Assembly (NCBI GenBank): GCA_029959905.1
Contig: JASCNZ010000002.1
Coordinates: forward strand, 1-64,000
Source: Microbacteriaceae bacterium PS02344
GTDB lineage: Bacteria; Actinomycetota; Actinomycetes; Actinomycetales; Microbacteriaceae
Length of the DNA: 64,000 bases
Direction: 5' to 3'
The translations under genes were made by a program, and so were the position numbers. Below are positions 1 to 64,000 of this stretch, one piece after another; within the stretch, counting starts at the first letter, position 1; the number at the start of each line of letters is the position of its first letter. The notes under the pieces are model-generated. The model was not told the origin of the DNA, ran no database searches, and saw only the letters and a list, made by a program, of their open reading frames with translations.

Positions 1-26
1 AGGCCGCCCCAGGTGTGGGGCGGCCT
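1..26 (+). terminator. Hairpin terminator of an upstream gene outside the window
   Basis: Ten-base arms AGGCCGCCCC and GGGGCGGCCT pair perfectly around a 6-base loop and are followed by TTCGTC. This looks like a factor-independent terminator for a plus-strand gene ending just before the window; that gene itself is not visible. Confidence 0.6.
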
Positions 27-90
27 TCGTCATATGCGAGGGTCGGCCCGAATGCCGCCGCCCGGTCCCGGACGCGGCATCCGATGCGGG

Positions 91-1095
91 TCAGACGGGC
101 GCGCCCACGAGATCGGCGTGGTGGATCGCCGCGACGTCCGGGTGCGCCCGCAGACGCGACTTCAGCGCGTTCTCGCCGTAGAGGGCGTGGATCGGGTTGT
201 TCGGATCCTGCGTCACGCCGGTCGCCTCGGCGGCGAGGTCGGCCGGGAGGTCGATGAGCGGCAGCCGCTTGTCGAGCGCCGGATTGAAGAAGAACGGGAT
301 CGAGATGCGCTCGTGCGGCGCCCGTGGTGAGACGACGCGGTGGTTCGTGGCCTTGAGGTAGCCGCCGGTCGCGTACTCCAGCAGCTCGCCGATGTTCACC
401 ACGAATGCGCCGGGCACCGGGGGAGCGTCGACCCACTCGCCGTCGCGCTCGACCTGCAGGCCGCCCTTGCCCGGCTCGACCCAGAGCAGGGTGAGGACAC
501 CGGAGTCCTTGTGTGCACCCACGCCCTGCTGCGGCTCCGGTTCGTGGGTTCCCGGGTAGCGGACGATCTTGATGAGGGTCGACGGCTCTCCGAAGTGCTC
601 GTCGAAGTACGAGGCCTCCGCTCCCAGGGCTTCCGCCCAGGCCCGCAGCAGGCGTCGGGCGACGTCGCTGAGGGTCTCGTGCCACTCCGACACCACCTCG
701 CGCAGATCGGGCTGTGCCGCGGGCCACAGGTTGGGGCCGATCAGTCGGTTGAACGCCGGGCCATCCGTGACGGGCTGCCGCTCCGGACCGATGTCGATCT
801 GCTCTCGCCAGTCGATCTCGCCCTGGGTGCGCTCGCCGCCCACGCGCGTGTACCCGCGGAAATGCGGGCTGTTCACGTTCTCGATCGCCAGCTTGTCGGC
901 CTCGGGCAAGGCGAAGAAGTAGAGTGCCGCCTTGTGCAACCGCGCCTCGAGAGCGGGGGAGATGCCAGTGCCGGTGAGGTAGAAGAAGCCGACGTCGTGC
1001 GTGGCGGCCCGCAGATCGTCACGGAACCGGGCGGCCGCCTCCGGGCCCTGGTCGAGCTGCGAGAGGTCGAGGATCGGGAGCGAGAGTTCAGCCAT
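91..1095 (-). CDS. 2-oxoglutarate/Fe(II)-dependent dioxygenase, isopenicillin N synthase-like
   Basis: 334 aa, the normal length for this non-haem iron oxygenase superfamily. An N-terminal DIOX_N-type region (about residues 5-120) precedes the double-stranded beta-helix core. The iron-binding facial triad is visible as H195-x-D197 (in GAHKDSG) and H252 (in NHRVV), and the 2-oxoglutarate-binding R-x-S is R263-I-S265. Such enzymes couple 2-oxoglutarate decarboxylation to substrate oxidation in the cytoplasm; the substrate cannot be read from sequence. It stands alone, divergent from the iron operon. The ATG lies 6 nt after a TACGCT hexamer, so a leaderless mRNA is likely. Confidence 0.88.
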   Translation of the reverse strand: MAELSLPILDLSQLDQGPEAAARFRDDLRAATHDVGFFYLTGTGISPALEARLHKAALYFFALPEADKLAIENVNSPHFRGYTRVGGERTQGEIDWREQIDIGPERQPVTDGPAFNRLIGPNLWPAAQPDLREVVSEWHETLSDVARRLLRAWAEALGAEASYFDEHFGEPSTLIKIVRYPGTHEPEPQQGVGAHKDSGVLTLLWVEPGKGGLQVERDGEWVDAPPVPGAFVVNIGELLEYATGGYLKATNHRVVSPRAPHERISIPFFFNPALDKRLPLIDLPADLAAEATGVTQDPNNPIHALYGENALKSRLRAHPDVAAIHHADLVGAPV

Positions 1096-1101
1096 GGCAC
1101 G

Positions 1102-1107
1102 AGCGTA
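1102..1107 (-). promoter_or_regulatory. -10 element of the oxygenase gene, leaderless type
   Basis: TACGCT on the minus strand, 6 nt before the ATG at 1095, with no Shine-Dalgarno between. No convincing -35. Confidence 0.55.
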
Positions 1108-1136
1108 CGTGCGACCGCGCGGGGTGGTGCCGTGTG

Positions 1137-1164
1137 TTGCGGACCATTACTTCGATGCTAGAGT
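1137..1164 (+). promoter_or_regulatory. Putative promoter of efeUOB
   Basis: TTGCGG (1137-1142) and TAGAGT (1159-1164) with a 16-bp spacer. The start would fall just before or within the dyad at 1173-1190, which fits repression by a metal-dependent regulator. Confidence 0.45.
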
Positions 1165-1172
1165 CTTCCGTC

Positions 1173-1190
1173 GGTAAGGGATGCCTTACC
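1173..1190 (+). promoter_or_regulatory. DtxR/IdeR-like iron box
   Basis: The 18-bp dyad has perfect 7-base arms GGTAAGG and CCTTACC around GATG. It resembles the DtxR/IdeR operator family (GGTTAGG-type half sites). Its position just downstream of the putative -10 and before an iron-uptake operon supports Fe(II)-dependent repression. Confidence 0.6.
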
Positions 1191-1219
1191 TCACTCCGAA
1201 CGTCAGAAGGTCTCCACCC

Positions 1220-2194
1220 GTGCTCGCCACCTTCCTCATCGGTCTCCGCGAGGGCCTCGAAGCCGCGCTCGTCGTCGGCATCCTCGTCGCCTACCTGGGG
1301 CGCCTGGGCCGACGCGACGTCCTGCCGCGCCTCTGGGCCGGTGTCGGTCTCGCCGTCGCTCTCGCGCTCGCCATCGGAGCCGTACTGACGTTCGGCGCAT
1401 ACGAGCTCACCTTCGTGGCCCAGGAGTTGATCGGAGGCCTCCTCTCGCTCCTGGCGGTCGGCATGGTCACCTGGATGATCTTCTGGATGCAGCGCGCCGG
1501 ACGCACCATGAAGGCCACGCTCGAGGGCGGCATCGACCGCGCCCTCACCCACGGCGGGCTCTGGGCGCTCGTCGCGATCGGGTTCGTCTCCGTGGCCAGG
1601 GAGGGTATCGAGACGACGCTCCTGTTGTGGTCGATGGTGCAGTCCTTCGGCGACGCGCCGGCGGCGCTGCTCGGCGCGCTCCTCGGACTAGCTGCCGCCG
1701 TCGTCGCCGGCACCCTCATCGCTCGCGGCGCCGTGCGGCTCGACCTGCGTCGATTCTTCGCGTGGACCGGGGGGTTCCTCGTCGTCGTGGCGGCCGGCGT
1801 CCTCGCCTACGCCGTCATGGACCTGCAGGAGGCCGGTGCCCTGCCCGGCCCGTTCACGGCGTCCGCGCCCGTCGATCCGACCTCCGGTGCGGTGGCGGTG
1901 GGCGCGGCGGCGTTCCCCTTCGGCTGGGCCTTCGACCTGACCGCGGTGATCCCGCCCGACAGCGCCGTCGCCGCGATCCTCCAGGCCACCGTCGGCTTCA
2001 TGCCGCGCATGACCTGGCTGCAGGTGGTCGCGTGGAGCCTGTACCTCCTGGTCGTCGGCATCCTCTTCGCCCGCGGTCTGCGGGCAGCCCGCGCGTCGAA
2101 TCCCCGCTCGTCCTCCCCGCCCCTCGCCTCTCCGCGCCCGCCAGCGGGACACGATGAGCACACCACCCTGTCCACCGAACAAGGAGCACTATGA
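1220..2194 (+). CDS. efeU: FTR1-family iron permease EfeU
   Basis: 324 aa from a GTG start chosen because AGAAGG lies 9 nt upstream; an in-frame ATG at 1181 sits inside the iron box and is less likely. The two hallmark REGLE-type iron-ligand motifs are REGLE (residues 10-14) and REGIE (127-131), each inside a hydrophobic helix; about seven membrane segments are apparent. The C-terminal 30 residues are a Ser/Pro-rich cytoplasmic tail. It forms the membrane channel of the EfeUOB iron-uptake system. Its stop overlaps the efeO start (ATGA), so translation is probably coupled. Confidence 0.93.
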   Translation: MLATFLIGLREGLEAALVVGILVAYLGRLGRRDVLPRLWAGVGLAVALALAIGAVLTFGAYELTFVAQELIGGLLSLLAVGMVTWMIFWMQRAGRTMKATLEGGIDRALTHGGLWALVAIGFVSVAREGIETTLLLWSMVQSFGDAPAALLGALLGLAAAVVAGTLIARGAVRLDLRRFFAWTGGFLVVVAAGVLAYAVMDLQEAGALPGPFTASAPVDPTSGAVAVGAAAFPFGWAFDLTAVIPPDSAVAAILQATVGFMPRMTWLQVVAWSLYLLVVGILFARGLRAARASNPRSSSPPLASPRPPAGHDEHTTLSTEQGAL

Positions 2195-3423
2195 CCACCT
2201 CTCAGCGAGCCCTCGCCGTCATCGCCGGTACCGGCGCCGCGGCCCTCGTCCTCAGCGGATGCGTCGCGAAGAGCGATGCGGCGGCGGACGCGGCGTTCGA
2301 GGTGACCTCGACGGACTCCTCCTGCGAGGTGTCCGGCACGACCGCGCAGAGCGGGACGCTCACGTTCGAGGTGACCAACAGCAGCAGTCAGGTGTCGGAG
2401 TTCTACCTGCTCGCAGACGATGGTCTGCGGATCGTCGGCGAGGTCGAGAACATCGCGCCGGCGGCCTCGCGCACCCTCACCGTCGTCGCGCAGCCGGGCG
2501 ACTACTTCACGCTCTGCAAGCCGGGCATGATCGGCGACGGGGTGGGCAAGGCGGGCTTCACGGTGAGCGGCGAGCGCGTGAGCGTCGACGGTCCGGATGC
2601 CGAACTGAAGCAGCAGGCCGTCGATCTGTACGCCGCGTTCGTCAAGGATCAGGTCGGCCAGCTCGTCCCCGCGGTCGAGGACTTCGTCGCCGCCTACCAG
2701 GCGGGCGACGACGAGACCGCTCGTACGCTGTTCCCGACCACGCGCGCCTTCTACGAGCGCATCGAACCCGTCGCCGAGGCGCTCGGCGACCTCGACCCCC
2801 GCATCGACTACCGCGAGGTGGACGCCGTGGCCGAGGGGCTCGATTGGACCGGGTTCCACCGCATCGAGAAGGACCTCTGGGTGCCGGCGCAGGATGCGCT
2901 GAACGCCGACGGCGAGACGCCGGCCTGGCAGGACTGGGCCCCGTCGACGCCCGAGCAGCGCGCGGACTTCGGCGACCTGCTGCTGGCCGACGCGCAGGAG
3001 CTGTACGACTACGTGCACTCGGATGCATTCACCGATTCGCTCGAGGACCAGGGCATCGGAGGTATCTCGAACGGGGCGATCGCTCTGCTCGACGAGGTCG
3101 CGACCGGCAAGATCTCGGGCGAGGAGGACTGGTGGTCGGGGACCGATCTCTCGGACTTCGCCGCCAATGTCGAGGGGTCGAAGATGGCCTTCTCGCTCGT
3201 GCAGGACTTCGCGACAGCGCAGGGCGACGAGGGCGACGCGCTCGTCTCGGAGATCGAAGAGGGCTACGCGGCTCTCGAGGCCTCGCTGGCCGAGCACGGG
3301 TCGCTCGCCGAGGGGTTCGTCCCGTACTCCGAGCTCACCGAGGCCGACAAGCGCGAGTTCACCGATCTCATCAACGCGCTCGCCGAGCCGCTGTCGCAGC
3401 TCACCGGCACCGTCCTCGAGTGA
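2191..3423 (+). CDS. efeO: EfeO/EfeM iron-binding lipoprotein
   Basis: 410 aa. The N-terminus is a lipoprotein signal ending in the lipobox LSGC (C24). Residues about 30-133 form a cupredoxin-like domain with two cysteines (C45, C109) that could be ligands. The rest is the M75 (imelysin-like) helical domain with the HxxE metal motif H223-R-I-E226. The protein captures iron outside the membrane and passes it to EfeU. AAGGAG lies 6 nt before the ATG. It is the second gene of the operon, overlapping efeU by 4 nt. Confidence 0.93.
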   Translation: MTTSQRALAVIAGTGAAALVLSGCVAKSDAAADAAFEVTSTDSSCEVSGTTAQSGTLTFEVTNSSSQVSEFYLLADDGLRIVGEVENIAPAASRTLTVVAQPGDYFTLCKPGMIGDGVGKAGFTVSGERVSVDGPDAELKQQAVDLYAAFVKDQVGQLVPAVEDFVAAYQAGDDETARTLFPTTRAFYERIEPVAEALGDLDPRIDYREVDAVAEGLDWTGFHRIEKDLWVPAQDALNADGETPAWQDWAPSTPEQRADFGDLLLADAQELYDYVHSDAFTDSLEDQGIGGISNGAIALLDEVATGKISGEEDWWSGTDLSDFAANVEGSKMAFSLVQDFATAQGDEGDALVSEIEEGYAALEASLAEHGSLAEGFVPYSELTEADKREFTDLINALAEPLSQLTGTVLE

Positions 3424-3451
3424 CCGGCCGTTGAACGACGAGGGCACGAGC

Positions 3452-4750
3452 ATGGAGAACGCGGGACCGGATGCCGACGGCGAGGGACGCCGCGCGGCAT
3501 CCGCCCCGGCGGGGCTGAGCAGGCGCGGTCTGTTCGGCCTCGCCATCGGTGGCGGCGTCGCGGGGCTCGCGATCGGCGCGGGGGCCGGTGTGGCGGGCGG
3601 CGCGGCGCTGGGCCGGGCGCAGGCCGCGGAAGAGGCACAGCACGCGTACGAGTTCTTCGGAGCGCATCAGGCGGGGATCACGACGCCCGTTCAGGAGCAC
3701 CTGCACTTCGCGGCCTTCGACATGATGCCCCGTACCGACCGCGACGACCTCGTCGCTCTGCTGCAGGACTGGAGCTATGCGGCCGCACGCATGACGCAGG
3801 GGCTCGACGTCAGTGCGACCGGCGCCGTGGGCGGGCCGGCGGACGCGCCACCGGACGACACCGGCGAGGCGCAGGGGCTGCCGGCGTCGGGGCTCACCGT
3901 CACCTTCGGGTTCGGTCCGGGGCTGTTCGAGAACGAGGACGGCGATCGCTACGGCATCGCGGATCGTCGCCCCGCGGTGCTGGAGCGTCTGCCGCCGTTT
4001 CTCGGCGAGGACCTCGATCCGCAGCGTTCCCACGGCGACCTCTGCATCCAGGTGTGCGCCGACGACCCCCAGGTCGCCGTTCACGCCGTGCGCAATCTCA
4101 GTCGCATCGCGTTCGGGCGGGCGCGACTGCGGTGGTCGCAGCTCGGCTATGGCAAGACATCGCGCACGACCTCGGCGCAGGCGACTCCACGCAACCTGTT
4201 CGGGTTCAAGGACGGGACGGCGAACATCCTCGCCGACGACGCCGCCGCACTCGACGCTCATGTCTGGGTGGCCTCCGACGACGAGCCGGCATGGATGGCG
4301 GGCGGTTCGTACCTCGTCGCCCGCAAGATCGCGATGCTCATCGAGACGTGGGATCGCGTGCGCCTCGCTGAGCAGGATGCGATCATCGGGCGCGACAAGG
4401 GGAAGGGTGCTCCGCTCTCGGGCGGCGACGAGTTCTCGGCCCCCGACCTCGACGGCGACGCCATCGCGGTGAACGCGCACATGCGTCTGGCGCATCCGGA
4501 CTCGAACGGCGGAACCCGCATCCTGCGTCGCGGGTTCAACTACGTCGACGGCAATAACGACCTCGGTCGCCTCGACGCCGGCTTGTTCTTCCTGTCGTAT
4601 CAGCGGTCTCCCGCGCAGTTCATCGCGCTGCAGAAGCGGCTGTCGACTGACGCGCTGAACGAGTACATCCGCCACGTGGGCTCCGGCATCTGGGCGATCC
4701 CCGGCGGCGCGACCCCGGGCTCGTACGTGGGGGCCGAGCTCTTCGCCTGA
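3452..4750 (+). CDS. efeB: Tat-exported dye-decolorizing haem peroxidase EfeB
   Basis: 432 aa from the ATG preceded by GAGGG; the reading frame is open much further upstream but that part only shadows efeO. A twin-arginine signal is clear: SRRGLFG with R24-R25, then a Gly/Ala-rich hydrophobic stretch and a likely cleavage site after AQA. The DyP signature GxxDG is residues 251-255 (GFKDG, catalytic D254), and H343 in NAHMRLAHP is the expected proximal haem ligand. It is exported folded and acts with EfeU/EfeO in iron acquisition. Last gene of the operon, 28 nt after efeO. Confidence 0.92.
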   Translation: MENAGPDADGEGRRAASAPAGLSRRGLFGLAIGGGVAGLAIGAGAGVAGGAALGRAQAAEEAQHAYEFFGAHQAGITTPVQEHLHFAAFDMMPRTDRDDLVALLQDWSYAAARMTQGLDVSATGAVGGPADAPPDDTGEAQGLPASGLTVTFGFGPGLFENEDGDRYGIADRRPAVLERLPPFLGEDLDPQRSHGDLCIQVCADDPQVAVHAVRNLSRIAFGRARLRWSQLGYGKTSRTTSAQATPRNLFGFKDGTANILADDAAALDAHVWVASDDEPAWMAGGSYLVARKIAMLIETWDRVRLAEQDAIIGRDKGKGAPLSGGDEFSAPDLDGDAIAVNAHMRLAHPDSNGGTRILRRGFNYVDGNNDLGRLDAGLFFLSYQRSPAQFIALQKRLSTDALNEYIRHVGSGIWAIPGGATPGSYVGAELFA

Positions 4751-4770
4751 TCCGTCCGAGATGGGGCGGC

Positions 4771-5634
4771 TCAGGCCGAGATCGTCTCGACGACGGCGGC
4801 GGCCACCGCATCCGCACCGAAGTGGTCGTGCGCCGTGATCGTCACCACGACGTCGTCCATGAACAGCAGGAGTTGACCGTGGGCCCCATGCAGCCGCCAG
4901 GCGGCTCCGGGGCCCGCCCATCCGCCGAGCGCGTAGCGGTCGTACGTGGGCGATGTGCCCGCCGGCACCCAGCCGTCGTGCATCGCGTCGATCCACTCGG
5001 AAGAGACGACGCGGCGGCCCTCCCACGCCCCGCGGTCTCGGATGAGGCGTCCGATCGCCGCCATCTCGGCGGTGCGCAGCATCAGGCCGCCTCCCGCGAG
5101 GATGCGCCCGTTCGGGCACCGCTCCCACTGCGCCTCGCGGATGCCGAGCGGGTCGAAGAGCCGCGGGCGCAGGTACGACATCACATCGCCGGTGCGCTCG
5201 GCCAGCGCCGTCATGGCGGTGTACGTGCTGGCGTTCGAGTACTGGAACCGGCGGCCGGTGGTGGGACGGCTCAGGAACTCGGCCGCGAGGTCGGGCCAGT
5301 CCGTCATCATCGTCTCGGACCAGGGCAGGTCGATGCCGCTCGACATGCTGAGCAGGTGTCGCAGGGAGACGTCGTCGGCCCCCGTGCCCGTCTGCCACGA
5401 CGGGAGCAGTTCCGCAACCGGTGCGTCCACGTCGACGAGCCCCTCGTCGGCGGCGATCCCGGCAGCGATCACGCATACGCCCTTCGCAACCGATTGCACG
5501 TCGATACGGTCGTCGGGCGCCCAGCGGTGCTGCGCCTCGTCGGCATCCGCCAGGACGTGCAGTCCGAGGGCGCCGAATCCGACGGTCTCGATGTGGGCGA
5601 CGATGCGGTCGCGGAGGGCCTCGGCTCGGGTCAC
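4771..5634 (-). CDS. Serine hydrolase, class C beta-lactamase-like fold
   Basis: 287 aa. S48-V-A-K51 is the SxxK nucleophile motif, Y132-S-N134 the YxN motif, and HGAHG near residue 250 occupies the place of the KTG-like box. No signal peptide is seen, so it is probably cytoplasmic. Relatives include esterases and D-amino-acid peptidases; beta-lactam resistance should not be assumed. The GTG start lies 6 nt after TAGCGT, whose TAG is the stop codon of the upstream acyltransferase gene. Confidence 0.85.
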   Translation of the reverse strand: MTRAEALRDRIVAHIETVGFGALGLHVLADADEAQHRWAPDDRIDVQSVAKGVCVIAAGIAADEGLVDVDAPVAELLPSWQTGTGADDVSLRHLLSMSSGIDLPWSETMMTDWPDLAAEFLSRPTTGRRFQYSNASTYTAMTALAERTGDVMSYLRPRLFDPLGIREAQWERCPNGRILAGGGLMLRTAEMAAIGRLIRDRGAWEGRRVVSSEWIDAMHDGWVPAGTSPTYDRYALGGWAGPGAAWRLHGAHGQLLLFMDDVVVTITAHDHFGADAVAAAVVETISA

Positions 5635-5640
5635 CGCTCC

Positions 5641-5646
5641 ACGCTA
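5641..5646 (-). promoter_or_regulatory. -10 element overlapping a stop codon (serine hydrolase promoter)
   Basis: TAGCGT on the minus strand: its TAG is the in-frame stop of the acyltransferase gene (5644-5646), and the GTG start of the hydrolase is 6 nt further on. Confidence 0.5.
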
Positions 5647-6774
5647 TCGCGGTCGCCGCGACCCGGTCGGATCGTTCCGGCCCCGGCCGGAGGCCAGGTC
5701 GGGGTCGCGGAACAGCCAGCGCGGACGCGGTTCGACGAGGGGTCGGAACACCCGCCGCACGGGTGCCGTCGCGAGGGCGAGGGCGAGGACCACCGAAAGC
5801 CCCGTGACGAGGGGGAGCCAGAGCCAGGTGGGTTCGAGCCCGCGCAGCGCCCCGGACTCGCGGAACGGGTACAGCACGAACGAGTGCAGCAGGTACACGT
5901 ACATCGTGTACTGCCCAAACACGGTCCATCGATACGAGCCCCGGGGCACGAGCGCGAAGAACGCGGCGCACAGCAGCACCGCCAGCAGCATCAGCACGAT
6001 GCGGATGCCGCCGGCCCACCACTGCTCGCCGGCGAGGTCGGCGTAGGAGTCCTCGTAGAACAGCCAGTGGCGCAGGTCGACCTGCTCCCACAGCGGCAGC
6101 CAGTGCCACGCGGCCCATCCTGCCGCGGCCAGCACGGTGATGGCGGCGACGCGAGACCACCACGGGCGCGCGTCGATGAGGTGCAGTCGCGCGACGATGT
6201 CGCGATCGCGCAGCCACCACCCCAGCGCGAAGAACGGCAGCAGTCCGAGGGTACGCGAGAGCGAGAACGTGCTGTCGATGTTGGGGAGGTAGCCGGAACC
6301 GACCGAGATGACGACCGTCCAGAACAGAGGCCATCGCAGCAGGGCCAGGTAGGGGAGCACGAGGCGGAAGATGCCGAGCGCCAGGAGGAACCACAGGGTC
6401 CACGACGGCTGCGAGGGGTTCGGGTTGACCTGTCCTTCGACCAGCCACTTCGTCACGGTCCAGAGCGTCTCGAAGATCACGTACGGCAGGAGGATGTCGG
6501 TCAGCACGCGGGCCATCTGCGTCTTCGTGGGCGACCCCGACTTCGAGAAGTACCCCGAGATGATCGCGAAGGCCGGCATGTGGAACGCGTAGAGCGCGAG
6601 GTAGAACGCGAACGCGATGTCGGAGTCGTAGATGAGGCGCTGGATCGCATGACCGAGGACCACCAGCACGATGCACGCATAGCGCGCGTTGTCCCAGAAC
6701 GGCACGCGCCGCCGCGGACGCGACGTGGATGCCGTCGCGGGGCCTGAGGGGTCTGCGGTCCCGGTGGTGCTCAT
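5644..6774 (-). CDS. Acyltransferase 3 family membrane protein
   Basis: 376 aa with about ten hydrophobic helices. The acyltransferase-3 signature R-x10-H is present in the first helix (R31 to H42, within RYACIVLVVLGH), followed by an AFHMPAFAIISGYF segment typical of the family. Such enzymes move acyl groups onto cell-surface glycans or other acceptors across the membrane. The acceptor is unknown. It is divergent from the monooxygenase operon and followed by a serine hydrolase. The ATG lies 6 nt after TAGCCT. Confidence 0.87.
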   Translation of the reverse strand: MSTTGTADPSGPATASTSRPRRRVPFWDNARYACIVLVVLGHAIQRLIYDSDIAFAFYLALYAFHMPAFAIISGYFSKSGSPTKTQMARVLTDILLPYVIFETLWTVTKWLVEGQVNPNPSQPSWTLWFLLALGIFRLVLPYLALLRWPLFWTVVISVGSGYLPNIDSTFSLSRTLGLLPFFALGWWLRDRDIVARLHLIDARPWWSRVAAITVLAAAGWAAWHWLPLWEQVDLRHWLFYEDSYADLAGEQWWAGGIRIVLMLLAVLLCAAFFALVPRGSYRWTVFGQYTMYVYLLHSFVLYPFRESGALRGLEPTWLWLPLVTGLSVVLALALATAPVRRVFRPLVEPRPRWLFRDPDLASGRGRNDPTGSRRPR

Positions 6775-6780
6775 CCGCTC

Positions 6781-6786
6781 AGGCTA
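6781..6786 (-). promoter_or_regulatory. -10 element of the acyltransferase gene, leaderless type
   Basis: TAGCCT on the minus strand, 6 nt before the ATG at 6774. Confidence 0.5.
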
Positions 6787-6815
6787 CCGGGGGGAATAAA
6801 GTGGAGGCGATCGCG

Positions 6816-6840
6816 TTGACTCATATACATTCAAGTGAAT
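6816..6840 (+). promoter_or_regulatory. Promoter/operator region of the monooxygenase operon
   Basis: TTGACT (6816-6821) is a good -35. The dyad ATTCA-AG-TGAAT (6829-6840) lies in the spacer and -10 zone, where a repressor would block polymerase. MarR-type regulators often control this flavin pair; no such gene is adjacent here. Confidence 0.45.
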
Positions 6841-6882
6841 AGAACCGGATCTCCGGTCCGGATCGAGAGAGTTGGAGCAATC

Positions 6883-8109
6883 ATGAGCGAGCAGTCAGGG
6901 GCACCCGCGATGCAGTTCGGCATCATGTCGGTGAGCGACATCACGCGCGACCCCACGACCGGCGAGACCCCGAGCGAGCAGGAGCGCATCCAGGCGACCC
7001 TCACGATCGCGAAGCACGCGGAGGAGGTCGGCCTCGACGTCTTCGCCGTCGGCGAGCACCACAACCCGCCGTTCTGGTCGTCCAGCCCCACCACGTTCCT
7101 GGCCGCGCTCGCCGCGCAGACCGAGCGACTCATCGTCTCGACCTCGACCACGCTCATCACCACCAACGACCCGGTGCGCATCGCCGAGGAGTACGCGATG
7201 CTGCAGCACGTGTCGAACGGGCGGATGGACCTCATGCTCGGCCGTGGCAACACCGGACCGGTCTACCCGTGGTTCGGCCAGGACATCCGTCAGGGGTTGC
7301 CTCTCGCGATCGAGAACTACGCGCTGCTGCACAAGCTGTGGCGTGAGGACGTCGTCGACTGGGAAGGCAAGTTCCGCACGCCGCTGCAGGGCTTCACGTC
7401 GACACCGCGTCCCCTCGACGGCGTCGCGCCGTTCGTCTGGCACGGCTCCATCCGTACGCCGGAGATCGCCGAGCAGGCCGCCTACTACGGCGACGGCTTC
7501 TTCGCGAACAACATCTTCTGGCCGAAGGAGCACTACCAGCGCCTCATCGAGCTCTACCGTCAGCGCTACGCGCACTACGGGCACGGCACGCCGGAGCAGG
7601 CGATCGTCGGACTCGGCGGACAGGTGTTCATGGCCGCCAAGTCGCAGGATGCGGTGAACCAGTTCCGCCCGTACTTCGACAACGCCCCCGTCTACGGTCA
7701 CGGTCCGAGCATGGAGGACTTCACCGAGATGACGCCGCTCACCGTCGGCTCGCCTCAGCAGGTGATCGACCGCTACGCGGGGATGCGCGAGCACTTCGGC
7801 GATTACCAGCGCCAGCTGTTCCTCATCGACCACGCCGGTCTGCCTCTCAAGACGGTCCTCGAGCAGCTCGACATCCTCGGCTCGGAGGTCGTGCCGGTGC
7901 TGCGTGCCGAGCTCGCGAAGGACCGTCCGGCGTCCGTGCCGGATGCCCCCACGCACGCCGCGCGCGTGAAGGCGGTCTTCGGCGACGGGCCGACCCGCCA
8001 GGCGCGTCCCGGAGCCAACCGCGGAGACAACCTCACCGGCGACAGCCCCTACCAGGACACGCCCGCAGCGGCCGGTGCCGCTTTCGGTCTCAGCCGGAAG
8101 GGAGCCTGA
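6883..8109 (+). CDS. Luciferase-like FMN-dependent monooxygenase (CE1758-like)
   Basis: 408 aa from the ATG preceded by GGAG at 5 nt; an in-frame ATG at 6835 overlaps the operator. The protein has the bacterial luciferase TIM-barrel pattern, with DVFAVGEHHNPPF near residue 50 and LMLGRGNTGPVYPWFGQD near residue 125. It uses reduced FMN and oxygen; the substrate is unknown. The next gene, one base away, is an NADPH-dependent FMN reductase that would supply FMNH2, so the two form a two-component monooxygenase like the CE1758/CE1759 pair of corynebacteria. The last 50 residues are Gly/Pro/Ala-rich and probably flexible. Confidence 0.9.
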   Translation: MSEQSGAPAMQFGIMSVSDITRDPTTGETPSEQERIQATLTIAKHAEEVGLDVFAVGEHHNPPFWSSSPTTFLAALAAQTERLIVSTSTTLITTNDPVRIAEEYAMLQHVSNGRMDLMLGRGNTGPVYPWFGQDIRQGLPLAIENYALLHKLWREDVVDWEGKFRTPLQGFTSTPRPLDGVAPFVWHGSIRTPEIAEQAAYYGDGFFANNIFWPKEHYQRLIELYRQRYAHYGHGTPEQAIVGLGGQVFMAAKSQDAVNQFRPYFDNAPVYGHGPSMEDFTEMTPLTVGSPQQVIDRYAGMREHFGDYQRQLFLIDHAGLPLKTVLEQLDILGSEVVPVLRAELAKDRPASVPDAPTHAARVKAVFGDGPTRQARPGANRGDNLTGDSPYQDTPAAAGAAFGLSRKGA

Positions 8110-8110
8110 G

Positions 8111-8755
8111 ATGACCGCGCGTCGCGTCGCCGTCGTGTCGGCGGGGCTGTCGAATCCATCGTCGACCCGGATGCTGGCCGATCGCCTCGCCGCCGAGACG
8201 GTGAAGGCGCTCCGCGAGCGCGACATCGAGGCCACGGTCGACGTGATCGAGCTGCGCGACCACGCGCACGACATCACGAACAACCTGCTCACGGGGTTCG
8301 CCCCGCCGGCCCTCGAGGCGGCGGTCAACACCGTCGTCTCGGCGGACGCGCTGATCGCGGTCACGCCGATCTTCTCGACGAGCTACTCCGGCCTGTTCAA
8401 GTCGTTCATCGACGTGCTCGACCCGGACGCCCTGACCGGTACGCCGGTACTGATCGGCGCCAACGCCGGTACGGCCCGGCACTCGCTCGCGATCGACTAC
8501 GCGATCCGCCCGCTCTTCGCGTACCTGCACGCCGACGCCGTCTCAACCGGCGTCTTCGCCGCGTCGAGCGACTGGGGAGGAGCGGGCGACCAGGTCGCTC
8601 CGTTGGCGAAGCGGATCGAGAAGGGCGCGAAAGAGCTCGCCGAGGCCGTCGCACGCCGGGACGCCGCCGTTTCCAGCGATCCGTTCGACCCCGCGACGTA
8701 TCTGGGTGAAGGGCGCTCGTTCGGCCACCTGCTCGGGGGTCTCGCGGGGGAGTGA
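8111..8755 (+). CDS. NADPH-dependent FMN reductase (CE1759-like)
   Basis: 214 aa flavodoxin-like fold. It begins VAVVSAGLSNPSSTRMLADRL, the phosphate-binding loop of FMN reductases, and has TPIFSTSYSGLFKSFID near residue 90, the usual flavin-contact segment. One base separates it from the monooxygenase stop, with GGGAG before the ATG inside that gene. It most likely reduces FMN for its neighbour. A strong convergent terminator follows. Confidence 0.9.
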   Translation: MTARRVAVVSAGLSNPSSTRMLADRLAAETVKALRERDIEATVDVIELRDHAHDITNNLLTGFAPPALEAAVNTVVSADALIAVTPIFSTSYSGLFKSFIDVLDPDALTGTPVLIGANAGTARHSLAIDYAIRPLFAYLHADAVSTGVFAASSDWGGAGDQVAPLAKRIEKGAKELAEAVARRDAAVSSDPFDPATYLGEGRSFGHLLGGLAGE

Positions 8756-8795
8756 CCGCGGAGCCCATCCGGGAGCCGCTGAGGACGAGGAACAG

Positions 8796-8829
8796 GATGC
8801 GGGGGCCGGAATCGACCGGCCCCCGCATC
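8796..8829. terminator. Bidirectional terminator
   Basis: Fourteen-base perfect arms (GATGCGGGGGCCGG and its complement) around AATCGA, placed between the convergent FMN reductase and DUF5302 genes. Confidence 0.75.
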
Positions 8830-8834
8830 GACGG

Positions 8835-9011
8835 TCACCCGCTCTTGCGTCGGAACTCGCGCCGCGTCTGCGGAGCCGCACCGCCGTGGACGGCGGAGTC
8901 GCCGTCGAGGTGGGCCTGGCCCTCCCGGTGGTGCGCGTTCTTCTTCTCGAGCGCTTCCTTGAACTTGCGCTTCATCTCCTCCGAGGAGGAGGCGCCTTCT
9001 TCGGTGCTCAT
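8835..9011 (-). CDS. DUF5302 family small protein
   Basis: 58 aa, beginning MSTEEGASSSEEMKRKFKEAL and ending TRREFRRKSG. Short, highly charged, with one predicted helix (about residues 11-30) and a His-rich middle. It matches the look of DUF5302, a small actinobacterial family of unknown function. Reading it requires the minus strand between two larger genes. The start is 7 nt after TAGGCT, whose TAG is the stop codon of the DedA gene upstream. Confidence 0.8.
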   Translation of the reverse strand: MSTEEGASSSEEMKRKFKEALEKKNAHHREGQAHLDGDSAVHGGAAPQTRREFRRKSG

Positions 9012-9018
9012 GTGCGCC

Positions 9019-9024
9019 AGCCTA
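9019..9024 (-). promoter_or_regulatory. -10 element overlapping a stop codon (DUF5302 promoter)
   Basis: TAGGCT on the minus strand, with TAG being the stop of the DedA gene (9022-9024) and the DUF5302 ATG 7 nt downstream. Confidence 0.5.
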
Positions 9025-9636
9025 GGACACCGGGGTCTCGTCGTGGGGATGCCGGCGTCGTACGCGACGCACGACCACGTCGATCAGCAGCCCGAGCCCC
9101 ACCGCGACGACGATCGACACCGGTACGGCCACGAGCGGGCCCCCGGGGAGCAGAGCGGCGACGGCCGCGCCGACCGAGGCCTGATACGCCGCCCACCCGA
9201 GAGCCGCGAGCGACACCAGCGCGAGGTAGCGCGGGGGAGAGACTCGGGATGCCCCGGCGACCAGGTTCACCGCGAGGCGCGCGAACGGTACGAAGCGCGC
9301 CGTGAACAGCACGGTCGCCAGGCCTTTGTCGAGCCGGCGCCGCGCCGCGGCGAGCGCTCCCTGCACCCGTGCGGTGCGCATCCAGCGCCAGCGGTCGGTC
9401 CCCGCGAGGCGGCCGAGGAGGTAGCAGGCGACGTCGCCGGTGGCGGCGGACGCCCCCGCGCACACGATCACGGCCCACAGAGGGGGAGCGCCTGCGGATG
9501 CCGAGGCAGCTCCCAGCGCGGTGACCGCCACCTCGCCGGGGATCACCACGAGGAACGCGTCACCGAACACCAGCGCGCACATGAGGGGCAGCGCCCACGA
9601 GCCGGTCAGGGCGGAGGAGAGCAGATCGGCGGGCAC
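9022..9636 (-). CDS. DedA/VTT-domain membrane protein
   Basis: About 204 aa with four to five hydrophobic segments. The hallmark segments are FGDAFLVVIPGEV near the N-terminus and ATVLFTARFVPFARLAVNLVAGASR in the middle, the F/Y-x-x-R and G-x-x-R motifs of the DedA (VTT) family. Members are linked to lipid-carrier flipping and membrane homeostasis. The start is uncertain: GTG at 9636 has GGAGG almost touching it, whereas ATG at 9717 adds 27 residues unlike a membrane N-terminus and has no ribosome site. Confidence 0.8.
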   Translation of the reverse strand: MPADLLSSALTGSWALPLMCALVFGDAFLVVIPGEVAVTALGAASASAGAPPLWAVIVCAGASAATGDVACYLLGRLAGTDRWRWMRTARVQGALAAARRRLDKGLATVLFTARFVPFARLAVNLVAGASRVSPPRYLALVSLAALGWAAYQASVGAAVAALLPGGPLVAVPVSIVVAVGLGLLIDVVVRRVRRRHPHDETPVS

Positions 9637-9775
9637 CCCTCCACGGTTCCAGCGGGCGGTGAACGGCGACTGAAATCGGGATAGCCGGTGACCGGCGCTC
9701 GTGCATCCGGTGAACATCCGGTGAGACGGGGCCGATCCGCGTGCGCGGCCCCGCGCTCGCCGTCATCCTGGTCAG

Positions 9776-11716
9776 GTGAGAGTCGCGATCGTGACAGAGT
9801 CCTTCCTCCCGCACATGAACGGCGTGACCGGATCGGTGCTGCAGATCCTCCGTCATCTCGAACGCCGCGGCCACGATGCGCACGTCATCGCGCCCGCGGC
9901 GGACGGCATGCCGCACACGCTCCACGGTGCTCGCATCGAGGCCGTGCCGAGTCTGCCCCTGCCGGGGTACCGCAACGTGCGCGTCGGCACTTCGCCTGCG
10001 TCGCGCGTCGCGCTCGCGCTCCAGCGCTTCGAACCCGATGTCGTGCACCTCGCCTCCCCGTTCGCCCTCGGCTGGCGCGGCGTGCTCGCCGCCGAGCGCC
10101 GGGGCGTGGCGGCCGTCGCCGCGTATCAGACCGACGTCGCCGCATACGCCGAGCGCTACCGTGTTCCCGCCACGACCGGCCTCGCCCAGGCGCACATCGC
10201 GCGGCTGCACCGGCGCTCCACCCTCACGCTGGTGCCCTCGTCCGAATCCTCCCAGCAGCTCGAGCGGCTCGGCGTCGACCGGCTCCGGCGGTGGGGGCGG
10301 GGCGTCGACGCCGAGCGGTTCACCCCCCGGCGGAGGGACGACGCGCTCCGCGCCGCGTGGGGAGCGGGCGTCGTGGTCGGATACGTCGGGCGTCTCGCGC
10401 CCGAGAAACAGGTCGAAGACCTCGCCGTGCTGCACGACCTCCCCGGCGTCCGCCTGGTGATCATCGGCGACGGTCCCAGCCGTCCGCGCCTCGAGGCCCT
10501 GCTGCCGTCCGCCCTGTTCCTCGGCCATCTCAGTGGCGAGGCGCTCGCCGCAGCCGTCGCGTCGTTCGACGTTTTCGTTCACCCCGGCGAGAGCGAGACG
10601 TTCGGTCAGACCCTGCAAGAGGCGCACGCGAGCGGTGTGCCGGTCGTGGCCACCGGTCGCGGGGGTCCTGTCGACCTCGTCCGCAGCGGTGTCGACGGAT
10701 GGTTGTACCGCCCCGGCGATGTGCGCGACCTCCGCGCCCGGGTCGAGAGCCTCGTCGACGACGCGCCCGCGCGTCGCGCCTTCGGGGCGGCGGGGCACAC
10801 CGCCGTGCAGGCGCGGTCGTGGGAGAGCGTGTGCGATCAGCTGCTGACGCACTACGGCGACGCCCGTCGACTGCACGGGGCCGACCGGGCCCTGCGTGCC
10901 CGCCGTTCGGTGCGGCCCGAGAGTCCCGCGCCCGTCGCACCGCAGCGGTGGCGCCGCTACGTGGCTCTCGGCGATTCCCTGACCGAGGGCCTGTGCGACC
11001 CCGCGCCGGACGGCTCGCTGCGGGGGTGGGCCGACCGGCTCGCCCTGCTCCTCGCCGGTCGGGGCGGCCTGCAATATGCGAACCTCGCGGTCCGGTCCAA
11101 ACGTGTCGCCGATCTCTGCGGCGGCCAGCTGCAGCGGGCACTCGCCCTCCAGCCCGATCTGGTGTCGATCCTCATCGGTGCCAACGACCTCGTGAAGCAC
11201 CGGGTCGACATCCCGGCCCTGGCCGGGGCCGTCGAGGAGGCCGTCCGTCGCCTCCGCACGATCGGCGCGACGGTCGTGCTGGTCACCCCATTCCTGCCGG
11301 GCCGCCGCGCAGCCGGCATCTACACGGCCCGCTTCGCGGCGTTCGCGACGGCGCTCGCGGGGGTCGCGGCGCGCACGGGCGCGGTGCTGATCGACACCGA
11401 TCTGCACCCGGTTCTGCGCGAGCGCGAGCACTGGGGCGAGGACCTCGTGCACCTGAGCAGCAGCGGGCACCGGTTCCTCGCCTACCGTGTCGGCGACGTG
11501 CTGGGCGTTCCGCACGCCGATGCGCTCGGCGCGCTCGACGCGGCCCTGCACGAGTCGTCGTCGATCAGCACCGGGCAGTGGTGGTCACGCCACGCCCTGC
11601 CATGGGTGTGGAGGCGCCTGCACGGCCGCACCGCCGGCGACGGCCGGTCGGCCAAGCACGACGACTACATCTTCGTCGGGCGGTCCGACGCTCAGCGGAG
11701 CGTCCTGGTCCGCTGA
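9776..11716 (+). CDS. Fusion of GT4 glycosyltransferase and SGNH/GDSL hydrolase
   Basis: 646 aa from a GTG start. Residues 1-365 are a GT4 (GT-B fold) glycosyltransferase resembling mannosyltransferases of the MgtA/PimB type: an N-terminal nucleotide-sugar fold beginning VAIVTESFLPHMNGV, the donor-site GRLAPEK (R206, K211) and the E-x7-E motif E274 to E282 in GESETFGQTLQE. After a linker (366-392), residues 393-580 are an SGNH hydrolase with GDS (399-401, nucleophile S401), GAND (468-471) and DLVH (D556, H559). No signal peptide or membrane helix is seen. The C-terminus is Arg-rich. The pairing suggests glycolipid or polysaccharide assembly with deacylation, but this is inference. Confidence 0.88.
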   Translation: MRVAIVTESFLPHMNGVTGSVLQILRHLERRGHDAHVIAPAADGMPHTLHGARIEAVPSLPLPGYRNVRVGTSPASRVALALQRFEPDVVHLASPFALGWRGVLAAERRGVAAVAAYQTDVAAYAERYRVPATTGLAQAHIARLHRRSTLTLVPSSESSQQLERLGVDRLRRWGRGVDAERFTPRRRDDALRAAWGAGVVVGYVGRLAPEKQVEDLAVLHDLPGVRLVIIGDGPSRPRLEALLPSALFLGHLSGEALAAAVASFDVFVHPGESETFGQTLQEAHASGVPVVATGRGGPVDLVRSGVDGWLYRPGDVRDLRARVESLVDDAPARRAFGAAGHTAVQARSWESVCDQLLTHYGDARRLHGADRALRARRSVRPESPAPVAPQRWRRYVALGDSLTEGLCDPAPDGSLRGWADRLALLLAGRGGLQYANLAVRSKRVADLCGGQLQRALALQPDLVSILIGANDLVKHRVDIPALAGAVEEAVRRLRTIGATVVLVTPFLPGRRAAGIYTARFAAFATALAGVAARTGAVLIDTDLHPVLREREHWGEDLVHLSSSGHRFLAYRVGDVLGVPHADALGALDAALHESSSISTGQWWSRHALPWVWRRLHGRTAGDGRSAKHDDYIFVGRSDAQRSVLVR

Positions 11717-11747
11717 GGCGCGCCCCGGGGTGCAAGGCGCGGCAGGG

Positions 11748-13058
11748 TCAGCGGCGTCCCATGCCCCGGTAGGTCCACCCCGCTGCGCGCCATGCCGCCG
11801 CGTCGAGGCAGTTGCGTCCGTCGATGACGACGCGCTGACGGACGAGGGACCCCGCATGCGCGGGCGTCAGGTCGCGTCGGTACTCGTCCCACTCGGTCAC
11901 CACGACCACGGCATCGGCGTCGCGGAGGGCGTCGTCCGTCGCCCGCGCGTAGGCGAGCTGCGGATGAGCGGCCTCGGCGTTGTCGATCGCGGCGGGATCG
12001 GCGACCACGACATCGGCGCCCAGACCGCGCAGGCGTACCGCGACGTCGAGAGCGGGGGAGTCGCGGATGTCGTCGCTGAACGGCTTGAAGGCGGCGCCGA
12101 GAACGGCGACCCGTCGGCCGAAGACGCGGCCCCCGAGCGCGTCGATCACGAGCTGCACCGCACGGTCGCGTCGACGCAGGTTGATGGCGTCCACCTCGCG
12201 GAGGAATCCGACGGACTCCCCGCGCCCGAGGGCTTCCGCGCGCGCGGCGAAGGCGCGGATGTCCTTCGGCAGGCATCCGCCTCCGAATCCGATGCCCGAA
12301 CCGAGGTAGCGGTGACCGATGCGGCCGTCGTGCCCGAGCGCCTCGGCCAGCAGGGTCACGTCGGCTCCCGCCGCGTCAGCGATCTCGGCCATCGCGTTGA
12401 TGAAGGAGATCTTCGTCGCCAGGAACGCATTGGCGGCGCCCTTCACGAGCTCCGCCGTCGCGAGGTCGGTCACCAGGAACGGCGTATCGGTCTCGGCTGC
12501 GGTCCGATACGCGGACCGCAGCATTCCGGCGGCCCGCAGCCCGGCATCGCCGTCTGGCACGCCCACGACGATGCGATCGGGGGTGAGAGTGTCGTGCACG
12601 GCCCAGCCCTCGCGCAGGAACTCCGGGTTCCAGACGAGGGTCGCTCCGGCGGAGGCGATGCGGTCGGCGATCTCCTCGGCCGTACCGACCGGGACGGTCG
12701 ACTTCCCGGCGACCACGTCGCCTTGGCGCAGATGGGGGAGCAGCCCCTCGACGGCCGCCCACACGAATCGGAGATCGGCCGCGTCGCCGTCGGAGGATTG
12801 CGGCGTGCCGACCGCCAGGAAATGGACCTCGGCGCCCACGGCATCCGCCATGTCCGTCGAGAACGAGAGTCGGCCGTCGGCGATGCCGCTGCGGAGCAGG
12901 TCATCGAGGCCCGGCTCGAAGAACGGTGCCTCGCCGCGCGACAGCCGCGCCACCTTCGACTCGTCGACGTCGATCCCGACGACCTCGTGCCCGATCGAAG
13001 CCATCGCGGCGGCGTGCACGGCACCGAGGTACCCGCATCCGATCACTGACATGCGCAT
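11748..13058 (-). CDS. ugd: UDP-glucose 6-dehydrogenase
   Basis: 436 aa. It oxidises UDP-glucose to UDP-glucuronate using two NAD+. The N-terminal Rossmann motif is IGCGYLG; the catalytic cysteine lies in GFGGGCLPKD (about residue 262), and KSTVPVGT and NPEFLREG are further family signatures. ATG at 13058 is preferred because GAGGTG lies 5 nt before it; the in-frame GTG at 13064 overlaps that site. It is convergent with the glycosyltransferase fusion, suggesting a small cell-surface glycan locus. Confidence 0.93.
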   Translation of the reverse strand: MRMSVIGCGYLGAVHAAAMASIGHEVVGIDVDESKVARLSRGEAPFFEPGLDDLLRSGIADGRLSFSTDMADAVGAEVHFLAVGTPQSSDGDAADLRFVWAAVEGLLPHLRQGDVVAGKSTVPVGTAEEIADRIASAGATLVWNPEFLREGWAVHDTLTPDRIVVGVPDGDAGLRAAGMLRSAYRTAAETDTPFLVTDLATAELVKGAANAFLATKISFINAMAEIADAAGADVTLLAEALGHDGRIGHRYLGSGIGFGGGCLPKDIRAFAARAEALGRGESVGFLREVDAINLRRRDRAVQLVIDALGGRVFGRRVAVLGAAFKPFSDDIRDSPALDVAVRLRGLGADVVVADPAAIDNAEAAHPQLAYARATDDALRDADAVVVVTEWDEYRRDLTPAHAGSLVRQRVVIDGRNCLDAAAWRAAGWTYRGMGRR

Positions 13059-13155
13059 GGGCACACCTCAGCGGATGCACGGGCCGCCCAGGCATCCGGC
13101 GGATGAACGGCGGGTGTCCGCCGGCTGACGGTTCGATCCGACGACGATCTCCGAT

Positions 13156-13195
13156 GCGGATGCTCCGACGCATCCGCAGGCCGCGCTGGTAGAGT
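13156..13195 (+). promoter_or_regulatory. Hairpin and -10 upstream of pnp
   Basis: A perfect 8-bp hairpin, GCGGATGC-TCCGAC-GCATCCGC (13156-13177), precedes TAGAGT (13190-13195), a good -10. Transcription from here would give a leader of about 235 nt before pnp. Confidence 0.4.
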
Positions 13196-13239
13196 CGTGG
13201 GGGCTGTGCTCCGGCGCGGTCCACAACTTCATATCGACT

Positions 13240-13352
13240 CATGGAGCGATCGGCGGAGGAGCTGGTCCCCTGTGGTGGGTTCCTCGGCGTGGCATGTCGG
13301 GTGGCTTTCTACTGGTGGCCAGCGCAGGCGACATTCGCGAGAGTGCTCGCGC
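13240..13352 (+). ncRNA. Actino-pnp-like cis-regulatory leader RNA
   Basis: The 379-bp gap before pnp holds no gene; a conserved-looking structured leader fills it. GAGGA (about 13256) can pair with TCCTC (about 13281), and a perfect CGCGAG-AGTG-CTCGCG hairpin sits at 13336-13351. Position, host group and fold style fit the Actino-pnp RNA motif (Rfam RF01688), thought to regulate pnp. I could not score it against the model. Confidence 0.6.
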
Positions 13353-13437
13353 GCCCTTATCCTGCCGTTCCGCTCCTTCATGAACACGCTCGCGCGTCAC
13401 ACGGATTCGCGAGTCTAAACAAAGAAGGAGAGACCTC

Positions 13438-15714
13438 TTGGAAGGTCCTGAAATCACCGCCACCGAGGCCGTTCTCGACAACGGCCGCTTCGGCACCCGT
13501 ACCATCCGCTTCGAGACCGGCCGCCTCGCGCAGCAGGCTCAGGGCGCTGTCGCCGCCTACCTCGACGGCGAGACCATGCTCCTCTCGGCCACCAGCGCGG
13601 GCAAGCACCCGCGTGAGGGCTTCGACTTCTTCCCGCTGACGGTCGACGTCGAGGAGCGCTCGTACGCCGCGGGCAAGATCCCCGGCTCGTTCTTCCGTCG
13701 TGAGGGTCGCCCCTCCACCGAGGCCATCCTCGTCTGCCGTCTGATCGACCGCCCCCTGCGTCCGTCGTTCGTCGACGGTCTGCGCAACGAGGTCCAGATC
13801 GTCATCACCGTCCTCTCGATCGCTCCGGGCGAGTTCTACGACGCTCTGGCGATCAACGCCGCATCGGCGTCGACCCAGATCTCGGGCCTGCCCTTCTCTG
13901 GTCCGGTCGCGGGTGTGCGTCTCGCGTTCATCCCGGGTCACGGCGAGCACGCCGACCAGTGGGTCGCGTTCCCGACCGCCGAGCAGGTCTCGGAGGCCGT
14001 GTTCGACCTCATCGTCGCGGGCCGTGTGGTCACCAAGGCCGACGGCACCGAGGACGTCGCGATCATGATGGTCGAGGCCGAGGCGACCGAGGGCAGCTGG
14101 AACCTCATCAAGGCCGGCGCGACGAAGCCCGACGAGGCCGTCGTCGCCCAGGGTCTCGAGGCCGCGAAGCCCTTCATCGCGCAGCTGGTGAAGGCTCAGG
14201 CCGAGCTCGCCGCGACGTCGTCGAAGGAGCCGGGCGTGTACCCGGTCTTCCCGGCCTACAGCAGCGAGGTCTACGACTTCGTCGCCGGTCGCTCGTACGA
14301 CGAGCTGGTGAACGTCTACCAGATCGCCGACAAGCAGGAGCGTCAGAGCGCCGACGACGCCGTGAAGGATCGCGTCAAGGCCGACCTCATCGCCGCCGTC
14401 GAGGCGGGCGAGCTCCCCGCCGGCGCGCCGCTGGAGTTCGCCGCGGCCTACAAGTCCGTCACGAAGACGATCGTGCGCGGCCGCATCCTCACCGAGAGCG
14501 TCCGCATGGACGGCCGCGGTCTGGCCGACATCCGTCCGCTCGACGCCGAGGTGCAGGTCATCCCGCGCGTGCACGGTTCGGCCATCTTCCAGCGCGGTGA
14601 GACGCAGATCATGGGCGTCACCACGTTGAACATGCTCAAGATGGAGCAGCAGATCGACTCGCTGTCGCCCACGACGAGCAAGCGCTACATGCACCACTAC
14701 AACTTCCCGCCCTACTCGACCGGTGAGACCGGCCGCGTGGGTTCGCCGAAGCGTCGCGAGATCGGGCACGGCTTCCTGGCCGAGCGCGCCCTCGTCCCGG
14801 TGCTGCCCAGCCGCGAGGAGTTCCCCTACGCGATCCGCCAGGTCTCCGAGGCGCTGAGCTCGAACGGCTCGACGTCGATGGGCTCGGTCTGCGCATCGAC
14901 CCTGTCGCTGCTGAACGCGGGCGTGCCGCTGCGCGCTCCGGTCGCCGGTATCGCCATGGGCCTCGTCTCGGACGAGGTCGACGGTGAGACGCGCTACGCC
15001 GCGCTGACCGACATCCTCGGCGCCGAGGACGCTCTCGGCGACATGGACTTCAAGGTCGCCGGTACCAGCGAGTTCGTCACGGCGATCCAGCTCGACACGA
15101 AGCTCGACGGCATCCCGTCGTCGGTCCTCGCGGGCGCGCTGACCCAGGCGCGCGACGCCCGTCTGACGATCCTCAACGTGCTGAACGCGGCGATCGACGC
15201 TCCCGACGAGATGGCGCCCACCGCGCCGCGTGTCATCAGCGTGCAGATCCCCGTCGACAAGATCGGCGAGCTGATCGGCCCGAAGGGCAAGACGATCAAC
15301 GCGATCCAGGACGAGACCGGCGCGCAGATCTCCATCGAGGAGGACGGCACCGTCTACATCGGCGCGACCGACGGCCCGTCGGCCGAGGCCGCCCGTGCCC
15401 AGGTCAACGCGATCGCCAACCCGACCAACCCCGAGGTCGGCGAGCAGTTCCTCGGAACCGTCGTGAAGATCGCCACCTTCGGCGCCTTCATCTCGCTGCT
15501 CCCGGGCAAGGACGGCCTGCTGCACGTCACCGAGGTGCGCAAGCTCGCCGGTGGCAAGCGTGTCGAGAACGTCGAGGACGTGCTGTCGGTCGGTCAGAAG
15601 ATCCTCGTGAAGATCACGAAGATCGATGACCGCGGCAAGCTCTCGCTCGAGCCCGTCATCGACGAGGCGCCCGCCGCCGACGCTCCGGCGTCCGAGGAGG
15701 CCGCTGCCGAGTAA
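13438..15714 (+). CDS. pnp: Polyribonucleotide nucleotidyltransferase (PNPase)
   Basis: 758 aa, full length. Order: first RNase PH domain (about 10-150), helical linker, second RNase PH domain (about 340-560) with [17 protein letters not shown] and [21 protein letters not shown] domain (about 595-655, [13 protein letters not shown]) and S1 domain (about 665-740, [24 protein letters not shown]). It degrades RNA 3' to 5' with phosphate. The start is TTG with AAGGAG about 10 nt upstream; no in-frame ATG fits. The usual neighbour rpsO is not in the window. A strong terminator follows. Confidence 0.97.
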
Positions 15715-15727
15715 TCCGCTCCGCTGT

Positions 15728-15770
15728 CGAGAGCCCGGTGCCGCCCGCGAGGGGTGGCATCGGGCTCTCG
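15728..15770 (+). terminator. pnp terminator
   Basis: CGAGAGCCCG pairs with CGGGCTCTCG, and the stem continues through GTGCC/GGCAT with G-U pairs; the loop is at about 15746-15752. It is GC-rich and lacks a T-run, as is common in such genomes. Confidence 0.65.
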
Positions 15771-15780
15771 TGCGTGGCGT

Positions 15781-15826
15781 GACCAAACCGTTATAGGAAG
15801 TTCTTCCGCTGTTCCGTGGTTTGGTC
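15781..15826. repeat. Nested inverted repeats upstream of the AKR-like gene
   Basis: Outer arms GACCAAACC (15781-15789) and GGTTTGGTC (15818-15826) are perfect complements 28 bp apart. Inside lies a second palindrome, GGAAG-TT-CTTCC (15796-15807). The block begins right after the pnp terminator and about 100 bp before the next gene. It could be an operator pair or an RNA fold. Confidence 0.6.
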
Positions 15827-15928
15827 GGCCCGCTCCCCGTCTTCGCCTACTCTCGAAGTACGCACCGGGGGGTGCTGAGGTGCAGGTACGCCGGGTCGGA
15901 ACACGCCGATCGACGTGGGGGTGAGGAT

Positions 15929-16957
15929 ATGCGGTTGTTCAGTACAGGTGCGACAGCGCCGGACGAACGCGCGCCGCAGACCGAGTCCTCCCACCCGTCC
16001 GCTCCCATCCCGATCGTCGGACCGGGGGTCGGTGAGGCCGTGCGGGTCGACCTGGGCGAGACCGGTCTGAAGATCTTCCCGCTGTTCGTCGGTGCGGCGG
16101 AGTTCGGCTGGAACGTCGATCTCGAGACGAGCCACGGCATCCTCGATCGCTACGTCGATTTCGGTGGCAACGCCGTGCACACGGCCGACGGCTTCTCGGG
16201 CGGTCGCAGCGAGCACATCATCGGTCAGTGGCTGCGGTCCCGCGGGGTGCGTGACGACGTCGTCCTCGCAGCGCGCATCGGAGCGCATGCCGACAACCCC
16301 GGTCTCGGCTCGGTGAACCTCGTGCGAGCCGTCGAGGGGTCGCTCTCACGTCTCGGGGTCGAGCGCCTCGACGTGCTGTACCTCGACGCCACGCTCGACG
16401 CCACCACGAACCTCGAAGACACCCTCGCCACGGTCGAATGGCTCGTCGAGGCGGGGAAGATCCGTGCCGTCGGCGCGTACGGGTTCTCGGCGGAGCGACT
16501 GGTCGAGGCGCGGATCCTCGCTTCGGCGGGGTACCCCAGGATCGAGATCGCCGACGCTCCGTACAACCTGCTCCGCCGCGAGGCCCTCGAAGGCGACTTC
16601 CGACTGGTCGCCACGGCGCAGAGCCTCGCCGTGACGCCGTCCCACGCGCTCGAGCACGGCTTCCTCTCGGGGCGCCATCGGTCGAAGGCGGTCGCGTCTC
16701 GCGGGGTTCGCGGCGAGCAGCTGCGGGGCAGCATGAACCGCCGCGGCACCAAGGTGCTGCGCGCGCTCGACGAGGTGGCCGCCGAGCTGAGCGTTCCCGT
16801 CGCGGCCGTCTCGATCGCCTGGCTGCTCGCTCAGCGCACGATCGCGGCGCCCATCGTGAACGTGTTCTCGGCCGACCACGTCGACGAGCTCATCCAGGGG
16901 GCCGGGGTCGCGCTGACCCGGGCGCACGTCTCGGAGCTGTCGCGGGCGGCAGGCTAG
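15929..16957 (+). CDS. Aldo/keto reductase-like protein lacking the catalytic tetrad
   Basis: 342 aa from the ATG preceded by GGGGTGAGG. The fold is recognisably aldo/keto reductase: GGRSEHIIG, VEWLVEAGKIRAVGAYGFSAE and VSIAWLLAQRTIAAPIV align with family landmarks. However, the four catalytic positions all differ: D of the DTA motif is H84, Y is F89 (ADGF), K of the ATK motif is R116 (AARIG) and H of the IH motif is A154 (YLDA). The cofactor loop VGxS is NVFS. It is therefore probably a non-enzymatic or repurposed member. The first 35 residues are a polar, disordered-looking extension. Confidence 0.85.
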   Translation: MRLFSTGATAPDERAPQTESSHPSAPIPIVGPGVGEAVRVDLGETGLKIFPLFVGAAEFGWNVDLETSHGILDRYVDFGGNAVHTADGFSGGRSEHIIGQWLRSRGVRDDVVLAARIGAHADNPGLGSVNLVRAVEGSLSRLGVERLDVLYLDATLDATTNLEDTLATVEWLVEAGKIRAVGAYGFSAERLVEARILASAGYPRIEIADAPYNLLRREALEGDFRLVATAQSLAVTPSHALEHGFLSGRHRSKAVASRGVRGEQLRGSMNRRGTKVLRALDEVAAELSVPVAAVSIAWLLAQRTIAAPIVNVFSADHVDELIQGAGVALTRAHVSELSRAAG

Positions 16958-17039
16958 GCGAGGCTCCCCGCTCTCGTCACAGGTGTGACATAGGGTGGAG
17001 GAAAGTCCGGCAGACGCTGGCAGCGAAGCGAGCGGGGTT

Positions 17040-17642
17040 GTGACGCACTACATCTATCTGGTTCGACACGGTGAGCATCAGGATGCGGAGCATGGTCTCA
17101 CCGACGGTCCTCTGTCGCCGAGGGGTCAGCGGCAGGCCGAGCTGATCGCCGACCGCCTCGGTGGGCTGCCCCTCGATGCTGTGTGGCATTCGCCGCTCCT
17201 GCGTGCAGCCGAGACGGCGCGCGCCATCGCGGCCCGGTTGCCATCCGTCGACCCCAAGCCGACTCCGCTGCTCTTCGACTGCGTCCCCACCGGGATGACC
17301 GAGGAGACGCCCGCGGTGTTCGAGCCGTTCTTCGGCTCGGTGACCGACGCCGAGGTCGAGGCGGGCGGAGCCCAGATGTCCGACGCCGTCAACGAGTTCC
17401 TCGTGCGCAAGACCGGCGAGGTGCACGAGGTGCTCATCACCCACAACTTCGTGATCTCCTGGTTCGTGCGCGAGGTGCTGGGTGCACCGGAATGGCGCTG
17501 GATGACACTCAACCAGGCGCATTGCGCGCTGACCGTCATCGCGCAGAAGCAGGGCCGCCCGTGGACGCTGCTCACGCACAACGACACCGGCCATCTCCCC
17601 GTCGAGCTGCGTACGGGAATGCCCGACCCCATTCCGGTCTGA
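17040..17642 (+). CDS. Histidine phosphatase family protein
   Basis: 200 aa. The phosphohistidine motif is R9-H10-G11 in YLVRHGE, and the second catalytic histidine is in the LITHNF segment. LSPRGQRQAELIADRL is also typical of the phosphoglycerate-mutase-like superfamily. It is likely a cytoplasmic phosphomonoesterase of unknown substrate. The GTG at 17040 puts the motif at the usual distance from the N-terminus; a GTG at 16995 would add 15 residues and has no better ribosome site. Confidence 0.85.
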   Translation: MTHYIYLVRHGEHQDAEHGLTDGPLSPRGQRQAELIADRLGGLPLDAVWHSPLLRAAETARAIAARLPSVDPKPTPLLFDCVPTGMTEETPAVFEPFFGSVTDAEVEAGGAQMSDAVNEFLVRKTGEVHEVLITHNFVISWFVREVLGAPEWRWMTLNQAHCALTVIAQKQGRPWTLLTHNDTGHLPVELRTGMPDPIPV

Positions 17643-17701
17643 TCGAGCCCTCCTCTCCGACGCACCCGCGTGCCCCGGGGCCGGCGAATGGTCTCGCTCC
17701 C

Positions 17702-17707
17702 TAGACT
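17702..17707 (+). promoter_or_regulatory. -10 element of dapB, leaderless type
   Basis: TAGACT, 6 nt before the dapB ATG at 17714. Confidence 0.55.
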
Positions 17708-17713
17708 GGGAGC

Positions 17714-18454
17714 ATGACCACGCAGGTTGCACTCGTCGGCGGCACGGGCCGGCTCGGATCGATCATCCGTGCGGTGGTCGACGAGATGGACGGCTTCGAG
17801 GTCTTCCGGGTGCTCACCTCATCCAGCAGCCTGTCGGAGCTCGACGGTGCCGACTTGGTGATCGATGCCTCGACCCCGCAGGTGAGCATCGATGTCGTGC
17901 GTGCAGCGGTCGAACGCGGTATCAACGTGCTCGTCGCCACGTCTGGCTGGTCGGCCGAGCGCATCGCGCTCGTGCGTGCGCTCGTCGACGACGCCGAGAC
18001 GGGCGCCGTCTTCATCCCGAACTTCTCGCTGGGTTCCGTCCTCGGCTCCGCCCTGGCCGCCGCGGCCGCGCCGTTCTTCGGATCGGTCGAGATCGTCGAG
18101 GCTCATCGCGACACGAAGGTGGATTCGCCGAGCGGGACTGCGGTGCGCACCGCCGAGCTCATCGCCGCCGCGCGTTCCGAACAGGGTCCGGTGAGCGCGC
18201 CGCACGCCGATCAGCGCGCCCGCGGTCAGCAGGTCGGCAGCGTCCCCATCCACTCCCTCCGGCGCCCGGGCGTCGTCGCGAAGCAAGAGGTCGTCCTCTC
18301 GGGTCCCGGTGAGTCGCTGACCCTCACACACGACACCGTCGAACCCGCGCTCGCCTATGCTCCGGGCATCCGTCTCGCCGTGCCCTTCGCCCGAGATGCC
18401 CGGGGGATCGTGGTGGGCCTCGAGAACATGATCGACATCGGTCTCCGCTCATGA
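17714..18454 (+). CDS. dapB: 4-hydroxy-tetrahydrodipicolinate reductase
   Basis: 246 aa. It performs the NAD(P)H-dependent step after DapA in the diaminopimelate/lysine pathway. The nucleotide-binding GGTGRLG is residues 9-15. The active-site segment is EAHRDTKVDSPSGTA, giving H131 and K135 as the catalytic pair and PSGT at 139-142; the second histidine of the usual HH pair is arginine (R132). The stop overlaps the next gene by 4 nt. dapA and dapF lie elsewhere in the window. Confidence 0.95.
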   Translation: MTTQVALVGGTGRLGSIIRAVVDEMDGFEVFRVLTSSSSLSELDGADLVIDASTPQVSIDVVRAAVERGINVLVATSGWSAERIALVRALVDDAETGAVFIPNFSLGSVLGSALAAAAAPFFGSVEIVEAHRDTKVDSPSGTAVRTAELIAAARSEQGPVSAPHADQRARGQQVGSVPIHSLRRPGVVAKQEVVLSGPGESLTLTHDTVEPALAYAPGIRLAVPFARDARGIVVGLENMIDIGLRS

Positions 18455-18888
18455 CCTCGCGCATCGGCGTCGCCGTCATGGCGCTCTGTCTGCTGCTGTA
18501 CATCGTCGTGGTCGGCCAGCGCGCCGTGCTGATGCTGATGACGGGCCAGCCGATCGCGATCGCGATCGGAGTGGCCCTGATCGTCATGCCGCTGATCGGA
18601 GCGTGGGCGCTGATCCGCGAGATGCAGTTCGGATTCGCTGCGGATCGACTGGCCCGCACGCTCGAGTCCGAGGGGCGGATGCCCGAGCCCGAGACCCCGC
18701 TCACCCCGAGCGGTCGACTCGCTCGGGACGACGCCGGCCCGATGGTCGAGCGATATGCGGCGGAGGCGGCGCTGGCCCCGGACGACTGGCGTTCTCATTT
18801 CCGCCTCGGTGTCGTCCAGGACGCGGCCGGGCGCCGGAAGGACGCCCGCGCGAGCATCCGCGAGGCCATCCGCCGTTCCCGCGCCTAA
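18451..18888 (+). CDS. Small membrane protein with TPR-like tail
   Basis: 145 aa. Two hydrophobic helices (about 7-25 and 34-55) precede a cytoplasmic tail whose end (about residues 95-142: ERYAAEAALAPDDWRSHFRLGVVQDAAGRRKDA) looks like one and a half tetratricopeptide repeats. Its start overlaps the dapB stop (ATGA), so the two are co-translated. Function unknown; a scaffold or membrane tether is conceivable. Confidence 0.8.
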   Translation: MTSRIGVAVMALCLLLYIVVVGQRAVLMLMTGQPIAIAIGVALIVMPLIGAWALIREMQFGFAADRLARTLESEGRMPEPETPLTPSGRLARDDAGPMVERYAAEAALAPDDWRSHFRLGVVQDAAGRRKDARASIREAIRRSRA

Positions 18889-18896
18889 GGCCGCGA

Positions 18897-19322
18897 TCAG
18901 GCGAGCGTGGCCTCCAGGGTGATCTCGATCCCGGCGAGCGCCTGCGAGACCGGGCATCCGGTCTTCGCGTCGGCGGCGATCCGCTGGAAGTCCTCCGACG
19001 ACAGTCCCGGCACAACGGCGTTGACGTTCAGGTGACTGCCCGTGATCCCCGTCCCCGGCTTGAACGTGACGGATGCTCCGGCGTCGATGCGCTCCGGAGG
19101 GGTGCCGTTCTCGCTCAGCGCGTGGGCGAGGGCCATGCTGAAGCACGAGGCGTGGGCGGCGGCGATCAGCTCCTCGGGCGTCGTGGTGGTCTCGCTGCCC
19201 TCGCTCCGGGCCTTCCAGTCGATCGGGAAGGTGCCGAGCTTCGACGATGAGAACGCCACGGTCCCGCTCCCGTCGGCGAGGGTTCCGGTCCAGGTGGTGT
19301 TGGCTTCGCTGGTGACGGGCAT
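18897..19322 (-). CDS. OsmC/Ohr family peroxiredoxin
   Basis: 141 aa. The two redox cysteines are C60 (AAAHASCFSMAL) and C123 (KTGCPVSQAL), and R39 and E51 fit the conserved active-site Arg and Glu. The sequence is closer to OsmC-type (YhfA/OsmC, with the PEELIAAAHASCFSMAL signature) than to Ohr. It reduces organic hydroperoxides with thiol donors in the cytoplasm. GGAGGA lies 4 nt before the ATG, so this gene uses a Shine-Dalgarno unlike many neighbours. Confidence 0.92.
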   Translation of the reverse strand: MPVTSEANTTWTGTLADGSGTVAFSSSKLGTFPIDWKARSEGSETTTTPEELIAAAHASCFSMALAHALSENGTPPERIDAGASVTFKPGTGITGSHLNVNAVVPGLSSEDFQRIAADAKTGCPVSQALAGIEITLEATLA

Positions 19323-19443
19323 GATTCCTCCGGTTCTCGCGCCGCGCGGGTTCGCAGCGTCGCGTCGTGGTCAGCCTAGCGAGCGGGCCCGTCCCGCGGA
19401 ACGGGCCGTCGTGCGCGTCCGTCCGTCGACCGACCGAGGCGGG

Positions 19444-19449
19444 TATCCT
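19444..19449 (+). promoter_or_regulatory. -10 element of thyA, leaderless type
   Basis: TATCCT, 7 nt before the thyA ATG at 19457. Confidence 0.5.
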
Positions 19450-19456
19450 GGCAAGC

Positions 19457-20266
19457 ATGAGCGATGTCGTGCCGACGCCCTACGAAGACCTCCTCCGCGA
19501 CGTGCTCGAGAACGGCGCCCGCAAGTCCGATCGGACGGGCACGGGGACGACGAGCGTCTTCGGGCGCCAGATCCGTTTCGACCTGTCGCAGGGGTTCCCG
19601 CTGATCACGACGAAGCGCGTGCACTTCAAGTCGATCGCCTACGAGCTGCTGTGGTTCCTGCGCGGCGATTCGAACGTGCGCTGGCTCCAGGAGAATGGCG
19701 TGTCCATCTGGGATGAATGGGCGGATGACGCGGGCGAGCTCGGTCCGGTGTACGGCGTCCAGTGGCGTTCGTGGCCCACGCCGCAGGGCACGAGCATCGA
19801 TCAGCTCAGCGAGGTGATCGATCAGATCCGCCGCACGCCCGACTCGCGTCGACTCATCGTGTCGGCGTGGAACCCCGCCGACATCCCCGACATGGCCCTG
19901 GCGCCGTGTCATGCGCTCTTCCAGTTCTATGTGGCCGACGGGCGGCTCTCCTGCCAGCTGTATCAGCGCAGCGCCGACATGTTCCTCGGCGTGCCGTTCA
20001 ACATCGCCTCCTACGCGTTGCTGACCATGATGATCGCGCAGCAGGTCGGGCTCGAGCCCGGCGATTTCGTATGGACGGGCGGAGACACCCACATCTACGA
20101 CAACCACCGCGAGCAGGTCGCCGAGCAACTGACGAGGGCGCCCTTCCCGTACCCGACGCTCCGGTTCGCGCGGAAGCCCGAGTCGATCTTCGACTACCGC
20201 TACGAGGACTTCGTCGTCGACGACTACCAGCACCACGCGCCGATCCGAGCGGCGGTGGCGGTATGA
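19457..20266 (+). CDS. thyA: Thymidylate synthase
   Basis: 269 aa, standard length. It methylates dUMP to dTMP using methylene-tetrahydrofolate. The nucleophile is C151 in [12 protein letters not shown], with the folate/dUMP contacts [18 protein letters not shown] and DTHIYDNH also present. The stop overlaps the folA start (ATGA). Because the reaction yields dihydrofolate, co-expression with dihydrofolate reductase makes metabolic sense. Confidence 0.97.
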
Positions 20267-20742
20267 CCTGGGTCGGACTGATCTGGGCCGAGGCCGCCGG
20301 TGGTGTCATCGGGGCCGAGGGTGGCATGCCGTGGCACGTGCCGGAGGACCTGGCGCACTTCAAGGAGATCACCCTCGGTGCTCCCGTGGTGATGGGGCGC
20401 AAGACCTGGGACTCGCTGCCCGAGCGGTTCCGCCCGCTCGCCGGACGGGAGAACATCGTCATCACGCGCCAGCAGGGTTGGGCGGCCGATGGGGCCCGGC
20501 GTGCCGCGACCGTGGCCGAGGCCGTTCGCGGCGCCGACCGGGTATGGATCATCGGCGGCGCCGAGATCTTCCGTCAGGTCATCGGTGACGCCGACCGGCT
20601 GGAGGTCACCGAGCTGGACCTCGAAGTCGAGGGCGGCGACGCCTTCGCGCCGTCGAGGGCGGGATGGCGGCTCGTCGACGAAGGCGACTGGCAGACCTCG
20701 CGCACCGGCGTCCGCTACCGTTTCCTGGGATTGGAGCGCTGA
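20263..20742 (+). CDS. folA: Dihydrofolate reductase
   Basis: 159 aa. It regenerates tetrahydrofolate from dihydrofolate with [18 protein letters not shown] (from residue 22) contains the active-site acidic residue D29, and [12 protein letters not shown] and [10 protein letters not shown] are NADPH-binding signatures. Overlaps thyA by 4 nt and the downstream SDR gene by 1 nt, so the three are an operon. Confidence 0.96.
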
Positions 20743-21503
20743 TGCCCACCGCATTGATCACCGGCGCGAGCGCCGGCCTGGGCGCCGAGTTCGCTCGTCA
20801 GCTGGCGCGCCGGCGCGCCGACCTCGTGCTCGTGGCGCGCTCCGCCGATGCGCTCGACGAGCTGGCCGCCGAGCTGCGCGGCGAGCACGGCGTAGCCGTC
20901 GAGGTCGTTGCGGCCGACCTCGCCACCGACGACGGGGTGGAGCGCGTCGCGTCACGTCTGCGAGACGCGGGCGATCCGGTCGACCTCTTGATCAACAACG
21001 CGGGATTCGGTCTGCCTCTGCAGTTCGCCGACAACGACGTCGACGACGAGATCCGCCATCTGCGCGTGCACGTCGAGGCGTCGATGCGCCTGATGCACGC
21101 CGCGCTGCAGGTCATGCGCGGGCGCGGAGGACGCATCATCAACGTCGCCTCGGTCGCGGGCTTCATCTCGCGCTCGACGTACTCGGCCTGCAAGGCGTGG
21201 CTCATCGGGTTCAGCCGCTGGGCCAACGCCGAGTATGCGAGCGATGGGGTGAGCGTCACCGCGGTGTGCCCGGGGTTCACCCACACGTCGTTCCACGAGC
21301 GGATGGGACTCGCTCCCGGCGACGAGGGAGTGCCGCCGATCATGTGGCTCGACGCGCGCGACGTCGTGCGCGAAGGGCTGCGCGACGCCGCGCGCGGGCG
21401 TGCGGTGTCGGTCCCATCGCTGCGCTACAAGGCGCTCGTCGTTCTCACCCGGGTGCTGCCGCCGTCGGTGACCGCCCGGGTGGCTCGGCGCGGCCGGGTC
21501 TGA
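20742..21503 (+). CDS. Short-chain dehydrogenase/reductase
   Basis: 253 aa classical SDR. Cofactor motif TGASAGLG (7-14), NNAG (85-88) and the catalytic triad S137, Y147, K151 (YSACK) are all present. The substrate is unknown. The start is the ATG in TGATG, overlapping the folA stop by one base. The C-terminal 50 residues (RYKALVVLTRVLPPSVTARVA) are hydrophobic-basic, typical of membrane-associated SDRs acting on lipids. Confidence 0.9.
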   Translation: MPTALITGASAGLGAEFARQLARRRADLVLVARSADALDELAAELRGEHGVAVEVVAADLATDDGVERVASRLRDAGDPVDLLINNAGFGLPLQFADNDVDDEIRHLRVHVEASMRLMHAALQVMRGRGGRIINVASVAGFISRSTYSACKAWLIGFSRWANAEYASDGVSVTAVCPGFTHTSFHERMGLAPGDEGVPPIMWLDARDVVREGLRDAARGRAVSVPSLRYKALVVLTRVLPPSVTARVARRGRV

Positions 21504-21506
21504 CCG

Positions 21507-22055
21507 TCAGCGGAACCGTCCGAGACGGATGCCGGCGAGGGCGATCGCCGCGATGGTCTCACCGTCCGTGATGCGTCCGTCGGCGATCATCGCCAGCGCG
21601 TCCGCGAAGGGCACCCACGTCACGGCTCCGATGCCCTCGTCGCGCTGGCCTTCGGCGGCGGCCTCGGGGTCGGATGCTCGCAGTCCCCGGGCGAGGAAGA
21701 CGTGCTCCGGAGCATCCGCGATGCCGTTGAGCGCGTTCATGCGGCCGATCGCCGTCCACTCCGTGGCTTCGAAGCCCGTCTCCTCGAGCAGCTCACGCCG
21801 TGCGGCGCTCTCGGGATCCTCGCCGTCGCTTCCGCCCGCGGGTACCTCGATCGACGTGCCGGTGGTGTACCGCGCGACGGTGACGAGGCACACGCGATCG
21901 GTATCGTCCAGGGCCACCACGAAGACCGCCGGATGCCGCATGGTCACGACGCCGTAGATGCCCGGCGCCCCGCCGGGCCCGGTCACGGAGTCCTCCCGCA
22001 CCTCGATCCAGGGGTTCGTGTAGACCGTCTGAGAGCCGTGCGTCACCCAAGTCAT
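21507..22055 (-). CDS. Nudix hydrolase, ADP-ribose pyrophosphatase-like
   Basis: 182 aa. The Nudix box is readable from PAGGSDGE through ARRELLEETGF (residues 72-95), with R87, E88, E91 and E92 as the metal-binding core; the first loop is one residue shorter than the GX5E consensus, a variant seen in this kind of protein. It probably hydrolyses a nucleoside diphosphate linked to another moiety. Three bases separate its end from the convergent SDR gene. The ATG is 7 nt after TAGGCT. Confidence 0.9.
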   Translation of the reverse strand: MTWVTHGSQTVYTNPWIEVREDSVTGPGGAPGIYGVVTMRHPAVFVVALDDTDRVCLVTVARYTTGTSIEVPAGGSDGEDPESAARRELLEETGFEATEWTAIGRMNALNGIADAPEHVFLARGLRASDPEAAAEGQRDEGIGAVTWVPFADALAMIADGRITDGETIAAIALAGIRLGRFR

Positions 22056-22062
22056 GCGTCCG

Positions 22063-22068
22063 AGCCTA
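22063..22068 (-). promoter_or_regulatory. -10 element of the Nudix gene, leaderless type
   Basis: TAGGCT on the minus strand, 7 nt before the ATG at 22055. It is divergent from, and only 15 bp away from, the -10 at 22084-22089. Confidence 0.5.
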
Positions 22069-22083
22069 CGTTGGCGTGTTGCC

Positions 22084-22089
22084 TAGGAT
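22084..22089 (+). promoter_or_regulatory. -10 element of the EF-Tu domain-2-like gene, leaderless type
   Basis: TAGGAT, 6 nt before the ATG at 22096. Confidence 0.5.
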
Positions 22090-22095
22090 CGAAGC

Positions 22096-22464
22096 ATGGG
22101 ATGGCTGTTCGGCAGGAAGAAGGAGCCCGAGAGCGCGGAGGAGATGCTGCGCCGCTACAACGACGAGCAGGCTGCTCGACTGTCCGCGGTCGGCGCCGGG
22201 GAGCTCACGGTCGACGATGTGTTCTCGATCACCGGACGCGGCACGATCGCGACGGGGAAGGTCACCTTCGGCGTCCTGCGGGTCGGCGATCGCATCAACA
22301 TCGTCCGCGACGGCGCGACGGTGTCGTCGACGGAGATCGCCGGAATCGAGATGTTCCGCAAACGCGCGACGGAGGCGAGCCCGGGTGCGACGGTCGGCAT
22401 CCTGCTCCGGCACCGCGTCGACGTCGCGTCGGGCGATGTCATCCGTGCATCGGCATCATCGTGA
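22096..22464 (+). CDS. Free-standing EF-Tu domain 2-like protein
   Basis: 122 aa. Residues 38-120 resemble the second (beta-barrel) domain of EF-Tu: VDDVFSITGRGTIATGKV parallels the ...VFTITGRGTVVTGRV segment, and VGDRINIV, IAGIEMFRK and GATVGILLR follow in EF-Tu order. There is no GTPase domain before it and no domain 3 after it. The first 37 residues are a basic, helical extension (MGWLFGRKKEPESAEEMLRRY). In EF-Tu this domain contacts the tRNA acceptor end. Function here is unknown. Confidence 0.8.
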   Translation: MGWLFGRKKEPESAEEMLRRYNDEQAARLSAVGAGELTVDDVFSITGRGTIATGKVTFGVLRVGDRINIVRDGATVSSTEIAGIEMFRKRATEASPGATVGILLRHRVDVASGDVIRASASS

Positions 22465-22480
22465 CGCCGCGGCGAGACGA

Positions 22481-22486
22481 TACGCT
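22481..22486 (+). promoter_or_regulatory. -10 element of dapA, possibly leaderless
   Basis: TACGCT, 6 nt before the ATG at 22493. The intervening GGAGGC could instead act as a very close ribosome site on a longer transcript. Confidence 0.4.
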
Positions 22487-22492
22487 GGAGGC

Positions 22493-23470
22493 ATGACGCA
22501 CACGGGCAACCCCTTCGGACAGGTTCTCGTCGCGCTCGTCACCCCGATGACGGCCGACGGCGAGGTCGACTGGCCCGCAGTCGAGAAGCACATCGACGAC
22601 GTCATCACGGCCGGAGCCGACGGCGTCGTCGTCACCGGCACCACGGGCGAGACCTCCACTCTCACCGACCCCGAGAAGCTCAAGCTCGTCGAGGTGGGCA
22701 AGTCGGTCTCCGCGGGCCGCGCGAAGATCATCACCGGCGGCGGATCGAACGAGACCGCTCACGCCATCGAGCTGTACAAGGCGAGCGAGAAGGCCGGCGC
22801 CGACGGCATCATGATCGTCACGCCTTACTACAACAAGCCGACGCAGGCGGGCATCCTGACCCATTTCCGTCTCGTGGCCGATGCGACCGATCTCCCGGTC
22901 ATCCTCTACGACATCCCCGGGCGCACCGGAGTGCCCATCAAGTACGAGACGATCCTGCGCCTGGCCAAGCACCCGAACATCCTCGCCGTGAAAGACGCCA
23001 AGGGCGACTTCTCCGAGGTGAGCCGCGTGCTCAACCAGACCGACTTGATGTACTTCTCGGGTGATGACGCGAACGTGCTGCCGCACCTGTCGATCGGCGC
23101 GTCCGGCCTCATCGGCGTCACCGCGAACATCGCGGCGACCCCGTACCGCACGATCATCGATGCGGTGAACCGCGGTGACCTCGCGACCGCGACGGCCGAG
23201 CATCGGCGCCTCGAGCCCCTCGTCCGTGCGGTCATGACGCACGTTCCCGGCACGGTCGCGGCGAAGTACATCCTGCACGGCCTCGGCCGCATCTCCAGCC
23301 CGCGCGTGCGGCTGCCGCTGGTCGGCCCGGAGGAGTGGGAAGCCGCCCTCATCGAAGACGAGCTCGACCTCGTCACGGGCGTCCCCGGCGCCGATTTCTC
23401 GAACTTCCGCCCCGACCGCAACGCGGCCGCGGGTGGTGCCCTGCCCAAGGTGCACGGCACGACGCGCTGA
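22493..23470 (+). CDS. dapA: 4-hydroxy-tetrahydrodipicolinate synthase
   Basis: 325 aa. It condenses pyruvate with aspartate semialdehyde. The Schiff-base lysine is K167 (ILAVKDAKGD), with Y139 (LYDIPGRTG) and the GTTGET segment (T50, T51) completing the catalytic set. It is 53 nt upstream of RNase J and probably co-transcribed with it, a common actinobacterial arrangement. Confidence 0.96.
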   Translation: MTHTGNPFGQVLVALVTPMTADGEVDWPAVEKHIDDVITAGADGVVVTGTTGETSTLTDPEKLKLVEVGKSVSAGRAKIITGGGSNETAHAIELYKASEKAGADGIMIVTPYYNKPTQAGILTHFRLVADATDLPVILYDIPGRTGVPIKYETILRLAKHPNILAVKDAKGDFSEVSRVLNQTDLMYFSGDDANVLPHLSIGASGLIGVTANIAATPYRTIIDAVNRGDLATATAEHRRLEPLVRAVMTHVPGTVAAKYILHGLGRISSPRVRLPLVGPEEWEAALIEDELDLVTGVPGADFSNFRPDRNAAAGGALPKVHGTTR

Positions 23471-23523
23471 GTCGCGTCGCCACGAACGAACGGACGCGCG
23501 GAGTGTCCGACTGAGGAGACAGC

Positions 23524-25200
23524 ATGTCCATTCCCCTGGCAGAACCGACGGCGCTCGAGGAGGGCACGCTCCGGGTCATCCCGATCGGCGGGCTCGGCGA
23601 GATCGGCCGCAACATGACCGTGTTCGAGTACGCGGGCAAGATCCTGATCATCGACTGCGGCGTGCTCTTCCCCGAGGAGCATCAGCCGGGTGTCGACCTC
23701 ATCCTCCCCGACTTCGAGCCCATCCGTGACCGGCTCGACGACATCGTCGGCGTCGTCCTCACCCACGGACACGAGGACCACATCGGAGCGGTCCCGTATC
23801 TGTTGCGTCTCAAGGGCGACATTCCGGTGATCGGCTCCGGGCTCACCCTCGCGCTCGTCGAGGCGAAGCTCAAGGAGCACCGCATCAAGCCGTACACCCT
23901 CACCGTGAAAGAGGGGCAGCAGGAGAAGGTCGGACCCTTCGACCTCGAGTTCGTCGCGGTGAACCACTCGATCCCGGACGCGCTGGCCGTCGCCGTGCGC
24001 ACGCCCGCGGGCCTCGTGCTCGCCACGGGCGACTTCAAGATGGACCAGTTGCCCCTCGACGGCCGCATCACCGACCTCCGCGCCTTCTCGCGGCTCGGAG
24101 AAGAGGGTGTCGATCTCTTCCTGGTTGACTCCACCAATGCCGATGTGCCGGGTTTCACCCCGACCGAGCGCTCGATCGGTCCCGTGCTCGACCAGGTGAT
24201 CGGGCGTGCGCCGCGGCGGGTGATCGTGGCCAGCTTCTCGAGCCACGTGCACCGCGTGCAGCAGGTCATCGACGCGGCGCACGCGCACGGCCGCCGCGTC
24301 GCCTTCCTCGGTCGCAGCATGGTGCGCAACATGACGATCGCCGAGCAGCTCGGATACCTCAAGGTGCCCGACGGCGTCCTCATCGACTTCAAGAAGGCCC
24401 GCGACCTGCCCGACGAGCAGATCGTCTACATGTCGACCGGTTCGCAGGGTGAGCCCATGGCTGTGCTCAGCCGCATGGCGAATATGGACCACGCGATCGA
24501 GATCAGCGAGGGCGACACCGTCATCCTCGCGTCGAGCCTCATCCCCGGCAACGAGAACGCCGTCTACCGCGTGATCGACGGGCTCACGAAGCTCGGTGCG
24601 AACGTCGTGCACAAGGCCAACGCGCGGGTCCACGTCTCGGGTCACGCGGCGGCCGGCGAGCTCCTCTACTGCTACAACATCCTGCAGCCGCGTAATGTGC
24701 TGCCGGTGCACGGCGAGTACCGTCACCTCATCGCCAACGCCAAGCTGGCGCAGGACACGGGCATCCCCGAAGAGCGCACCATCATCGCCTCGAACGGCAC
24801 GGTCATCGACCTGAAGGACGGCGACGCGCGCGTCGCGGGTCAGCTCGACCTGGGCTTCGTCTACGTCGATGGCTCGACCGTCGGCGAGATCACCGACGCC
24901 GACCTCAAAGATCGACGCATCCTCGGCGAGGAGGGCTTCATCTCGGTGATCGTCGTGGTGGATGCCGCCACGGGGCGGATCATCTCGGGACCGGAGATCC
25001 ACGCCAGGGGTGTGGCAGAGGACGACTCCGTGTTCGACGACGTCGCCCCGAAGATCGTCGCGGCGCTCAAGGAGGCCTCGGGCAACGGCGTGCGCGACAC
25101 GCACGCGCTGTCCCAGGTCGTGCGACGCACGATCGGCCGCTGGGTGAACCAGAAGCTGCGTCGTCGGCCCATGATCGTTCCGCTGGTGATCGAGGCCTGA
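23524..25200 (+). CDS. rnj: Ribonuclease J
   Basis: 558 aa. A metallo-beta-lactamase/beta-CASP nuclease that acts as endoribonuclease and 5'-3' exoribonuclease in mRNA decay and rRNA maturation. The zinc motif is H81-G-H83-E-D85-H86; the beta-CASP region carries SFSSHVHRVQQ and VHVSGHAAAGEL, and PVHGEYRHL is the RNase J signature. The C-terminal domain (about 455-558) is complete. GAGGAGAC precedes the ATG. Together with PNPase it represents the main RNA-decay machinery in this window. Confidence 0.96.
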   Translation: MSIPLAEPTALEEGTLRVIPIGGLGEIGRNMTVFEYAGKILIIDCGVLFPEEHQPGVDLILPDFEPIRDRLDDIVGVVLTHGHEDHIGAVPYLLRLKGDIPVIGSGLTLALVEAKLKEHRIKPYTLTVKEGQQEKVGPFDLEFVAVNHSIPDALAVAVRTPAGLVLATGDFKMDQLPLDGRITDLRAFSRLGEEGVDLFLVDSTNADVPGFTPTERSIGPVLDQVIGRAPRRVIVASFSSHVHRVQQVIDAAHAHGRRVAFLGRSMVRNMTIAEQLGYLKVPDGVLIDFKKARDLPDEQIVYMSTGSQGEPMAVLSRMANMDHAIEISEGDTVILASSLIPGNENAVYRVIDGLTKLGANVVHKANARVHVSGHAAAGELLYCYNILQPRNVLPVHGEYRHLIANAKLAQDTGIPEERTIIASNGTVIDLKDGDARVAGQLDLGFVYVDGSTVGEITDADLKDRRILGEEGFISVIVVVDAATGRIISGPEIHARGVAEDDSVFDDVAPKIVAALKEASGNGVRDTHALSQVVRRTIGRWVNQKLRRRPMIVPLVIEA

Positions 25201-25219
25201 CCGCCGGATCCCCGGAAAG

Positions 25220-25235
25220 CCGCGTCGATACGCGG
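25220..25235 (+). terminator. Weak hairpin between rnj and ftsK
   Basis: CCGCGT-CGAT-ACGCGG, a 6-bp perfect stem 20 bp after the rnj stop with no T-run. Confidence 0.35.
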
Positions 25236-25254
25236 AGATGCCCGACGCCCGGCG

Positions 25255-25260
25255 TAACGT
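25255..25260 (+). promoter_or_regulatory. -10 element of ftsK, possibly leaderless
   Basis: TAACGT, 6 nt before the ATG at 25267. GAGGG in the spacer could alternatively act as a ribosome site. Confidence 0.4.
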
Positions 25261-25266
25261 GAGGGC

Positions 25267-28014
25267 ATGGCCAGGAGCACGACCAAGTCCGAGCGCGCGT
25301 CGGAGAGCGCATCGTCACGCCCGAAACGGCAGACGGCTCCGAAGGCCAAGGCATCGCCCGCGCCGAAGAAGTACATCGACGAGCTCGACAAGCCCCCTGT
25401 CGCCGTCCGAGCGTGGAACGGCCTCGCGCACGCCGTTGGAGGCCTGTTCCGCGCATTCGGTCCCGAGACGCTCGAGAAAGACGACCGTAGGGACGGTTTC
25501 CCCCTGTTCCTGGTGCTGCTCGCCATCGCCGGAGCGGTAAACGAGTGGTTCTTCATCGGCAACGAGGTCGCCGCGAACATCAGCGCGTACTCGGTCGGTC
25601 TTCTCGTCGGCCGCGTGGCCTTCTTCATGCCGGTGCTGCTCCTGCTGCTGGCGGGATGGCTCTTCCGTCATCCCTCCTCGGTCCACGACAACGGGCGGAT
25701 CGGGATCGGCTTCGGCCTGTTCGTCGTCGCCGTCGCCGGCATCTCCCACGCCGCAGCGAGCGCGCCCGGCAGCGGGGGAGCGGTCGTTCGGCCGCACCCG
25801 AGTCAGGGTCCGCCAGCGGTCAGCGAGGCCGGCGGGCTCGCAGGCTGGCTCGTCGGCGAGCCGCTCGCCCTCGTCACGCCGATCCTGGCCTATGTCGTGC
25901 TCGGCCTGCTGGCGGGACTCAGCATCCTCATCCTCACCAAGACGCCGCCGAACCGCATCGGGCAGCGGCTCGGCGATCTCTACGCCTGGATGTTCGACGC
26001 TCAGCGAGCGGAGCCCACGCCGAAGGAAGCGGCGATCGACGAGGCTGACAAGACCGACGACGAGAACGTGCTCCCGTGGTGGCGCCGCAACAAGACCGGG
26101 CGTGAGGAAGACCCCGACGAGGGCACCCTCGGCTCCGACGACATCACCGCGCTGCTCTCCACCACCGACGCCACGCCCGCCTATGACCAGGCCGTGGTCG
26201 TCGACGACCACCCCTATGACGCCGCCACCGAGGTTCTCTCCGACGTGCGCTCGGTCGCCGACGCGCTCTCCGAGCAGCAGACGACGGCGCTCCTCGACGA
26301 CGATTCCGACACCGGCGAGATGCCCGAGCTGCCCGGACTCGACGGCTTCGGTACCGATGGCCCGGGCGACCGGGGCCTGCAGGCGCCGATGACGCCGTAC
26401 GTCCTTCCCTCGCCCGGCATCCTCGCTGACGGCCCGCCCTCGGTCGCACGATCCGAAGCGAACGACCGGATCGTCGAGCAGATCACCAGCGTGCTCTCGC
26501 AGTTCAACGTCGACGCGAAGGTCACCGGGTTCTCGCGCGGCCCCACCGTCACGCAGTACGAGGTGGAGGTCGGGCACGGGGTCAAGGTCGAGAAGATCCT
26601 CCAGCTGAGCAACAACTTCGCCTACGCCGTCGCCTCGAACGACGTCCGTATCCTCTCGCCCATCCCCGGCAAGAGCGCGATCGGCATCGAAATCCCCAAC
26701 ACCGACCGCGAGACGGTCGCACTCGGCGACGTACTGCGCTCGCAGGCCGCTCTGAAGAGCACGCATCCGCTCACCATCGGCGTCGGCAAGGATGTCGGTG
26801 GCAACTTCGTCACCGCCAACCTCGCCAAGATGCCTCACCTACTGGTCGCCGGTTCGACGGGCTCGGGTAAGTCCAGTTTCGTGAACTCGATGATCACCAG
26901 CCTGCTCATGCGCGCCCGACCGGCGGACGTGCGGATGGTGCTGATCGACCCGAAGCGGGTCGAGCTCACCAGCTACGCCGGCGTTCCCCACCTCATCACT
27001 CCGATCATCACGAACCCGAAGAAGGCGGCCGAAGCGCTGCAGTGGGTCGTGAAGGAGATGGACATGCGGTACGACGACCTCGCGTCGTTCGGATTCCGAC
27101 ACATCGACGACTTCAACCGTGCCGTCCGCGCCGGCGAGGTCGACGTGCCCGTGGGCAGCGAGCGGGTACTCAAGCCGTACCCTTACCTCCTCGTCGTGGT
27201 CGATGAGCTCGCCGACCTCATGATGGTCGCCCCCCGCGACGTCGAGGATTCGATCGTGCGCATCACCCAGCTCGCGCGCGCGTCGGGCATCCACCTGGTC
27301 CTCGCGACTCAGCGCCCGAGCGTCGACGTGGTCACCGGGCTCATCAAGGCCAATGTGCCGTCGCGCCTCGCGTTCGCGGTCACCAGCGTCACCGACAGCC
27401 GCGTGATCCTCGACGCCCCGGGTGCCGACAAGCTCATCGGCCAGGGTGATGCGCTCTTCTCGCCGATGGGTTCGTCGAAGCCGTTCCGGTTGCAGGGTGC
27501 CTGGGTCGACGAGAAGGAGATCGACGCGGTCGTCAAGCACGTCACGCGACAGGCGCAGCCCGAGTACCGACCGGACGTGCAGGAGGCGTTGGAACCGCGC
27601 AAGAAAGAGGTCGACGAAGACATCGGCGACGACCTGGAGCTGCTGCTGGCGGCAGCGGAGTTGGTCGTCTCGAGCCAGTTCGGGTCGACGTCGATGCTGC
27701 AGCGCAAGCTCCGCGTCGGCTTCGCGAAGGCGGGTCGTCTGATGGATCTGCTCGAGTCCCGCGAGATCGTCGGCCCTTCCGAGGGCTCGAAGGCGCGGGA
27801 CGTGCTCGTCACCGTCGAGCAGCTGCCGACCGTCATGGCGAAACTCCGCGGAGAGGAAGTGCCCGCATCCGCGGCCGCACCGTCGTCGCCCCCTGCGACC
27901 GCCGGTCCTGCGGCCGGGATGGCGTCCGATCCGGTCGAGGCGCAGTTCCAGGGGCTTCCCGAGGTGGAGGCCGACGGCGATGAGGATGCCTGGGGATTGA
28001 CGGGGCGCGACTGA
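25267..28014 (+). CDS. ftsK: FtsK/SpoIIIE-type DNA translocase
   Basis: 915 aa. A basic N-terminus is followed by about four membrane helices (78-235), an acidic disordered linker (about 250-380), and the motor. Walker A is GSTGSGKSS (529-537, K535) and Walker B ends in D646-E647 (VVVDELADL). The C-terminal gamma winged-helix domain (about 785-855, [32 protein letters not shown]) reads chromosome polarity sequences. It pumps DNA at the septum. The stop overlaps pgsA by one base. Confidence 0.96.
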
Positions 28015-28586
28015 TGGCCATCCCACGGCAACTGCCGAACGCGATCACCGTCGCCCGGATCCCCCTCGCAGCGGTGTTCTTCGTGCTGCTTCTGCTGGGC
28101 GGCACCCACGGAGACGGCGACCTGGTTCTGCGGTGGATCTCCGCGGCGTTGTTCATCGTGGCGATCTCGACCGACTGGGTGGACGGATACCTCGCCCGTC
28201 GCTACGACATCGTCAGCGACTTCGGCAAGCTCTGGGACCCGATCGCGGACAAGCTGCTGACCGGCGCGGGCTTCATCGGACTCGCCGTCCTCGGCGAGGT
28301 GCCGTGGTGGATCGTGATCGTCATCCTGGTGCGTGAGTGGGGCATCACGGTGCACCGGCTCATGATCGTCAACGAGCACGTCGTCGCCGCCGCGTGGATG
28401 GGGAAGCTCAAGACCGCCGTGCAGGCGGTGGCATTGTCGTGGGCGTTGCTGCCTCTTCACGTCTGGCTGGGCGAATCGCTGTGGACCGCTGTGACGAGCA
28501 TCCTCATGATCGTGGTCCTCGTCCTCACCGTACTGAGCGGGATCGACTACATCGTGGCTCAGATGCGCGGCGCGCGGCGGCGATGA
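28014..28586 (+). CDS. pgsA: CDP-diacylglycerol-glycerol-3-phosphate 3-phosphatidyltransferase
   Basis: 190 aa integral membrane enzyme of phosphatidylglycerol synthesis. The CDP-alcohol phosphatidyltransferase motif is complete: D57-G58, A61-R62, G71, D75, D79. About five hydrophobic helices. It overlaps ftsK by one base and cinA by four, so translation is coupled across the three genes. A related CDP-alcohol transferase with another head group cannot be ruled out, but the position beside ftsK and cinA favours PgsA. Confidence 0.92.
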   Translation: MAIPRQLPNAITVARIPLAAVFFVLLLLGGTHGDGDLVLRWISAALFIVAISTDWVDGYLARRYDIVSDFGKLWDPIADKLLTGAGFIGLAVLGEVPWWIVIVILVREWGITVHRLMIVNEHVVAAAWMGKLKTAVQAVALSWALLPLHVWLGESLWTAVTSILMIVVLVLTVLSGIDYIVAQMRGARRR

Positions 28587-29065
28587 GCCCGGCGGCGGAG
28601 GTGGTTCGCGGGCTGCGCGAACGCGGGTGGACGATCGCCGTCGCCGAGTCGCTCACGGGCGGCGCGTTGTGTGCTGCTCTCGTCTCTGTTCCCGGTGCGT
28701 CTCAGGTTCTGCGTGGTGCGGTCGTCGCGTACGCCACCCCGGTCAAGCAGTCCGTGCTCGGGGTGGACCCCGCGCTGCTCGCGCTCGAAGGGGCCGTGCA
28801 CCCCGAGGTTGCGCGACAGATGGCCGACGGCGTCCGGACCGCGTTGCAGGTCGACGGCGATGAGGCGACCGTCGGGGTCTCGACCACGGGGATCGCGGGT
28901 CCGGATTCCCCCGATGGCCAACCGGTCGGCACCGTGCACATCGGCGTCTCGACACCCGAGGGAATGGTCGCCCGTGCCTTCCTGTTCGAGGGGGATCGAG
29001 AGGCGGTGCGTGCACAGACCGTCGCCGCGGCGCTGGGTCTGCTCGCCGAATGCGTCGGGGAATAG
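28583..29065 (+). CDS. cinA: CinA C-terminal-type nicotinamide-nucleotide amidohydrolase
   Basis: 160 aa, corresponding only to the C-terminal PncC domain of full-length CinA; the N-terminal molybdopterin-like domain is absent, as in many actinobacteria. AESLTGGALCAALVSVPGAS and GVSTTGIAGPDSPDGQPVGTVHIG are the signatures. It deamidates nicotinamide mononucleotide in NAD recycling. The gene sits four genes before recX on the recA side, the classical cinA-recA neighbourhood. Confidence 0.93.
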   Translation: MSPAAEVVRGLRERGWTIAVAESLTGGALCAALVSVPGASQVLRGAVVAYATPVKQSVLGVDPALLALEGAVHPEVARQMADGVRTALQVDGDEATVGVSTTGIAGPDSPDGQPVGTVHIGVSTPEGMVARAFLFEGDREAVRAQTVAAALGLLAECVGE

Positions 29066-29149
29066 CACGGCGTCCGGGGCGGTTACCACCTACGTGCTCA
29101 CATTCAAACCACAGAGTGCAAGGGTAGATTCTGTGCAGGACGGCGAGAC

Positions 29150-29155
29150 TATACT
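29150..29155 (+). promoter_or_regulatory. -10 element of clgR
   Basis: TATACT, about 50 nt before the clgR ATG; the transcript would include the strong ribosome site GGAGGAGG, so this one is a conventional leadered mRNA. Confidence 0.5.
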
Positions 29156-29206
29156 GGCCATCTCGACGGGGAAGGCCCCGCGAGATCGATGGGGGAGGAG
29201 GTTCCG

Positions 29207-29515
29207 ATGATTCTTGTACGACAGGAGATCGGCGATGTTCTGAGGGACTTCCGTCTTCAGAAGGGCCGCACGCTCCGCCAGGTGGCGAGCAAGGCCTCGG
29301 TCGCCCTCGGCTACCTCAGCGAAGTCGAGCGCGGACAGAAGGAGGCGTCGAGCGAGATCCTCGCTTCCGTCGCCGAAGCTCTCGATGTTCCCATCTCCCA
29401 GATCATGCGTGAGGTCGGCGACCGCATCTCCGTGCTCGAGGGTATCCAGGTCTTCCCGGACGTCGTTCCCGACGACCTGGTCGCCGAGGTCGAGCCCGAG
29501 CTTTCGCTGCACTGA
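29207..29515 (+). CDS. clgR: ClgR-like XRE-family transcriptional regulator
   Basis: 102 aa from the ATG with GGAGGAGG 6 nt upstream. The helix-turn-helix occupies about residues 10-66 (EIGDVLRDFRLQKGRTLRQVASKASVALGYLSEVERGQKEASSE). This matches ClgR, the activator of clp protease and related stress genes in actinobacteria, and its location between cinA and recA is the usual one. The C-terminus lacks the long extension of some homologues. ClgR commonly autoregulates; the site was not identified here. Confidence 0.88.
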   Translation: MILVRQEIGDVLRDFRLQKGRTLRQVASKASVALGYLSEVERGQKEASSEILASVAEALDVPISQIMREVGDRISVLEGIQVFPDVVPDDLVAEVEPELSLH

Positions 29516-29534
29516 TCGGACGCGCTCCTCTTTC

Positions 29535-29759
29535 ATGCGCCGTAGTGAGTTCCTTCGTGCCGTCGAGCATGAGTTTCCCGGACGCACGTCGTCGCTGCTG
29601 AACGACCTCGTTCTATCGCCCCTCTCCGGGCGGACCGCTTCCGAAGCACTCGCGGCCGGCGTGCCTCCCCGCGACATCTGGCTGGCACTGTGCGTCGAAA
29701 TGGACGTGCCAGACAGTCGTCGGCACGGTGCCGGGCGTCTGGAGCCACGCCGGCGCTGA
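29535..29759 (+). CDS. DUF3046 family protein
   Basis: 74 aa, MRRSEFLRAVEHEFPG followed by LSGRTASEALAAGVPPRDIWLALCVEMDVPDSRR. DUF3046 is a small actinobacterial family normally found next to recA; function unknown. It starts 19 nt after clgR and is likely co-transcribed. Confidence 0.88.
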   Translation: MRRSEFLRAVEHEFPGRTSSLLNDLVLSPLSGRTASEALAAGVPPRDIWLALCVEMDVPDSRRHGAGRLEPRRR

Positions 29760-29804
29760 GTCTTCGAGACGTGCGAGCGATGGCTGCGCATTGTCGGCGT
29801 GTCG

Positions 29805-29820
29805 TCGAATATCCGTTCGA
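29805..29820 (+). promoter_or_regulatory. LexA (SOS) box upstream of recA
   Basis: TCGAATATCCGTTCGA has perfect TCGAA/TTCGA ends and closely fits the actinobacterial SOS consensus TCGAAC-N4-GTTCGA. It lies about 200 bp upstream of the recA ATG, so recA has a long leader of its own. Confidence 0.8.
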
Positions 29821-30017
29821 AGCGGGCGTAGTCTTCTGCACAGTGGTTCCGAGTTCATCGCTCTCCACGGTTCGTGTAGCCGCAGACTCCAATGTCGGTG
29901 GCCCCTCGTACGGTGAAGACATGGCCCCGAGCCATACGCCTTGTCGGAGAGTCTGCTTCCAGCCGGGAGCGCCGCGACAGCCTACAGGCGGCACCACGCG
30001 AGCATTAGGAGCACGAC

Positions 30018-31067
30018 ATGCCATCTCCCGCAGACCGCGAGAAGTCCCTCGAGACCGCCCTCGCCCAGATCGATCGTCAGTTCGGAAAGGGCTCGGTCAT
30101 GCGGCTGGGCAGCGACGAGCGTGCACCGGTCGCCGTCATCCCGACCGGCTCCATCGCCCTCGACGTCGCGCTCGGCGTCGGCGGCCTCCCGCGTGGTCGG
30201 ATCGTCGAGATCTACGGACCGGAGTCGTCGGGTAAGACGACGCTCACCCTGCACGCGATCGCGAACGCCCAGCGTGCTGGCGGAATCGCCGCATTCATCG
30301 ACGCGGAGCACGCGCTCGACCCGGACTACGCTGCGAAGCTCGGCGTCGACATCGACGCCCTGCTCGTCTCGCAGCCCGACACGGGAGAGCAGGCGCTCGA
30401 GATCGCCGACATGCTCGTGCGTTCGGGCGCCATCGACCTGATCGTGATCGACTCCGTCGCCGCGCTCGTTCCGCGTGCCGAGATCGAGGGCGAGATGGGT
30501 GACTCCCACGTCGGCCTCCAGGCGCGTCTGATGTCGCAGGCTCTTCGCAAGCTGACCGGTGGTCTCAACCAGACCAACACGACGATGATCTTCATCAACC
30601 AGCTGCGCGAGAAGATCGGTGTGTTCTTCGGGTCTCCCGAGACCACGGCCGGTGGAAAGGCGCTGAAGTTCTACGCGTCGGTGCGTATCGACATCCGCCG
30701 TATCGAGACGCTGAAGGACGGCACGGATGCGGTCGGAAACCGCACCCGCGTCAAGATCGTGAAGAACAAGATGGCGCCGCCGTTCAAGCAGGCCGAGTTC
30801 GACATCCTCTACGGGGTGGGCATCTCGCGCGAGGGCAGCCTGATCGACTTCGGCGTCGAGCACGGCATCGTCAAGAAGTCGGGCTCGTGGTACACCTACG
30901 ACGGCGATCAGCTCGGTCAGGGCAAGGAGAACGCGCGCACCTTCCTGCTGAACAACAAGGACGTCGCGCTCGCGATCGAGACGCAGATCCTTCAGAAGCT
31001 CGGCATCGGGGCGAAGGCGCCCGGCGCCGCTCCGGCGGATGAGCTCGCCGAGCGTCGGCCTGCGTGA
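30018..31067 (+). CDS. recA: Recombinase RecA
   Basis: 349 aa, full length. The Walker A motif is GPESSGKT (67-74, K73). [38 protein letters not shown] and the L2 loop with [18 protein letters not shown] are intact, so there is no intein. RecA drives homologous recombination and LexA self-cleavage. The ATG is preceded by AGGAG. recX follows with a GTGA overlap. Confidence 0.98.
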
Positions 31068-31996
31068 CGATGGATGACATCAACGGGGGCGATGCGCGCG
31101 GGGAGTCCGAGCGCATCGCCCCCGTCATCCCGCTGTTCGGCCGCTCCGGGAGCGACGGGTCGCGCGGGTCGCGTTCGGCATCGGTCGACGGCGGATCTTC
31201 GCACACGGGTGGGCGATCGAGAGCCGGTGGATCGTGGTCGGACGAAGAGTCGCCGTCGGCTGCGGATGCGCCGTGGGCATCGACGTGGCACCCGTCGTCC
31301 GGGCCGCGTCCGGAATCCGGCTCGCGGCCGGTATCCGATTCGGCGTCGCTCGACCGCTCGGGCGCCATGAAATCTCCCAGCGATCGGCACCCCGCTCGCT
31401 CCGCTGCCCGCACGCAGAGGCCCGCCGACGTCCTTCGCGCGCTGCCGTCCTCGGCAGAGGAAGGCGGCGGCGAGACCTTCGCAGACCCTGAACAGGTCCG
31501 CGCGACCGCGGAGGAAGCGCTCCTGCGCAAGCTCCGCGCGCGATCGCTCTCCGTCTCGGAGGCCCGACAGGTCCTGCGCTCTCATGCTCTCCCTTCCACA
31601 GATGTCGACGATCTCCTCGACGACTTCCTCCGCCGTCGGTACCTCGACGACGAGGAACTCGCCCGCTCGCTCGTCGCCTCGGGCGTCGAGCGGCGGAATC
31701 AGGGACGGGTGGTGCTGGCGCGCGAGCTCGCGAAACGCGGCATCTCGAGAGACATCGTCGACGCGGCGCTCAGCGAGGTGCCGGACGACGACGAGGAGCG
31801 CGCGCTCGAGTTCGCGCGATCCAAAGCGCGGTCGATGAGTCGGCTCGATCCCGACACCGCGCTCCGCCGTCTGATGGGGCAGCTGGCACGCCGTGGCTAC
31901 GGTGGGTCCGCCGCGATGTCGGCGGCGAAGACCGCACTCCGCGAGGTGTCGTCACCGACGCGCCCGTCGGGGGTGCGCTTCGTCGACTCCGACTGA
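31064..31996 (+). CDS. recX: RecX regulatory protein with long disordered N-terminus
   Basis: 310 aa, about twice the usual RecX length. The RecX domain is the C-terminal half (about 143-300: [54 protein letters not shown]), arranged as three-helix repeats. Residues 1-140 are low complexity, rich in Ser, Arg, Gly and Pro. The start is GTG overlapping the recA stop, with an ATG two codons later as alternative. RecX inhibits RecA filaments. Confidence 0.9.
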
Positions 31997-32056
31997 TCGC
32001 ACCCGCGCCGATCCCGCGCCATCGGTGCCCGGCCGCGAGACGAACCCGGTCGCTCG

Positions 32057-32062
32057 TAGAAT
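32057..32062 (+). promoter_or_regulatory. -10 element of miaB
   Basis: TAGAAT, 9 nt before the ATG at 32072, so the mRNA would have at most a few leader bases. Confidence 0.5.
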
Positions 32063-32071
32063 GGATTCATC

Positions 32072-33619
32072 ATGACTACTCCGCGCAGCGAACCGACGAT
32101 CATCAGTGCCTCGTCGGCCGCCATCGGTCACGATGGGCGACAGCGATCCTATGAAGTGCGCACCTTCGGGTGCCAAATGAACGTTCACGATTCCGAGCGC
32201 CTCTCCGGCTCGCTCGAGAGCGCCGGCTACGTGCGCGCTGAGGCCGGCTCCGAGGCCGATGTGGTGATCATCAACACGTGCGCGGTGCGCGACAACGCGG
32301 CGGGCAAGCTCTACGGCACCCTCGGTCAGCTCGCGGCCGTCAAGCGCCGCAAGGACGGCATGCAGATCGCGGTCGGCGGGTGCCTGGCACAGATGGACAA
32401 GCAGGCGGTCCTCGACAAGGCGCCCTGGGTCGACGTCGTCTTCGGCACCCACAACATGGGCTCCCTCCCCGGCCTGCTCGAGCGTGCGCGTCACAACGGT
32501 GATGCCGAGCTCGAGATCCTCGAATCACTCGAGGTCTTCCCGTCCACGCTGCCGACGAAGCGCGACTCCGCCCACTCGGGGTGGGTCTCGATCTCTGTCG
32601 GCTGCAACAACACCTGCACGTTCTGCATCGTCCCCAGTCTGCGGGGCAAGGAGAAGGATCGCCGTCCGGGCGACATCCTCAACGAGATCCGCCTGCTGGT
32701 CGACGACGGTGCGATCGAGGTGACCCTTCTCGGTCAGAACGTGAACTCCTACGGTGTCGAGTTCGGCGATCGCCAGGCGTTCAGCAAGCTTCTCCGCGCG
32801 GCCGGGGAGATCGAGGGATTGGAGCGCATCCGCTTCACCAGCCCGCACCCGGCGGCCTTCACCGATGATGTGATCGATGCGATGGCCGAGACCCCCAGTG
32901 TGATGCCCCAGCTGCACATGCCGCTCCAGTCGGGGAGCGACCGCATCCTCAAGGCGATGCGCCGCTCGTACCGCAGCGAGAAGTTCCTCGGCATCCTCGA
33001 CCGGGTGCGCGAACGCATGCCGGACGCCGCCATCACGACCGACATCATCGTGGGGTTCCCCGGCGAGACCGACGAGGACTTCGAAGACACCATGCGCGTC
33101 GTCGAGTTGTCGCGGTTCTCCGGAGCATTCACCTTCCAGTACTCGATCCGCGAGGGCACGCCGGCGGCCACGATGGAGGATCAGGTTCCGAAGGCCGTGG
33201 TGCAGGAGCGCTACGACCGCCTCATCGCCCTTCAGGAGCGCATCTCGCTCGAGGAGAATCAGAAGCAGCTCGGGCGCGAGGTCGAGGTGCTCGTCTCCAC
33301 CGGCGAAGGCAAGAAGGATGCCGAGACCCACCGGCTGACCGGTCGTGCGCAGGACAACCGACTGGTGCACTTCGAGGTGACCCCCGGGTCGGAGCTGCCT
33401 CGTCCGGGAGACGTGGTGACCGTGCGGATCACGCACGCCGCTCCATTCCACCTGCTCGCGGACGACCCCACGGGTCAGCCGTTGCGCATCCGGCGCACGC
33501 GCGGCGGTGATGCGTGGGATCGGTCGCAGGCCGAGTCCTGCGCCGTGCCGGCGCCCAGCGCTCCGGGAGCCCCGCGAGCGGTGTCGCTCGGTCTGCCCAC
33601 GCTGCGCGTCGGGGTGTGA
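32072..33619 (+). CDS. miaB: tRNA-2-methylthio-N6-dimethylallyladenosine synthase
   Basis: 515 aa radical-SAM methylthiotransferase. The N-terminal UPF0004 domain ligands are C34, C70 and C104; the radical-SAM cluster is C178-x3-C182-x2-C185 (CNNTCTFC); a TRAM domain spans about 375-455. It modifies A37 of tRNAs prepared by MiaA, whose gene follows with a GTGA overlap. The last 45 residues, beyond TRAM, are Ala/Pro/Arg-rich and unusual for MiaB. Confidence 0.96.
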
Positions 33620-34548
33620 GCGACCTCGACGCCTCGCACGGCGAGGCGCCGCGGCTCTGGGCGGTCGTCGGAGCGACGGGCACGGGGAAGAGCGAACTCG
33701 CCCTGGACCTCGCCGAGCGTCTGCGCTCGGCGGGCAACCCTGCCGAGATCGTCAATGCCGACGCCATGCAGCTGTACCGCGGCATGGACATCGGGACGGC
33801 GAAGCTCCCGCAGGAGGAGCGACGAGACGTTCCGCATCACCTCCTCGATGTCCGCGAGGTCGAACAGGAGGCGGCCGTCGCGTGGTATCAGCCCGAGGCG
33901 CGCGCCGCGGTCCAGGGCATCCATGAGCGGGGCGGTGACGCGATTCTCGTCGGCGGGTCGGGCCTGTACGTGTCGAGTGTGATCTTCGACTTCCGCTTCC
34001 CTCCGCGCGCGCCGGGGGTCCGAGAGCGACTGGAGGCCGAACTCGCGAGCGACGGGGTGGGCGCCCTCCTCGCACGGCTTCGCGAGGCGGACCCCGCCAC
34101 GGCGGCGCGTATCGATCCGCGCAACACACGGCGGGTGGTGCGCGCGCTGGAGGTCGTCGAGCAGGGGGGCGACAACCACGGCGCCGCGCTGCCGGATGCT
34201 CCGGCACTCTGGTCGCCGCGGACGCGCATCGTCGGGGTGCACGTCGAGCGCGCCGAGCTCGTCGGCCGGCTCGATGCGCGCGTCGAGAGGATGTGGGCCG
34301 CCGGATTGCCGGCGGAGGTCGAGCATCTTCGCTCGCGGGGGCTCACGCTTGGTTCGACGGCCGGTCGCGCGATCGGCTACGCACAAGCGCTGGCTCAGAT
34401 CGAGGGGCGGGCGACCGAAGCCGAGGCGATCGCCGAGACGCAGGCTCTGACTCGGCGCTACGCGCGACGACAGGTGTCGTGGTTCAAGAGGTATCCGTCG
34501 ACCGAGTGGGTCGAGCATCCGATCGACGTCGACGCTCTCACCGGGTAG
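33616..34548 (+). CDS. miaA: tRNA dimethylallyltransferase
   Basis: 310 aa from the GTG overlapping the miaB stop; the open frame runs further upstream but only antisense to meaning. The ATP/DMAPP P-loop is GATGTGKS (19-26). [29 protein letters not shown] and [12 protein letters not shown] are family signatures. It prenylates A37 of UNN-decoding tRNAs before MiaB acts, consistent with the overlapping gene pair. Confidence 0.95.
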
Positions 34549-34610
34549 CCCGCCGTCGAGCGAGCACCATCTCGGCTGCGCATGTCGGTGGCCGCTGCGA
34601 GCATGACGGG

Positions 34611-35168
34611 ATGGCGACCCACTACTACACCGCATCGAGCCTCGACGGCTTCATCGCGACTCCTCAGCACTCGCTCGACTGGCTGCTCTCGCAGGACTTC
34701 GACGAGAACGGACCAATGGCGTACACCGGCTTCCTGCAACGGATCGGCGCTCTCGTGATGGGCTCGTCCACCTACGAGTGGCTCCTCCGGGAGCAAGGGG
34801 AGCAGCCGTGGCCGTACTCCCTGCCGACGTGGGTGCTCACGCACCGCGAACTGCCCGTGGCGGAGGGGGCCGACATCCGTTTCGCCCGAGGCGCGGTCTC
34901 CGATCTGCATCCCGCCCTGGTCGAGGCTGCAGGCCACAGAGACGTGTGGGTGATCGGGGGAGGCGAGCTGGCGGGGCAGTTCGCGGATGCCGGGCTGCTC
35001 GACGAGGTGTGGGTCCAGTACGCGCCGGTCACGCTCGGCGCGGGCGCTCCGCTGCTTCCGCGCCGCCTCGACCTCGAGCTCGTCGAGATCGCGCGGAATC
35101 GCTCATTCGTGTGCACGCGTTACCGTGTGGCTCGTGCTGACGACAGACACGGTTCTCCCCTCTCTTAG
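34611..35168 (+). CDS. RibD C-terminal/dihydrofolate reductase-like protein
   Basis: 185 aa. It begins MATHYYTASSLDGFIA, has ALVMGSSTYEWLL and VWVIGGGELAGQFADAGLLDE, the nucleotide-binding marks of the RibD-C/DHFR-like fold. True DHFR is encoded separately in the window, so this is a paralogue of unknown substrate. The stop codon TAG is shared with the -10 hexamer of dapF. Confidence 0.85.
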   Translation: MATHYYTASSLDGFIATPQHSLDWLLSQDFDENGPMAYTGFLQRIGALVMGSSTYEWLLREQGEQPWPYSLPTWVLTHRELPVAEGADIRFARGAVSDLHPALVEAAGHRDVWVIGGGELAGQFADAGLLDEVWVQYAPVTLGAGAPLLPRRLDLELVEIARNRSFVCTRYRVARADDRHGSPLS

Positions 35169-35171
35169 ACT
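35166..35171 (+). promoter_or_regulatory. -10 element overlapping a stop codon (dapF promoter)
   Basis: TAGACT, in which TAG (35166-35168) is the stop of the RibD-like gene; the dapF ATG is 6 nt further. Confidence 0.55.
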
Positions 35172-35177
35172 GGGCGG

Positions 35178-36050
35178 ATGGTCGCATTCACCAAAGGTCA
35201 CGGCACCGGCAACGACTTCGTCATCATCGCCGACCCGGAGGGAGCGATCGAGCTGACGCCCGAACAGGTCGCCGCGCTGTGCGACCGGCATTTCGGGATC
35301 GGGGCGGATGGCGTTCTCCGCGTCGTGCGCTCGGCGGCCATCGCCGACGGCGCGGCATCGCTCGCCGAGGAGCCGGCGGCCGAGTGGTTCATGGACTACC
35401 GCAATGCCGACGGGTCCGTCGCAGAGATGTGCGGGAACGGCATCCGGGTATTCGCCCACTACCTCGTATGGGCCGGGCTGGCGACCATCGAGCACGGAAC
35501 GACCCTTCCGATCGGAACCCGCGCGGGCGTGCGAGACGTTACCCGCAGCGAGAACGGATACCAGGTCGACCTCGGCCGCTGGCGGCTCGATGGGGGCGAC
35601 CCTGACGTCACCGCGAGCGGGCTCTCGGTCACCCGTCCGGGACTGGGCATCGATGTCGGCAACCCGCACGTCGTGGTCGCCGTGGCGTCGGAGTTGGAGC
35701 TTGCCGCGCTCGATCTGCAGCGTCAGCCGTTGCTCGAACCCGCACCACCGGCCGGTGCGAATGTCGAGTTCGTCGTGCCCGGGGAACCGCTGGTGCGCGA
35801 TGGCATCGGACACGTGCGTATGCGCGTCTTCGAGCGGGGCGTAGGGGAGACCCTCAGCTGCGGCACCGGTGTGGCTGCGACCGCCCTGGCCGTGCGCCAC
35901 TGGGCCGGTGTTCACGCCCCGGATCATTGGCGGGTCGACGTACCGGGCGGCACGCTCGGGGTGCGGATGTTCCCGGCCGAGGATGGCGAGCACGTCGCCC
36001 TCGCCGGTCCCGCTCAGCTGTCGTTCCACGGCGAGGTCGAGCTCGTCTGA
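35178..36050 (+). CDS. dapF: Diaminopimelate epimerase
   Basis: 290 aa. It interconverts LL- and meso-diaminopimelate for peptidoglycan and lysine. The two catalytic cysteines are C85 (EMCGNGIR) and C228 (LSCGTGVAA); GTGNDF at 9-14 is the N-terminal signature. With dapA and dapB also present, three pathway genes lie in this window but are not clustered together. Confidence 0.96.
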
Positions 36051-36107
36051 GGCAGGGTTCGCGGGGCCGACTCGCAACATCGCGAAGTCGGGAGGAAACC
36101 CGCGGGA

Positions 36108-36749
36108 TCAGGGGACGGCGATGGGCGCGGTCGGCGGAGTGCCGTGCTTGCGCACCTTGAGGACGCGGTAGCCCTTGCTCGTTGCGGCGCGGAAGACGCT
36201 GTAGCCGGGCTGGAACGTCGACCCGATCCATCGCTGCAGCGAATCGGCGCCGAGATTGCGCTGCACGACGAGCCAGGCGTCGCTGCGTTCGTCGAGACGG
36301 GGAAGCCAGGTCTCGAGCAGGTCGTGGAGCACGCTCTTCCCGACACGGATCGGCGGATTCGAGCGGATCGTGCGGAAGGAGAGCTCGGCGGGAACATCCT
36401 CGGGCAGCGACGCGTTGATATTGGTGAGGCCGAGGGATGCCGCGTTGCGGCGAACGAGGTCGAGAGCCCGCTCGTTCACGTCCACAGCCCACACGGTGGC
36501 ATGCGGAGCGGCGAGTGCCATCGAGAGGCTGATGGGCCCCCATCCGCTGCCGATGTCGAGAAGGTGGCCGCCCGGCGGGACCGGCGGAGTGTTCGCGAGA
36601 AGCACCGATGTCCCGGCGTCCAGGCGGTCGGGGCTGAAGACGCCACCGGCGGTGGTCAGCTCCAGCTCACGGCCGGCGAGCGTCACGCGGATCGTTCGCA
36701 GGTTCTCAGGACTGGCCGGGGTCGCCGTGAAGTAGTGATCGGACCCCAT
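36108..36749 (-). CDS. RsmC-like class I methyltransferase
   Basis: 213 aa. SAM motif I is LLDIGSGWG (63-71) and the catalytic NPPI is 131-134 (SNPPIRVGKSVLH), with the HYFTATPAS start and FSPDRLDAGTSVLL segment typical of RsmC/RlmG-like rRNA guanine N2 methyltransferases. It corresponds to the single catalytic domain, without the duplicated N-terminal domain of E. coli RsmC. The ATG is 6 nt after TACGCT; divergent from hflX. Confidence 0.88.
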   Translation of the reverse strand: MGSDHYFTATPASPENLRTIRVTLAGRELELTTAGGVFSPDRLDAGTSVLLANTPPVPPGGHLLDIGSGWGPISLSMALAAPHATVWAVDVNERALDLVRRNAASLGLTNINASLPEDVPAELSFRTIRSNPPIRVGKSVLHDLLETWLPRLDERSDAWLVVQRNLGADSLQRWIGSTFQPGYSVFRAATSKGYRVLKVRKHGTPPTAPIAVP

Positions 36750-36755
36750 ACGGTG

Positions 36756-36761
36756 AGCGTA
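36756..36761 (-). promoter_or_regulatory. -10 element of the rsmC-like gene, leaderless type
   Basis: TACGCT on the minus strand, 6 nt before the ATG at 36749. Confidence 0.5.
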
Positions 36762-36776
36762 CCGGAGAGCGCGGGC

Positions 36777-36782
36777 TAAGGT
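36777..36782 (+). promoter_or_regulatory. -10 element of hflX
   Basis: TAAGGT, 10 nt before the ATG at 36793; the mRNA would be leaderless or nearly so. Confidence 0.4.
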
Positions 36783-36792
36783 TAAGGCGCGT

Positions 36793-38322
36793 ATGACAGC
36801 AAGAGATCAGGGACGGATGACGGAAACCACCACTCAGCACGAAGACGGCGACGCACTGGATCGGGTGCTCGCGAACGCCGACAGTCGGTCGGAGGTCAGA
36901 GTCTTCGGGGCAGCACAGGCGCTGCAGGACCAGTCGACGGCGGCGCACACCGCGTCGGACGGGCAGCAGTGGGACCTGGAGGATAGGCATGCACTGCGAC
37001 GTGTCGGCGGCCTCTCCACCGAACTCGAAGACGTCACCGAGGTTGAGTACCGCCAGTTGCGCCTCGAGAACGTGGTGCTGGTGGGGGTGTACCCGCAGGG
37101 CGCGCAGGAGGAGGCGGAGAACTCTCTCCGCGAACTCGCGGCGCTCGCCGAGACCGCAGGCGCCGTCGTGCTCGACGGTGTGCTGCAGCGCCGCCCGCAT
37201 CCTGACGCTGCGACCTACCTCGGACGAGGCAAGGCGCAGGAACTGAAAGACATCGTCGCGGCCGTCGGTGCCGACACCGTGATCGCCGACACCGAGCTGG
37301 CCCCCAGCCAGCGCCGTGCCCTCGAGGACGTCGTCAAGGTCAAGGTCATCGACCGGACGACGGTCATCCTCGACATCTTCAGCCAGCACGCGAAGAGTCG
37401 CGAGGGCAAGGCTCAGGTCGAACTCGCCCAGCTCGAGTACCTCCTGCCGCGCCTGCGCGGGTGGGGCGAATCCATGAGCCGACAGGCCGGTGGCCAGGTC
37501 GGCGCCGGCGGGGCCGGCATGGGTTCGCGTGGTCCGGGTGAGACCAAGATCGAACTCGACCGTCGACGCATCCGCACCAAGATGGCGCTGCTGCGTCGTC
37601 AGATCCGTGACTTCGGGCCGGCGCGAGAAGCCAAACGCGCGGAGCGCAAGCGCAACACGATCCCCTCGGTCGCGATCGCCGGATACACCAACGCCGGCAA
37701 GTCGAGCCTGCTCAACGCACTGACCAGCGCCGGAGTGCTGGTCGAGAACGCGCTCTTCGCCACCCTGGACGCCACGGTGCGGCGGTCGGAGACGTCGGAT
37801 GGCCGTGTGTACACGCTGACAGACACGGTCGGCTTCGTGCGCAATCTGCCGCATCAGCTCGTCGAGGCCTTCCGTTCGACGCTCGAGGAGGTCGGTGAGG
37901 CCGACGTCGTGCTGCACGTCGTTGACGGCTCGCACCCCGATCCCGCCGGTCAGCTGCAGACGGTCCGCGATGTGATGGGCGATGTCGGCGTGCGCGACAT
38001 GCCGGAGATCGTCGTCTTCAACAAGGCCGATCTGCTCGACGATGACGAGCGGATGGTGCTGCGTGGGCTGCAGCCGAAGGCTCACTTCGTTTCTTCACGG
38101 TCGGGCGAGGGGATCGACGATCTTCGCGCCGCGATCGAGGAGGCCCTGCCGAAGCCGGCGGTCGAGGTGCACGCGGTCGTGCCGTATGACCGCGGAGACC
38201 TCGTCGCCGCTATCCACGAGACCGGCATGCTGCTCTCGGTCGAGCATCGCGAAGACGGTACCGCCGTGCATGCACGCGTGTCGGAGCGGCTCGCCGCCGA
38301 TCTCGCTCCCTTCTCCGGCTGA
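36793..38322 (+). CDS. hflX: Ribosome-associated GTPase HflX
   Basis: 509 aa. Residues about 85-280 form the HflX N-terminal nucleotide-binding and coiled-coil region (RPHPDAATYLGRGKAQEL, GPGETKIELDRRRI), followed by the G domain with G1 GYTNAGKS (297-304), G3 DTVGF and G4 NKAD. It splits or rescues stalled ribosomes, notably under heat or antibiotic stress. The N-terminal 80 residues are acidic and variable. ATG at 36817 is an alternative start; 36793 fits the nearby -10. Confidence 0.95.
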   Translation: MTARDQGRMTETTTQHEDGDALDRVLANADSRSEVRVFGAAQALQDQSTAAHTASDGQQWDLEDRHALRRVGGLSTELEDVTEVEYRQLRLENVVLVGVYPQGAQEEAENSLRELAALAETAGAVVLDGVLQRRPHPDAATYLGRGKAQELKDIVAAVGADTVIADTELAPSQRRALEDVVKVKVIDRTTVILDIFSQHAKSREGKAQVELAQLEYLLPRLRGWGESMSRQAGGQVGAGGAGMGSRGPGETKIELDRRRIRTKMALLRRQIRDFGPAREAKRAERKRNTIPSVAIAGYTNAGKSSLLNALTSAGVLVENALFATLDATVRRSETSDGRVYTLTDTVGFVRNLPHQLVEAFRSTLEEVGEADVVLHVVDGSHPDPAGQLQTVRDVMGDVGVRDMPEIVVFNKADLLDDDERMVLRGLQPKAHFVSSRSGEGIDDLRAAIEEALPKPAVEVHAVVPYDRGDLVAAIHETGMLLSVEHREDGTAVHARVSERLAADLAPFSG

Positions 38323-38352
38323 GCGGCCACGCGTTGGCCGACGGGATCGGCC

Positions 38353-38373
38353 GAACGCCCCGCGGGGGTGTTC
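38353..38373. terminator. Convergent terminator after hflX
   Basis: GAACGCCCC-GCG-GGGGTGTTC, a 9-bp stem with one G-U pair, between convergent genes and reaching the stop codon of the SIMPL gene. Confidence 0.6.
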
Positions 38374-39037
38374 AGCGCGCCAGGAACCGTCCCTCGACGG
38401 TGGCCGAGACGACGATCTCGTCGGGCTCGTACGCCATGCCCGGTGCGGTGTCGGTCGCGGCGAAGGCCGCCCCGCGCGCCTTCAAGACCGGTGCGGACGA
38501 CGCGCCCTGAGGGCCCGAGATGAGGCCGACGTCGGCGATCTCGACGGGGACGACGCTCTCGAGGCCGAGGGCTCCGGCGTAGGCCCCCGCGCGGGTGACG
38601 GCGACGCCGACAGCAGCCGCGGCGACCTCGCGTTCGATGCGGGCTCGGGTCTCGGCGCTCAGGTGCCAGTTCACCGCGCCGATCTCCACACCGTCCCACG
38701 CGGAGACGTCGGAGACCCAAAGCGAGAGCTCCGAGGCCTCGGAGAACGTCGCGGTGAAGTCGATGCCCGCGTAATACACCGGGGCGAGCCTCTTGCCCTC
38801 GTTGTTCCACGGGCGCTCGGCGCGGACCGAGAGCCGGGTGCTCGACCAGTCGTGGACCGTTCCGCTGGCCGCCCGGTCGGTGATGCTCTCACGAACGGGC
38901 TGCGCCAGGCGCAGCACCTGGTCGACCACGGCCGCGCGGTCGGGGCCATCTGATCGGACGCTGAGTCGAATGGTCGCGCGCTCGGGCGCGATGCGCGCCT
39001 CGTGCTCGCCGCGGACAGTGACGGTGACATCGCTCAT
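38372..39037 (-). CDS. SIMPL (DUF541) domain protein
   Basis: 221 aa. VTVTVRGEHEARIAPERATIRLSV at the start and the alternating beta/alpha pattern with YYAGIDFTATFS and GVAVTRAGAYAGALGLESV match the SIMPL/DUF541 family. No signal peptide or lipobox is present, so unlike many homologues it is cytoplasmic. Function unknown. The ATG is 6 nt after TAGAGT. Confidence 0.85.
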   Translation of the reverse strand: MSDVTVTVRGEHEARIAPERATIRLSVRSDGPDRAAVVDQVLRLAQPVRESITDRAASGTVHDWSSTRLSVRAERPWNNEGKRLAPVYYAGIDFTATFSEASELSLWVSDVSAWDGVEIGAVNWHLSAETRARIEREVAAAAVGVAVTRAGAYAGALGLESVVPVEIADVGLISGPQGASSAPVLKARGAAFAATDTAPGMAYEPDEIVVSATVEGRFLAR

Positions 39038-39043
39038 GCCGCG

Positions 39044-39049
39044 ACTCTA
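39044..39049 (-). promoter_or_regulatory. -10 element of the SIMPL gene, leaderless type
   Basis: TAGAGT on the minus strand, 6 nt before the ATG at 39037. Confidence 0.55.
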
Positions 39050-39093
39050 CGCCCGTCGCCTGGCTGCGCCCGGGGAACCCCGGCCGGACGGGA

Positions 39094-39123
39094 ATGACAC
39101 CGGCGTCGAGATCGTTGTATCCT
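39094..39123 (+). promoter_or_regulatory. Putative ssrA promoter
   Basis: ATGACA (39094-39099) and TATCCT (39118-39123), 18-bp spacer. A start near 39130 would leave a precursor of about 70 nt to be removed by RNase P. Confidence 0.45.
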
Positions 39124-39197
39124 GTGAAGCCGGGTGCGGAGCATCCGGTTGTGAAAACTCCACAGAGCGACAGCGGCTCCTTCGAGAGAAGGACCAC

Positions 39198-39567
39198 GGG
39201 GCTGATCGGTTTCGACAGCGCCTGTGAATCCACGAGAAGCGGGCCGAGGATGCAGAGTTATCTCGTTAACGCTCTCTGCAAAACAATAGTTGCCGAAACC
39301 AAGCGCAACGACTTCGCCCTCGCTGCCTAAGCGAGCCCGATAGTCCGTCAGACCGTATGTGATTCCGATACGGATCCTGGCGTCATCTAGGAATCTTGCT
39401 GCGTGACGGCGTCTGGACGTCACGTGGGACTCTTCCCAGGCTGGGCTCGTCGACTTGGGTGTCTGTGACAAAGGTCGGAGCCGAGCAGAACGCTTCCACA
39501 GACTGCGCCCGGAGAAGGCGTGGAGACTCAGCGTTGGACGGGGGTTCGATTCCCCCCAGCTCCACCA
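39198..39567 (+). ncRNA. ssrA: Transfer-messenger RNA
   Basis: 370 nt, one-piece. The 5' GGGGCTG pairs with CAGCTCC before the encoded CCA to form the acceptor stem; the T-arm GGTTCGATTCC is near the 3' end. The resume codon is GCC at 39292, preceded by ATAGTT, and the tag frame runs to TAA at 39328-39330. The tag reads AETKRNDFALAA. It rescues stalled ribosomes with SmpB (not in the window). Confidence 0.95.
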
Positions 39568-39584
39568 AGTCGCTGTCGCAGACG

Positions 39585-39626
39585 AAGAGGCTCGCCGTCC
39601 CACCACCGTGGGGAGGCGAGCCTCTT
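39585..39626 (+). terminator. ssrA terminator
   Basis: Twelve-base perfect arms AAGAGGCTCGCC and GGCGAGCCTCTT, with a smaller CCCAC/GTGGG hairpin in the loop, 18 nt after the tmRNA 3' end. Confidence 0.75.
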
Positions 39627-39683
39627 CGCGTTCTCGCGTTCCGGTCCGCGACCTGGCGCGAGGAGACAACCGATCCGCTGGCT

Positions 39684-40418
39684 TCAGGCGGTCTCCGCGG
39701 CGGCCGACCGGATCACGTCGGCCAGGTCACGGGGTCGGCTCCACATGGGCCAGTGCCCCGTCGGCAAGTCGATGATGTCGAGGTCGGTGAGCGTGGCCAC
39801 CTCGGCGAACATCGGGAGACCGTCCCGCACCAGCTCCCGCACCTGCACGGCCGAGATCGAGCAGCACACCAAGGTCGTCGGGACGCTCTGACGTGCGTCG
39901 TTCGAGAGAGCGACAGCCTGACGGAGTACCGGGCCGGGCTCTGGCACGGCACGCTCTCGGAACCGGGCGAGCACGTCGGCGGTCAGACCCTCGAGGCTCG
40001 CCTGGCGACCGAGGTCGTCGAACGGCGGCAGAGGGAGCTCCTCGACGTCGACCGACAGCTCCGGAGCGAACGCGCTGCCGTCGGCCACCGGGCCCGAATC
40101 GACCCAGATCACCCGGGCGACGAGTTCGGGGTACCGGTCGACGAAGAGGGTCGCGGGGGCATTGGCGCCGCTGTGGGCGACGAGGATCGCCGGCTCGTCG
40201 CCGTGCGAGGCGATGACGTCTCGAATCGCGCGCGCCTGGTCGTCGAGAGTTCTCGTGGTGCGGTCGGCGTCGTCGGCGTCGAGGCCCGGAAGGGTCATCG
40301 CCACCGCTCGGGCGCCGTCGGTCCGAAGGTGAGGGAGGACCTCGTCCCACGCCCACGCGCCGAGCCAGTGCCCGGCGATGAGGAGGATGGTCGGTCTGTT
40401 CGTGGTGCTGGTGGTCAT
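39684..40418 (-). CDS. Alpha/beta hydrolase
   Basis: 244 aa. ILLIAGHWLGAWAWDEVLPHL gives the oxyanion-hole HW segment, and VAHSGANAPA holds the nucleophile serine in an AHSGA elbow rather than the canonical GxSxG; TGHWPMWSRP contains the catalytic His. No signal peptide. Such EstP/salicylate-esterase-like proteins act on small esters or amides. AAGGTGGAGAC precedes the ATG. It is divergent from a WYL regulator that probably controls it. Confidence 0.85.
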   Translation of the reverse strand: MTTSTTNRPTILLIAGHWLGAWAWDEVLPHLRTDGARAVAMTLPGLDADDADRTTRTLDDQARAIRDVIASHGDEPAILVAHSGANAPATLFVDRYPELVARVIWVDSGPVADGSAFAPELSVDVEELPLPPFDDLGRQASLEGLTADVLARFRERAVPEPGPVLRQAVALSNDARQSVPTTLVCCSISAVQVRELVRDGLPMFAEVATLTDLDIIDLPTGHWPMWSRPRDLADVIRSAAAETA

Positions 40419-40467
40419 GTCTCCACCTTCTCAGCGCTCCCGGACAGGGGTGTGTCACTATTTCTGT

Positions 40468-40481
40468 CATGAATATTCATG
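40468..40481. promoter_or_regulatory. Perfect 14-bp palindrome between hydrolase and WYL regulator
   Basis: CATGAATATTCATG is a perfect palindrome, AT-rich in a GC-rich genome, immediately before the WYL regulator start and within the divergent promoter region. It is a good candidate operator for the regulator. Confidence 0.55.
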
Positions 40482-40491
40482 GGTGCGCGCA

Positions 40492-41190
40492 GTGAGGCGA
40501 GCGGAGCGTCTGCACGCTCTGACCGAGACGCTGCGGCGCGGCGGGACGCGGGGGGTGTCCGCCGAGCGCCTGGCGCGCGAGTTCGAGGTGTCCGTCAGAA
40601 CGGTCAAACGCGACCTCGATGCACTCGAGAGCAGCGGCGCGCCGATCTGGTCCCGACCGGGACCCGGGGGAGGGTACGGCCTCGCGGAGGGTGGTGCTTT
40701 GCCGCCCATCACTCTCTCGCCGTCGCAGGCCGTGGCGCTCATGGCCGCCGTGTCCGCCGCGCACGACGCGCCCTACGCAGACCTGGCGGCGGCCGGGGTG
40801 CGGAAGATCCTGGCGGTCATCGACCCGCGAACCCGCGAGAAGGCGGATGCGTTGGCTGATCGTGTCTGGGTCGATGCGCCGCCCGTCCCCTCGCGAGCCG
40901 TCAGGTCGGCGATCGAGGAGGGGATGGCCGAGCAACGGGTTCTGCGCATCCGGTACTCCGCGCGCGACGGGGTCATGACGACGCGCGACGTGGAGCCGGT
41001 GCTGTTCGCATCGACGGGTGGTCGGTGGTACCTGGTCGCGTGGTGCCGGCTGCGCGACGGGATGCGGTGGTTCGCTGTTTCGTCTATCGAACGGGCCAGT
41101 GTGACCCGCGCGTCGTGCACCGGGCATACCGTCGACGAGGTGGGCGAGCCCCCGGCGAACGCGAGGGCCGTGGGTGGCGGCATGGACTGA
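40492..41190 (+). CDS. WYL-domain HTH transcriptional regulator
   Basis: 232 aa from GTG (another GTG at 40483 is possible). The winged helix (about 1-60, SAERLAREFEVSVRTVKRDLDALESSGAP) is DeoR/HTH_11-like and the WYL domain follows (RWYLVAWCRLRDGMRWFAVSSIE). No WCX C-terminal extension is obvious. WYL proteins sense nucleotides or other ligands. Likely represses the divergent hydrolase via the palindrome. Confidence 0.88.
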   Translation: MRRAERLHALTETLRRGGTRGVSAERLAREFEVSVRTVKRDLDALESSGAPIWSRPGPGGGYGLAEGGALPPITLSPSQAVALMAAVSAAHDAPYADLAAAGVRKILAVIDPRTREKADALADRVWVDAPPVPSRAVRSAIEEGMAEQRVLRIRYSARDGVMTTRDVEPVLFASTGGRWYLVAWCRLRDGMRWFAVSSIERASVTRASCTGHTVDEVGEPPANARAVGGGMD

Positions 41191-41258
41191 CGGTCGCCGA
41201 GGCTGTGCGGTCGGTTTCCGCGATGGGGCGCGATTCGCGGCGTTTCGACGCGGAGACA

Positions 41259-41264
41259 TAGTCT
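41259..41264 (+). promoter_or_regulatory. -10 element of the 97-aa protein gene, leaderless type
   Basis: TAGTCT, 6 nt before the ATG at 41271. Confidence 0.5.
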
Positions 41265-41270
41265 TCTCCC

Positions 41271-41564
41271 ATGGGAAAGCTCGAGTACAACAGCTCTCGT
41301 CCGCCGATCGAGGTCGACGACGAGACGCTCGTGCACGTCAAGATCGTGATGGGGACGAAGCTGCGACGTCAGGAGAGCTTCATGATGACCTGGACGGCGG
41401 ACTCTCCGAACCGTCGTCGGATGACCGCATGGATGCATCCGAGCATCCCCCTGATCATCGAGTTCGACTCCGACCCCGTGCCCGCCGTCGATCCGCGGCG
41501 CGTTGAACGCATGATGGGATCGCTGAACGCCCGCGGCGAGCTGATCCTCGACGACTTGCGCTGA
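41271..41564 (+). CDS. Conserved small actinobacterial protein (DUF7882-like)
   Basis: 97 aa, MGKLEYNSSRPPIEVDDETLVHVKIVMGTKLRRQESFMMTW at the start. The sequence looks beta-rich, acidic at the end, and has the style of the short Microbacteriaceae proteins sometimes mislabelled DNA ligase. No catalytic motif is visible. Function unknown. The next gene is convergent. Confidence 0.75.
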   Translation: MGKLEYNSSRPPIEVDDETLVHVKIVMGTKLRRQESFMMTWTADSPNRRRMTAWMHPSIPLIIEFDSDPVPAVDPRRVERMMGSLNARGELILDDLR

Positions 41565-41589
41565 GACGCAGCGCGGAATCTGCGCGGCA

Positions 41590-41913
41590 TCACCCCGCCC
41601 CCGTCGGGGAGAGGGTGACGGCATTGCCCCATACCCAGCAACGGAATACCTCCTCACCCGCCCGGAACTCGATACCCGCGGCGAGGGGCGTCGACCGCAG
41701 CAGTCGCGCGTCGACGCGCACGGCCTCGGGGCCGAAGCGCACCCACGCCGAGACGGCCTTCGGTCGCGGGTACACCGTGAGGGGCTGCTCGCGGAGATCG
41801 ATCTCCCGCTCTGTGAGCGACTGCAGAGGTCCGCGCCGAGCCGCCGTGAGGATGGCATCGTGCTGCGATCTCATGTCGCGGTAGGCGGAGAGCGTCGCCC
41901 CAGGGTTACCCAT
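41590..41913 (-). CDS. Conserved hypothetical protein
   Basis: 107 aa from the ATG with AGGAAGAG about 9 nt upstream; the frame stays open to 42066 but that part overlaps a terminator. Pattern: an N-terminal helix (AYRDMRSQHDAILTAA) then a beta-rich domain with AVSAWVRFGPEAVRVDARL and VFRCWVWGNAVTLSP. No family recognised. Confidence 0.65.
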   Translation of the reverse strand: MGNPGATLSAYRDMRSQHDAILTAARRGPLQSLTEREIDLREQPLTVYPRPKAVSAWVRFGPEAVRVDARLLRSTPLAAGIEFRAGEEVFRCWVWGNAVTLSPTGAG

Positions 41914-41982
41914 CGCCGGCTCTTCCTTTCTCCGGCCGAGGAGAACGACTGTAGGCGGGACCTCCGACACCCCTGAACGCGA

Positions 41983-42018
41983 CGAGACCCCGGGGTCTCG
42001 AGGAGTCCCGGGGTCTCG
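41983..42018. terminator. Strong hairpin terminator
   Basis: CGAGACCCCGGG (41983-41994) pairs with CCCGGGGTCTCG (42007-42018). The left arm is also internally palindromic. It follows the small acidic-protein gene at 42038 on the minus strand. Confidence 0.6.
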
Positions 42019-42037
42019 CCGTGGCAGAACGAGCGGC

Positions 42038-42193
42038 TCAGGCGTCGGCAGAGGCGCCGTCGTCATCCCCGCGGTTCGTCGGCGGTACGGCGGGCGGCTC
42101 GCCCTTGCCGTCCTCCGCGCCGAGGTTGTCGTTCTCCTCGGGGCCGGGGGACGGCTCCGTGCTGATGTCGATACGGTCCTTGTCGCTGGTCAT
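42038..42193 (-). CDS. Small acidic protein
   Basis: 51 aa, MTSDKDRIDISTEPSPGPEENDN and ending GDDDGASADA. Strongly acidic and probably disordered. AGAGGAG lies 6 nt before the ATG. It is the last of three co-directional genes after the MFS transporter. Function unknown. Confidence 0.6.
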   Translation of the reverse strand: MTSDKDRIDISTEPSPGPEENDNLGAEDGKGEPPAVPPTNRGDDDGASADA

Positions 42194-42269
42194 GGGAGGC
42201 TCCTCTCGTCGACGTAGAAGCCCACCCTGCCGCACACGACGGGGCGGACGCACGGCCTTGACAACGAGC

Positions 42270-42458
42270 TCACTCGAAGGCGCCACCATCGAGGGGCACG
42301 GTCGGCTCTTCCGGGTTGGGGGCGAGGGGTTCGTTCGGTGTCGGCGCCAGGGGCTCCTCCGGGTGGGGGAACGACGGCTCTTGCGGCTCCGGCGCGAGCG
42401 GCTCCGGACGGATGGGCTGTTCTCCGGGGGAGAGTGGGGTGGAGGACTCGGGGATCAT
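42270..42458 (-). CDS. Small proline-rich protein with PEEP/NEPLAP repeats
   Basis: 62 aa. The middle consists of degenerate repeats EPLAPEPQEP, PEEPLAPTP, NEPLAPNP, PEEPTVP. AAGGAG is 6 nt before the ATG, and the start overlaps the end of the MFS gene by 4 nt, so it is translationally coupled. Probably extended and disordered; function unknown. Confidence 0.65.
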   Translation of the reverse strand: MIPESSTPLSPGEQPIRPEPLAPEPQEPSFPHPEEPLAPTPNEPLAPNPEEPTVPLDGGAFE

Positions 42459-43786
42459 GGGATGCTCCTTCCGCGGCGGTCGTGCCGCCTCTGCAGTCGA
42501 TCACGTCGGCTGACGTCTGTCACGCCCTTGCGTGGCGGCGGAGCGTGTGCTGCCCGTTCGTCGAGGGGCGCGATCACGAGGGCGAGGATGGTCGTCGATG
42601 CGGCGCCGAGAAGGGCGACGGGGAGCCCGGCGACGTCGCCGAGCGCTCCCCAGAGTGGGGAGGACGCCGCTTGGCCGACCGCGAGCAGGAGGAACGCCGA
42701 GCCGACACCGCGGGCGGGGTCGTCGGGGTGGATCCGCGTGCCGGCGATCAGGAGTACACCGGTGGCGGCGATGTACACGGCCCCGAACACCCCGGCTGCC
42801 GCGATGGCCGGAACGGCGAGGTGCGGGAGCGACGCGATGACAGCCGTGCCGATCGCCATGAGTGCCAGGAACACTCGCCAGGCGGTGTTCACGCCGAGCC
42901 GTCGGATGACGTCGCCCGAGGCAGCGCCCAGTAACCCGCAGGCTCCGAGCGCGATCCATGCGGTGGTCGCGAGCGGGCGCCCGAGCGATACGGCCAGAGC
43001 ATCCTGACCGAATGTCCAGACGGCTCCGCTGCCGGCGCCGAGCAGGAGCGCGGCGAGCGGGAGTCGCACGGCGCCCGTCCGCGCTCCACGCGTGATGCCG
43101 CGGGACTCGCCGGACGTGGTGGGCTCGGTACCGGTCTTCGTCGACGCGGCACGCGTCGCAGAGGGCGCAGTGCGCGCTGCGGAGGACATCGTGCGCGTTC
43201 TGATGGGTGTGGGACGCCCCGCCGGCACGGCGACCGCCGCCCATAGTGTCGTCGCCGCGGCCAGGCCGGCGAAGACGAACCATGCGACGCGCCACTGATC
43301 CAGGAGCAGGAGCGCGACCGGTCCGGCGACGAGGACGCCGAGTCCGGTACCGGCGTTGATGACGCTCTGCACGCGATCCCGCCGCTCCGGAGTGACGCCG
43401 TTCGCCACGGCGTCCGCGAGGGCGGGGGACGCGACGCCCGTGCTGGCGCCTCCGATCGCCGCGCCGAAGCCGAGCGCCACCGCATCCGCCGACAGGCCCA
43501 CGGTGATGGTTCCCGCCGTGGCGAGGAGGCCCGCCGCGACCGCCACGCTCCGGGCGCCCCAGCGCGGAGTGCCGTACGTGGCGGTGGCGACGCCGGCGCA
43601 GTACGCGGCGTATGCCAGAGAGGCGATGAGGCCGATCGCCGCGGCGTCGAGGCCGAACGACGTGCGGAACGCAGGAGTGAAGAGCCCGAAGGCGAAGCGC
43701 GCGAGTCCGTAGCAGACGGCGATCAACGACAGGCCCGCAGCAGCGAGTCGCCACGGTGCCGCCGCGCGGGCGGAAGTGTCTGTCAT
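42455..43786 (-). CDS. MFS transporter, YbfB/YjiJ-like
   Basis: 443 aa with about twelve membrane helices split by a polar loop (about 195-235) rich in Ser, Thr and Arg. YGLARFAFGLFTPAFRTSFGLD near the N-terminus and GGASTGVASPALADAVANGV resemble the YbfB family of major-facilitator exporters. Divergent from a TetR regulator, with two operator copies between them, so it is probably an inducible efflux pump. Confidence 0.88.
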   Translation of the reverse strand: MTDTSARAAAPWRLAAAGLSLIAVCYGLARFAFGLFTPAFRTSFGLDAAAIGLIASLAYAAYCAGVATATYGTPRWGARSVAVAAGLLATAGTITVGLSADAVALGFGAAIGGASTGVASPALADAVANGVTPERRDRVQSVINAGTGLGVLVAGPVALLLLDQWRVAWFVFAGLAAATTLWAAVAVPAGRPTPIRTRTMSSAARTAPSATRAASTKTGTEPTTSGESRGITRGARTGAVRLPLAALLLGAGSGAVWTFGQDALAVSLGRPLATTAWIALGACGLLGAASGDVIRRLGVNTAWRVFLALMAIGTAVIASLPHLAVPAIAAAGVFGAVYIAATGVLLIAGTRIHPDDPARGVGSAFLLLAVGQAASSPLWGALGDVAGLPVALLGAASTTILALVIAPLDERAAHAPPPRKGVTDVSRRDRLQRRHDRRGRSIP

Positions 43787-43799
43787 GGCCGCCTTTCTT

Positions 43800-43819
43800 A
43801 CTTCACCGATCAGTGAAGT
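43800..43819. promoter_or_regulatory. TetR operator copy 1
   Basis: ACTTCAC-CGATCA-GTGAAGT, perfect 7-base arms; lies just upstream of the MFS start on the minus strand. Confidence 0.75.
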
Positions 43820-43829
43820 ATAGGCGGCA

Positions 43830-43849
43830 GGTACACTGATCGGTGAAGT
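43830..43849. promoter_or_regulatory. TetR operator copy 2
   Basis: GGTACAC-TGATCG-GTGAAGT, sharing the right half with copy 1 and centred 30 bp from it. It overlaps TACACT (43832-43837), the probable -10 of the TetR gene. Confidence 0.7.
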
Positions 43850-43863
43850 TGGGAGAGAAATCC

Positions 43864-44436
43864 ATGACCGAGCGAGCCACGGCCCTGACGCCGGGAGCGC
43901 GGCGCATTCTCGACGCCGCCTCGCATCTGTTCTACGAGCGCGGCATCCAGGCCGTCGGCGTCGACGCCATCGCCGCCGCGTCCGGCGTGACCAAACGCAC
44001 GCTGTACGACCGCTTCGGCTCGAAGGAGGCAGTCGTCACCGCCTACCTCGAGCGACGGGACGCCTCGTGGTGGGCGCGATGGGAGCAACGCCTCGCGACG
44101 GCGCCGTCACCGCGGGCCCTGACCGTGTTCGATGCCTACCGGGAGGACGCCGACAGCTCGGGACGCGGATGCGCCTTCCTCAACGCCGCGGCCGAGCTGC
44201 CGGATGGCCACCCCGCCCTGCCGGTGATCCGCACGCACAAGCGCCGCGTGCGGCAGCGGATCGAGGAACTGGTGAGCGAGGACTCGCCCGAAGGCGCGGC
44301 GTCGCTTGCCGACCACCTGTTCCTGCTCGCTGAGGGAGCAGTCGCTCAGCAGGCGGTCGACGGAGACACCGACCGGCTGCTTCGCGCCCGCGCGCTCGCC
44401 GCAGGCTTGATCGAGGTCAGGGCATCCACTCGATGA
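43864..44436 (+). CDS. TetR-family transcriptional regulator
   Basis: 190 aa. HTH in the first 60 residues: GARRILDAASHLFYERGIQAVGVDAIAAASGVTKRTLYDRFGSKEAVV. The ligand domain follows (about 70-185). GGGAGAG precedes the ATG. It most likely represses itself and the divergent MFS gene. Its 3' end overlaps the convergent lipoprotein gene by 20 bp. Confidence 0.92.
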   Translation: MTERATALTPGARRILDAASHLFYERGIQAVGVDAIAAASGVTKRTLYDRFGSKEAVVTAYLERRDASWWARWEQRLATAPSPRALTVFDAYREDADSSGRGCAFLNAAAELPDGHPALPVIRTHKRRVRQRIEELVSEDSPEGAASLADHLFLLAEGAVAQQAVDGDTDRLLRARALAAGLIEVRASTR

Positions 44437-44992
44437 GAACCAGACCCTGCTTCGTGTCGGCGAACTTCACCCATCCGTCGCCGAAGAGATAGGTCATGCC
44501 GTAGCCCTCCTCGTCGGTGGTCATGGCGTACGCCGGATCCTCGGTGATGGCGACCTCCCCGCCGACGTCCTCGCGCCGCCATCCGCTCGCGATCAGGGAA
44601 TTCTGCGCGCTCGCCGCGTCCGTCGGGCTGATCGCGGCCCAACCGTAGAACTGGCCGTGATCCGAGGCGATCGAGTAGTCCGCCCAGAAGCACAGCAGAC
44701 CCTCATCCTCGCCGATGGCCACGTCGCCGATCACGAACTCCTTCGTCTCGGCGGTCCACCCCTGCGCCGTGAGGGCGTCGACGGTGCCGGGCGAGATCAT
44801 CGACTCGCAGCTCAGCGCACCCGGTGTGCGCTCGGGCTCGGGGGTCGTGGCGGGGCCGGCGGTCGGCGCGGGGGATGAGGCCGCATCGCTCGGCTGAGAG
44901 GTCTTCTCGGGCGCCGGGGAGGACGAGCATCCGACGAGTGCGGCGGCCACCAGCAAGAAGCCGATCGTGGCGGAGGGGAGGCGGGGGATCAT
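44417..44992 (-). CDS. Putative lipoprotein
   Basis: 191 aa from the ATG at 44992. A signal peptide ends in the lipobox LVGC, followed by a Ser/Thr/Pro/Ala-rich linker (about 25-60) and a domain with two cysteines (ALSCESMISPG and LLCFWADYS) that may form a disulfide. Family not recognised. It starts 16 nt after the inositol-phosphatase gene, so the two are likely co-transcribed. Confidence 0.8.
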   Translation of the reverse strand: MIPRLPSATIGFLLVAAALVGCSSSPAPEKTSQPSDAASSPAPTAGPATTPEPERTPGALSCESMISPGTVDALTAQGWTAETKEFVIGDVAIGEDEGLLCFWADYSIASDHGQFYGWAAISPTDAASAQNSLIASGWRREDVGGEVAITEDPAYAMTTDEEGYGMTYLFGDGWVKFADTKQGLVLIEWMP

Positions 44993-45008
44993 CGTGGTTT
45001 CCGGTTCG

Positions 45009-45806
45009 TCAGGCGTGCAGCAGGGTGAGGAACGCGTCGTGCAGGACGCCATTGGTGGCGAGCGTCGAGCGGGCCGAGATCGTCTCATCGCCGTCGAACG
45101 AGGTCATGCGACCCCCGGCCTCGCGCACGATGGCGACGGCGGCCGCGATGTCGTACTCCTTCACGTCGAACTCGGCGACCATGTCGAGGCGTCCCTCGGC
45201 GAGCAGCATGTACGAGAACACGTCTCCGTACGCGCGGTCCCGCCATACGCGGTCCGTGAGCTGCAGCAGCTGGTCGAGACGGCCGGCGTCCCGCCACTGC
45301 CCGATGCTCTGGAAGCTGACGCTCGCGTCGTCGAGCGTGTCGACGGCGGATACCTGCAGGCGTTTCGGGTCATCGGCGGTGCCGGTCCACGCCCCGTCAC
45401 CCGGAGACGCCCACCAGCGGCGCCCGAGAGCGGGCATGCTCACGACGCCGACCTGCGGCACCCCGTCGACGGCGAGGGAGATCATCGTGCCCCACAGCGG
45501 CACGCCGCGCAGGAAGTTCGCGGTGCCGTCGATGGGGTCGACGATCCACTGGCGGCGGCTGTCGCCTTCGGCGCCGTACTCCTCGCCGAAGACGCCGTCG
45601 TCTGGACGCTCTCGCTGCAGCACGGCACGGATGGCACGCTCGGTGGCCAGATCGGCGTCGGTGACGTGGGAGCGGTCGGCCTTCGTCGAGACCTCGAGGT
45701 CGGCGGCGTCGAATCGCGGGAGCGACTGCGTGTCGGCCGCATCCGCGAGGCGCAGCGCGAGCGCGAGGTCGTCGGCGAACGGAGGCGTGTGGGGGAGCGC
45801 GGTCAC
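45009..45806 (-). CDS. hisN: Inositol monophosphatase family protein, HisN-like
   Basis: 265 aa. The Mg-dependent phosphatase motif DPIDGTANF starts at D90, with GEE at 74-76 and EYDIAAAVAIVREAGG near residue 215. Length and style fit the actinobacterial histidinol-phosphatase HisN, but inositol or other sugar-phosphate activity is possible, since no his genes are nearby. GTG start, 6 nt after TACGCT. Confidence 0.85.
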   Translation of the reverse strand: MTALPHTPPFADDLALALRLADAADTQSLPRFDAADLEVSTKADRSHVTDADLATERAIRAVLQRERPDDGVFGEEYGAEGDSRRQWIVDPIDGTANFLRGVPLWGTMISLAVDGVPQVGVVSMPALGRRWWASPGDGAWTGTADDPKRLQVSAVDTLDDASVSFQSIGQWRDAGRLDQLLQLTDRVWRDRAYGDVFSYMLLAEGRLDMVAEFDVKEYDIAAAVAIVREAGGRMTSFDGDETISARSTLATNGVLHDAFLTLLHA

Positions 45807-45812
45807 CCGAAC

Positions 45813-45818
45813 AGCGTA
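45813..45818 (-). promoter_or_regulatory. -10 element of hisN, leaderless type
   Basis: TACGCT on the minus strand, 6 nt before the GTG at 45806. Confidence 0.5.
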
Positions 45819-45878
45819 GTCGGCGCTCCCGTGAGACCCCTCGATGTGAACGCGTGAGACGCATGGGCTCGGGATGCG

Positions 45879-45914
45879 AAAAAGCCCCGAAGTCCGGCGA
45901 GAGACTTCGAGGCT
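45879..45914 (-). terminator. tRNA-Lys terminator
   Basis: On the minus strand AGCCTCGAAGTC pairs with GACTTCGGGGCT (one mismatch) around an 8-base loop and is followed by a T-run. It lies directly after the tRNA gene. Confidence 0.8.
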
Positions 45915-45920
45915 GATCCG

Positions 45921-45993
45921 TGCACCCCCAGGGACTTGAACCCTGAACCCACTGATTAAGAGTCAGTTGCTCTGCCGATTGAGCTAGAGGTGC
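45921..45993 (-). tRNA. tRNA-Lys (anticodon CTT)
   Basis: 73 nt cloverleaf: acceptor GCACCTC/GGGGTGC, D-arm GCTC/GAGC, anticodon stem ACTGA/TCAGT with loop CTCTTAA (anticodon CTT), T-arm CAGGG-TTCAAGT-CCCTG. Discriminator A; CCA is not encoded. Confidence 0.97.
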
Positions 45994-46113
45994 GTGGCCC
46001 GGGAGAACCCCGACCGAGGAATTACATTACCAGGGGATGGGCGCCGGGCGAAATCGAGCGCGGATCGCGGGAGTGTCGCGCCTGCCGGAGGCGGCGACGC
46101 TCCCGCGATCGGG

Positions 46114-47343
46114 TCAGGCGGCGTCTCCGACCAGGATCGCCTGTGCGTCCTCGGTGGGCGACGCGTCGGCGTGGTCGTCAATGTGCGCGAGTGCACGACG
46201 GCCGAGGAAGATCGTCAGTGCGGCGAGGAGGACGGATGCCGCCGCGAAGAGATACGGCACCGTCGCGTTGAACGCGTGCCACAGCAGCGCGGCCAGAGGC
46301 GGAGCCATCGCGCCTCCCAGGAATCGCACGGCCGAATACGACGACGACGCCACGGAGCGCGGGAGGTCGGTCGCCTCCATCACCGCCTCGGTCAGCACGG
46401 TGTTCATGACGCCGAGCAGCAGGCCGCCGACGACGATGCACACGACGAGGCCGGCAGGGGAGCCGGCGAGCAGTCCGGCGGCGACGAGGTCGACGGCGAG
46501 CAGCGGCAGCACGGTGAGCAGGATGCGCGTGCGCGGCATCCGTCGCATCAGGAACGGCGCGACCCAGACGCTCGTGACCGCCAGAGCCAGACCCCACCCG
46601 AAGAACGTGAACCCGATGCCCATCGCGCCGAAGCCGAGCGGGAACGGTGAGAAGGCGAGAAGCACGAAGAATCCGATGTTGTAGAACAGTGCTGCGATCG
46701 CGAGGACGGCGAGGGCGGGCCGGCGGAGAGCCGTGAACGGCGCTGAGAAGCGGACGGGCGTGCGCTTCTCGTCCCCGCCGCGCAGCAGGATGCTCACCGC
46801 GATGAAGGCGATCGCCATGAGGCCCACGACGCCGAAGAACGGGCCGCGCCAACTGACCTCGCCCAGGAGCCCGCCGAGCAGAGGGCCGATGGCGATGCCC
46901 AGTCCCAGGGCGGCCTCGTAGAGCACGATCGCCGCACCGCTGCCGCCGGAGGCCGCGCCGACGATGGTGGCGAGGGCCGTCGAGATGAACAGCGCGTTGC
47001 CGAGGCCCCATCCGGCCCGGAAGCCGATGACCGCGTCGACGCTGCCGCTCAGGGCGCAGAGCAGGGAGAACGCCACGATCAGGCCCAGGCCGACGAGCAG
47101 TGTGGCCTTCGCGCCGATGCGGCTCGAGATCCAGCTCGTCACGAGCATGGCGAGTCCGGTGACCAGGAGGTAGCTGGTGAACAGCAGCTCGGTCTCGACC
47201 GGTGACGCTTCGAGCGACTCGGCGATCGCGGGGAGGATCGGGTCGACCAGGCCGATGCCCATGAAGGCGACGACGCTGGCGAAGGCGACCGCCCAGACCT
47301 GCGCCGGTTGCTTCCAAGGGGAGGGGGTGGCGGTCGTGTTCAC
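46114..47343 (-). CDS. MFS transporter, drug-efflux type
   Basis: 409 aa from the GTG overlapping the MarR stop (GTGA); AAAGGATG lies about 9 nt upstream. About twelve hydrophobic helices; the N-terminal VVAFMGIGLVDPILPAIAESLEASPVETELLFTSYLLV is typical of drug:H+ antiporters of the DHA1 type. The C-terminus (about 385-409) is polar. Its partner MarR gene is directly upstream in the same operon, so efflux is likely inducible. Confidence 0.88.
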   Translation of the reverse strand: MNTTATPSPWKQPAQVWAVAFASVVAFMGIGLVDPILPAIAESLEASPVETELLFTSYLLVTGLAMLVTSWISSRIGAKATLLVGLGLIVAFSLLCALSGSVDAVIGFRAGWGLGNALFISTALATIVGAASGGSGAAIVLYEAALGLGIAIGPLLGGLLGEVSWRGPFFGVVGLMAIAFIAVSILLRGGDEKRTPVRFSAPFTALRRPALAVLAIAALFYNIGFFVLLAFSPFPLGFGAMGIGFTFFGWGLALAVTSVWVAPFLMRRMPRTRILLTVLPLLAVDLVAAGLLAGSPAGLVVCIVVGGLLLGVMNTVLTEAVMEATDLPRSVASSSYSAVRFLGGAMAPPLAALLWHAFNATVPYLFAAASVLLAALTIFLGRRALAHIDDHADASPTEDAQAILVGDAA

Positions 47344-47780
47344 TGCGATGCATCCTTTCGGTCGTTCTGGTCGGTGTGAGCGGCGAGGATCTCGGCGGCG
47401 CGGGTCAGCGTGCGCCAGTCGTCGTCGCTGAGGGAGGCGAACCGTGGGGCGAGCGTGTCGCGGAACTCGTCTCGCCAGGTGCGGAGTGCATCCGTGCCCG
47501 CCGTCGTGACCCCGACGACGACCGCCCGCGAATCGGAGGGGTCGGGGGAGCGCCGCACGAGTCCGTCGCGCTCCAACGCTCCGAGCAGTCGGGTCATGCC
47601 GGGCTGCGTGGTGCGCGCCGCCTGGGCGAGCTCGCCCACGCGCGCGGCGCCCTGACGGTCGAGCAGCGAGAGCACGCGCCACTGCGCGGCGGGCGCCTCG
47701 TTTCCCGCGTCCTGGGCAGCGATCCGCCCGAGCGCGTAGCCCGAGAGCACGATCGAGGGGATGACGTCAGCTCGTTGCAT
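47340..47780 (-). CDS. MarR-family transcriptional regulator
   Basis: 146 aa from the ATG 7 nt after TATACT. The winged helix spans about 35-100: AAQWRVLSLLDRQGAARVGELAQAARTTQPGMTRLLGALERDGLVRRSPDPSDSRAVVV. An upstream TTG (47810) also gives an open frame but lies inside the operator. It overlaps the MFS gene by 4 nt and probably represses the operon. Confidence 0.9.
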   Translation of the reverse strand: MQRADVIPSIVLSGYALGRIAAQDAGNEAPAAQWRVLSLLDRQGAARVGELAQAARTTQPGMTRLLGALERDGLVRRSPDPSDSRAVVVGVTTAGTDALRTWRDEFRDTLAPRFASLSDDDWRTLTRAAEILAAHTDQNDRKDASQ

Positions 47781-47810
47781 ACCATCGAGTATATACCTGT
47801 TGGTATGCAA
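47775..47810. promoter_or_regulatory. MarR operator overlapping a leaderless promoter
   Basis: Perfect 10-base arms TTGCATACCA (47775-47784) and TGGTATGCAA (47801-47810), 16 bp apart. The -10 TATACT (minus strand, 47788-47793) lies in the spacer, and the proximal arm covers the first codon of marR. Bound repressor would mask both transcription and the start codon. Confidence 0.7.
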
Positions 47811-47828
47811 TGGGCGGACGGCGGTCGA

Positions 47829-48617
47829 TCAGTGACGCGACCCCGCGATGCGCGCCGTCAGTTCGTGGGCATGAGCGAGGAGAGTACGCCCGAGCTGCGG
47901 AAGACGGTCGGGTCCGAAACGGAACCCGACGCCCGTGAGACTCAACGCCCACTCGGGGCGCCCGTGGCGATCGAACACCGCGGCGCCCAGCCCCCAACTG
48001 CCCTCGACGATGAGGCCCGGGTTGACGGCGAACCCCTTTTCCTTGGTCTCGTCGAGTCGCCGGCGCAACGGCGAGGCGGCGTGCGTGCGACCCCAGGTCG
48101 CGGCGAGGTCCGGATGCCGGGAGAGATAGGCATCCACATCGTGGTCGGGGAGGAACGCGAGGATGGCGAGTCCCGCGCTCGCGACGCCGAGCGGAAAGCG
48201 CACACCCTCGCTGAGCACGAACGAGCGAATGGGGAACGACCCCTCCTCGCGGAGCAGGCACACCGTCTCGTCGGCTCGCCGCACCGAGAAGAACGCGCTC
48301 TCCTCGGTCTTGACGGCCAGGGAGCGCACGACGTCGCGCGCGATCGCCGTCACGTCGTACCGCGCGGCGGCGGCGTTGCCCAGCACGAACAGCTCGGGGC
48401 CGGGCATCCACCGGGCCGTCGCCTCGTCGCGGTCGACCAGGCCTTCCGCCCGCAGGGCGCTGAGGAGGCGGTGGGTCGTCGACCGGGTGAGATCGGCTCG
48501 TCGCGAGAGATCCTGCAGCGACGCCCCGTCCGATCCGCTGCTCGACACCAGGCGCAGGAGGCGGGCGGCACGCGCGATCGCCTGCGCTCCGGGCACCGTG
48601 GTCGTCGTGTGTTCCAC
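47829..48617 (-). CDS. IclR-family transcriptional regulator
   Basis: 262 aa. HTH about 12-70 (AIARAARLLRLVSSSGSDGASLQDLSRRADLTRSTTHRLLSALRAEGLV), then the IclR effector domain (GFAVNPGLIVEGSWGLGAAVFDRHGRPEWALSLTG). GTG start, 7 nt after TAGCGT. It is divergent from CoA-transferase/thiolase genes, the arrangement of PcaR/PobR-type regulators of the beta-ketoadipate pathway. Confidence 0.9.
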   Translation of the reverse strand: MEHTTTTVPGAQAIARAARLLRLVSSSGSDGASLQDLSRRADLTRSTTHRLLSALRAEGLVDRDEATARWMPGPELFVLGNAAAARYDVTAIARDVVRSLAVKTEESAFFSVRRADETVCLLREEGSFPIRSFVLSEGVRFPLGVASAGLAILAFLPDHDVDAYLSRHPDLAATWGRTHAASPLRRRLDETKEKGFAVNPGLIVEGSWGLGAAVFDRHGRPEWALSLTGVGFRFGPDRLPQLGRTLLAHAHELTARIAGSRH

Positions 48618-48650
48618 ATCGTGGACGCTACTCGTCGCGATGTCCACATC
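48613..48650. promoter_or_regulatory. IclR operator region and leaderless iclR promoter
   Basis: The 9-mer TCCACATCG is repeated at 48613-48621 and 48642-48650; it also gives dyads CCAC-ATC-GTGG and GATGT-CC-ACATC. TAGCGT (minus, 48625-48630) lies between, 7 nt before the GTG at 48617. The layout suits autoregulation and control of the divergent operon. Confidence 0.5.
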
Positions 48651-48720
48651 GCAAGACTCACCGCGCGGTGAGGGTCTGCGGCACCCCAAGCTGGAAGGAC
48701 GCCCGTTCGAAGGAGTACGC

Positions 48721-49482
48721 GTGATCGACAAGCAGTGGCCATCGGCCGCCGAGGCCGTGGCCGACATCCCCGACGGGGCATCCCTCGCCGTCGGCGGGTT
48801 CGGACTCTCCGGCAACCCCATCGCCCTCATCGAGGCGCTCCTCGCGCAGGGGACGACCGACCTCCGCGTCGTGAGCAACAACTGCGGCGTCGACGACTGG
48901 GGTCTGGGCGTCCTGCTCGCAGCCCGCCGCATCCGCAAGATGACCTCGTCGTACGTCGGCGAGAACAAGGAGTTCGAGAGGCAGTTCCTCACGGGCGAAC
49001 TCGAACTCGAGCTGACCCCGCAGGGAACCCTGGCCGAGAAACTGCGCGCCGGCGGATCCGGCATCGCCGCCTTCTACACCCAGACCGGCGTCGGCACCCA
49101 GGTCGCCGAGGGAGGGCTGCCGCAGCGGTACGCGCCCGACGGATCGGTCGCCGTCGCCTCGCCCGCGAAGGACGTGCGCACCTTCGACGGGGCGGACTAC
49201 GTGCTGGAAGAGGCCGTCACCACCGATTTCTCCCTCGTGCACGCCGCAGTGGGCGACCGCCACGGCAACCTCGTCTTCACGAAAGCCGCCCGCAACTTCA
49301 ACCCCCTCGCCGCGATGGCCGGCCGCATCTGCATCGCGCAGGTCGAGCGCCTCGTGGAGCCGGGCGCACTCGACCCCGACAGCATTCACCTGCCCGGCGT
49401 CTTCGTGCACCGCATCGTCGAGGTCGGCACCGACATCCCCAAGCGCATCGAGCGGCGCACGGTCGCCGCGGAAGGAGCCTGA
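48721..49482 (+). CDS. CoA-transferase subunit A (3-oxoacid/3-oxoadipate type)
   Basis: 253 aa from the GTG with GAAGGAG upstream. [26 protein letters not shown] and [16 protein letters not shown] are the family I CoA-transferase alpha signatures. It forms a heteromer with the next gene. Substrate could be 3-oxoadipate (PcaI) or acetoacetate (ScoA); the IclR neighbour favours 3-oxoadipate but no other pca gene is in view. Confidence 0.9.
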
Positions 49483-49483
49483 C

Positions 49484-50140
49484 ATGGCGCTCACCCGCGA
49501 TCAGATGGCGGCCAGGGCCGCCGCCGAGCTCACCGACGGTTCGTACGTCAACCTCGGTATCGGCCTGCCCACGCTCGTTCCCAACTTCGTGCCGCGAGAC
49601 GTCACCGTGGTGCTGCAGTCGGAGAACGGCATCCTCGGCGTCGGACCCTACCCGACCGAGGACGCCGTCGATGCGGACCTCATCAACGCGGGCAAAGAGA
49701 CGGTCACCGTCCTCCCCGGGGCCGCGTTCTTCGATTCGGCGACGAGCTTCGGCATGATCCGCGGGGGGAAGATCGACGCCGCGATCCTCGGGGCCATGCA
49801 GGTCTCGGCGCGCGGCGACCTCGCGAACTGGATGATCCCTGGCAAGATGGTCAAGGGCCCCGGCGGTGCGATGGACCTCGTGCACGGGGCCGCACGCGTG
49901 ATCGTTCTCATGGAGCACGTCGCGAAGGACGGATCGGCGAAGATCGTCGACGACTGCTCGCTTCCGCTCACCGGACGCGGAGTCGTCGACCGCATCATCA
50001 CCGACCTGGCAGTGATCGACGTGACGCACGACGGGCTCGTGCTGGTCGAGACGGCGCCGGGCGTCACCGTGGCGCAGGTCATCGCCGCCACCGAACCGCC
50101 GCTCACCGTCGCGGCGCACCTGGAACGAGAGGATGCATGA
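49484..50140 (+). CDS. CoA-transferase subunit B (3-oxoacid/3-oxoadipate type)
   Basis: 218 aa. The catalytic glutamate is E47 in [13 protein letters not shown], the ENG motif of beta subunits. [35 protein letters not shown] is typical of PcaJ/ScoB. It starts one base after subunit A with GGAG upstream. Together they transfer CoA from succinyl-CoA to a 3-oxoacid, which the following thiolase then cleaves. Confidence 0.92.
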
Positions 50141-50141
50141 C

Positions 50142-51326
50142 ATGAACGACGACGACATCGTCATCGTCGCGGCCGCGCGGACGCCGCAGGGGCGACTCAA
50201 GGGGCAGCTCGCCGCCTTCACCGCACCACAGCTCGGCGGGTTCGCGATCCGCGGAGCACTGGAGCGCGGAGGCGTGGACGCGGGCGAGGTCGACGCGGTC
50301 ATCCTGGGGCAGGTGCTCGCTGCCGGTTCCGGGCAGAACGCCGCCCGTCAGGCGGCCATCGCGGCCGGTATCGGCTGGGACGTACCCGCGCACTCCGTGA
50401 ACAAAGTGTGCCTCTCGGGCCTCACCGCGGTGATCGATGCCGCGCGGATGATCCGCACGGGCGATGCAGCGGTGGTCGTCGCCGGCGGCATGGAGTCGAT
50501 GACCCGCGCGCCGCACCTGCTCATGGGCTCGCGTGACGGCTGGACGTACGGCTCGGTCGAGGTGCTCGACCACATGGCCTACGACGGGCTCACCGATGCC
50601 TACGACCGGGAGAGCATGGGGGCTTCGACCGAGCGTCACAACGCCCGGTACGAACTCACCCGCGAGGCGCAGGATGCCGTCGCCGCCCGATCTCACCAGC
50701 GCGCCGCCGCCGCTCAGGCCGCCGGGACGTTCGACGACGAGATCGTCGCGGTGTCCGTGCCGCAGCGACGGGGGGAGCCGGTGCAGGTCACGGCCGACGA
50801 GGGCGTGCGGCCGGAGACGACGATCGAGACGCTCGCCGGATTGCGGGCGGCCTTCGCGGACGGCGGATCGATCACCGCCGGTAACTCGTCGCAGATCTCC
50901 GACGGCGCCGCCGCCGTCGTCGTGACGACCCGGGGTGTCGCCGCCGCGAAGGGGTGGACGCCGCTCGTGACGGTCGGGGCGAGCGGGCAGACCGCCGGAC
51001 CCGACAACTCCCTGCAGGCGCAGCCCGCCCGGGCGATCGAGCGTGCGTGCGAGAAGCAGGGGATCGCTCCGGCCGATCTCGACCTCGTCGAGATCAACGA
51101 GGCGTTCGGTGCGGTCGTCGCACGCTCCCAGCAGGAGCTGGGACTCGACGACGGGATCGTCAACATCCACGGCGGTGGCATCGCGATCGGGCATCCGATC
51201 GGTGCGTCGGGCGCACGGCTCGTCGTCCACGCGGCTCACGAACTCGCGCGCCGTGGCGGCGGCACCGCAGCGGTCGGGCTGTGCGGCGGTGGCGGTCAGG
51301 GCGAGGCGCTCATCCTCAGCCTGTGA
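50142..51326 (+). CDS. Thiolase (acetyl-CoA acetyltransferase / 3-oxoadipyl-CoA thiolase)
   Basis: 394 aa from the ATG at 50142, with GAGAGGA 8 nt upstream; an ATG at 50133 is too close to that site. Catalytic C90 lies in HSVNKVCLSGL, the histidine in GHPIGASGARLV and the second cysteine in GLCGGGGQGEA. It cleaves the 3-oxoacyl-CoA produced by the CoA-transferase to acetyl-CoA plus an acyl-CoA. Whether it is PcaF or AtoB cannot be settled from sequence alone. Confidence 0.93.
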   Translation: MNDDDIVIVAAARTPQGRLKGQLAAFTAPQLGGFAIRGALERGGVDAGEVDAVILGQVLAAGSGQNAARQAAIAAGIGWDVPAHSVNKVCLSGLTAVIDAARMIRTGDAAVVVAGGMESMTRAPHLLMGSRDGWTYGSVEVLDHMAYDGLTDAYDRESMGASTERHNARYELTREAQDAVAARSHQRAAAAQAAGTFDDEIVAVSVPQRRGEPVQVTADEGVRPETTIETLAGLRAAFADGGSITAGNSSQISDGAAAVVVTTRGVAAAKGWTPLVTVGASGQTAGPDNSLQAQPARAIERACEKQGIAPADLDLVEINEAFGAVVARSQQELGLDDGIVNIHGGGIAIGHPIGASGARLVVHAAHELARRGGGTAAVGLCGGGGQGEALILSL

Positions 51327-51335
51327 CGCGGTCGC

Positions 51336-51365
51336 TCCGGGCCTCCGAGATCGAGGAGGCCCGGA
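51336..51365. terminator. Convergent terminator
   Basis: TCCGGGCCTCC pairs with GGAGGCCCGGA (11 bp) around GAGATCGA, between the thiolase and the convergent membrane-protein gene. Confidence 0.7.
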
Positions 51366-51371
51366 CGCGAT

Positions 51372-51662
51372 TCAGTCGCGACGGCGCTTCTGCTTCTGCG
51401 CGGCTGCCTTCGTCGCCTGCTTCTCGTCGCGGTGCGCGCGCTTGGCCTGGGCCGGAGCGAGAGGCGAGTCGAGGGCGACCTCCATGCCGCGGTCGAAGCG
51501 GCGGGTGTCTCTGACGGCCCCGAGAGCGAGGGCGAACGTGATCGCCCAGCTCACCCAGGCGAGGCCGGCTCGCCAGGTGAACGGCGTCTCGCGGCTGCCG
51601 CGGAGGAGCGAGACACCTGTGGTGATCGCTCCGAACAGGCCCGTGCTGAACAGATAGCGCAT
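51372..51662 (-). CDS. Small membrane protein of unknown function
   Basis: 96 aa. One or two hydrophobic helices (about 4-20 and 33-50) precede a strongly basic, Lys/Arg/Ala/Gln-rich tail (AQAKRAHRDEKQATKAAAQKQKRRRD). The ATG is 6 nt after TACGGT. No family recognised. Confidence 0.7.
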   Translation of the reverse strand: MRYLFSTGLFGAITTGVSLLRGSRETPFTWRAGLAWVSWAITFALALGAVRDTRRFDRGMEVALDSPLAPAQAKRAHRDEKQATKAAAQKQKRRRD

Positions 51663-51668
51663 GGCCCC

Positions 51669-51674
51669 ACCGTA
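51669..51674 (-). promoter_or_regulatory. -10 element of the small membrane protein gene, leaderless type
   Basis: TACGGT on the minus strand, 6 nt before the ATG at 51662. Confidence 0.45.
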
Positions 51675-51867
51675 CCGGGCCTCGGGCGACGGACGCGGGG
51701 GATTGACACCACCGGGCGCCGGCGTGCATGCAGCCGCCGTGCAGCGGCGTTCGCTATTCTGGACGGGTCGCGGTACGCCGCGGCAGAACCGTGTATCTAC
51801 CGGCCGTCGGCAATCCGGCGGACAGCGGCGGCACCCGACCACCGCGTCCGCGGGGCGCGCGAGAGCC

Positions 51868-53115
51868 ATGACCCAGACACACACCTCTGCCGAGCCGAGC
51901 CTTCTCCGGCTCGCCGGCCTTCCCTACTTCCTCATCGCGTTCATCGCGCGACTGCCCTTCGCCATGATGGTCGTCGGCGTCCTGACGGTCGTCGTGTCGG
52001 CCCGCGGCTCGCTCTCCCTCGGCGGTCTCACCTCCGCCGCCGTCGGACTGGGCACCGCCTGCTTCGGCCCGCTCCTCGGTGCGGCGGCCGATCGTTTCGG
52101 CCAGCGGCGCGTGCTCGTCGTGCTCGCGGTGGCCAACGGCGCGATGATGGCGCTGTTCACCCTCGTCGTCTACGGCGAGGCGGCCGACGCCCTCGTTCTC
52201 GTCGCGGCGGTGGGCATCGGCGCCACCGCTCCACAGGTCGCGCCACTGTCGCGCGCCCGCCTCGTGACGATCATCTCCGAGCGGATGCCGGCGCCGCGCC
52301 AGGCGCGGACGGTCTCGGGCACCATGGCCTACGAGTCCGCCGCCGACGAGACGGTGTTCGTCTTCGGGCCGTTCCTCGTCGGCATCCTCGCGTCCGTCAT
52401 CGCCCCGTGGGCGCCGCTGATCGGCGCCGCCGCCCTCACCGTCGTGTTCGTCGGTGCGTTCGCGCTGCATCCCAGCGGCCGTCATGTCGCCGCCGTTCGC
52501 GGAGCCGACGGCTCTGCACCGTCGTCGGTCGCCGAGCTCTTCCGCCCGCGTCTGCTCATCGTCGTCGTCGGCATCCTCGGCGTCGGGATGTTCTTCGGCA
52601 CGATGCTCACCTCCTTGACCTCCTTCATGGCCGACCGCGGCGCGTCCGAGCAGGCGGGGCTGCTGTACGGTGTCATGGGTGTCGGCTCGGCGATCCTCGC
52701 GCTCGGCGTGGCGTGGCTGCCGCCCCGGTTCTCGCTGCGGGCGCGGTGGATCGTCTTCGCAAGCATCCTGCTCGCCGGCACGCTTCTGCTGGGGGTCGTC
52801 GACTCCCCGGCGATGATGATGGTCGCGCTCGCGGTGATGGGAGTGGGCATCGGCCCGACCCTCGTGACGCAGTACAGCTTCGGGGCGGAGCGCAGCCCGC
52901 TCGGTCGTTCCGCGACGGTCATGACGATGCTGGGCTCCGGCATCGTGGTCGGCCAGTCGATCGGCGCCGCCGTCGCGGGGGAGATCGCCGAGAACGTCGG
53001 AACGGATGCCGCGCTCGCGCTGCCCGTCATCGCGGCGTCGGTCGCCTTCGCCGCGGCCGTCGCCAACTGGTTCGTCTCGCGCACCGTTGCGCGCGACGTC
53101 ATCGCCGTCGCCTGA
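51868..53115 (+). CDS. MFS transporter
   Basis: 415 aa with about twelve hydrophobic helices. The loop after helix 2-3 contains AAADRFGQRRVLVV, the MFS signature GxxxDrxGrr. ARTVSGTMAYESAADETVFVFGPFLVGIL is the central conserved region. Substrate unknown and no regulator is adjacent. TATTCT about 110 bp upstream may be its -10, which would give it a conventional leader. Confidence 0.87.
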   Translation: MTQTHTSAEPSLLRLAGLPYFLIAFIARLPFAMMVVGVLTVVVSARGSLSLGGLTSAAVGLGTACFGPLLGAAADRFGQRRVLVVLAVANGAMMALFTLVVYGEAADALVLVAAVGIGATAPQVAPLSRARLVTIISERMPAPRQARTVSGTMAYESAADETVFVFGPFLVGILASVIAPWAPLIGAAALTVVFVGAFALHPSGRHVAAVRGADGSAPSSVAELFRPRLLIVVVGILGVGMFFGTMLTSLTSFMADRGASEQAGLLYGVMGVGSAILALGVAWLPPRFSLRARWIVFASILLAGTLLLGVVDSPAMMMVALAVMGVGIGPTLVTQYSFGAERSPLGRSATVMTMLGSGIVVGQSIGAAVAGEIAENVGTDAALALPVIAASVAFAAAVANWFVSRTVARDVIAVA

Positions 53116-53164
53116 GCGGGAGTCGGCGGGACGCCGCTCGGGCGCGCACCGGGCTCGAACCTCG

Positions 53165-53185
53165 ATAGCCTGGGAACACCCCAGG
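53165..53185 (+). promoter_or_regulatory. otsA -10 element and 5' hairpin
   Basis: TAGCCT (53165-53170) is a likely -10. CCTGGG-AACAC-CCCAGG (53169-53185) overlaps it and could be an operator or an early mRNA hairpin. Confidence 0.4.
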
Positions 53186-53199
53186 TGTGAGGAGCCGTC

Positions 53200-54609
53200 G
53201 TGGCTGTTGCAGAGTTCGTCGTCGTCGCCAACCGTCTCCCGGTCGACCGGGTGGTCGGGCCGGACGGGGAGGAGACCTGGCGCACGTCGCCGGGCGGTCT
53301 GGTGGCCGCGCTGGAGCCGATGATGCGGTCGGCGAACGGCGCCTGGGTGGGCTGGGCGGGGCAGGCCGACCTCGAGCTGGAGCCGTTCGAGGCCGACGGC
53401 ATCGACCTCATCCCCATCACCCTGAGCCTCTCCGAGGTCGAGGACTACTACGAGGGGTTCGCCAACGACACGATCTGGCCGCTGTACCACGACGTGATCG
53501 CCCCTCCCCAGTTCCACCGCGAGTGGTGGGAGGCGTACGTCCGCGTCAACCGGAGATTCGCCCAGGCAGCTGCCGACGCCGTCGCGCCCGACGGCACCGT
53601 ATGGGTGCACGACTACCAGCTCCAGCTCGTCCCGCAGATGGTGCGCGAGCTGCGCCCAGACGTCACCATCGGATACTTCCACCACATCCCGTTCCCCGCC
53701 CACGGCCTCTACGCCCAGCTGCCGTGGCGCGATCAGGTGCTGCAGGGCCTGCTCGGCGCCGACGTCATCGGCTTCCAGCGTGCGCAGGATGCGACCTACT
53801 TCCTCACCGCCGTGCGCCGCCGCCTGCGCTACGAAGTCAAGGGTCCCGGCATCGCCGTGCCCGGGCCGGACGGGCAGATGCGCACCGCTGTCGCCCGTGC
53901 CTTCCCCATCTCGATCGACACCGAGCCGTATCTCGCCCTCGCCGCCCGCGAGGACGTGCAGGCCCGCGCCGCCGAGATCCGCGCGAGCCTCGGCAATCCG
54001 CGATGCATCCTGCTCGGCGTCGACCGGCTCGACTACACCAAGGGCATCCGCCACCGCATCAAGGCGTACGGCGAGCTCATCGAGGACGGACGCCTCGACG
54101 TCGAGGACGTGACCCTCATCCAGGTCGCGAGCCCCAGTCGTGAGCGCGTCGACGCCTACGTGCACCTGCGCGACGAGATCGAGTTGCTGGTCGCCCGCAT
54201 CAACGGCGACCATGACACGGTCGGGCACAGCGCGATCCGCTATCTGCACCAGGGATTCCCGCGCGAGGAGATGGTGGCCCTCTACCTCGCGGCGGACGTG
54301 ATGCTCGTCACGGCGCTGCGCGACGGCATGAACCTCGTAGCCAAGGAGTACGTCGCCACCCGGGCCGACGACCGCGGGGTGCTCGTGCTCAGCGAGTTCA
54401 CCGGTGCCGCCGACGAGCTGCGCCAGGCGGTGCGCGTGAACCCGCACGACATCGACGGCCTCAAGGATGCGATCATGCAGGCGATCGAGATGACCCCCGC
54501 CGAGCAGAGCAAGCGGATGCGCGCACTGCGACGCCGTGTGCTCGAGAACGACGTCAACGCCTGGTCGTCGTCGTTCCTCGCAGCGCTCGCCGACGCGCGC
54601 CGCCGCTGA
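53200..54609 (+). CDS. otsA: Alpha,alpha-trehalose-phosphate synthase
   Basis: 469 aa GT20 enzyme making trehalose 6-phosphate from UDP-glucose (or GDP/ADP-glucose) and glucose 6-phosphate. FVVVANRLPV, VWVHDYQLQLVP, YFHHIPFP and GVDRLDYTKGI are diagnostic, and RDGMNLVAKEYVA closes the donor site. GTG start with GGAG 6 nt upstream. otsB follows after 48 nt. Confidence 0.96.
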   Translation: MAVAEFVVVANRLPVDRVVGPDGEETWRTSPGGLVAALEPMMRSANGAWVGWAGQADLELEPFEADGIDLIPITLSLSEVEDYYEGFANDTIWPLYHDVIAPPQFHREWWEAYVRVNRRFAQAAADAVAPDGTVWVHDYQLQLVPQMVRELRPDVTIGYFHHIPFPAHGLYAQLPWRDQVLQGLLGADVIGFQRAQDATYFLTAVRRRLRYEVKGPGIAVPGPDGQMRTAVARAFPISIDTEPYLALAAREDVQARAAEIRASLGNPRCILLGVDRLDYTKGIRHRIKAYGELIEDGRLDVEDVTLIQVASPSRERVDAYVHLRDEIELLVARINGDHDTVGHSAIRYLHQGFPREEMVALYLAADVMLVTALRDGMNLVAKEYVATRADDRGVLVLSEFTGAADELRQAVRVNPHDIDGLKDAIMQAIEMTPAEQSKRMRALRRRVLENDVNAWSSSFLAALADARRR

Positions 54610-54657
54610 CCTCCCCGACCCTCCTCCGAGTCCGCCGAACCCCTCCTGGAGACTGAC

Positions 54658-55455
54658 ATGACGCGCCCCTGGATTCCCGGAACGCCCGCCGACGAGATCA
54701 CCGCGATCGCCCGCACCGAGCGCCTCGTCATCGCGCTCGACTTCGACGGCGTGGCCTCGCCGCTCGTGCCGGACCCGATGGCGGCCCGGGCCCTGCCCGA
54801 GACGGTCGCACAGATCGCTCGGTTGTCCGCGCTGCCCGACACGTTCGTCGCCTTCGTGTCGGGGCGCAGCATGCACGACCTCCGCATCATCACCGAGCAC
54901 TCCGACGATTCGCCCGTCTCGCTCTCGGGGTCGCACGGGGCGCAGTACTGGTTCCCCGGAGAGGGCGAGATCGCTCCCGCCGACGGCACGGACGACACAG
55001 CGGCGCGCGAGGAGCTCTGGGCCGCCGCGCGGCCGATCATCGATCGGTACGAAGGTGCGGAGTTCGAGCCCAAGGCGTTCGGCATGGGCGTGCACACGCG
55101 GCGCGCCGACCGTGCGACCGAGGAGGCCGTGTTCGCCGAGGTCGACGCCCTGGTGGCGGAGCGTTTCCCGCACTGGCGCCGTCGTTCCGGCCACCGCGTG
55201 CTCGAGTTCTCCTCGCGCAACGAGGGGAAGGACGCGGCGATCGGCGTGCTGCGCGAGCGCTTCCGCGCCACCGGCATCGTGTTCGCGGGCGACGACGTGA
55301 CCGACGAGGACGCCCTGCGCGTGCTGCAGCCGGGCGACCTGGGCGTGCGTGTGGGCCCGGGGGAGAGCGCCGCCGCTCTGCGGGTCGACGGCCCGGCCGA
55401 CGTGGCGTCGCTGCTCGCCGCGATCGCGGACGAACGGGCCGCGCGTCCGGAATAG
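54658..55455 (+). CDS. otsB: Trehalose-6-phosphate phosphatase
   Basis: 265 aa HAD-superfamily phosphatase. Motif I is DFDGVASPL (nucleophile D and D+2), motif II FVSGR, motif IV FAGDDVTDEDA. It dephosphorylates the OtsA product. GGAG is 7 nt before the ATG. The stop codon TAG is also the start of the ilvD -10 hexamer. Confidence 0.95.
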   Translation: MTRPWIPGTPADEITAIARTERLVIALDFDGVASPLVPDPMAARALPETVAQIARLSALPDTFVAFVSGRSMHDLRIITEHSDDSPVSLSGSHGAQYWFPGEGEIAPADGTDDTAAREELWAAARPIIDRYEGAEFEPKAFGMGVHTRRADRATEEAVFAEVDALVAERFPHWRRRSGHRVLEFSSRNEGKDAAIGVLRERFRATGIVFAGDDVTDEDALRVLQPGDLGVRVGPGESAAALRVDGPADVASLLAAIADERAARPE

Positions 55456-55458
55456 ACT
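55453..55458 (+). promoter_or_regulatory. -10 element overlapping a stop codon (ilvD promoter)
   Basis: TAGACT, where TAG (55453-55455) is the otsB stop; the ilvD ATG is 6 nt further. Confidence 0.55.
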
Positions 55459-55464
55459 TCCTGC

Positions 55465-57183
55465 ATGTCCTCGCACGATCCTGCCGCCGGTGCGGCCATC
55501 GACATCAAGCCCCGCAGTCGTGTCGTCACCGACGGCATCGAGGCGACCACCTCCCGCGGCATGCTGCGCGCCGTCGGGATGGGCGACGCGGATTGGGAGA
55601 AGCCGCAGGTCGGCATCGCCTCGAGCTGGAACGAGATCACGCCCTGCAACCTGAGCCTCGACCGGCTCGCACAGGGGGCGAAGGAGGGCGTGCACTCGGG
55701 TGGCGGGTACCCGCTGCAGTTCGGCACCATCTCGGTCTCCGACGGCATCTCGATGGGACACGAGGGCATGCACTTCTCGCTCGTCTCGCGCGAGGTCATC
55801 GCGGACTCCGTCGAGACCGTCATCATGGCCGAGCGACTCGACGGCACGGTGCTGCTGGCCGGGTGCGACAAGTCCATCCCCGGCATGCTGATGGCCAGCG
55901 CCCGCCTCGGGCTGTCGAGCGTCTTCCTCTATGCCGGCTCGATCGCGCCCGGATGGGTCAAGCTCTCCGACGGCACCGAGAAGGACATCACGATCATCGA
56001 CTCGTTCGAGGGCGTCGGCGCCTGCCGCGCCGGTCGGATGAGCGAGGAGGACCTCAAGCGCATCGAGTGCGCATTCGCCCCCGGGGAGGGTGCCTGCGGC
56101 GGCATGTACACCGCGAACACCATGGCCTCGGTCGCCGAGGCGCTCGGCCTCAGCCTTCCGGGGTCTGCGGCACCGCCCTCGGCCGACCGCCGCCGCGACT
56201 ACTTCGCCCACCGATCGGGGGAGGCCGTCGTCGAGCTGCTCCGTCAGGGCATCACCACGAAGGACATCCTCACCAAGGAATCGTTCGAGAACGCGATCGC
56301 CCTGGCCATGGCGCTCGGCGGGTCGACCAACGTCGTGCTGCACCTGCTCGCGATCGCCCGAGAGGCGCAGATCGACCTCGACCTGCACGACTTCAATCGC
56401 ATCGGCAGCAAGACACCGCACGTGGCCGACATGAAGCCGTTCGGCAAGTACGTCATGAACGACGTCGACCGCCATGGCGGCATCCCCGTGATCATGAAGG
56501 CCATGCTCGACGAGGGGCTCCTCCACGGCGATGCTCTCACCGTCACAGGCAAGACGGTCGCCGAGAACCTCCGCGACCTCGACCCCGACCCGGTCGACGG
56601 CGACGTGATCCACACCTTCTCGAACCCGATCCACGCCTCTGGCGGCATCACGATCCTGCACGGCTCACTCGCGCCCGAGGGTGCGGTCGTGAAGTCGGCC
56701 GGCTTCGATGCCGACGTCTTCGAGGGCCCGGCGAGGGTGTTCGAGCGCGAGCGCGGGGCGATGGATGCCCTCGCGAACGGCGAGATCCAGGCGGGCGATG
56801 TCATCGTCATCCGGTACGAGGGCCCCAAGGGCGGCCCCGGCATGCGCGAGATGCTCGCCATCACCGCGGCCATCAAGGGCGCGGGGCTCGGAAAAGATGT
56901 ACTACTCTTGACGGACGGACGATTCTCAGGCGGCACAACCGGCCTGTGCATCGGCCACATAGCACCCGAAGCGGTGGACGCTGGTCCCATCGCCTTCGTG
57001 CGCGATGGTGATCTGATACGGGTCGATATCGCAGCTCGCTCTCTCGACCTACTCGTCGACGAGGCGGAGCTCGCCTCCCGCCGTTCCGGCTGGGAGCCGC
57101 TTCCCCCGCGCTATACCCGTGGCGTTCTTGCCAAGTACTCCCGTCTCGTGCGGTCCGCCGCCGAAGGCGCGACGACCGGCTGA
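55465..57183 (+). CDS. ilvD: Dihydroxy-acid dehydratase
   Basis: 572 aa, full length. It dehydrates dihydroxy-isovalerate and -methylvalerate in valine/isoleucine synthesis. Fe-S ligands C61 (ITPCN), C134 (AGCDKSIPG) and C211 ([12 protein letters not shown]) are present, with [11 protein letters not shown] nearby. From about 56890 to the end, codon use changes sharply: 31 of 97 codons end in A or T, including two ATA and two CTA, against about 6 in the preceding hundred, although the protein stays in frame and family-like. Confidence 0.95.
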
Positions 57184-57253
57184 CACCGACTCGATCGGCT
57201 CGGCCCGTGTCGCCGCCGGCATCCGACACCCACAGATCACCAGAAGGAGAGTC

Positions 57254-59056
57254 ATGACTGCTGACTCCGCCCCGGCCGTGCCGCGGCCGCCCGCCCGTTC
57301 CTCCAGCGCTCCGGAGATCACCGGTGCCGAGGCCGTCGTCCGCTCGCTCGAGCTTCTCGGCATCACCGACGTCTTCGGGCTCCCCGGCGGCGCGATCCTG
57401 CCCGTCTACGACCCGCTCATGGACGCGTCGCAGCTGCGCCACATCCTCGTCCGCCACGAGCAGGGCGCAGGACACGCGGCCGAGGGCTACGCCTCCGCGT
57501 CGGGCAAGGTCGGGGTCTGCATCGCGACCTCCGGGCCGGGTGCCACGAACCTCGTCACCGCGATCGCCGACGCCTACATGGACTCGGTCCCGCTGCTCGC
57601 GATCACCGGACAGGTGTTCTCGACCCTCATGGGAACCGACGCCTTCCAGGAGGCCGACATCGTCGGTATCACGATGCCCATCACGAAGCACTCGTTCCTG
57701 GTGAAGGACGCGGCGGACATCCCGGGCGCGATCGCCGCCGCCTACGAGGTCGCCTCGACCGGACGCCCCGGCCCCGTACTCGTCGACATCACCAAGGATG
57801 CGCAGCAGGCCGTCGCCCCGTTCGTGTGGCCGCCGAAGGTCGATCTGCCCGGCTACCGTCCGGTGACGAAGGCCCACGGCAAGCAGATCCAGGCCGCGGC
57901 GGCACTGCTCGCCGAGGCGAAGAAGCCCGTGCTGTACGTCGGCGGCGGTGTCGTGCGCGGGCGAGCGGCGGCCGAGCTGCTCGAACTCGCCGAGGCCACC
58001 GGCGCCCCGGTCGTGACCACACTCATGGCACGCGGCGCGTTCCCCGACTCGCACGCGCAGCACCTGGGCATGCCGGGCATGCACGGTACGGTCCCGGCGG
58101 TGCTGGCGCTGCAGGAGGCCGACCTCCTCGTCTCGCTCGGTGCCCGGTTCGATGACCGCGTCACCGGCAAGGCCGCGCTGTTCGCACCGAACGCGAAGGT
58201 CGTCCACGTCGACATCGATCCGGCCGAGATCTCGAAGATCCGCATGGCCGACGTGCCGATCGTGGGCGACGTGCGCGATGTGCTCACCGACCTGCACGCG
58301 GCCTTCCGCGGAGTGACCGGAGGGGCGAAGCCCGACATCTCCGAGTGGTGGTCGTACCTCGACGGTCTTCGTACCGAGTTCCCGCTCGGCTACGCGCCGA
58401 CCACCGACGGTTTGCTCGCTCCGCAGTACGTCATCCAGCGCATCGGCGAGCTCACCGGCCCGGAGGGCATCTTCGCCTCGGGCGTCGGCCAGCACCAGAT
58501 GTGGGCGGCGCAGTTCATCAAGTACGAGCGGCCGAACGCCTGGCTCAACTCCGGGGGAGCGGGCACGATGGGCTACTCGGTGCCCGCCGCCATGGGGGCC
58601 AAGGTCGCCGAGCCGGACCGCGCGGTCTGGGCCATCGACGGCGACGGATGCTTCCAGATGACCAACCAGGAGCTCGCGACCTGCGCGATCAACAACATCC
58701 CGATCAAGGTCGCGATCATCAACAACTCCTCCCTCGGGATGGTGCGTCAGTGGCAGACCCTGTTCTACGACGGGCGCCACTCCAACACCGACCTGAACAC
58801 GGGACACGGCACGATCCGCATCCCCGACTTCGTGAAGCTCGCGGAGGCCTACGGATGCCTCGCCATCCGGGTCGAGAAGGAGGAGGAGGTCGATGCGGCC
58901 ATCCAGTTGGCCCTCGACACCAACGACCGCCCGGTCGTGATCGATTTCGTCGTCAGCGCCGACTCCATGGTGTGGCCGATGGTGCCGCAGGGCGTCAGCA
59001 ACAGCTACGTCCAGTACGCCCGCGACCACGCACCCGCATTCGACGAGGAGGACTGA
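57254..59056 (+). CDS. ilvB: Acetolactate synthase large subunit
   Basis: 600 aa ThDP enzyme. The catalytic glutamate is E69 ([14 protein letters not shown]); the ThDP motif is [15 protein letters not shown] to INNSS; FAD-binding region in the middle. The first committed step of branched-chain synthesis. AGAAGGAGAG precedes the ATG. The 70-bp gap from ilvD holds a GTGTCG/CGACAC hairpin (57207-57229) but no recognisable leader peptide. Confidence 0.96.
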
Positions 59057-59058
59057 CC

Positions 59059-60704
<1,646 letters not shown>

Positions 60705-60712
60705 TGAACGAG

Positions 60713-60746
60713 AGAGCGGGCCCTTCCTTCGGGGAGGGCCCGCTCT
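60713..60746. terminator. Bidirectional terminator with TTCG tetraloop
   Basis: A 15-bp stem (AGAGCGGGCCCTTCC and its partner, one G-U pair) capped by TTCG, between ilvC and the convergent FAD/Fe-S gene. Confidence 0.85.
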
Positions 60747-60752
60747 GTCGTG

Positions 60753-63584
60753 TCAGGCGCGGGTGAGCTCCTCGAGCACCTCGACCACATGGCGGTAGGG
60801 CTGGCCGGTGGCGCGGGTCATGCCGATCTCGCACGTGCGGTTCGCCGAGACGAAGGCGCCGAACCCGCCGCGCGCGTCGTCGGCCGCCCGTACCTCGGCG
60901 GCCTCGACGGCGGTGGCGCTGGCCGTGAGCTCGGGATGCAGCATCCCGCGGTCGCCGGCGAAGGCGCAGCAGCCCCAGCCGTCCGGCACATAGACCTCGG
61001 CCGCCACCGCGCGGGCGATCTCGGTCAATGCACCGGTCGCTCCGAGCGCGGTCGTCGAGCAGGTGGGATGCACCGCCACGCTGTCCAGCTTCTGCGTCAC
61101 CGTGAGCCGGGGGAGCACCTCGCGGGCGATGAACGTCGTCGCGTCCTCGATCACGAGTCCGGCGTACTCCGGATACTCGCGCAGCGACTTCGCGAGCATC
61201 GTGTGCAGCCCCTCGGTGCACGACGCCGCGTCGCACACCACGGGGAGCTCGCCGTGGCGACTCGCCGTCCAGAGCGCGGCGAGGGTGCGTTCGGTCATCC
61301 GGTCGTAGCCGGAGAGGTGGCCCTTCGACTTCCAGGGCGTGCCGCAGCAGAGCCCGCCCGACTCCTCGGGCACGACGAACGGGATGTCGGCGCGGTCGAG
61401 CAGCGCGGCGACCGCGTCGCGTGAACCCTCGCCGTGGCCCTCGGCGCCGAACATCGTTCCGATGCACGCGCCGAAGAACACCGCGCGCGCGTCGGCGGGC
61501 GCCTGCGGGCGCGGCGGGGCGGATCCTCCACGCGGAAGGCCGCCGTCGTACAGCGGCACCGTGTCTGCCCCGAGGATCGCCCGTCCGACCTTCGTCGCAC
61601 CGGTGACGATCGGTGACGGAAGAGCCGACGCGATCGTCAGTGCGGCGCCGCCGACGCGGGTGACGGCGCCCCAGCCACGTGCAGCGACGTCCCACGCGGC
61701 ATCCTCGATCTTCGACGCCGCCTCGGCACGAAGGCGGCGGACGAGGTCGCCGGTGTTGATGTCGACGGGGCACGCCACGCCGCACATGCCGTCGACCGCG
61801 CAGGTCTGCACACCGTCGTAGTCGTAGTCGGCGCGCAGCTCGGCGAGCAGTGCGGTGTCTCCCTGCTCCTCGGCCCACGCCATGTCGCGTCGCAGCACGA
61901 TGCGCTGCCGCGGCGTCAGGGTGAGGTCCTTGCTCGGGCAGGTCGGCTCGCAGTAGCCGCACTCCACGCAGCGATCGACCTCGGCCTCGACGGTGGGCAC
62001 GCGCTTGAGGTCGTGCAGGTAGGAGTCGGGATCGTCGGAGAGGACGACGCCGGGGTTGAGGATGCCGGCCGGGTCGAACAGGCGCTTGATCTCCCACATC
62101 ATGTCGGTCAACTCGTCGCCGTACTGACGCCGCACGAAGGGAGCCATGATGCGTCCCGTGCCGTGTTCGGCCTTGAGCGAGCCCCCCTGCCCCAGCACGA
62201 GGTCGACGAGGTCGTCGGTGAACCGTCGGTACCGGGCCACGCTCTCGGGGTCGTCGAAACGCTCGTTCAGCAGGAAGTGGACGTTCCCGTCCTTGGCGTG
62301 CCCGAAGATGACCGACCCCTCGTAGTCGTGTGCGTCGAAGAGCTCGATCAACCGTTCGCAGGTCGCGAGGAGCCTGTCCACCGGCACGACGATGTCCTCC
62401 AGCAACGCGGTCGTGCCCGAGGGGCGGGCGCCGGCGACGGCCGTGTAGAGCCCTTTGCGCACGTGCCACAGCGCGGCGCGCTCTGCGGCATCCGTCGTCA
62501 GGGCGGCAGGTACGGCGAGGGGCAGTGTCGACAGGTGGCCCAGGGCAGCGTGCGTGTCGGCTGCGAGCGTCGCGTCATCCGCCGCATGCACCTCGACGAG
62601 CAGGGCCGCGTGCCCGTGCACGTCGATGCTCGCGATGGTCTGCGGCACATCGGTGAGCCCCTGCGCTACGCGGAGCGACGCCGCATCGAGCAGTTCGATC
62701 GTCGCGAGGCCCAGCTCCGCGAGCCCGGGGAGCGCGGCCATCGCGTCCGACAGCGTCTCGAAGACCAGCAGGCCGGTGGCGATGGCGGGGCGCACCTCGA
62801 CGGTGCGGAAGCGCGCCTCGGCGACGAACGCCAGTGTGCCCTCCGACCCGATCACCAGGTGCTCGAGGATGGTCACGGCGGTGTCGAAGTCGAGGAGGGA
62901 GTTGAGCCCGTACCCCATCGTGTTCTTCATCGAGAACTGCCGACGGACGAACTCGGCGTTCTCGGGGCGCGCGAGCAGCCTCTCGCGGAGGGCCAGCAGA
63001 CCGGCGGCGAGTTCGGGGTCGGAGCGATGCAGGCGTAAGTCGGCGTCGGGCAGACCCGTGTCGAGGATCGTGCCGCTCGGCAGCACGAGCACCATCGACT
63101 CGATCGTGCGGTACGAGTTCTCCACCACGCCGCAGGCCATGCCGCTGGAGTTGTTGGCCACCACGCCGCCGATCGTGCAGGCGATCTCACTGGCGGGATC
63201 GGGTCCGAGCTTGCGACGGTAGCGCGCGAGCCGGGTGTTGACCTGACGCACCGTGGCACCGGGGCCGACGCTGACAGCCGCGCCGTCATCGGAGATACGG
63301 ATGCTCCGGAAGGCGGAACGGGTGTCGACGAGGATGTCGCCGCTGACGCCCTGGCCCGAGAGACTGGTGCCGCCGGAGCGGAAGGTCAGGGTGCGGCCCG
63401 CCGCACGCACGGCGTCGAACACGCGTGCCATGCCCGCCGCGTCGACGGGGGAGACCACGGCGTCCGGGACGAGCAGGTAGTGCGAGGCGTCGTGAGCGCG
63501 GGCGAAGCGATCGATCGACCGGGACTGCACAGAGACCCCGCCGAGGAGGGCGGGATCGAGCGGTTCCGCGAGAGTGGTCGGCAT
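60753..63584 (-). CDS. FAD-linked oxidase fused to Fe-S (CCG-domain) subunit, D-2-hydroxyacid dehydrogenase-like
   Basis: 943 aa. N-terminal FAD_binding_4 domain (GGTSLSGQGVSGDILVD near residue 70), FAD-oxidase C domain to about 480, then a ferredoxin-like region with C539, C542, C545, C549 (CVECGYCEPTC) and C595, C601, C605 (GMCGVACPVD), and two CCG-type domains (GGLCCGTPW; WGCCAFAGD) near the end. It equals GlcD plus GlcF in one chain, as in actinobacterial D-lactate or glycolate dehydrogenases. GAGGAG precedes the ATG. A GntR regulator is divergent. Confidence 0.92.
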   Translation of the reverse strand: MPTTLAEPLDPALLGGVSVQSRSIDRFARAHDASHYLLVPDAVVSPVDAAGMARVFDAVRAAGRTLTFRSGGTSLSGQGVSGDILVDTRSAFRSIRISDDGAAVSVGPGATVRQVNTRLARYRRKLGPDPASEIACTIGGVVANNSSGMACGVVENSYRTIESMVLVLPSGTILDTGLPDADLRLHRSDPELAAGLLALRERLLARPENAEFVRRQFSMKNTMGYGLNSLLDFDTAVTILEHLVIGSEGTLAFVAEARFRTVEVRPAIATGLLVFETLSDAMAALPGLAELGLATIELLDAASLRVAQGLTDVPQTIASIDVHGHAALLVEVHAADDATLAADTHAALGHLSTLPLAVPAALTTDAAERAALWHVRKGLYTAVAGARPSGTTALLEDIVVPVDRLLATCERLIELFDAHDYEGSVIFGHAKDGNVHFLLNERFDDPESVARYRRFTDDLVDLVLGQGGSLKAEHGTGRIMAPFVRRQYGDELTDMMWEIKRLFDPAGILNPGVVLSDDPDSYLHDLKRVPTVEAEVDRCVECGYCEPTCPSKDLTLTPRQRIVLRRDMAWAEEQGDTALLAELRADYDYDGVQTCAVDGMCGVACPVDINTGDLVRRLRAEAASKIEDAAWDVAARGWGAVTRVGGAALTIASALPSPIVTGATKVGRAILGADTVPLYDGGLPRGGSAPPRPQAPADARAVFFGACIGTMFGAEGHGEGSRDAVAALLDRADIPFVVPEESGGLCCGTPWKSKGHLSGYDRMTERTLAALWTASRHGELPVVCDAASCTEGLHTMLAKSLREYPEYAGLVIEDATTFIAREVLPRLTVTQKLDSVAVHPTCSTTALGATGALTEIARAVAAEVYVPDGWGCCAFAGDRGMLHPELTASATAVEAAEVRAADDARGGFGAFVSANRTCEIGMTRATGQPYRHVVEVLEELTRA

Positions 63585-63608
63585 GGTGCTCCTCGGCGTC
63601 GAGACGGA

Positions 63609-63624
63609 TTGTCAGACAAGTGTA
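63609..63624. promoter_or_regulatory. GntR operator and promoter of the FAD/Fe-S gene
   Basis: The dyad TTGTC-A-GACAA (63609-63619) is typical of FadR-subfamily GntR proteins. It abuts TACACT (minus strand, 63619-63624), the probable -10, so binding would cover the transcription start. Confidence 0.6.
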
Positions 63625-63644
63625 CCGACCGCCGCACCTCGGGC

Positions 63645-63650
63645 TAGGCT
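63645..63650 (+). promoter_or_regulatory. -10 element of the GntR gene, leaderless type
   Basis: TAGGCT, 7 nt before the GTG at 63658. Confidence 0.5.
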
Positions 63651-63657
63651 GTCTGCC

Positions 63658-64000
63658 GTGTCCTCGTCTTCCGATGCTCCGCTCGGCGTCATCGGTGTCG
63701 TCGAGGCCGTCGCGGCGCGCCTGCGCGCCCGCATCCTCACGGGCGAGCTGGCACCCGCCTCCGCCGTCACCGAGGCCTTCGTCGCCGAGGAGTACGGCGT
63801 GGCCCGTCCCAGTGCGAAAGCCGCCATCGAGCAGCTCGTCGCCGCGGGGTTGCTCGTCCGCTCGGCGCATCGGAGTGCGCGCGTGGTCGCCATCGACCCC
63901 GCCACCGTGCGCGACGTCTATCGCACGCGCATCCGCCTGGAGAGTGCGGCGCTGCGGGAGCTCGCCGGTCGTCGAGAAGCGCCCGCGTCGGCTCATGACG
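63658..64000 (+). CDS. GntR-family regulator (FadR/FCD subfamily), 3' end outside the window
   Basis: Partial; at least 114 codons from a GTG start, open to the window edge. The winged helix is visible (ARILTGELAPASAVTEAFVAEEYGVARPSAKAAIEQLVAAGLLVRS), and DVYRTRIRLESAALRELAGR starts the FCD ligand domain. Divergent from the FAD/Fe-S oxidoreductase and probably its lactate- or glycolate-responsive regulator. Confidence 0.88.
   Translation, partial: MSSSSDAPLGVIGVVEAVAARLRARILTGELAPASAVTEAFVAEEYGVARPSAKAAIEQLVAAGLLVRSAHRSARVVAIDPATVRDVYRTRIRLESAALRELAGRREAPASAHD

Follow-up and report, generated by a model that had tools for sequence, protein, structure and literature searches.

Does a protein that keeps the fold of an aldo/keto reductase (AKR), and from which all four residues of the catalytic tetrad have gone, come from a decaying gene, from a reductase of an unusual kind or from a gene put to another use? 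The question is raised by a gene in the window, the whole stretch of 64,000 nucleotides of Microbacteriaceae bacterium PS02344 that was analysed here. The gene lies between neighbours which we take to be pnp on one side and a phosphoglycerate-mutase-like (PGM) and a dapB-like gene on the other (Table 1).

Table 1. Positions in the window of the AKR-fold gene, its neighbours, its upstream elements and the codons discussed in the text (n, distinct Microbacterium proteins; intact, orthologues with the D-Y-K-H tetrad).
Feature	Position	Strand	Basis or residues found
pnp (polynucleotide phosphorylase), upstream neighbour	13438..15714	+	synteny
Direct-repeat box GTGACCAAACCGTTAT, MtrA-like, 11-bp period	15779..15794	+	conserved upstream
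-10-like hexamer TACTCT, conserved	15848..15853	+	alignment of 81 upstream regions
Inverted repeat GCACC-GGGG-GGTGC, directly 3' of the -10-like hexamer	15862..15875	+	
AKR-fold protein with replaced tetrad, 342 aa	15929..16957	+	open frame, Pfam, alignments, AF2 model
Glu58 codon, new conserved pocket residue	16100..16102	+	E 129/133; intact rows V 55/76
His84 codon (Asp in AKRs)	16178..16180	+	n=133: H 128, Y 2, Q 2, N 1
Phe89 codon (catalytic Tyr in AKRs)	16193..16195	+	n=133: F 92, Y 33, D 3, five singletons including one gap
Arg116 codon (catalytic Lys in AKRs)	16274..16276	+	n=133: R 132, K 1
Asp153 codon (catalytic His in AKRs)	16385..16387	+	n=133: D 131, N 2
Asp209 codon (nicotinamide-contact Gln column)	16553..16555	+	n=133: D 129, E 4; intact Q 53/76
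Ser238-His239 codons	16640..16645	+	S 127/133, H 120/133; intact mostly Tyr/Arg, then Phe
His243 codon, newly conserved	16655..16657	+	H 128/133
Asn311 codon, former cofactor-phosphate loop	16859..16861	+	N 126/133; intact S 63, G 13, n=76
Phosphoglycerate-mutase-like (PGM) histidine phosphatase, downstream neighbour	17040..17642	+	synteny; start codon picked by eye
dapB-like gene, downstream neighbour	17714..18454	+	synteny

Fold and catalytic tetrad

The protein matches PF00248 (Pfam) over residues 52-338 (E 1.5e-40), and its top sequence match among solved AKRs is DepB (phmmer, E 1.7e-32). An AF2 model based on 49 sequences from the genus (pLDDT 79, pTM 0.78, with pLDDT below 50 at residues 1-32, 242-244 and 247-250) finds its best structural match in the AKR 7utf (Z 36.4, rmsd 1.8 over 287 residues, span 34-342), DepB (Z 35.3) and Kv-beta (Z 34.9) being among the others. 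Over residues 34-342 the fold is held in common with the AKR6-like reductases DepB (8hwn), 7utf and AKRtyl (8jwk). As judged from the Pfam match and the superposed model, the (beta/alpha)8 AKR fold is kept, which is what a sequence-only reading of the window had claimed from family landmarks along the chain.

Ten AKR matches were found in the genome, and this protein is the weakest of them (139.8 bits). Eight of the others have intact D, Y and K columns in the alignment, their His having been seen by eye, and the ninth (L006) holds all four tetrad residues, again by eye. In the window protein, the tetrad D-Y-K-H reads H84-F89-R116-D153, whether it is aligned to DepB by phmmer or placed in either of two MAFFT alignments. 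DepB has D, Y, K and H at these positions, whereas the window protein has all of them replaced and appears to have lost the contacts to the cofactor as well. The first three replacements, seen in all three alignments, are those that the sequence-only reading had named. The fourth had been placed at A154, one residue late: the column of the catalytic His, where LDVLYLDA is aligned with IDLLYFHD, holds D153. No intact D, Y, K or H was seen elsewhere in the chain in these alignments.

The residues were counted in 133 distinct proteins, obtained by pooling 159 Microbacterium loci, with the two split-frame genes and part of the 194 matches described below left out. Neither Asp84 nor His153 occurs in any of the 133, and Lys116 occurs in one, which rules out chance; residue 89 may be F, Y, D, W, L, H or S. 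Judging from these alignments, the Asp and the His of the tetrad have in effect exchanged places in the Microbacterium proteins, and such an exchange could preserve an Asp-His-Arg charge network with a new geometry.

Distribution, selection and origin

The genome scan, which favours near relatives, provided the best 80 of 106 relatives (L011-L090), and the titles of these loci name 78 Microbacterium, one Planococcus and one Actinomycetes bacterium. Matches to pnp and PGM flank the gene in 80/80 of them, and dapB follows as well in 76/80. When the genus was sampled evenly, 194 of 198 genomes gave a match to the gene (E 1e-60 or better), and four diverged members of the 194 (L216-L219) keep the replaced pattern beside pnp or PGM. 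In three of the four non-matching genomes the AKR-fold gene is absent and the PGM gene comes straight after pnp; the fourth is 72% complete, and a full pnp was not found in it. In two further genomes, G239 (L213) and G284 (L215), the gene is in two frames, split near residue 80, and the G239 assembly is 68% complete and has its PGM gene split too. Since three members of the genus do without the gene and it is broken between frames in two others, it is dispensable.

These absences and broken frames, one of the latter in the 68% complete assembly, are what could be cited for a decaying pseudogene. Selection on the gene was estimated by the Nei-Gojobori method from 38 non-overlapping orthologue pairs with a gene dS of 0.2-1.0, taking the nearest pairs first. 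The median dN/dS is 0.102 for the AKR-fold gene, against 0.104 for pnp, 0.067 for PGM and 0.081 for dapB (35 pairs). The substitutions are kept throughout the genus and the ratio is close to those of the neighbouring genes, which indicates that the gene is not decaying; in addition, residues are kept by means of synonymous codons. A decaying pseudogene is therefore ruled out by the dN/dS and the breadth of occurrence, and its probability is vanishingly small. The sequence-only reading had come to the same view from the open frame and the ordinary codon use, and the substitutions it had described in a single chain proved to be conserved across the genus (133 distinct proteins). As far as sequences can tell, what Microbacterium maintains is the absence of a catalytic motif, conserved under purifying selection, which is the mark of a pseudoenzyme. 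Like pseudoenzymes in general (reviewed in PMC10211241), the protein has lost its defining motif in a conserved manner while keeping the fold.

The origin of the replaced tetrad was traced in a quick IQ-TREE tree of 134 rows, with support of at least 95 on 50 of its 131 inner branches and 47 drawn open. All 32 Microbacterium rows fall into a single clade (SH-aLRT 99, stem 0.44) amid intact orthologues from other genera; D-Y-K-H was read in 87 of the 134 rows, and most of the orthologues from other genera are intact. Four of the latter, from other Microbacteriaceae (L094, L095, L102, L110; 46-49% identity), are closely flanked by pnp on the upstream side and PGM on the downstream side, with dapB also downstream, as in the window. 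Unlike the window gene, these four combine an intact D-Y-K-H tetrad with the lack of the upstream box described below. On the tree of the 32 Microbacterium rows, positions 84, 116 and 153 need 1, 0 and 1 changes, respectively, and position 89 needs 11, which indicates that three of the replacements were fixed early and that the position of the Tyr was left free. The motif HPSAPI near the N-terminus is common to the window protein and the intact L094 and L102. HPSAPIP as a novelty of Microbacterium is ruled out, as HPS(A/S/T)PI occurs in the intact L093, L094, L098 and L102.

Over all the rows of the tree, loss of the tetrad takes four changes by parsimony, or five if D-F-K-H is counted. The losses besides that of Microbacterium are a tandem S-Y-K-D clade (8 rows), V-H-R-E/Q together with D-A-K-D, and D-V-T-R. 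The S-Y-K-D proteins are paralogues from other Microbacteriaceae (L127, L138, L141, L142, L145, L156, L157 (second copies) and L180) that form a clade of their own, hold Arg in the 311 column in 8/8 and represent a candidate second line of pseudoenzymes. Descent of the Microbacterium protein from this paralogue is ruled out by the separate branch of the latter. V-H-R-E/Q, D-A-K-D and D-V-T-R are the tetrads of L114, L103, L116, L148 and L165, all from other genera; L114 and L116 adjoin pnp, L148 and L165 lie near PGM, and no neighbour was matched for L103 (D-A-K-D) in the stretch examined. Of the intact, the converted and the lost types together, most sit in gene copies near pnp or the PGM gene.

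Cofactor site, pocket and possible role

In AKRs, the columns of Ser184, Asn185 and Gln209 make the nicotinamide contacts, and the loop that contains position 311 binds the phosphate of the cofactor. In Microbacterium, S184 has been replaced mostly by F or Y, N/D185 by G and Q209 by D, the window protein showing Y184, G185, D209 and N311-V-F-S. The loop after P308 reads mostly N-A-F-A in the genus versus mostly S-A-S-R/S in the intact orthologues, so the changed cofactor loop of the sequence-only reading is borne out. By these columns, the contacts to NAD(P)H are lost in the Microbacterium protein.

This loss bears on whether the protein might still be an oxidoreductase of the AKR type, working with an unusual tetrad. 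The AKR fold and the overall barrel are retained, Tyr89 is kept in 33/133 proteins and Lys116 in one, so that residual chemistry is possible in those species, and in AKR1D1 an AKR is known whose tetrad differs at a single residue (His to Glu). Nevertheless, position 89 shows seven residue types in 133 proteins and 11 changes on 32 rows, and Ser184, Asn185, Gln209 and the phosphate loop have all been replaced, which makes continued redox chemistry very improbable.

The 32 Microbacterium rows (conservation of at least 84%) were compared with 76 orthologues chosen for D-Y-K-H (at least 75%), both thresholds being of our own choosing, and ten of the 342 columns are conserved in both sets with different residues. 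Three of the ten are tetrad columns, and columns 236, 239 and 311 are on or beside strand ends in the AF2 model. Strand ends are the active-site side of the AKR fold. In the same model H84, R116 and D153 are on strands 82-84, 112-117 and 147-153, and D209, S238 and N311 on strands 207-211, 234-238 and 309-311, in both cases mostly at the ends, while E58 is just past strand 53-55 and H243 falls in a poorly predicted loop. Across the 80 loci L011-L090, no residue change is found at E58, H84, R116, D153, D209, S238, H239, H243 or N311; at these pocket positions several synonymous codons are used and the residue stays the same. Position 239 is Q in 10/133 Microbacterium proteins. From the alignments and the model, a new and nearly invariant polar pocket appears to stand in place of the NAD(P)H contacts.

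According to these data, we propose, with a probability of roughly two in three, that an AKR active site was converted once to a new pocket and that AKR chemistry was lost with it. A pnp-linked AKR would have lost its redox chemistry in the ancestor of Microbacterium through the exchange D84H plus H153D and through K116R, after which the catalytic Tyr would have been free to drift. The nicotinamide and phosphate contacts would have gone, and the mouth of the barrel would have been rebuilt as a polar pocket, which has stayed almost unchanged from then on. The product would keep its AKR6-like (beta/alpha)8 fold and would no longer be an NAD(P)H-dependent reductase. The likeliest role for it, which we rate somewhat below an even chance, would be to bind a small ligand of polar or anionic character and to serve in this way as a sensor, a carrier or a partner of another protein.

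Two other roles have to be weighed. One shares the conversion with the reading just given, and its probability overlaps with that reading's, the difference being in the role alone: the pocket would be a new non-redox active site at the strand ends, acid-base or metal-assisted (hydrolysis, isomerisation), made of His84, Asp153, Arg116, Glu58, Asp209, His239 and His243. The new residues hardly vary and are capable of such chemistry, Asp and His have been swapped instead of vanishing, and H84, R116, D153, D209 and S238 sit on strands of the AF2 model, mostly as their last residues. A catalytic arrangement is, however, harder to reconcile with Q at position 239 in 10/133 proteins, with Y, Q or N at position 84 in five, and with the place of His243 in a poorly predicted stretch, and we regard it as unlikely.

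The other role is that of a scaffold or subunit acting through its surface, in which case the pocket residues would merely stabilise a barrel without cofactor. Kv-beta, one of the closest folds (Z 34.9), is a potassium-channel subunit with the AKR fold, although it keeps its tetrad and binds NADPH, whereas the tetrad and the cofactor site are both replaced in the window protein. Once the cofactor is gone, its charged cavity would have to be neutralised, which D153 together with R116 could do. Such a role fits poorly with the ten differently conserved columns, as three are those of the tetrad and three more are on or near strand ends, and the linked genes seen (pnp, PGM and dapB) are all common to the intact version. 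It too is unlikely.

The sequence-only reading had suggested that the protein may be a pseudo-enzyme that binds or regulates. This view is supported, the substitutions being conserved and the gene not decaying, with the amendment that the replacing residues are nearly fixed and new fixed polar residues have joined them, which leaves a new activity in the same pocket as open as a passive role. Some pseudoenzymes may have migrated catalytic residues (PMC10211241).

Upstream box and regulation

The aligned upstream regions share a box GTGAY-N6-GTTAY, the -10-like hexamer and a small inverted repeat. A looser form of the box, GTKAY-N6-GTKAY, is present in 77/82 Microbacterium rows (control pattern 0) and in 2/95 rows from other genera, tandem copies included (control 1), and the box was found in 110/133 distinct Microbacterium upstream regions (control pattern 0). 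The strict form is less regular in distant members of the genus (29/40) and in the outliers (3/10). In the three genomes without the AKR-fold gene the box is absent between pnp and PGM, which makes it unlikely to be a property of the PGM-dapB operon. As for the inverted repeat, a 5-pair stem within 28 nt of the -10-like hexamer occurs in 113/133 distinct Microbacterium upstream regions versus a mean of 23.8 after shuffling, with the compensated forms GCACC/GGTGC and GCGCC/GGCGC, and it could be an operator or a hairpin of the 5' leader. No sigma-70 consensus promoter or intrinsic terminator was found in 15650-17100, and no Rfam family reached its gathering threshold in 13000-19500.

The box resembles the sites of MtrA. 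On the other strand it reads ATAAC-N6-GTCAC, and its core and its 11-bp period fit the direct repeats of the MtrAB regulon of Corynebacterium glutamicum (PMC3353115). There, the MtrA sites are described as loosely conserved direct repeats, RTAACAAT-ttn-RTAACAAT, which the window box matches only in part, and they lie upstream of the -35 when MtrA activates (PMC3353115); the window box (15779-15794) precedes the presumed start by ~70 bp, the -10-like hexamer being at 15848-15853. The S. coelicolor sites are described as two imperfect direct repeats (PMC5650626), and in S. venezuelae only a 7-bp half-site is defined (PMC13189361). The genome encodes mtrA (NF040689, 384.1 bits, cut-off 300) and mtrB (NF040691, 614.2 bits, cut-off 450), with an lpqB-like gene adjoining them.

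In the whole genome, a tighter pattern of the box occurs at the window site only, and GTKACN6GTKAY occurs at 18 sites versus 2 for the reversed control. Nine ORFs near box sites of the genome were scanned against Pfam. Two of them, an M23 peptidase and an ABC ATPase with a CBS domain, fit an MtrA regulon, and seven do not obviously do so (Band 7, xylose-isomerase-like, ROK, PadR, DoxX, RsfS and a solute-binding protein). The targets of MtrA in C. glutamicum include putative cell-wall peptidases and osmolyte carriers (PMC3353115). The box before the M23 murein peptidase has the form GTGAC-N6-GTKAY and recurs in 28/30 loci from 29 genomes (control 0; L248:1501-1516, L261-L290), and it is possibly an MtrA-like regulon signal extending through the genus. 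For the M23 protein itself, NCBIfam returned no name at E 1e-20. The ABC ATPase with a CBS domain, beside the box site at L249:1501-1516, perhaps serves osmoprotectant uptake.

By the resemblance of the box, control of the AKR-fold gene by MtrA is close to an even chance. In the proposed history, the converted gene would also have gained this upstream box, and having gained it the gene may be expressed along with genes for the cell wall and for osmotic stress. Perhaps, then, the protein has an envelope- or osmosis-related role as a member of an MtrAB-like regulon. A more specific version, in which the Asp/His-swapped barrel forms with Glu58, Arg116, Asp209, His239 and His243 a non-redox site for envelope or osmotic homeostasis under MtrAB, is decidedly unlikely; if true, one orthologous gene would have switched enzyme class while keeping its synteny.

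Pseudoenzymes are well known (PMC10211241), and a case with the AKR fold appears to be new within the literature searched: the titles and abstract openings of open-licence papers yielded no AKR pseudoenzyme, and papers on Microbacterium and MtrA yielded nothing on this gene or its box. The label 'aldo/keto reductase' that the gene bears across Microbacterium is probably wrong as to function, and the gene is a new candidate for membership of an envelope-stress regulon. Because an intact type, a converted type and three further losses (by parsimony) are found in one family, an order of events can be tested directly in which the Asp/His swap and the Lys-to-Arg replacement were fixed, the Tyr was freed and the upstream box was gained.
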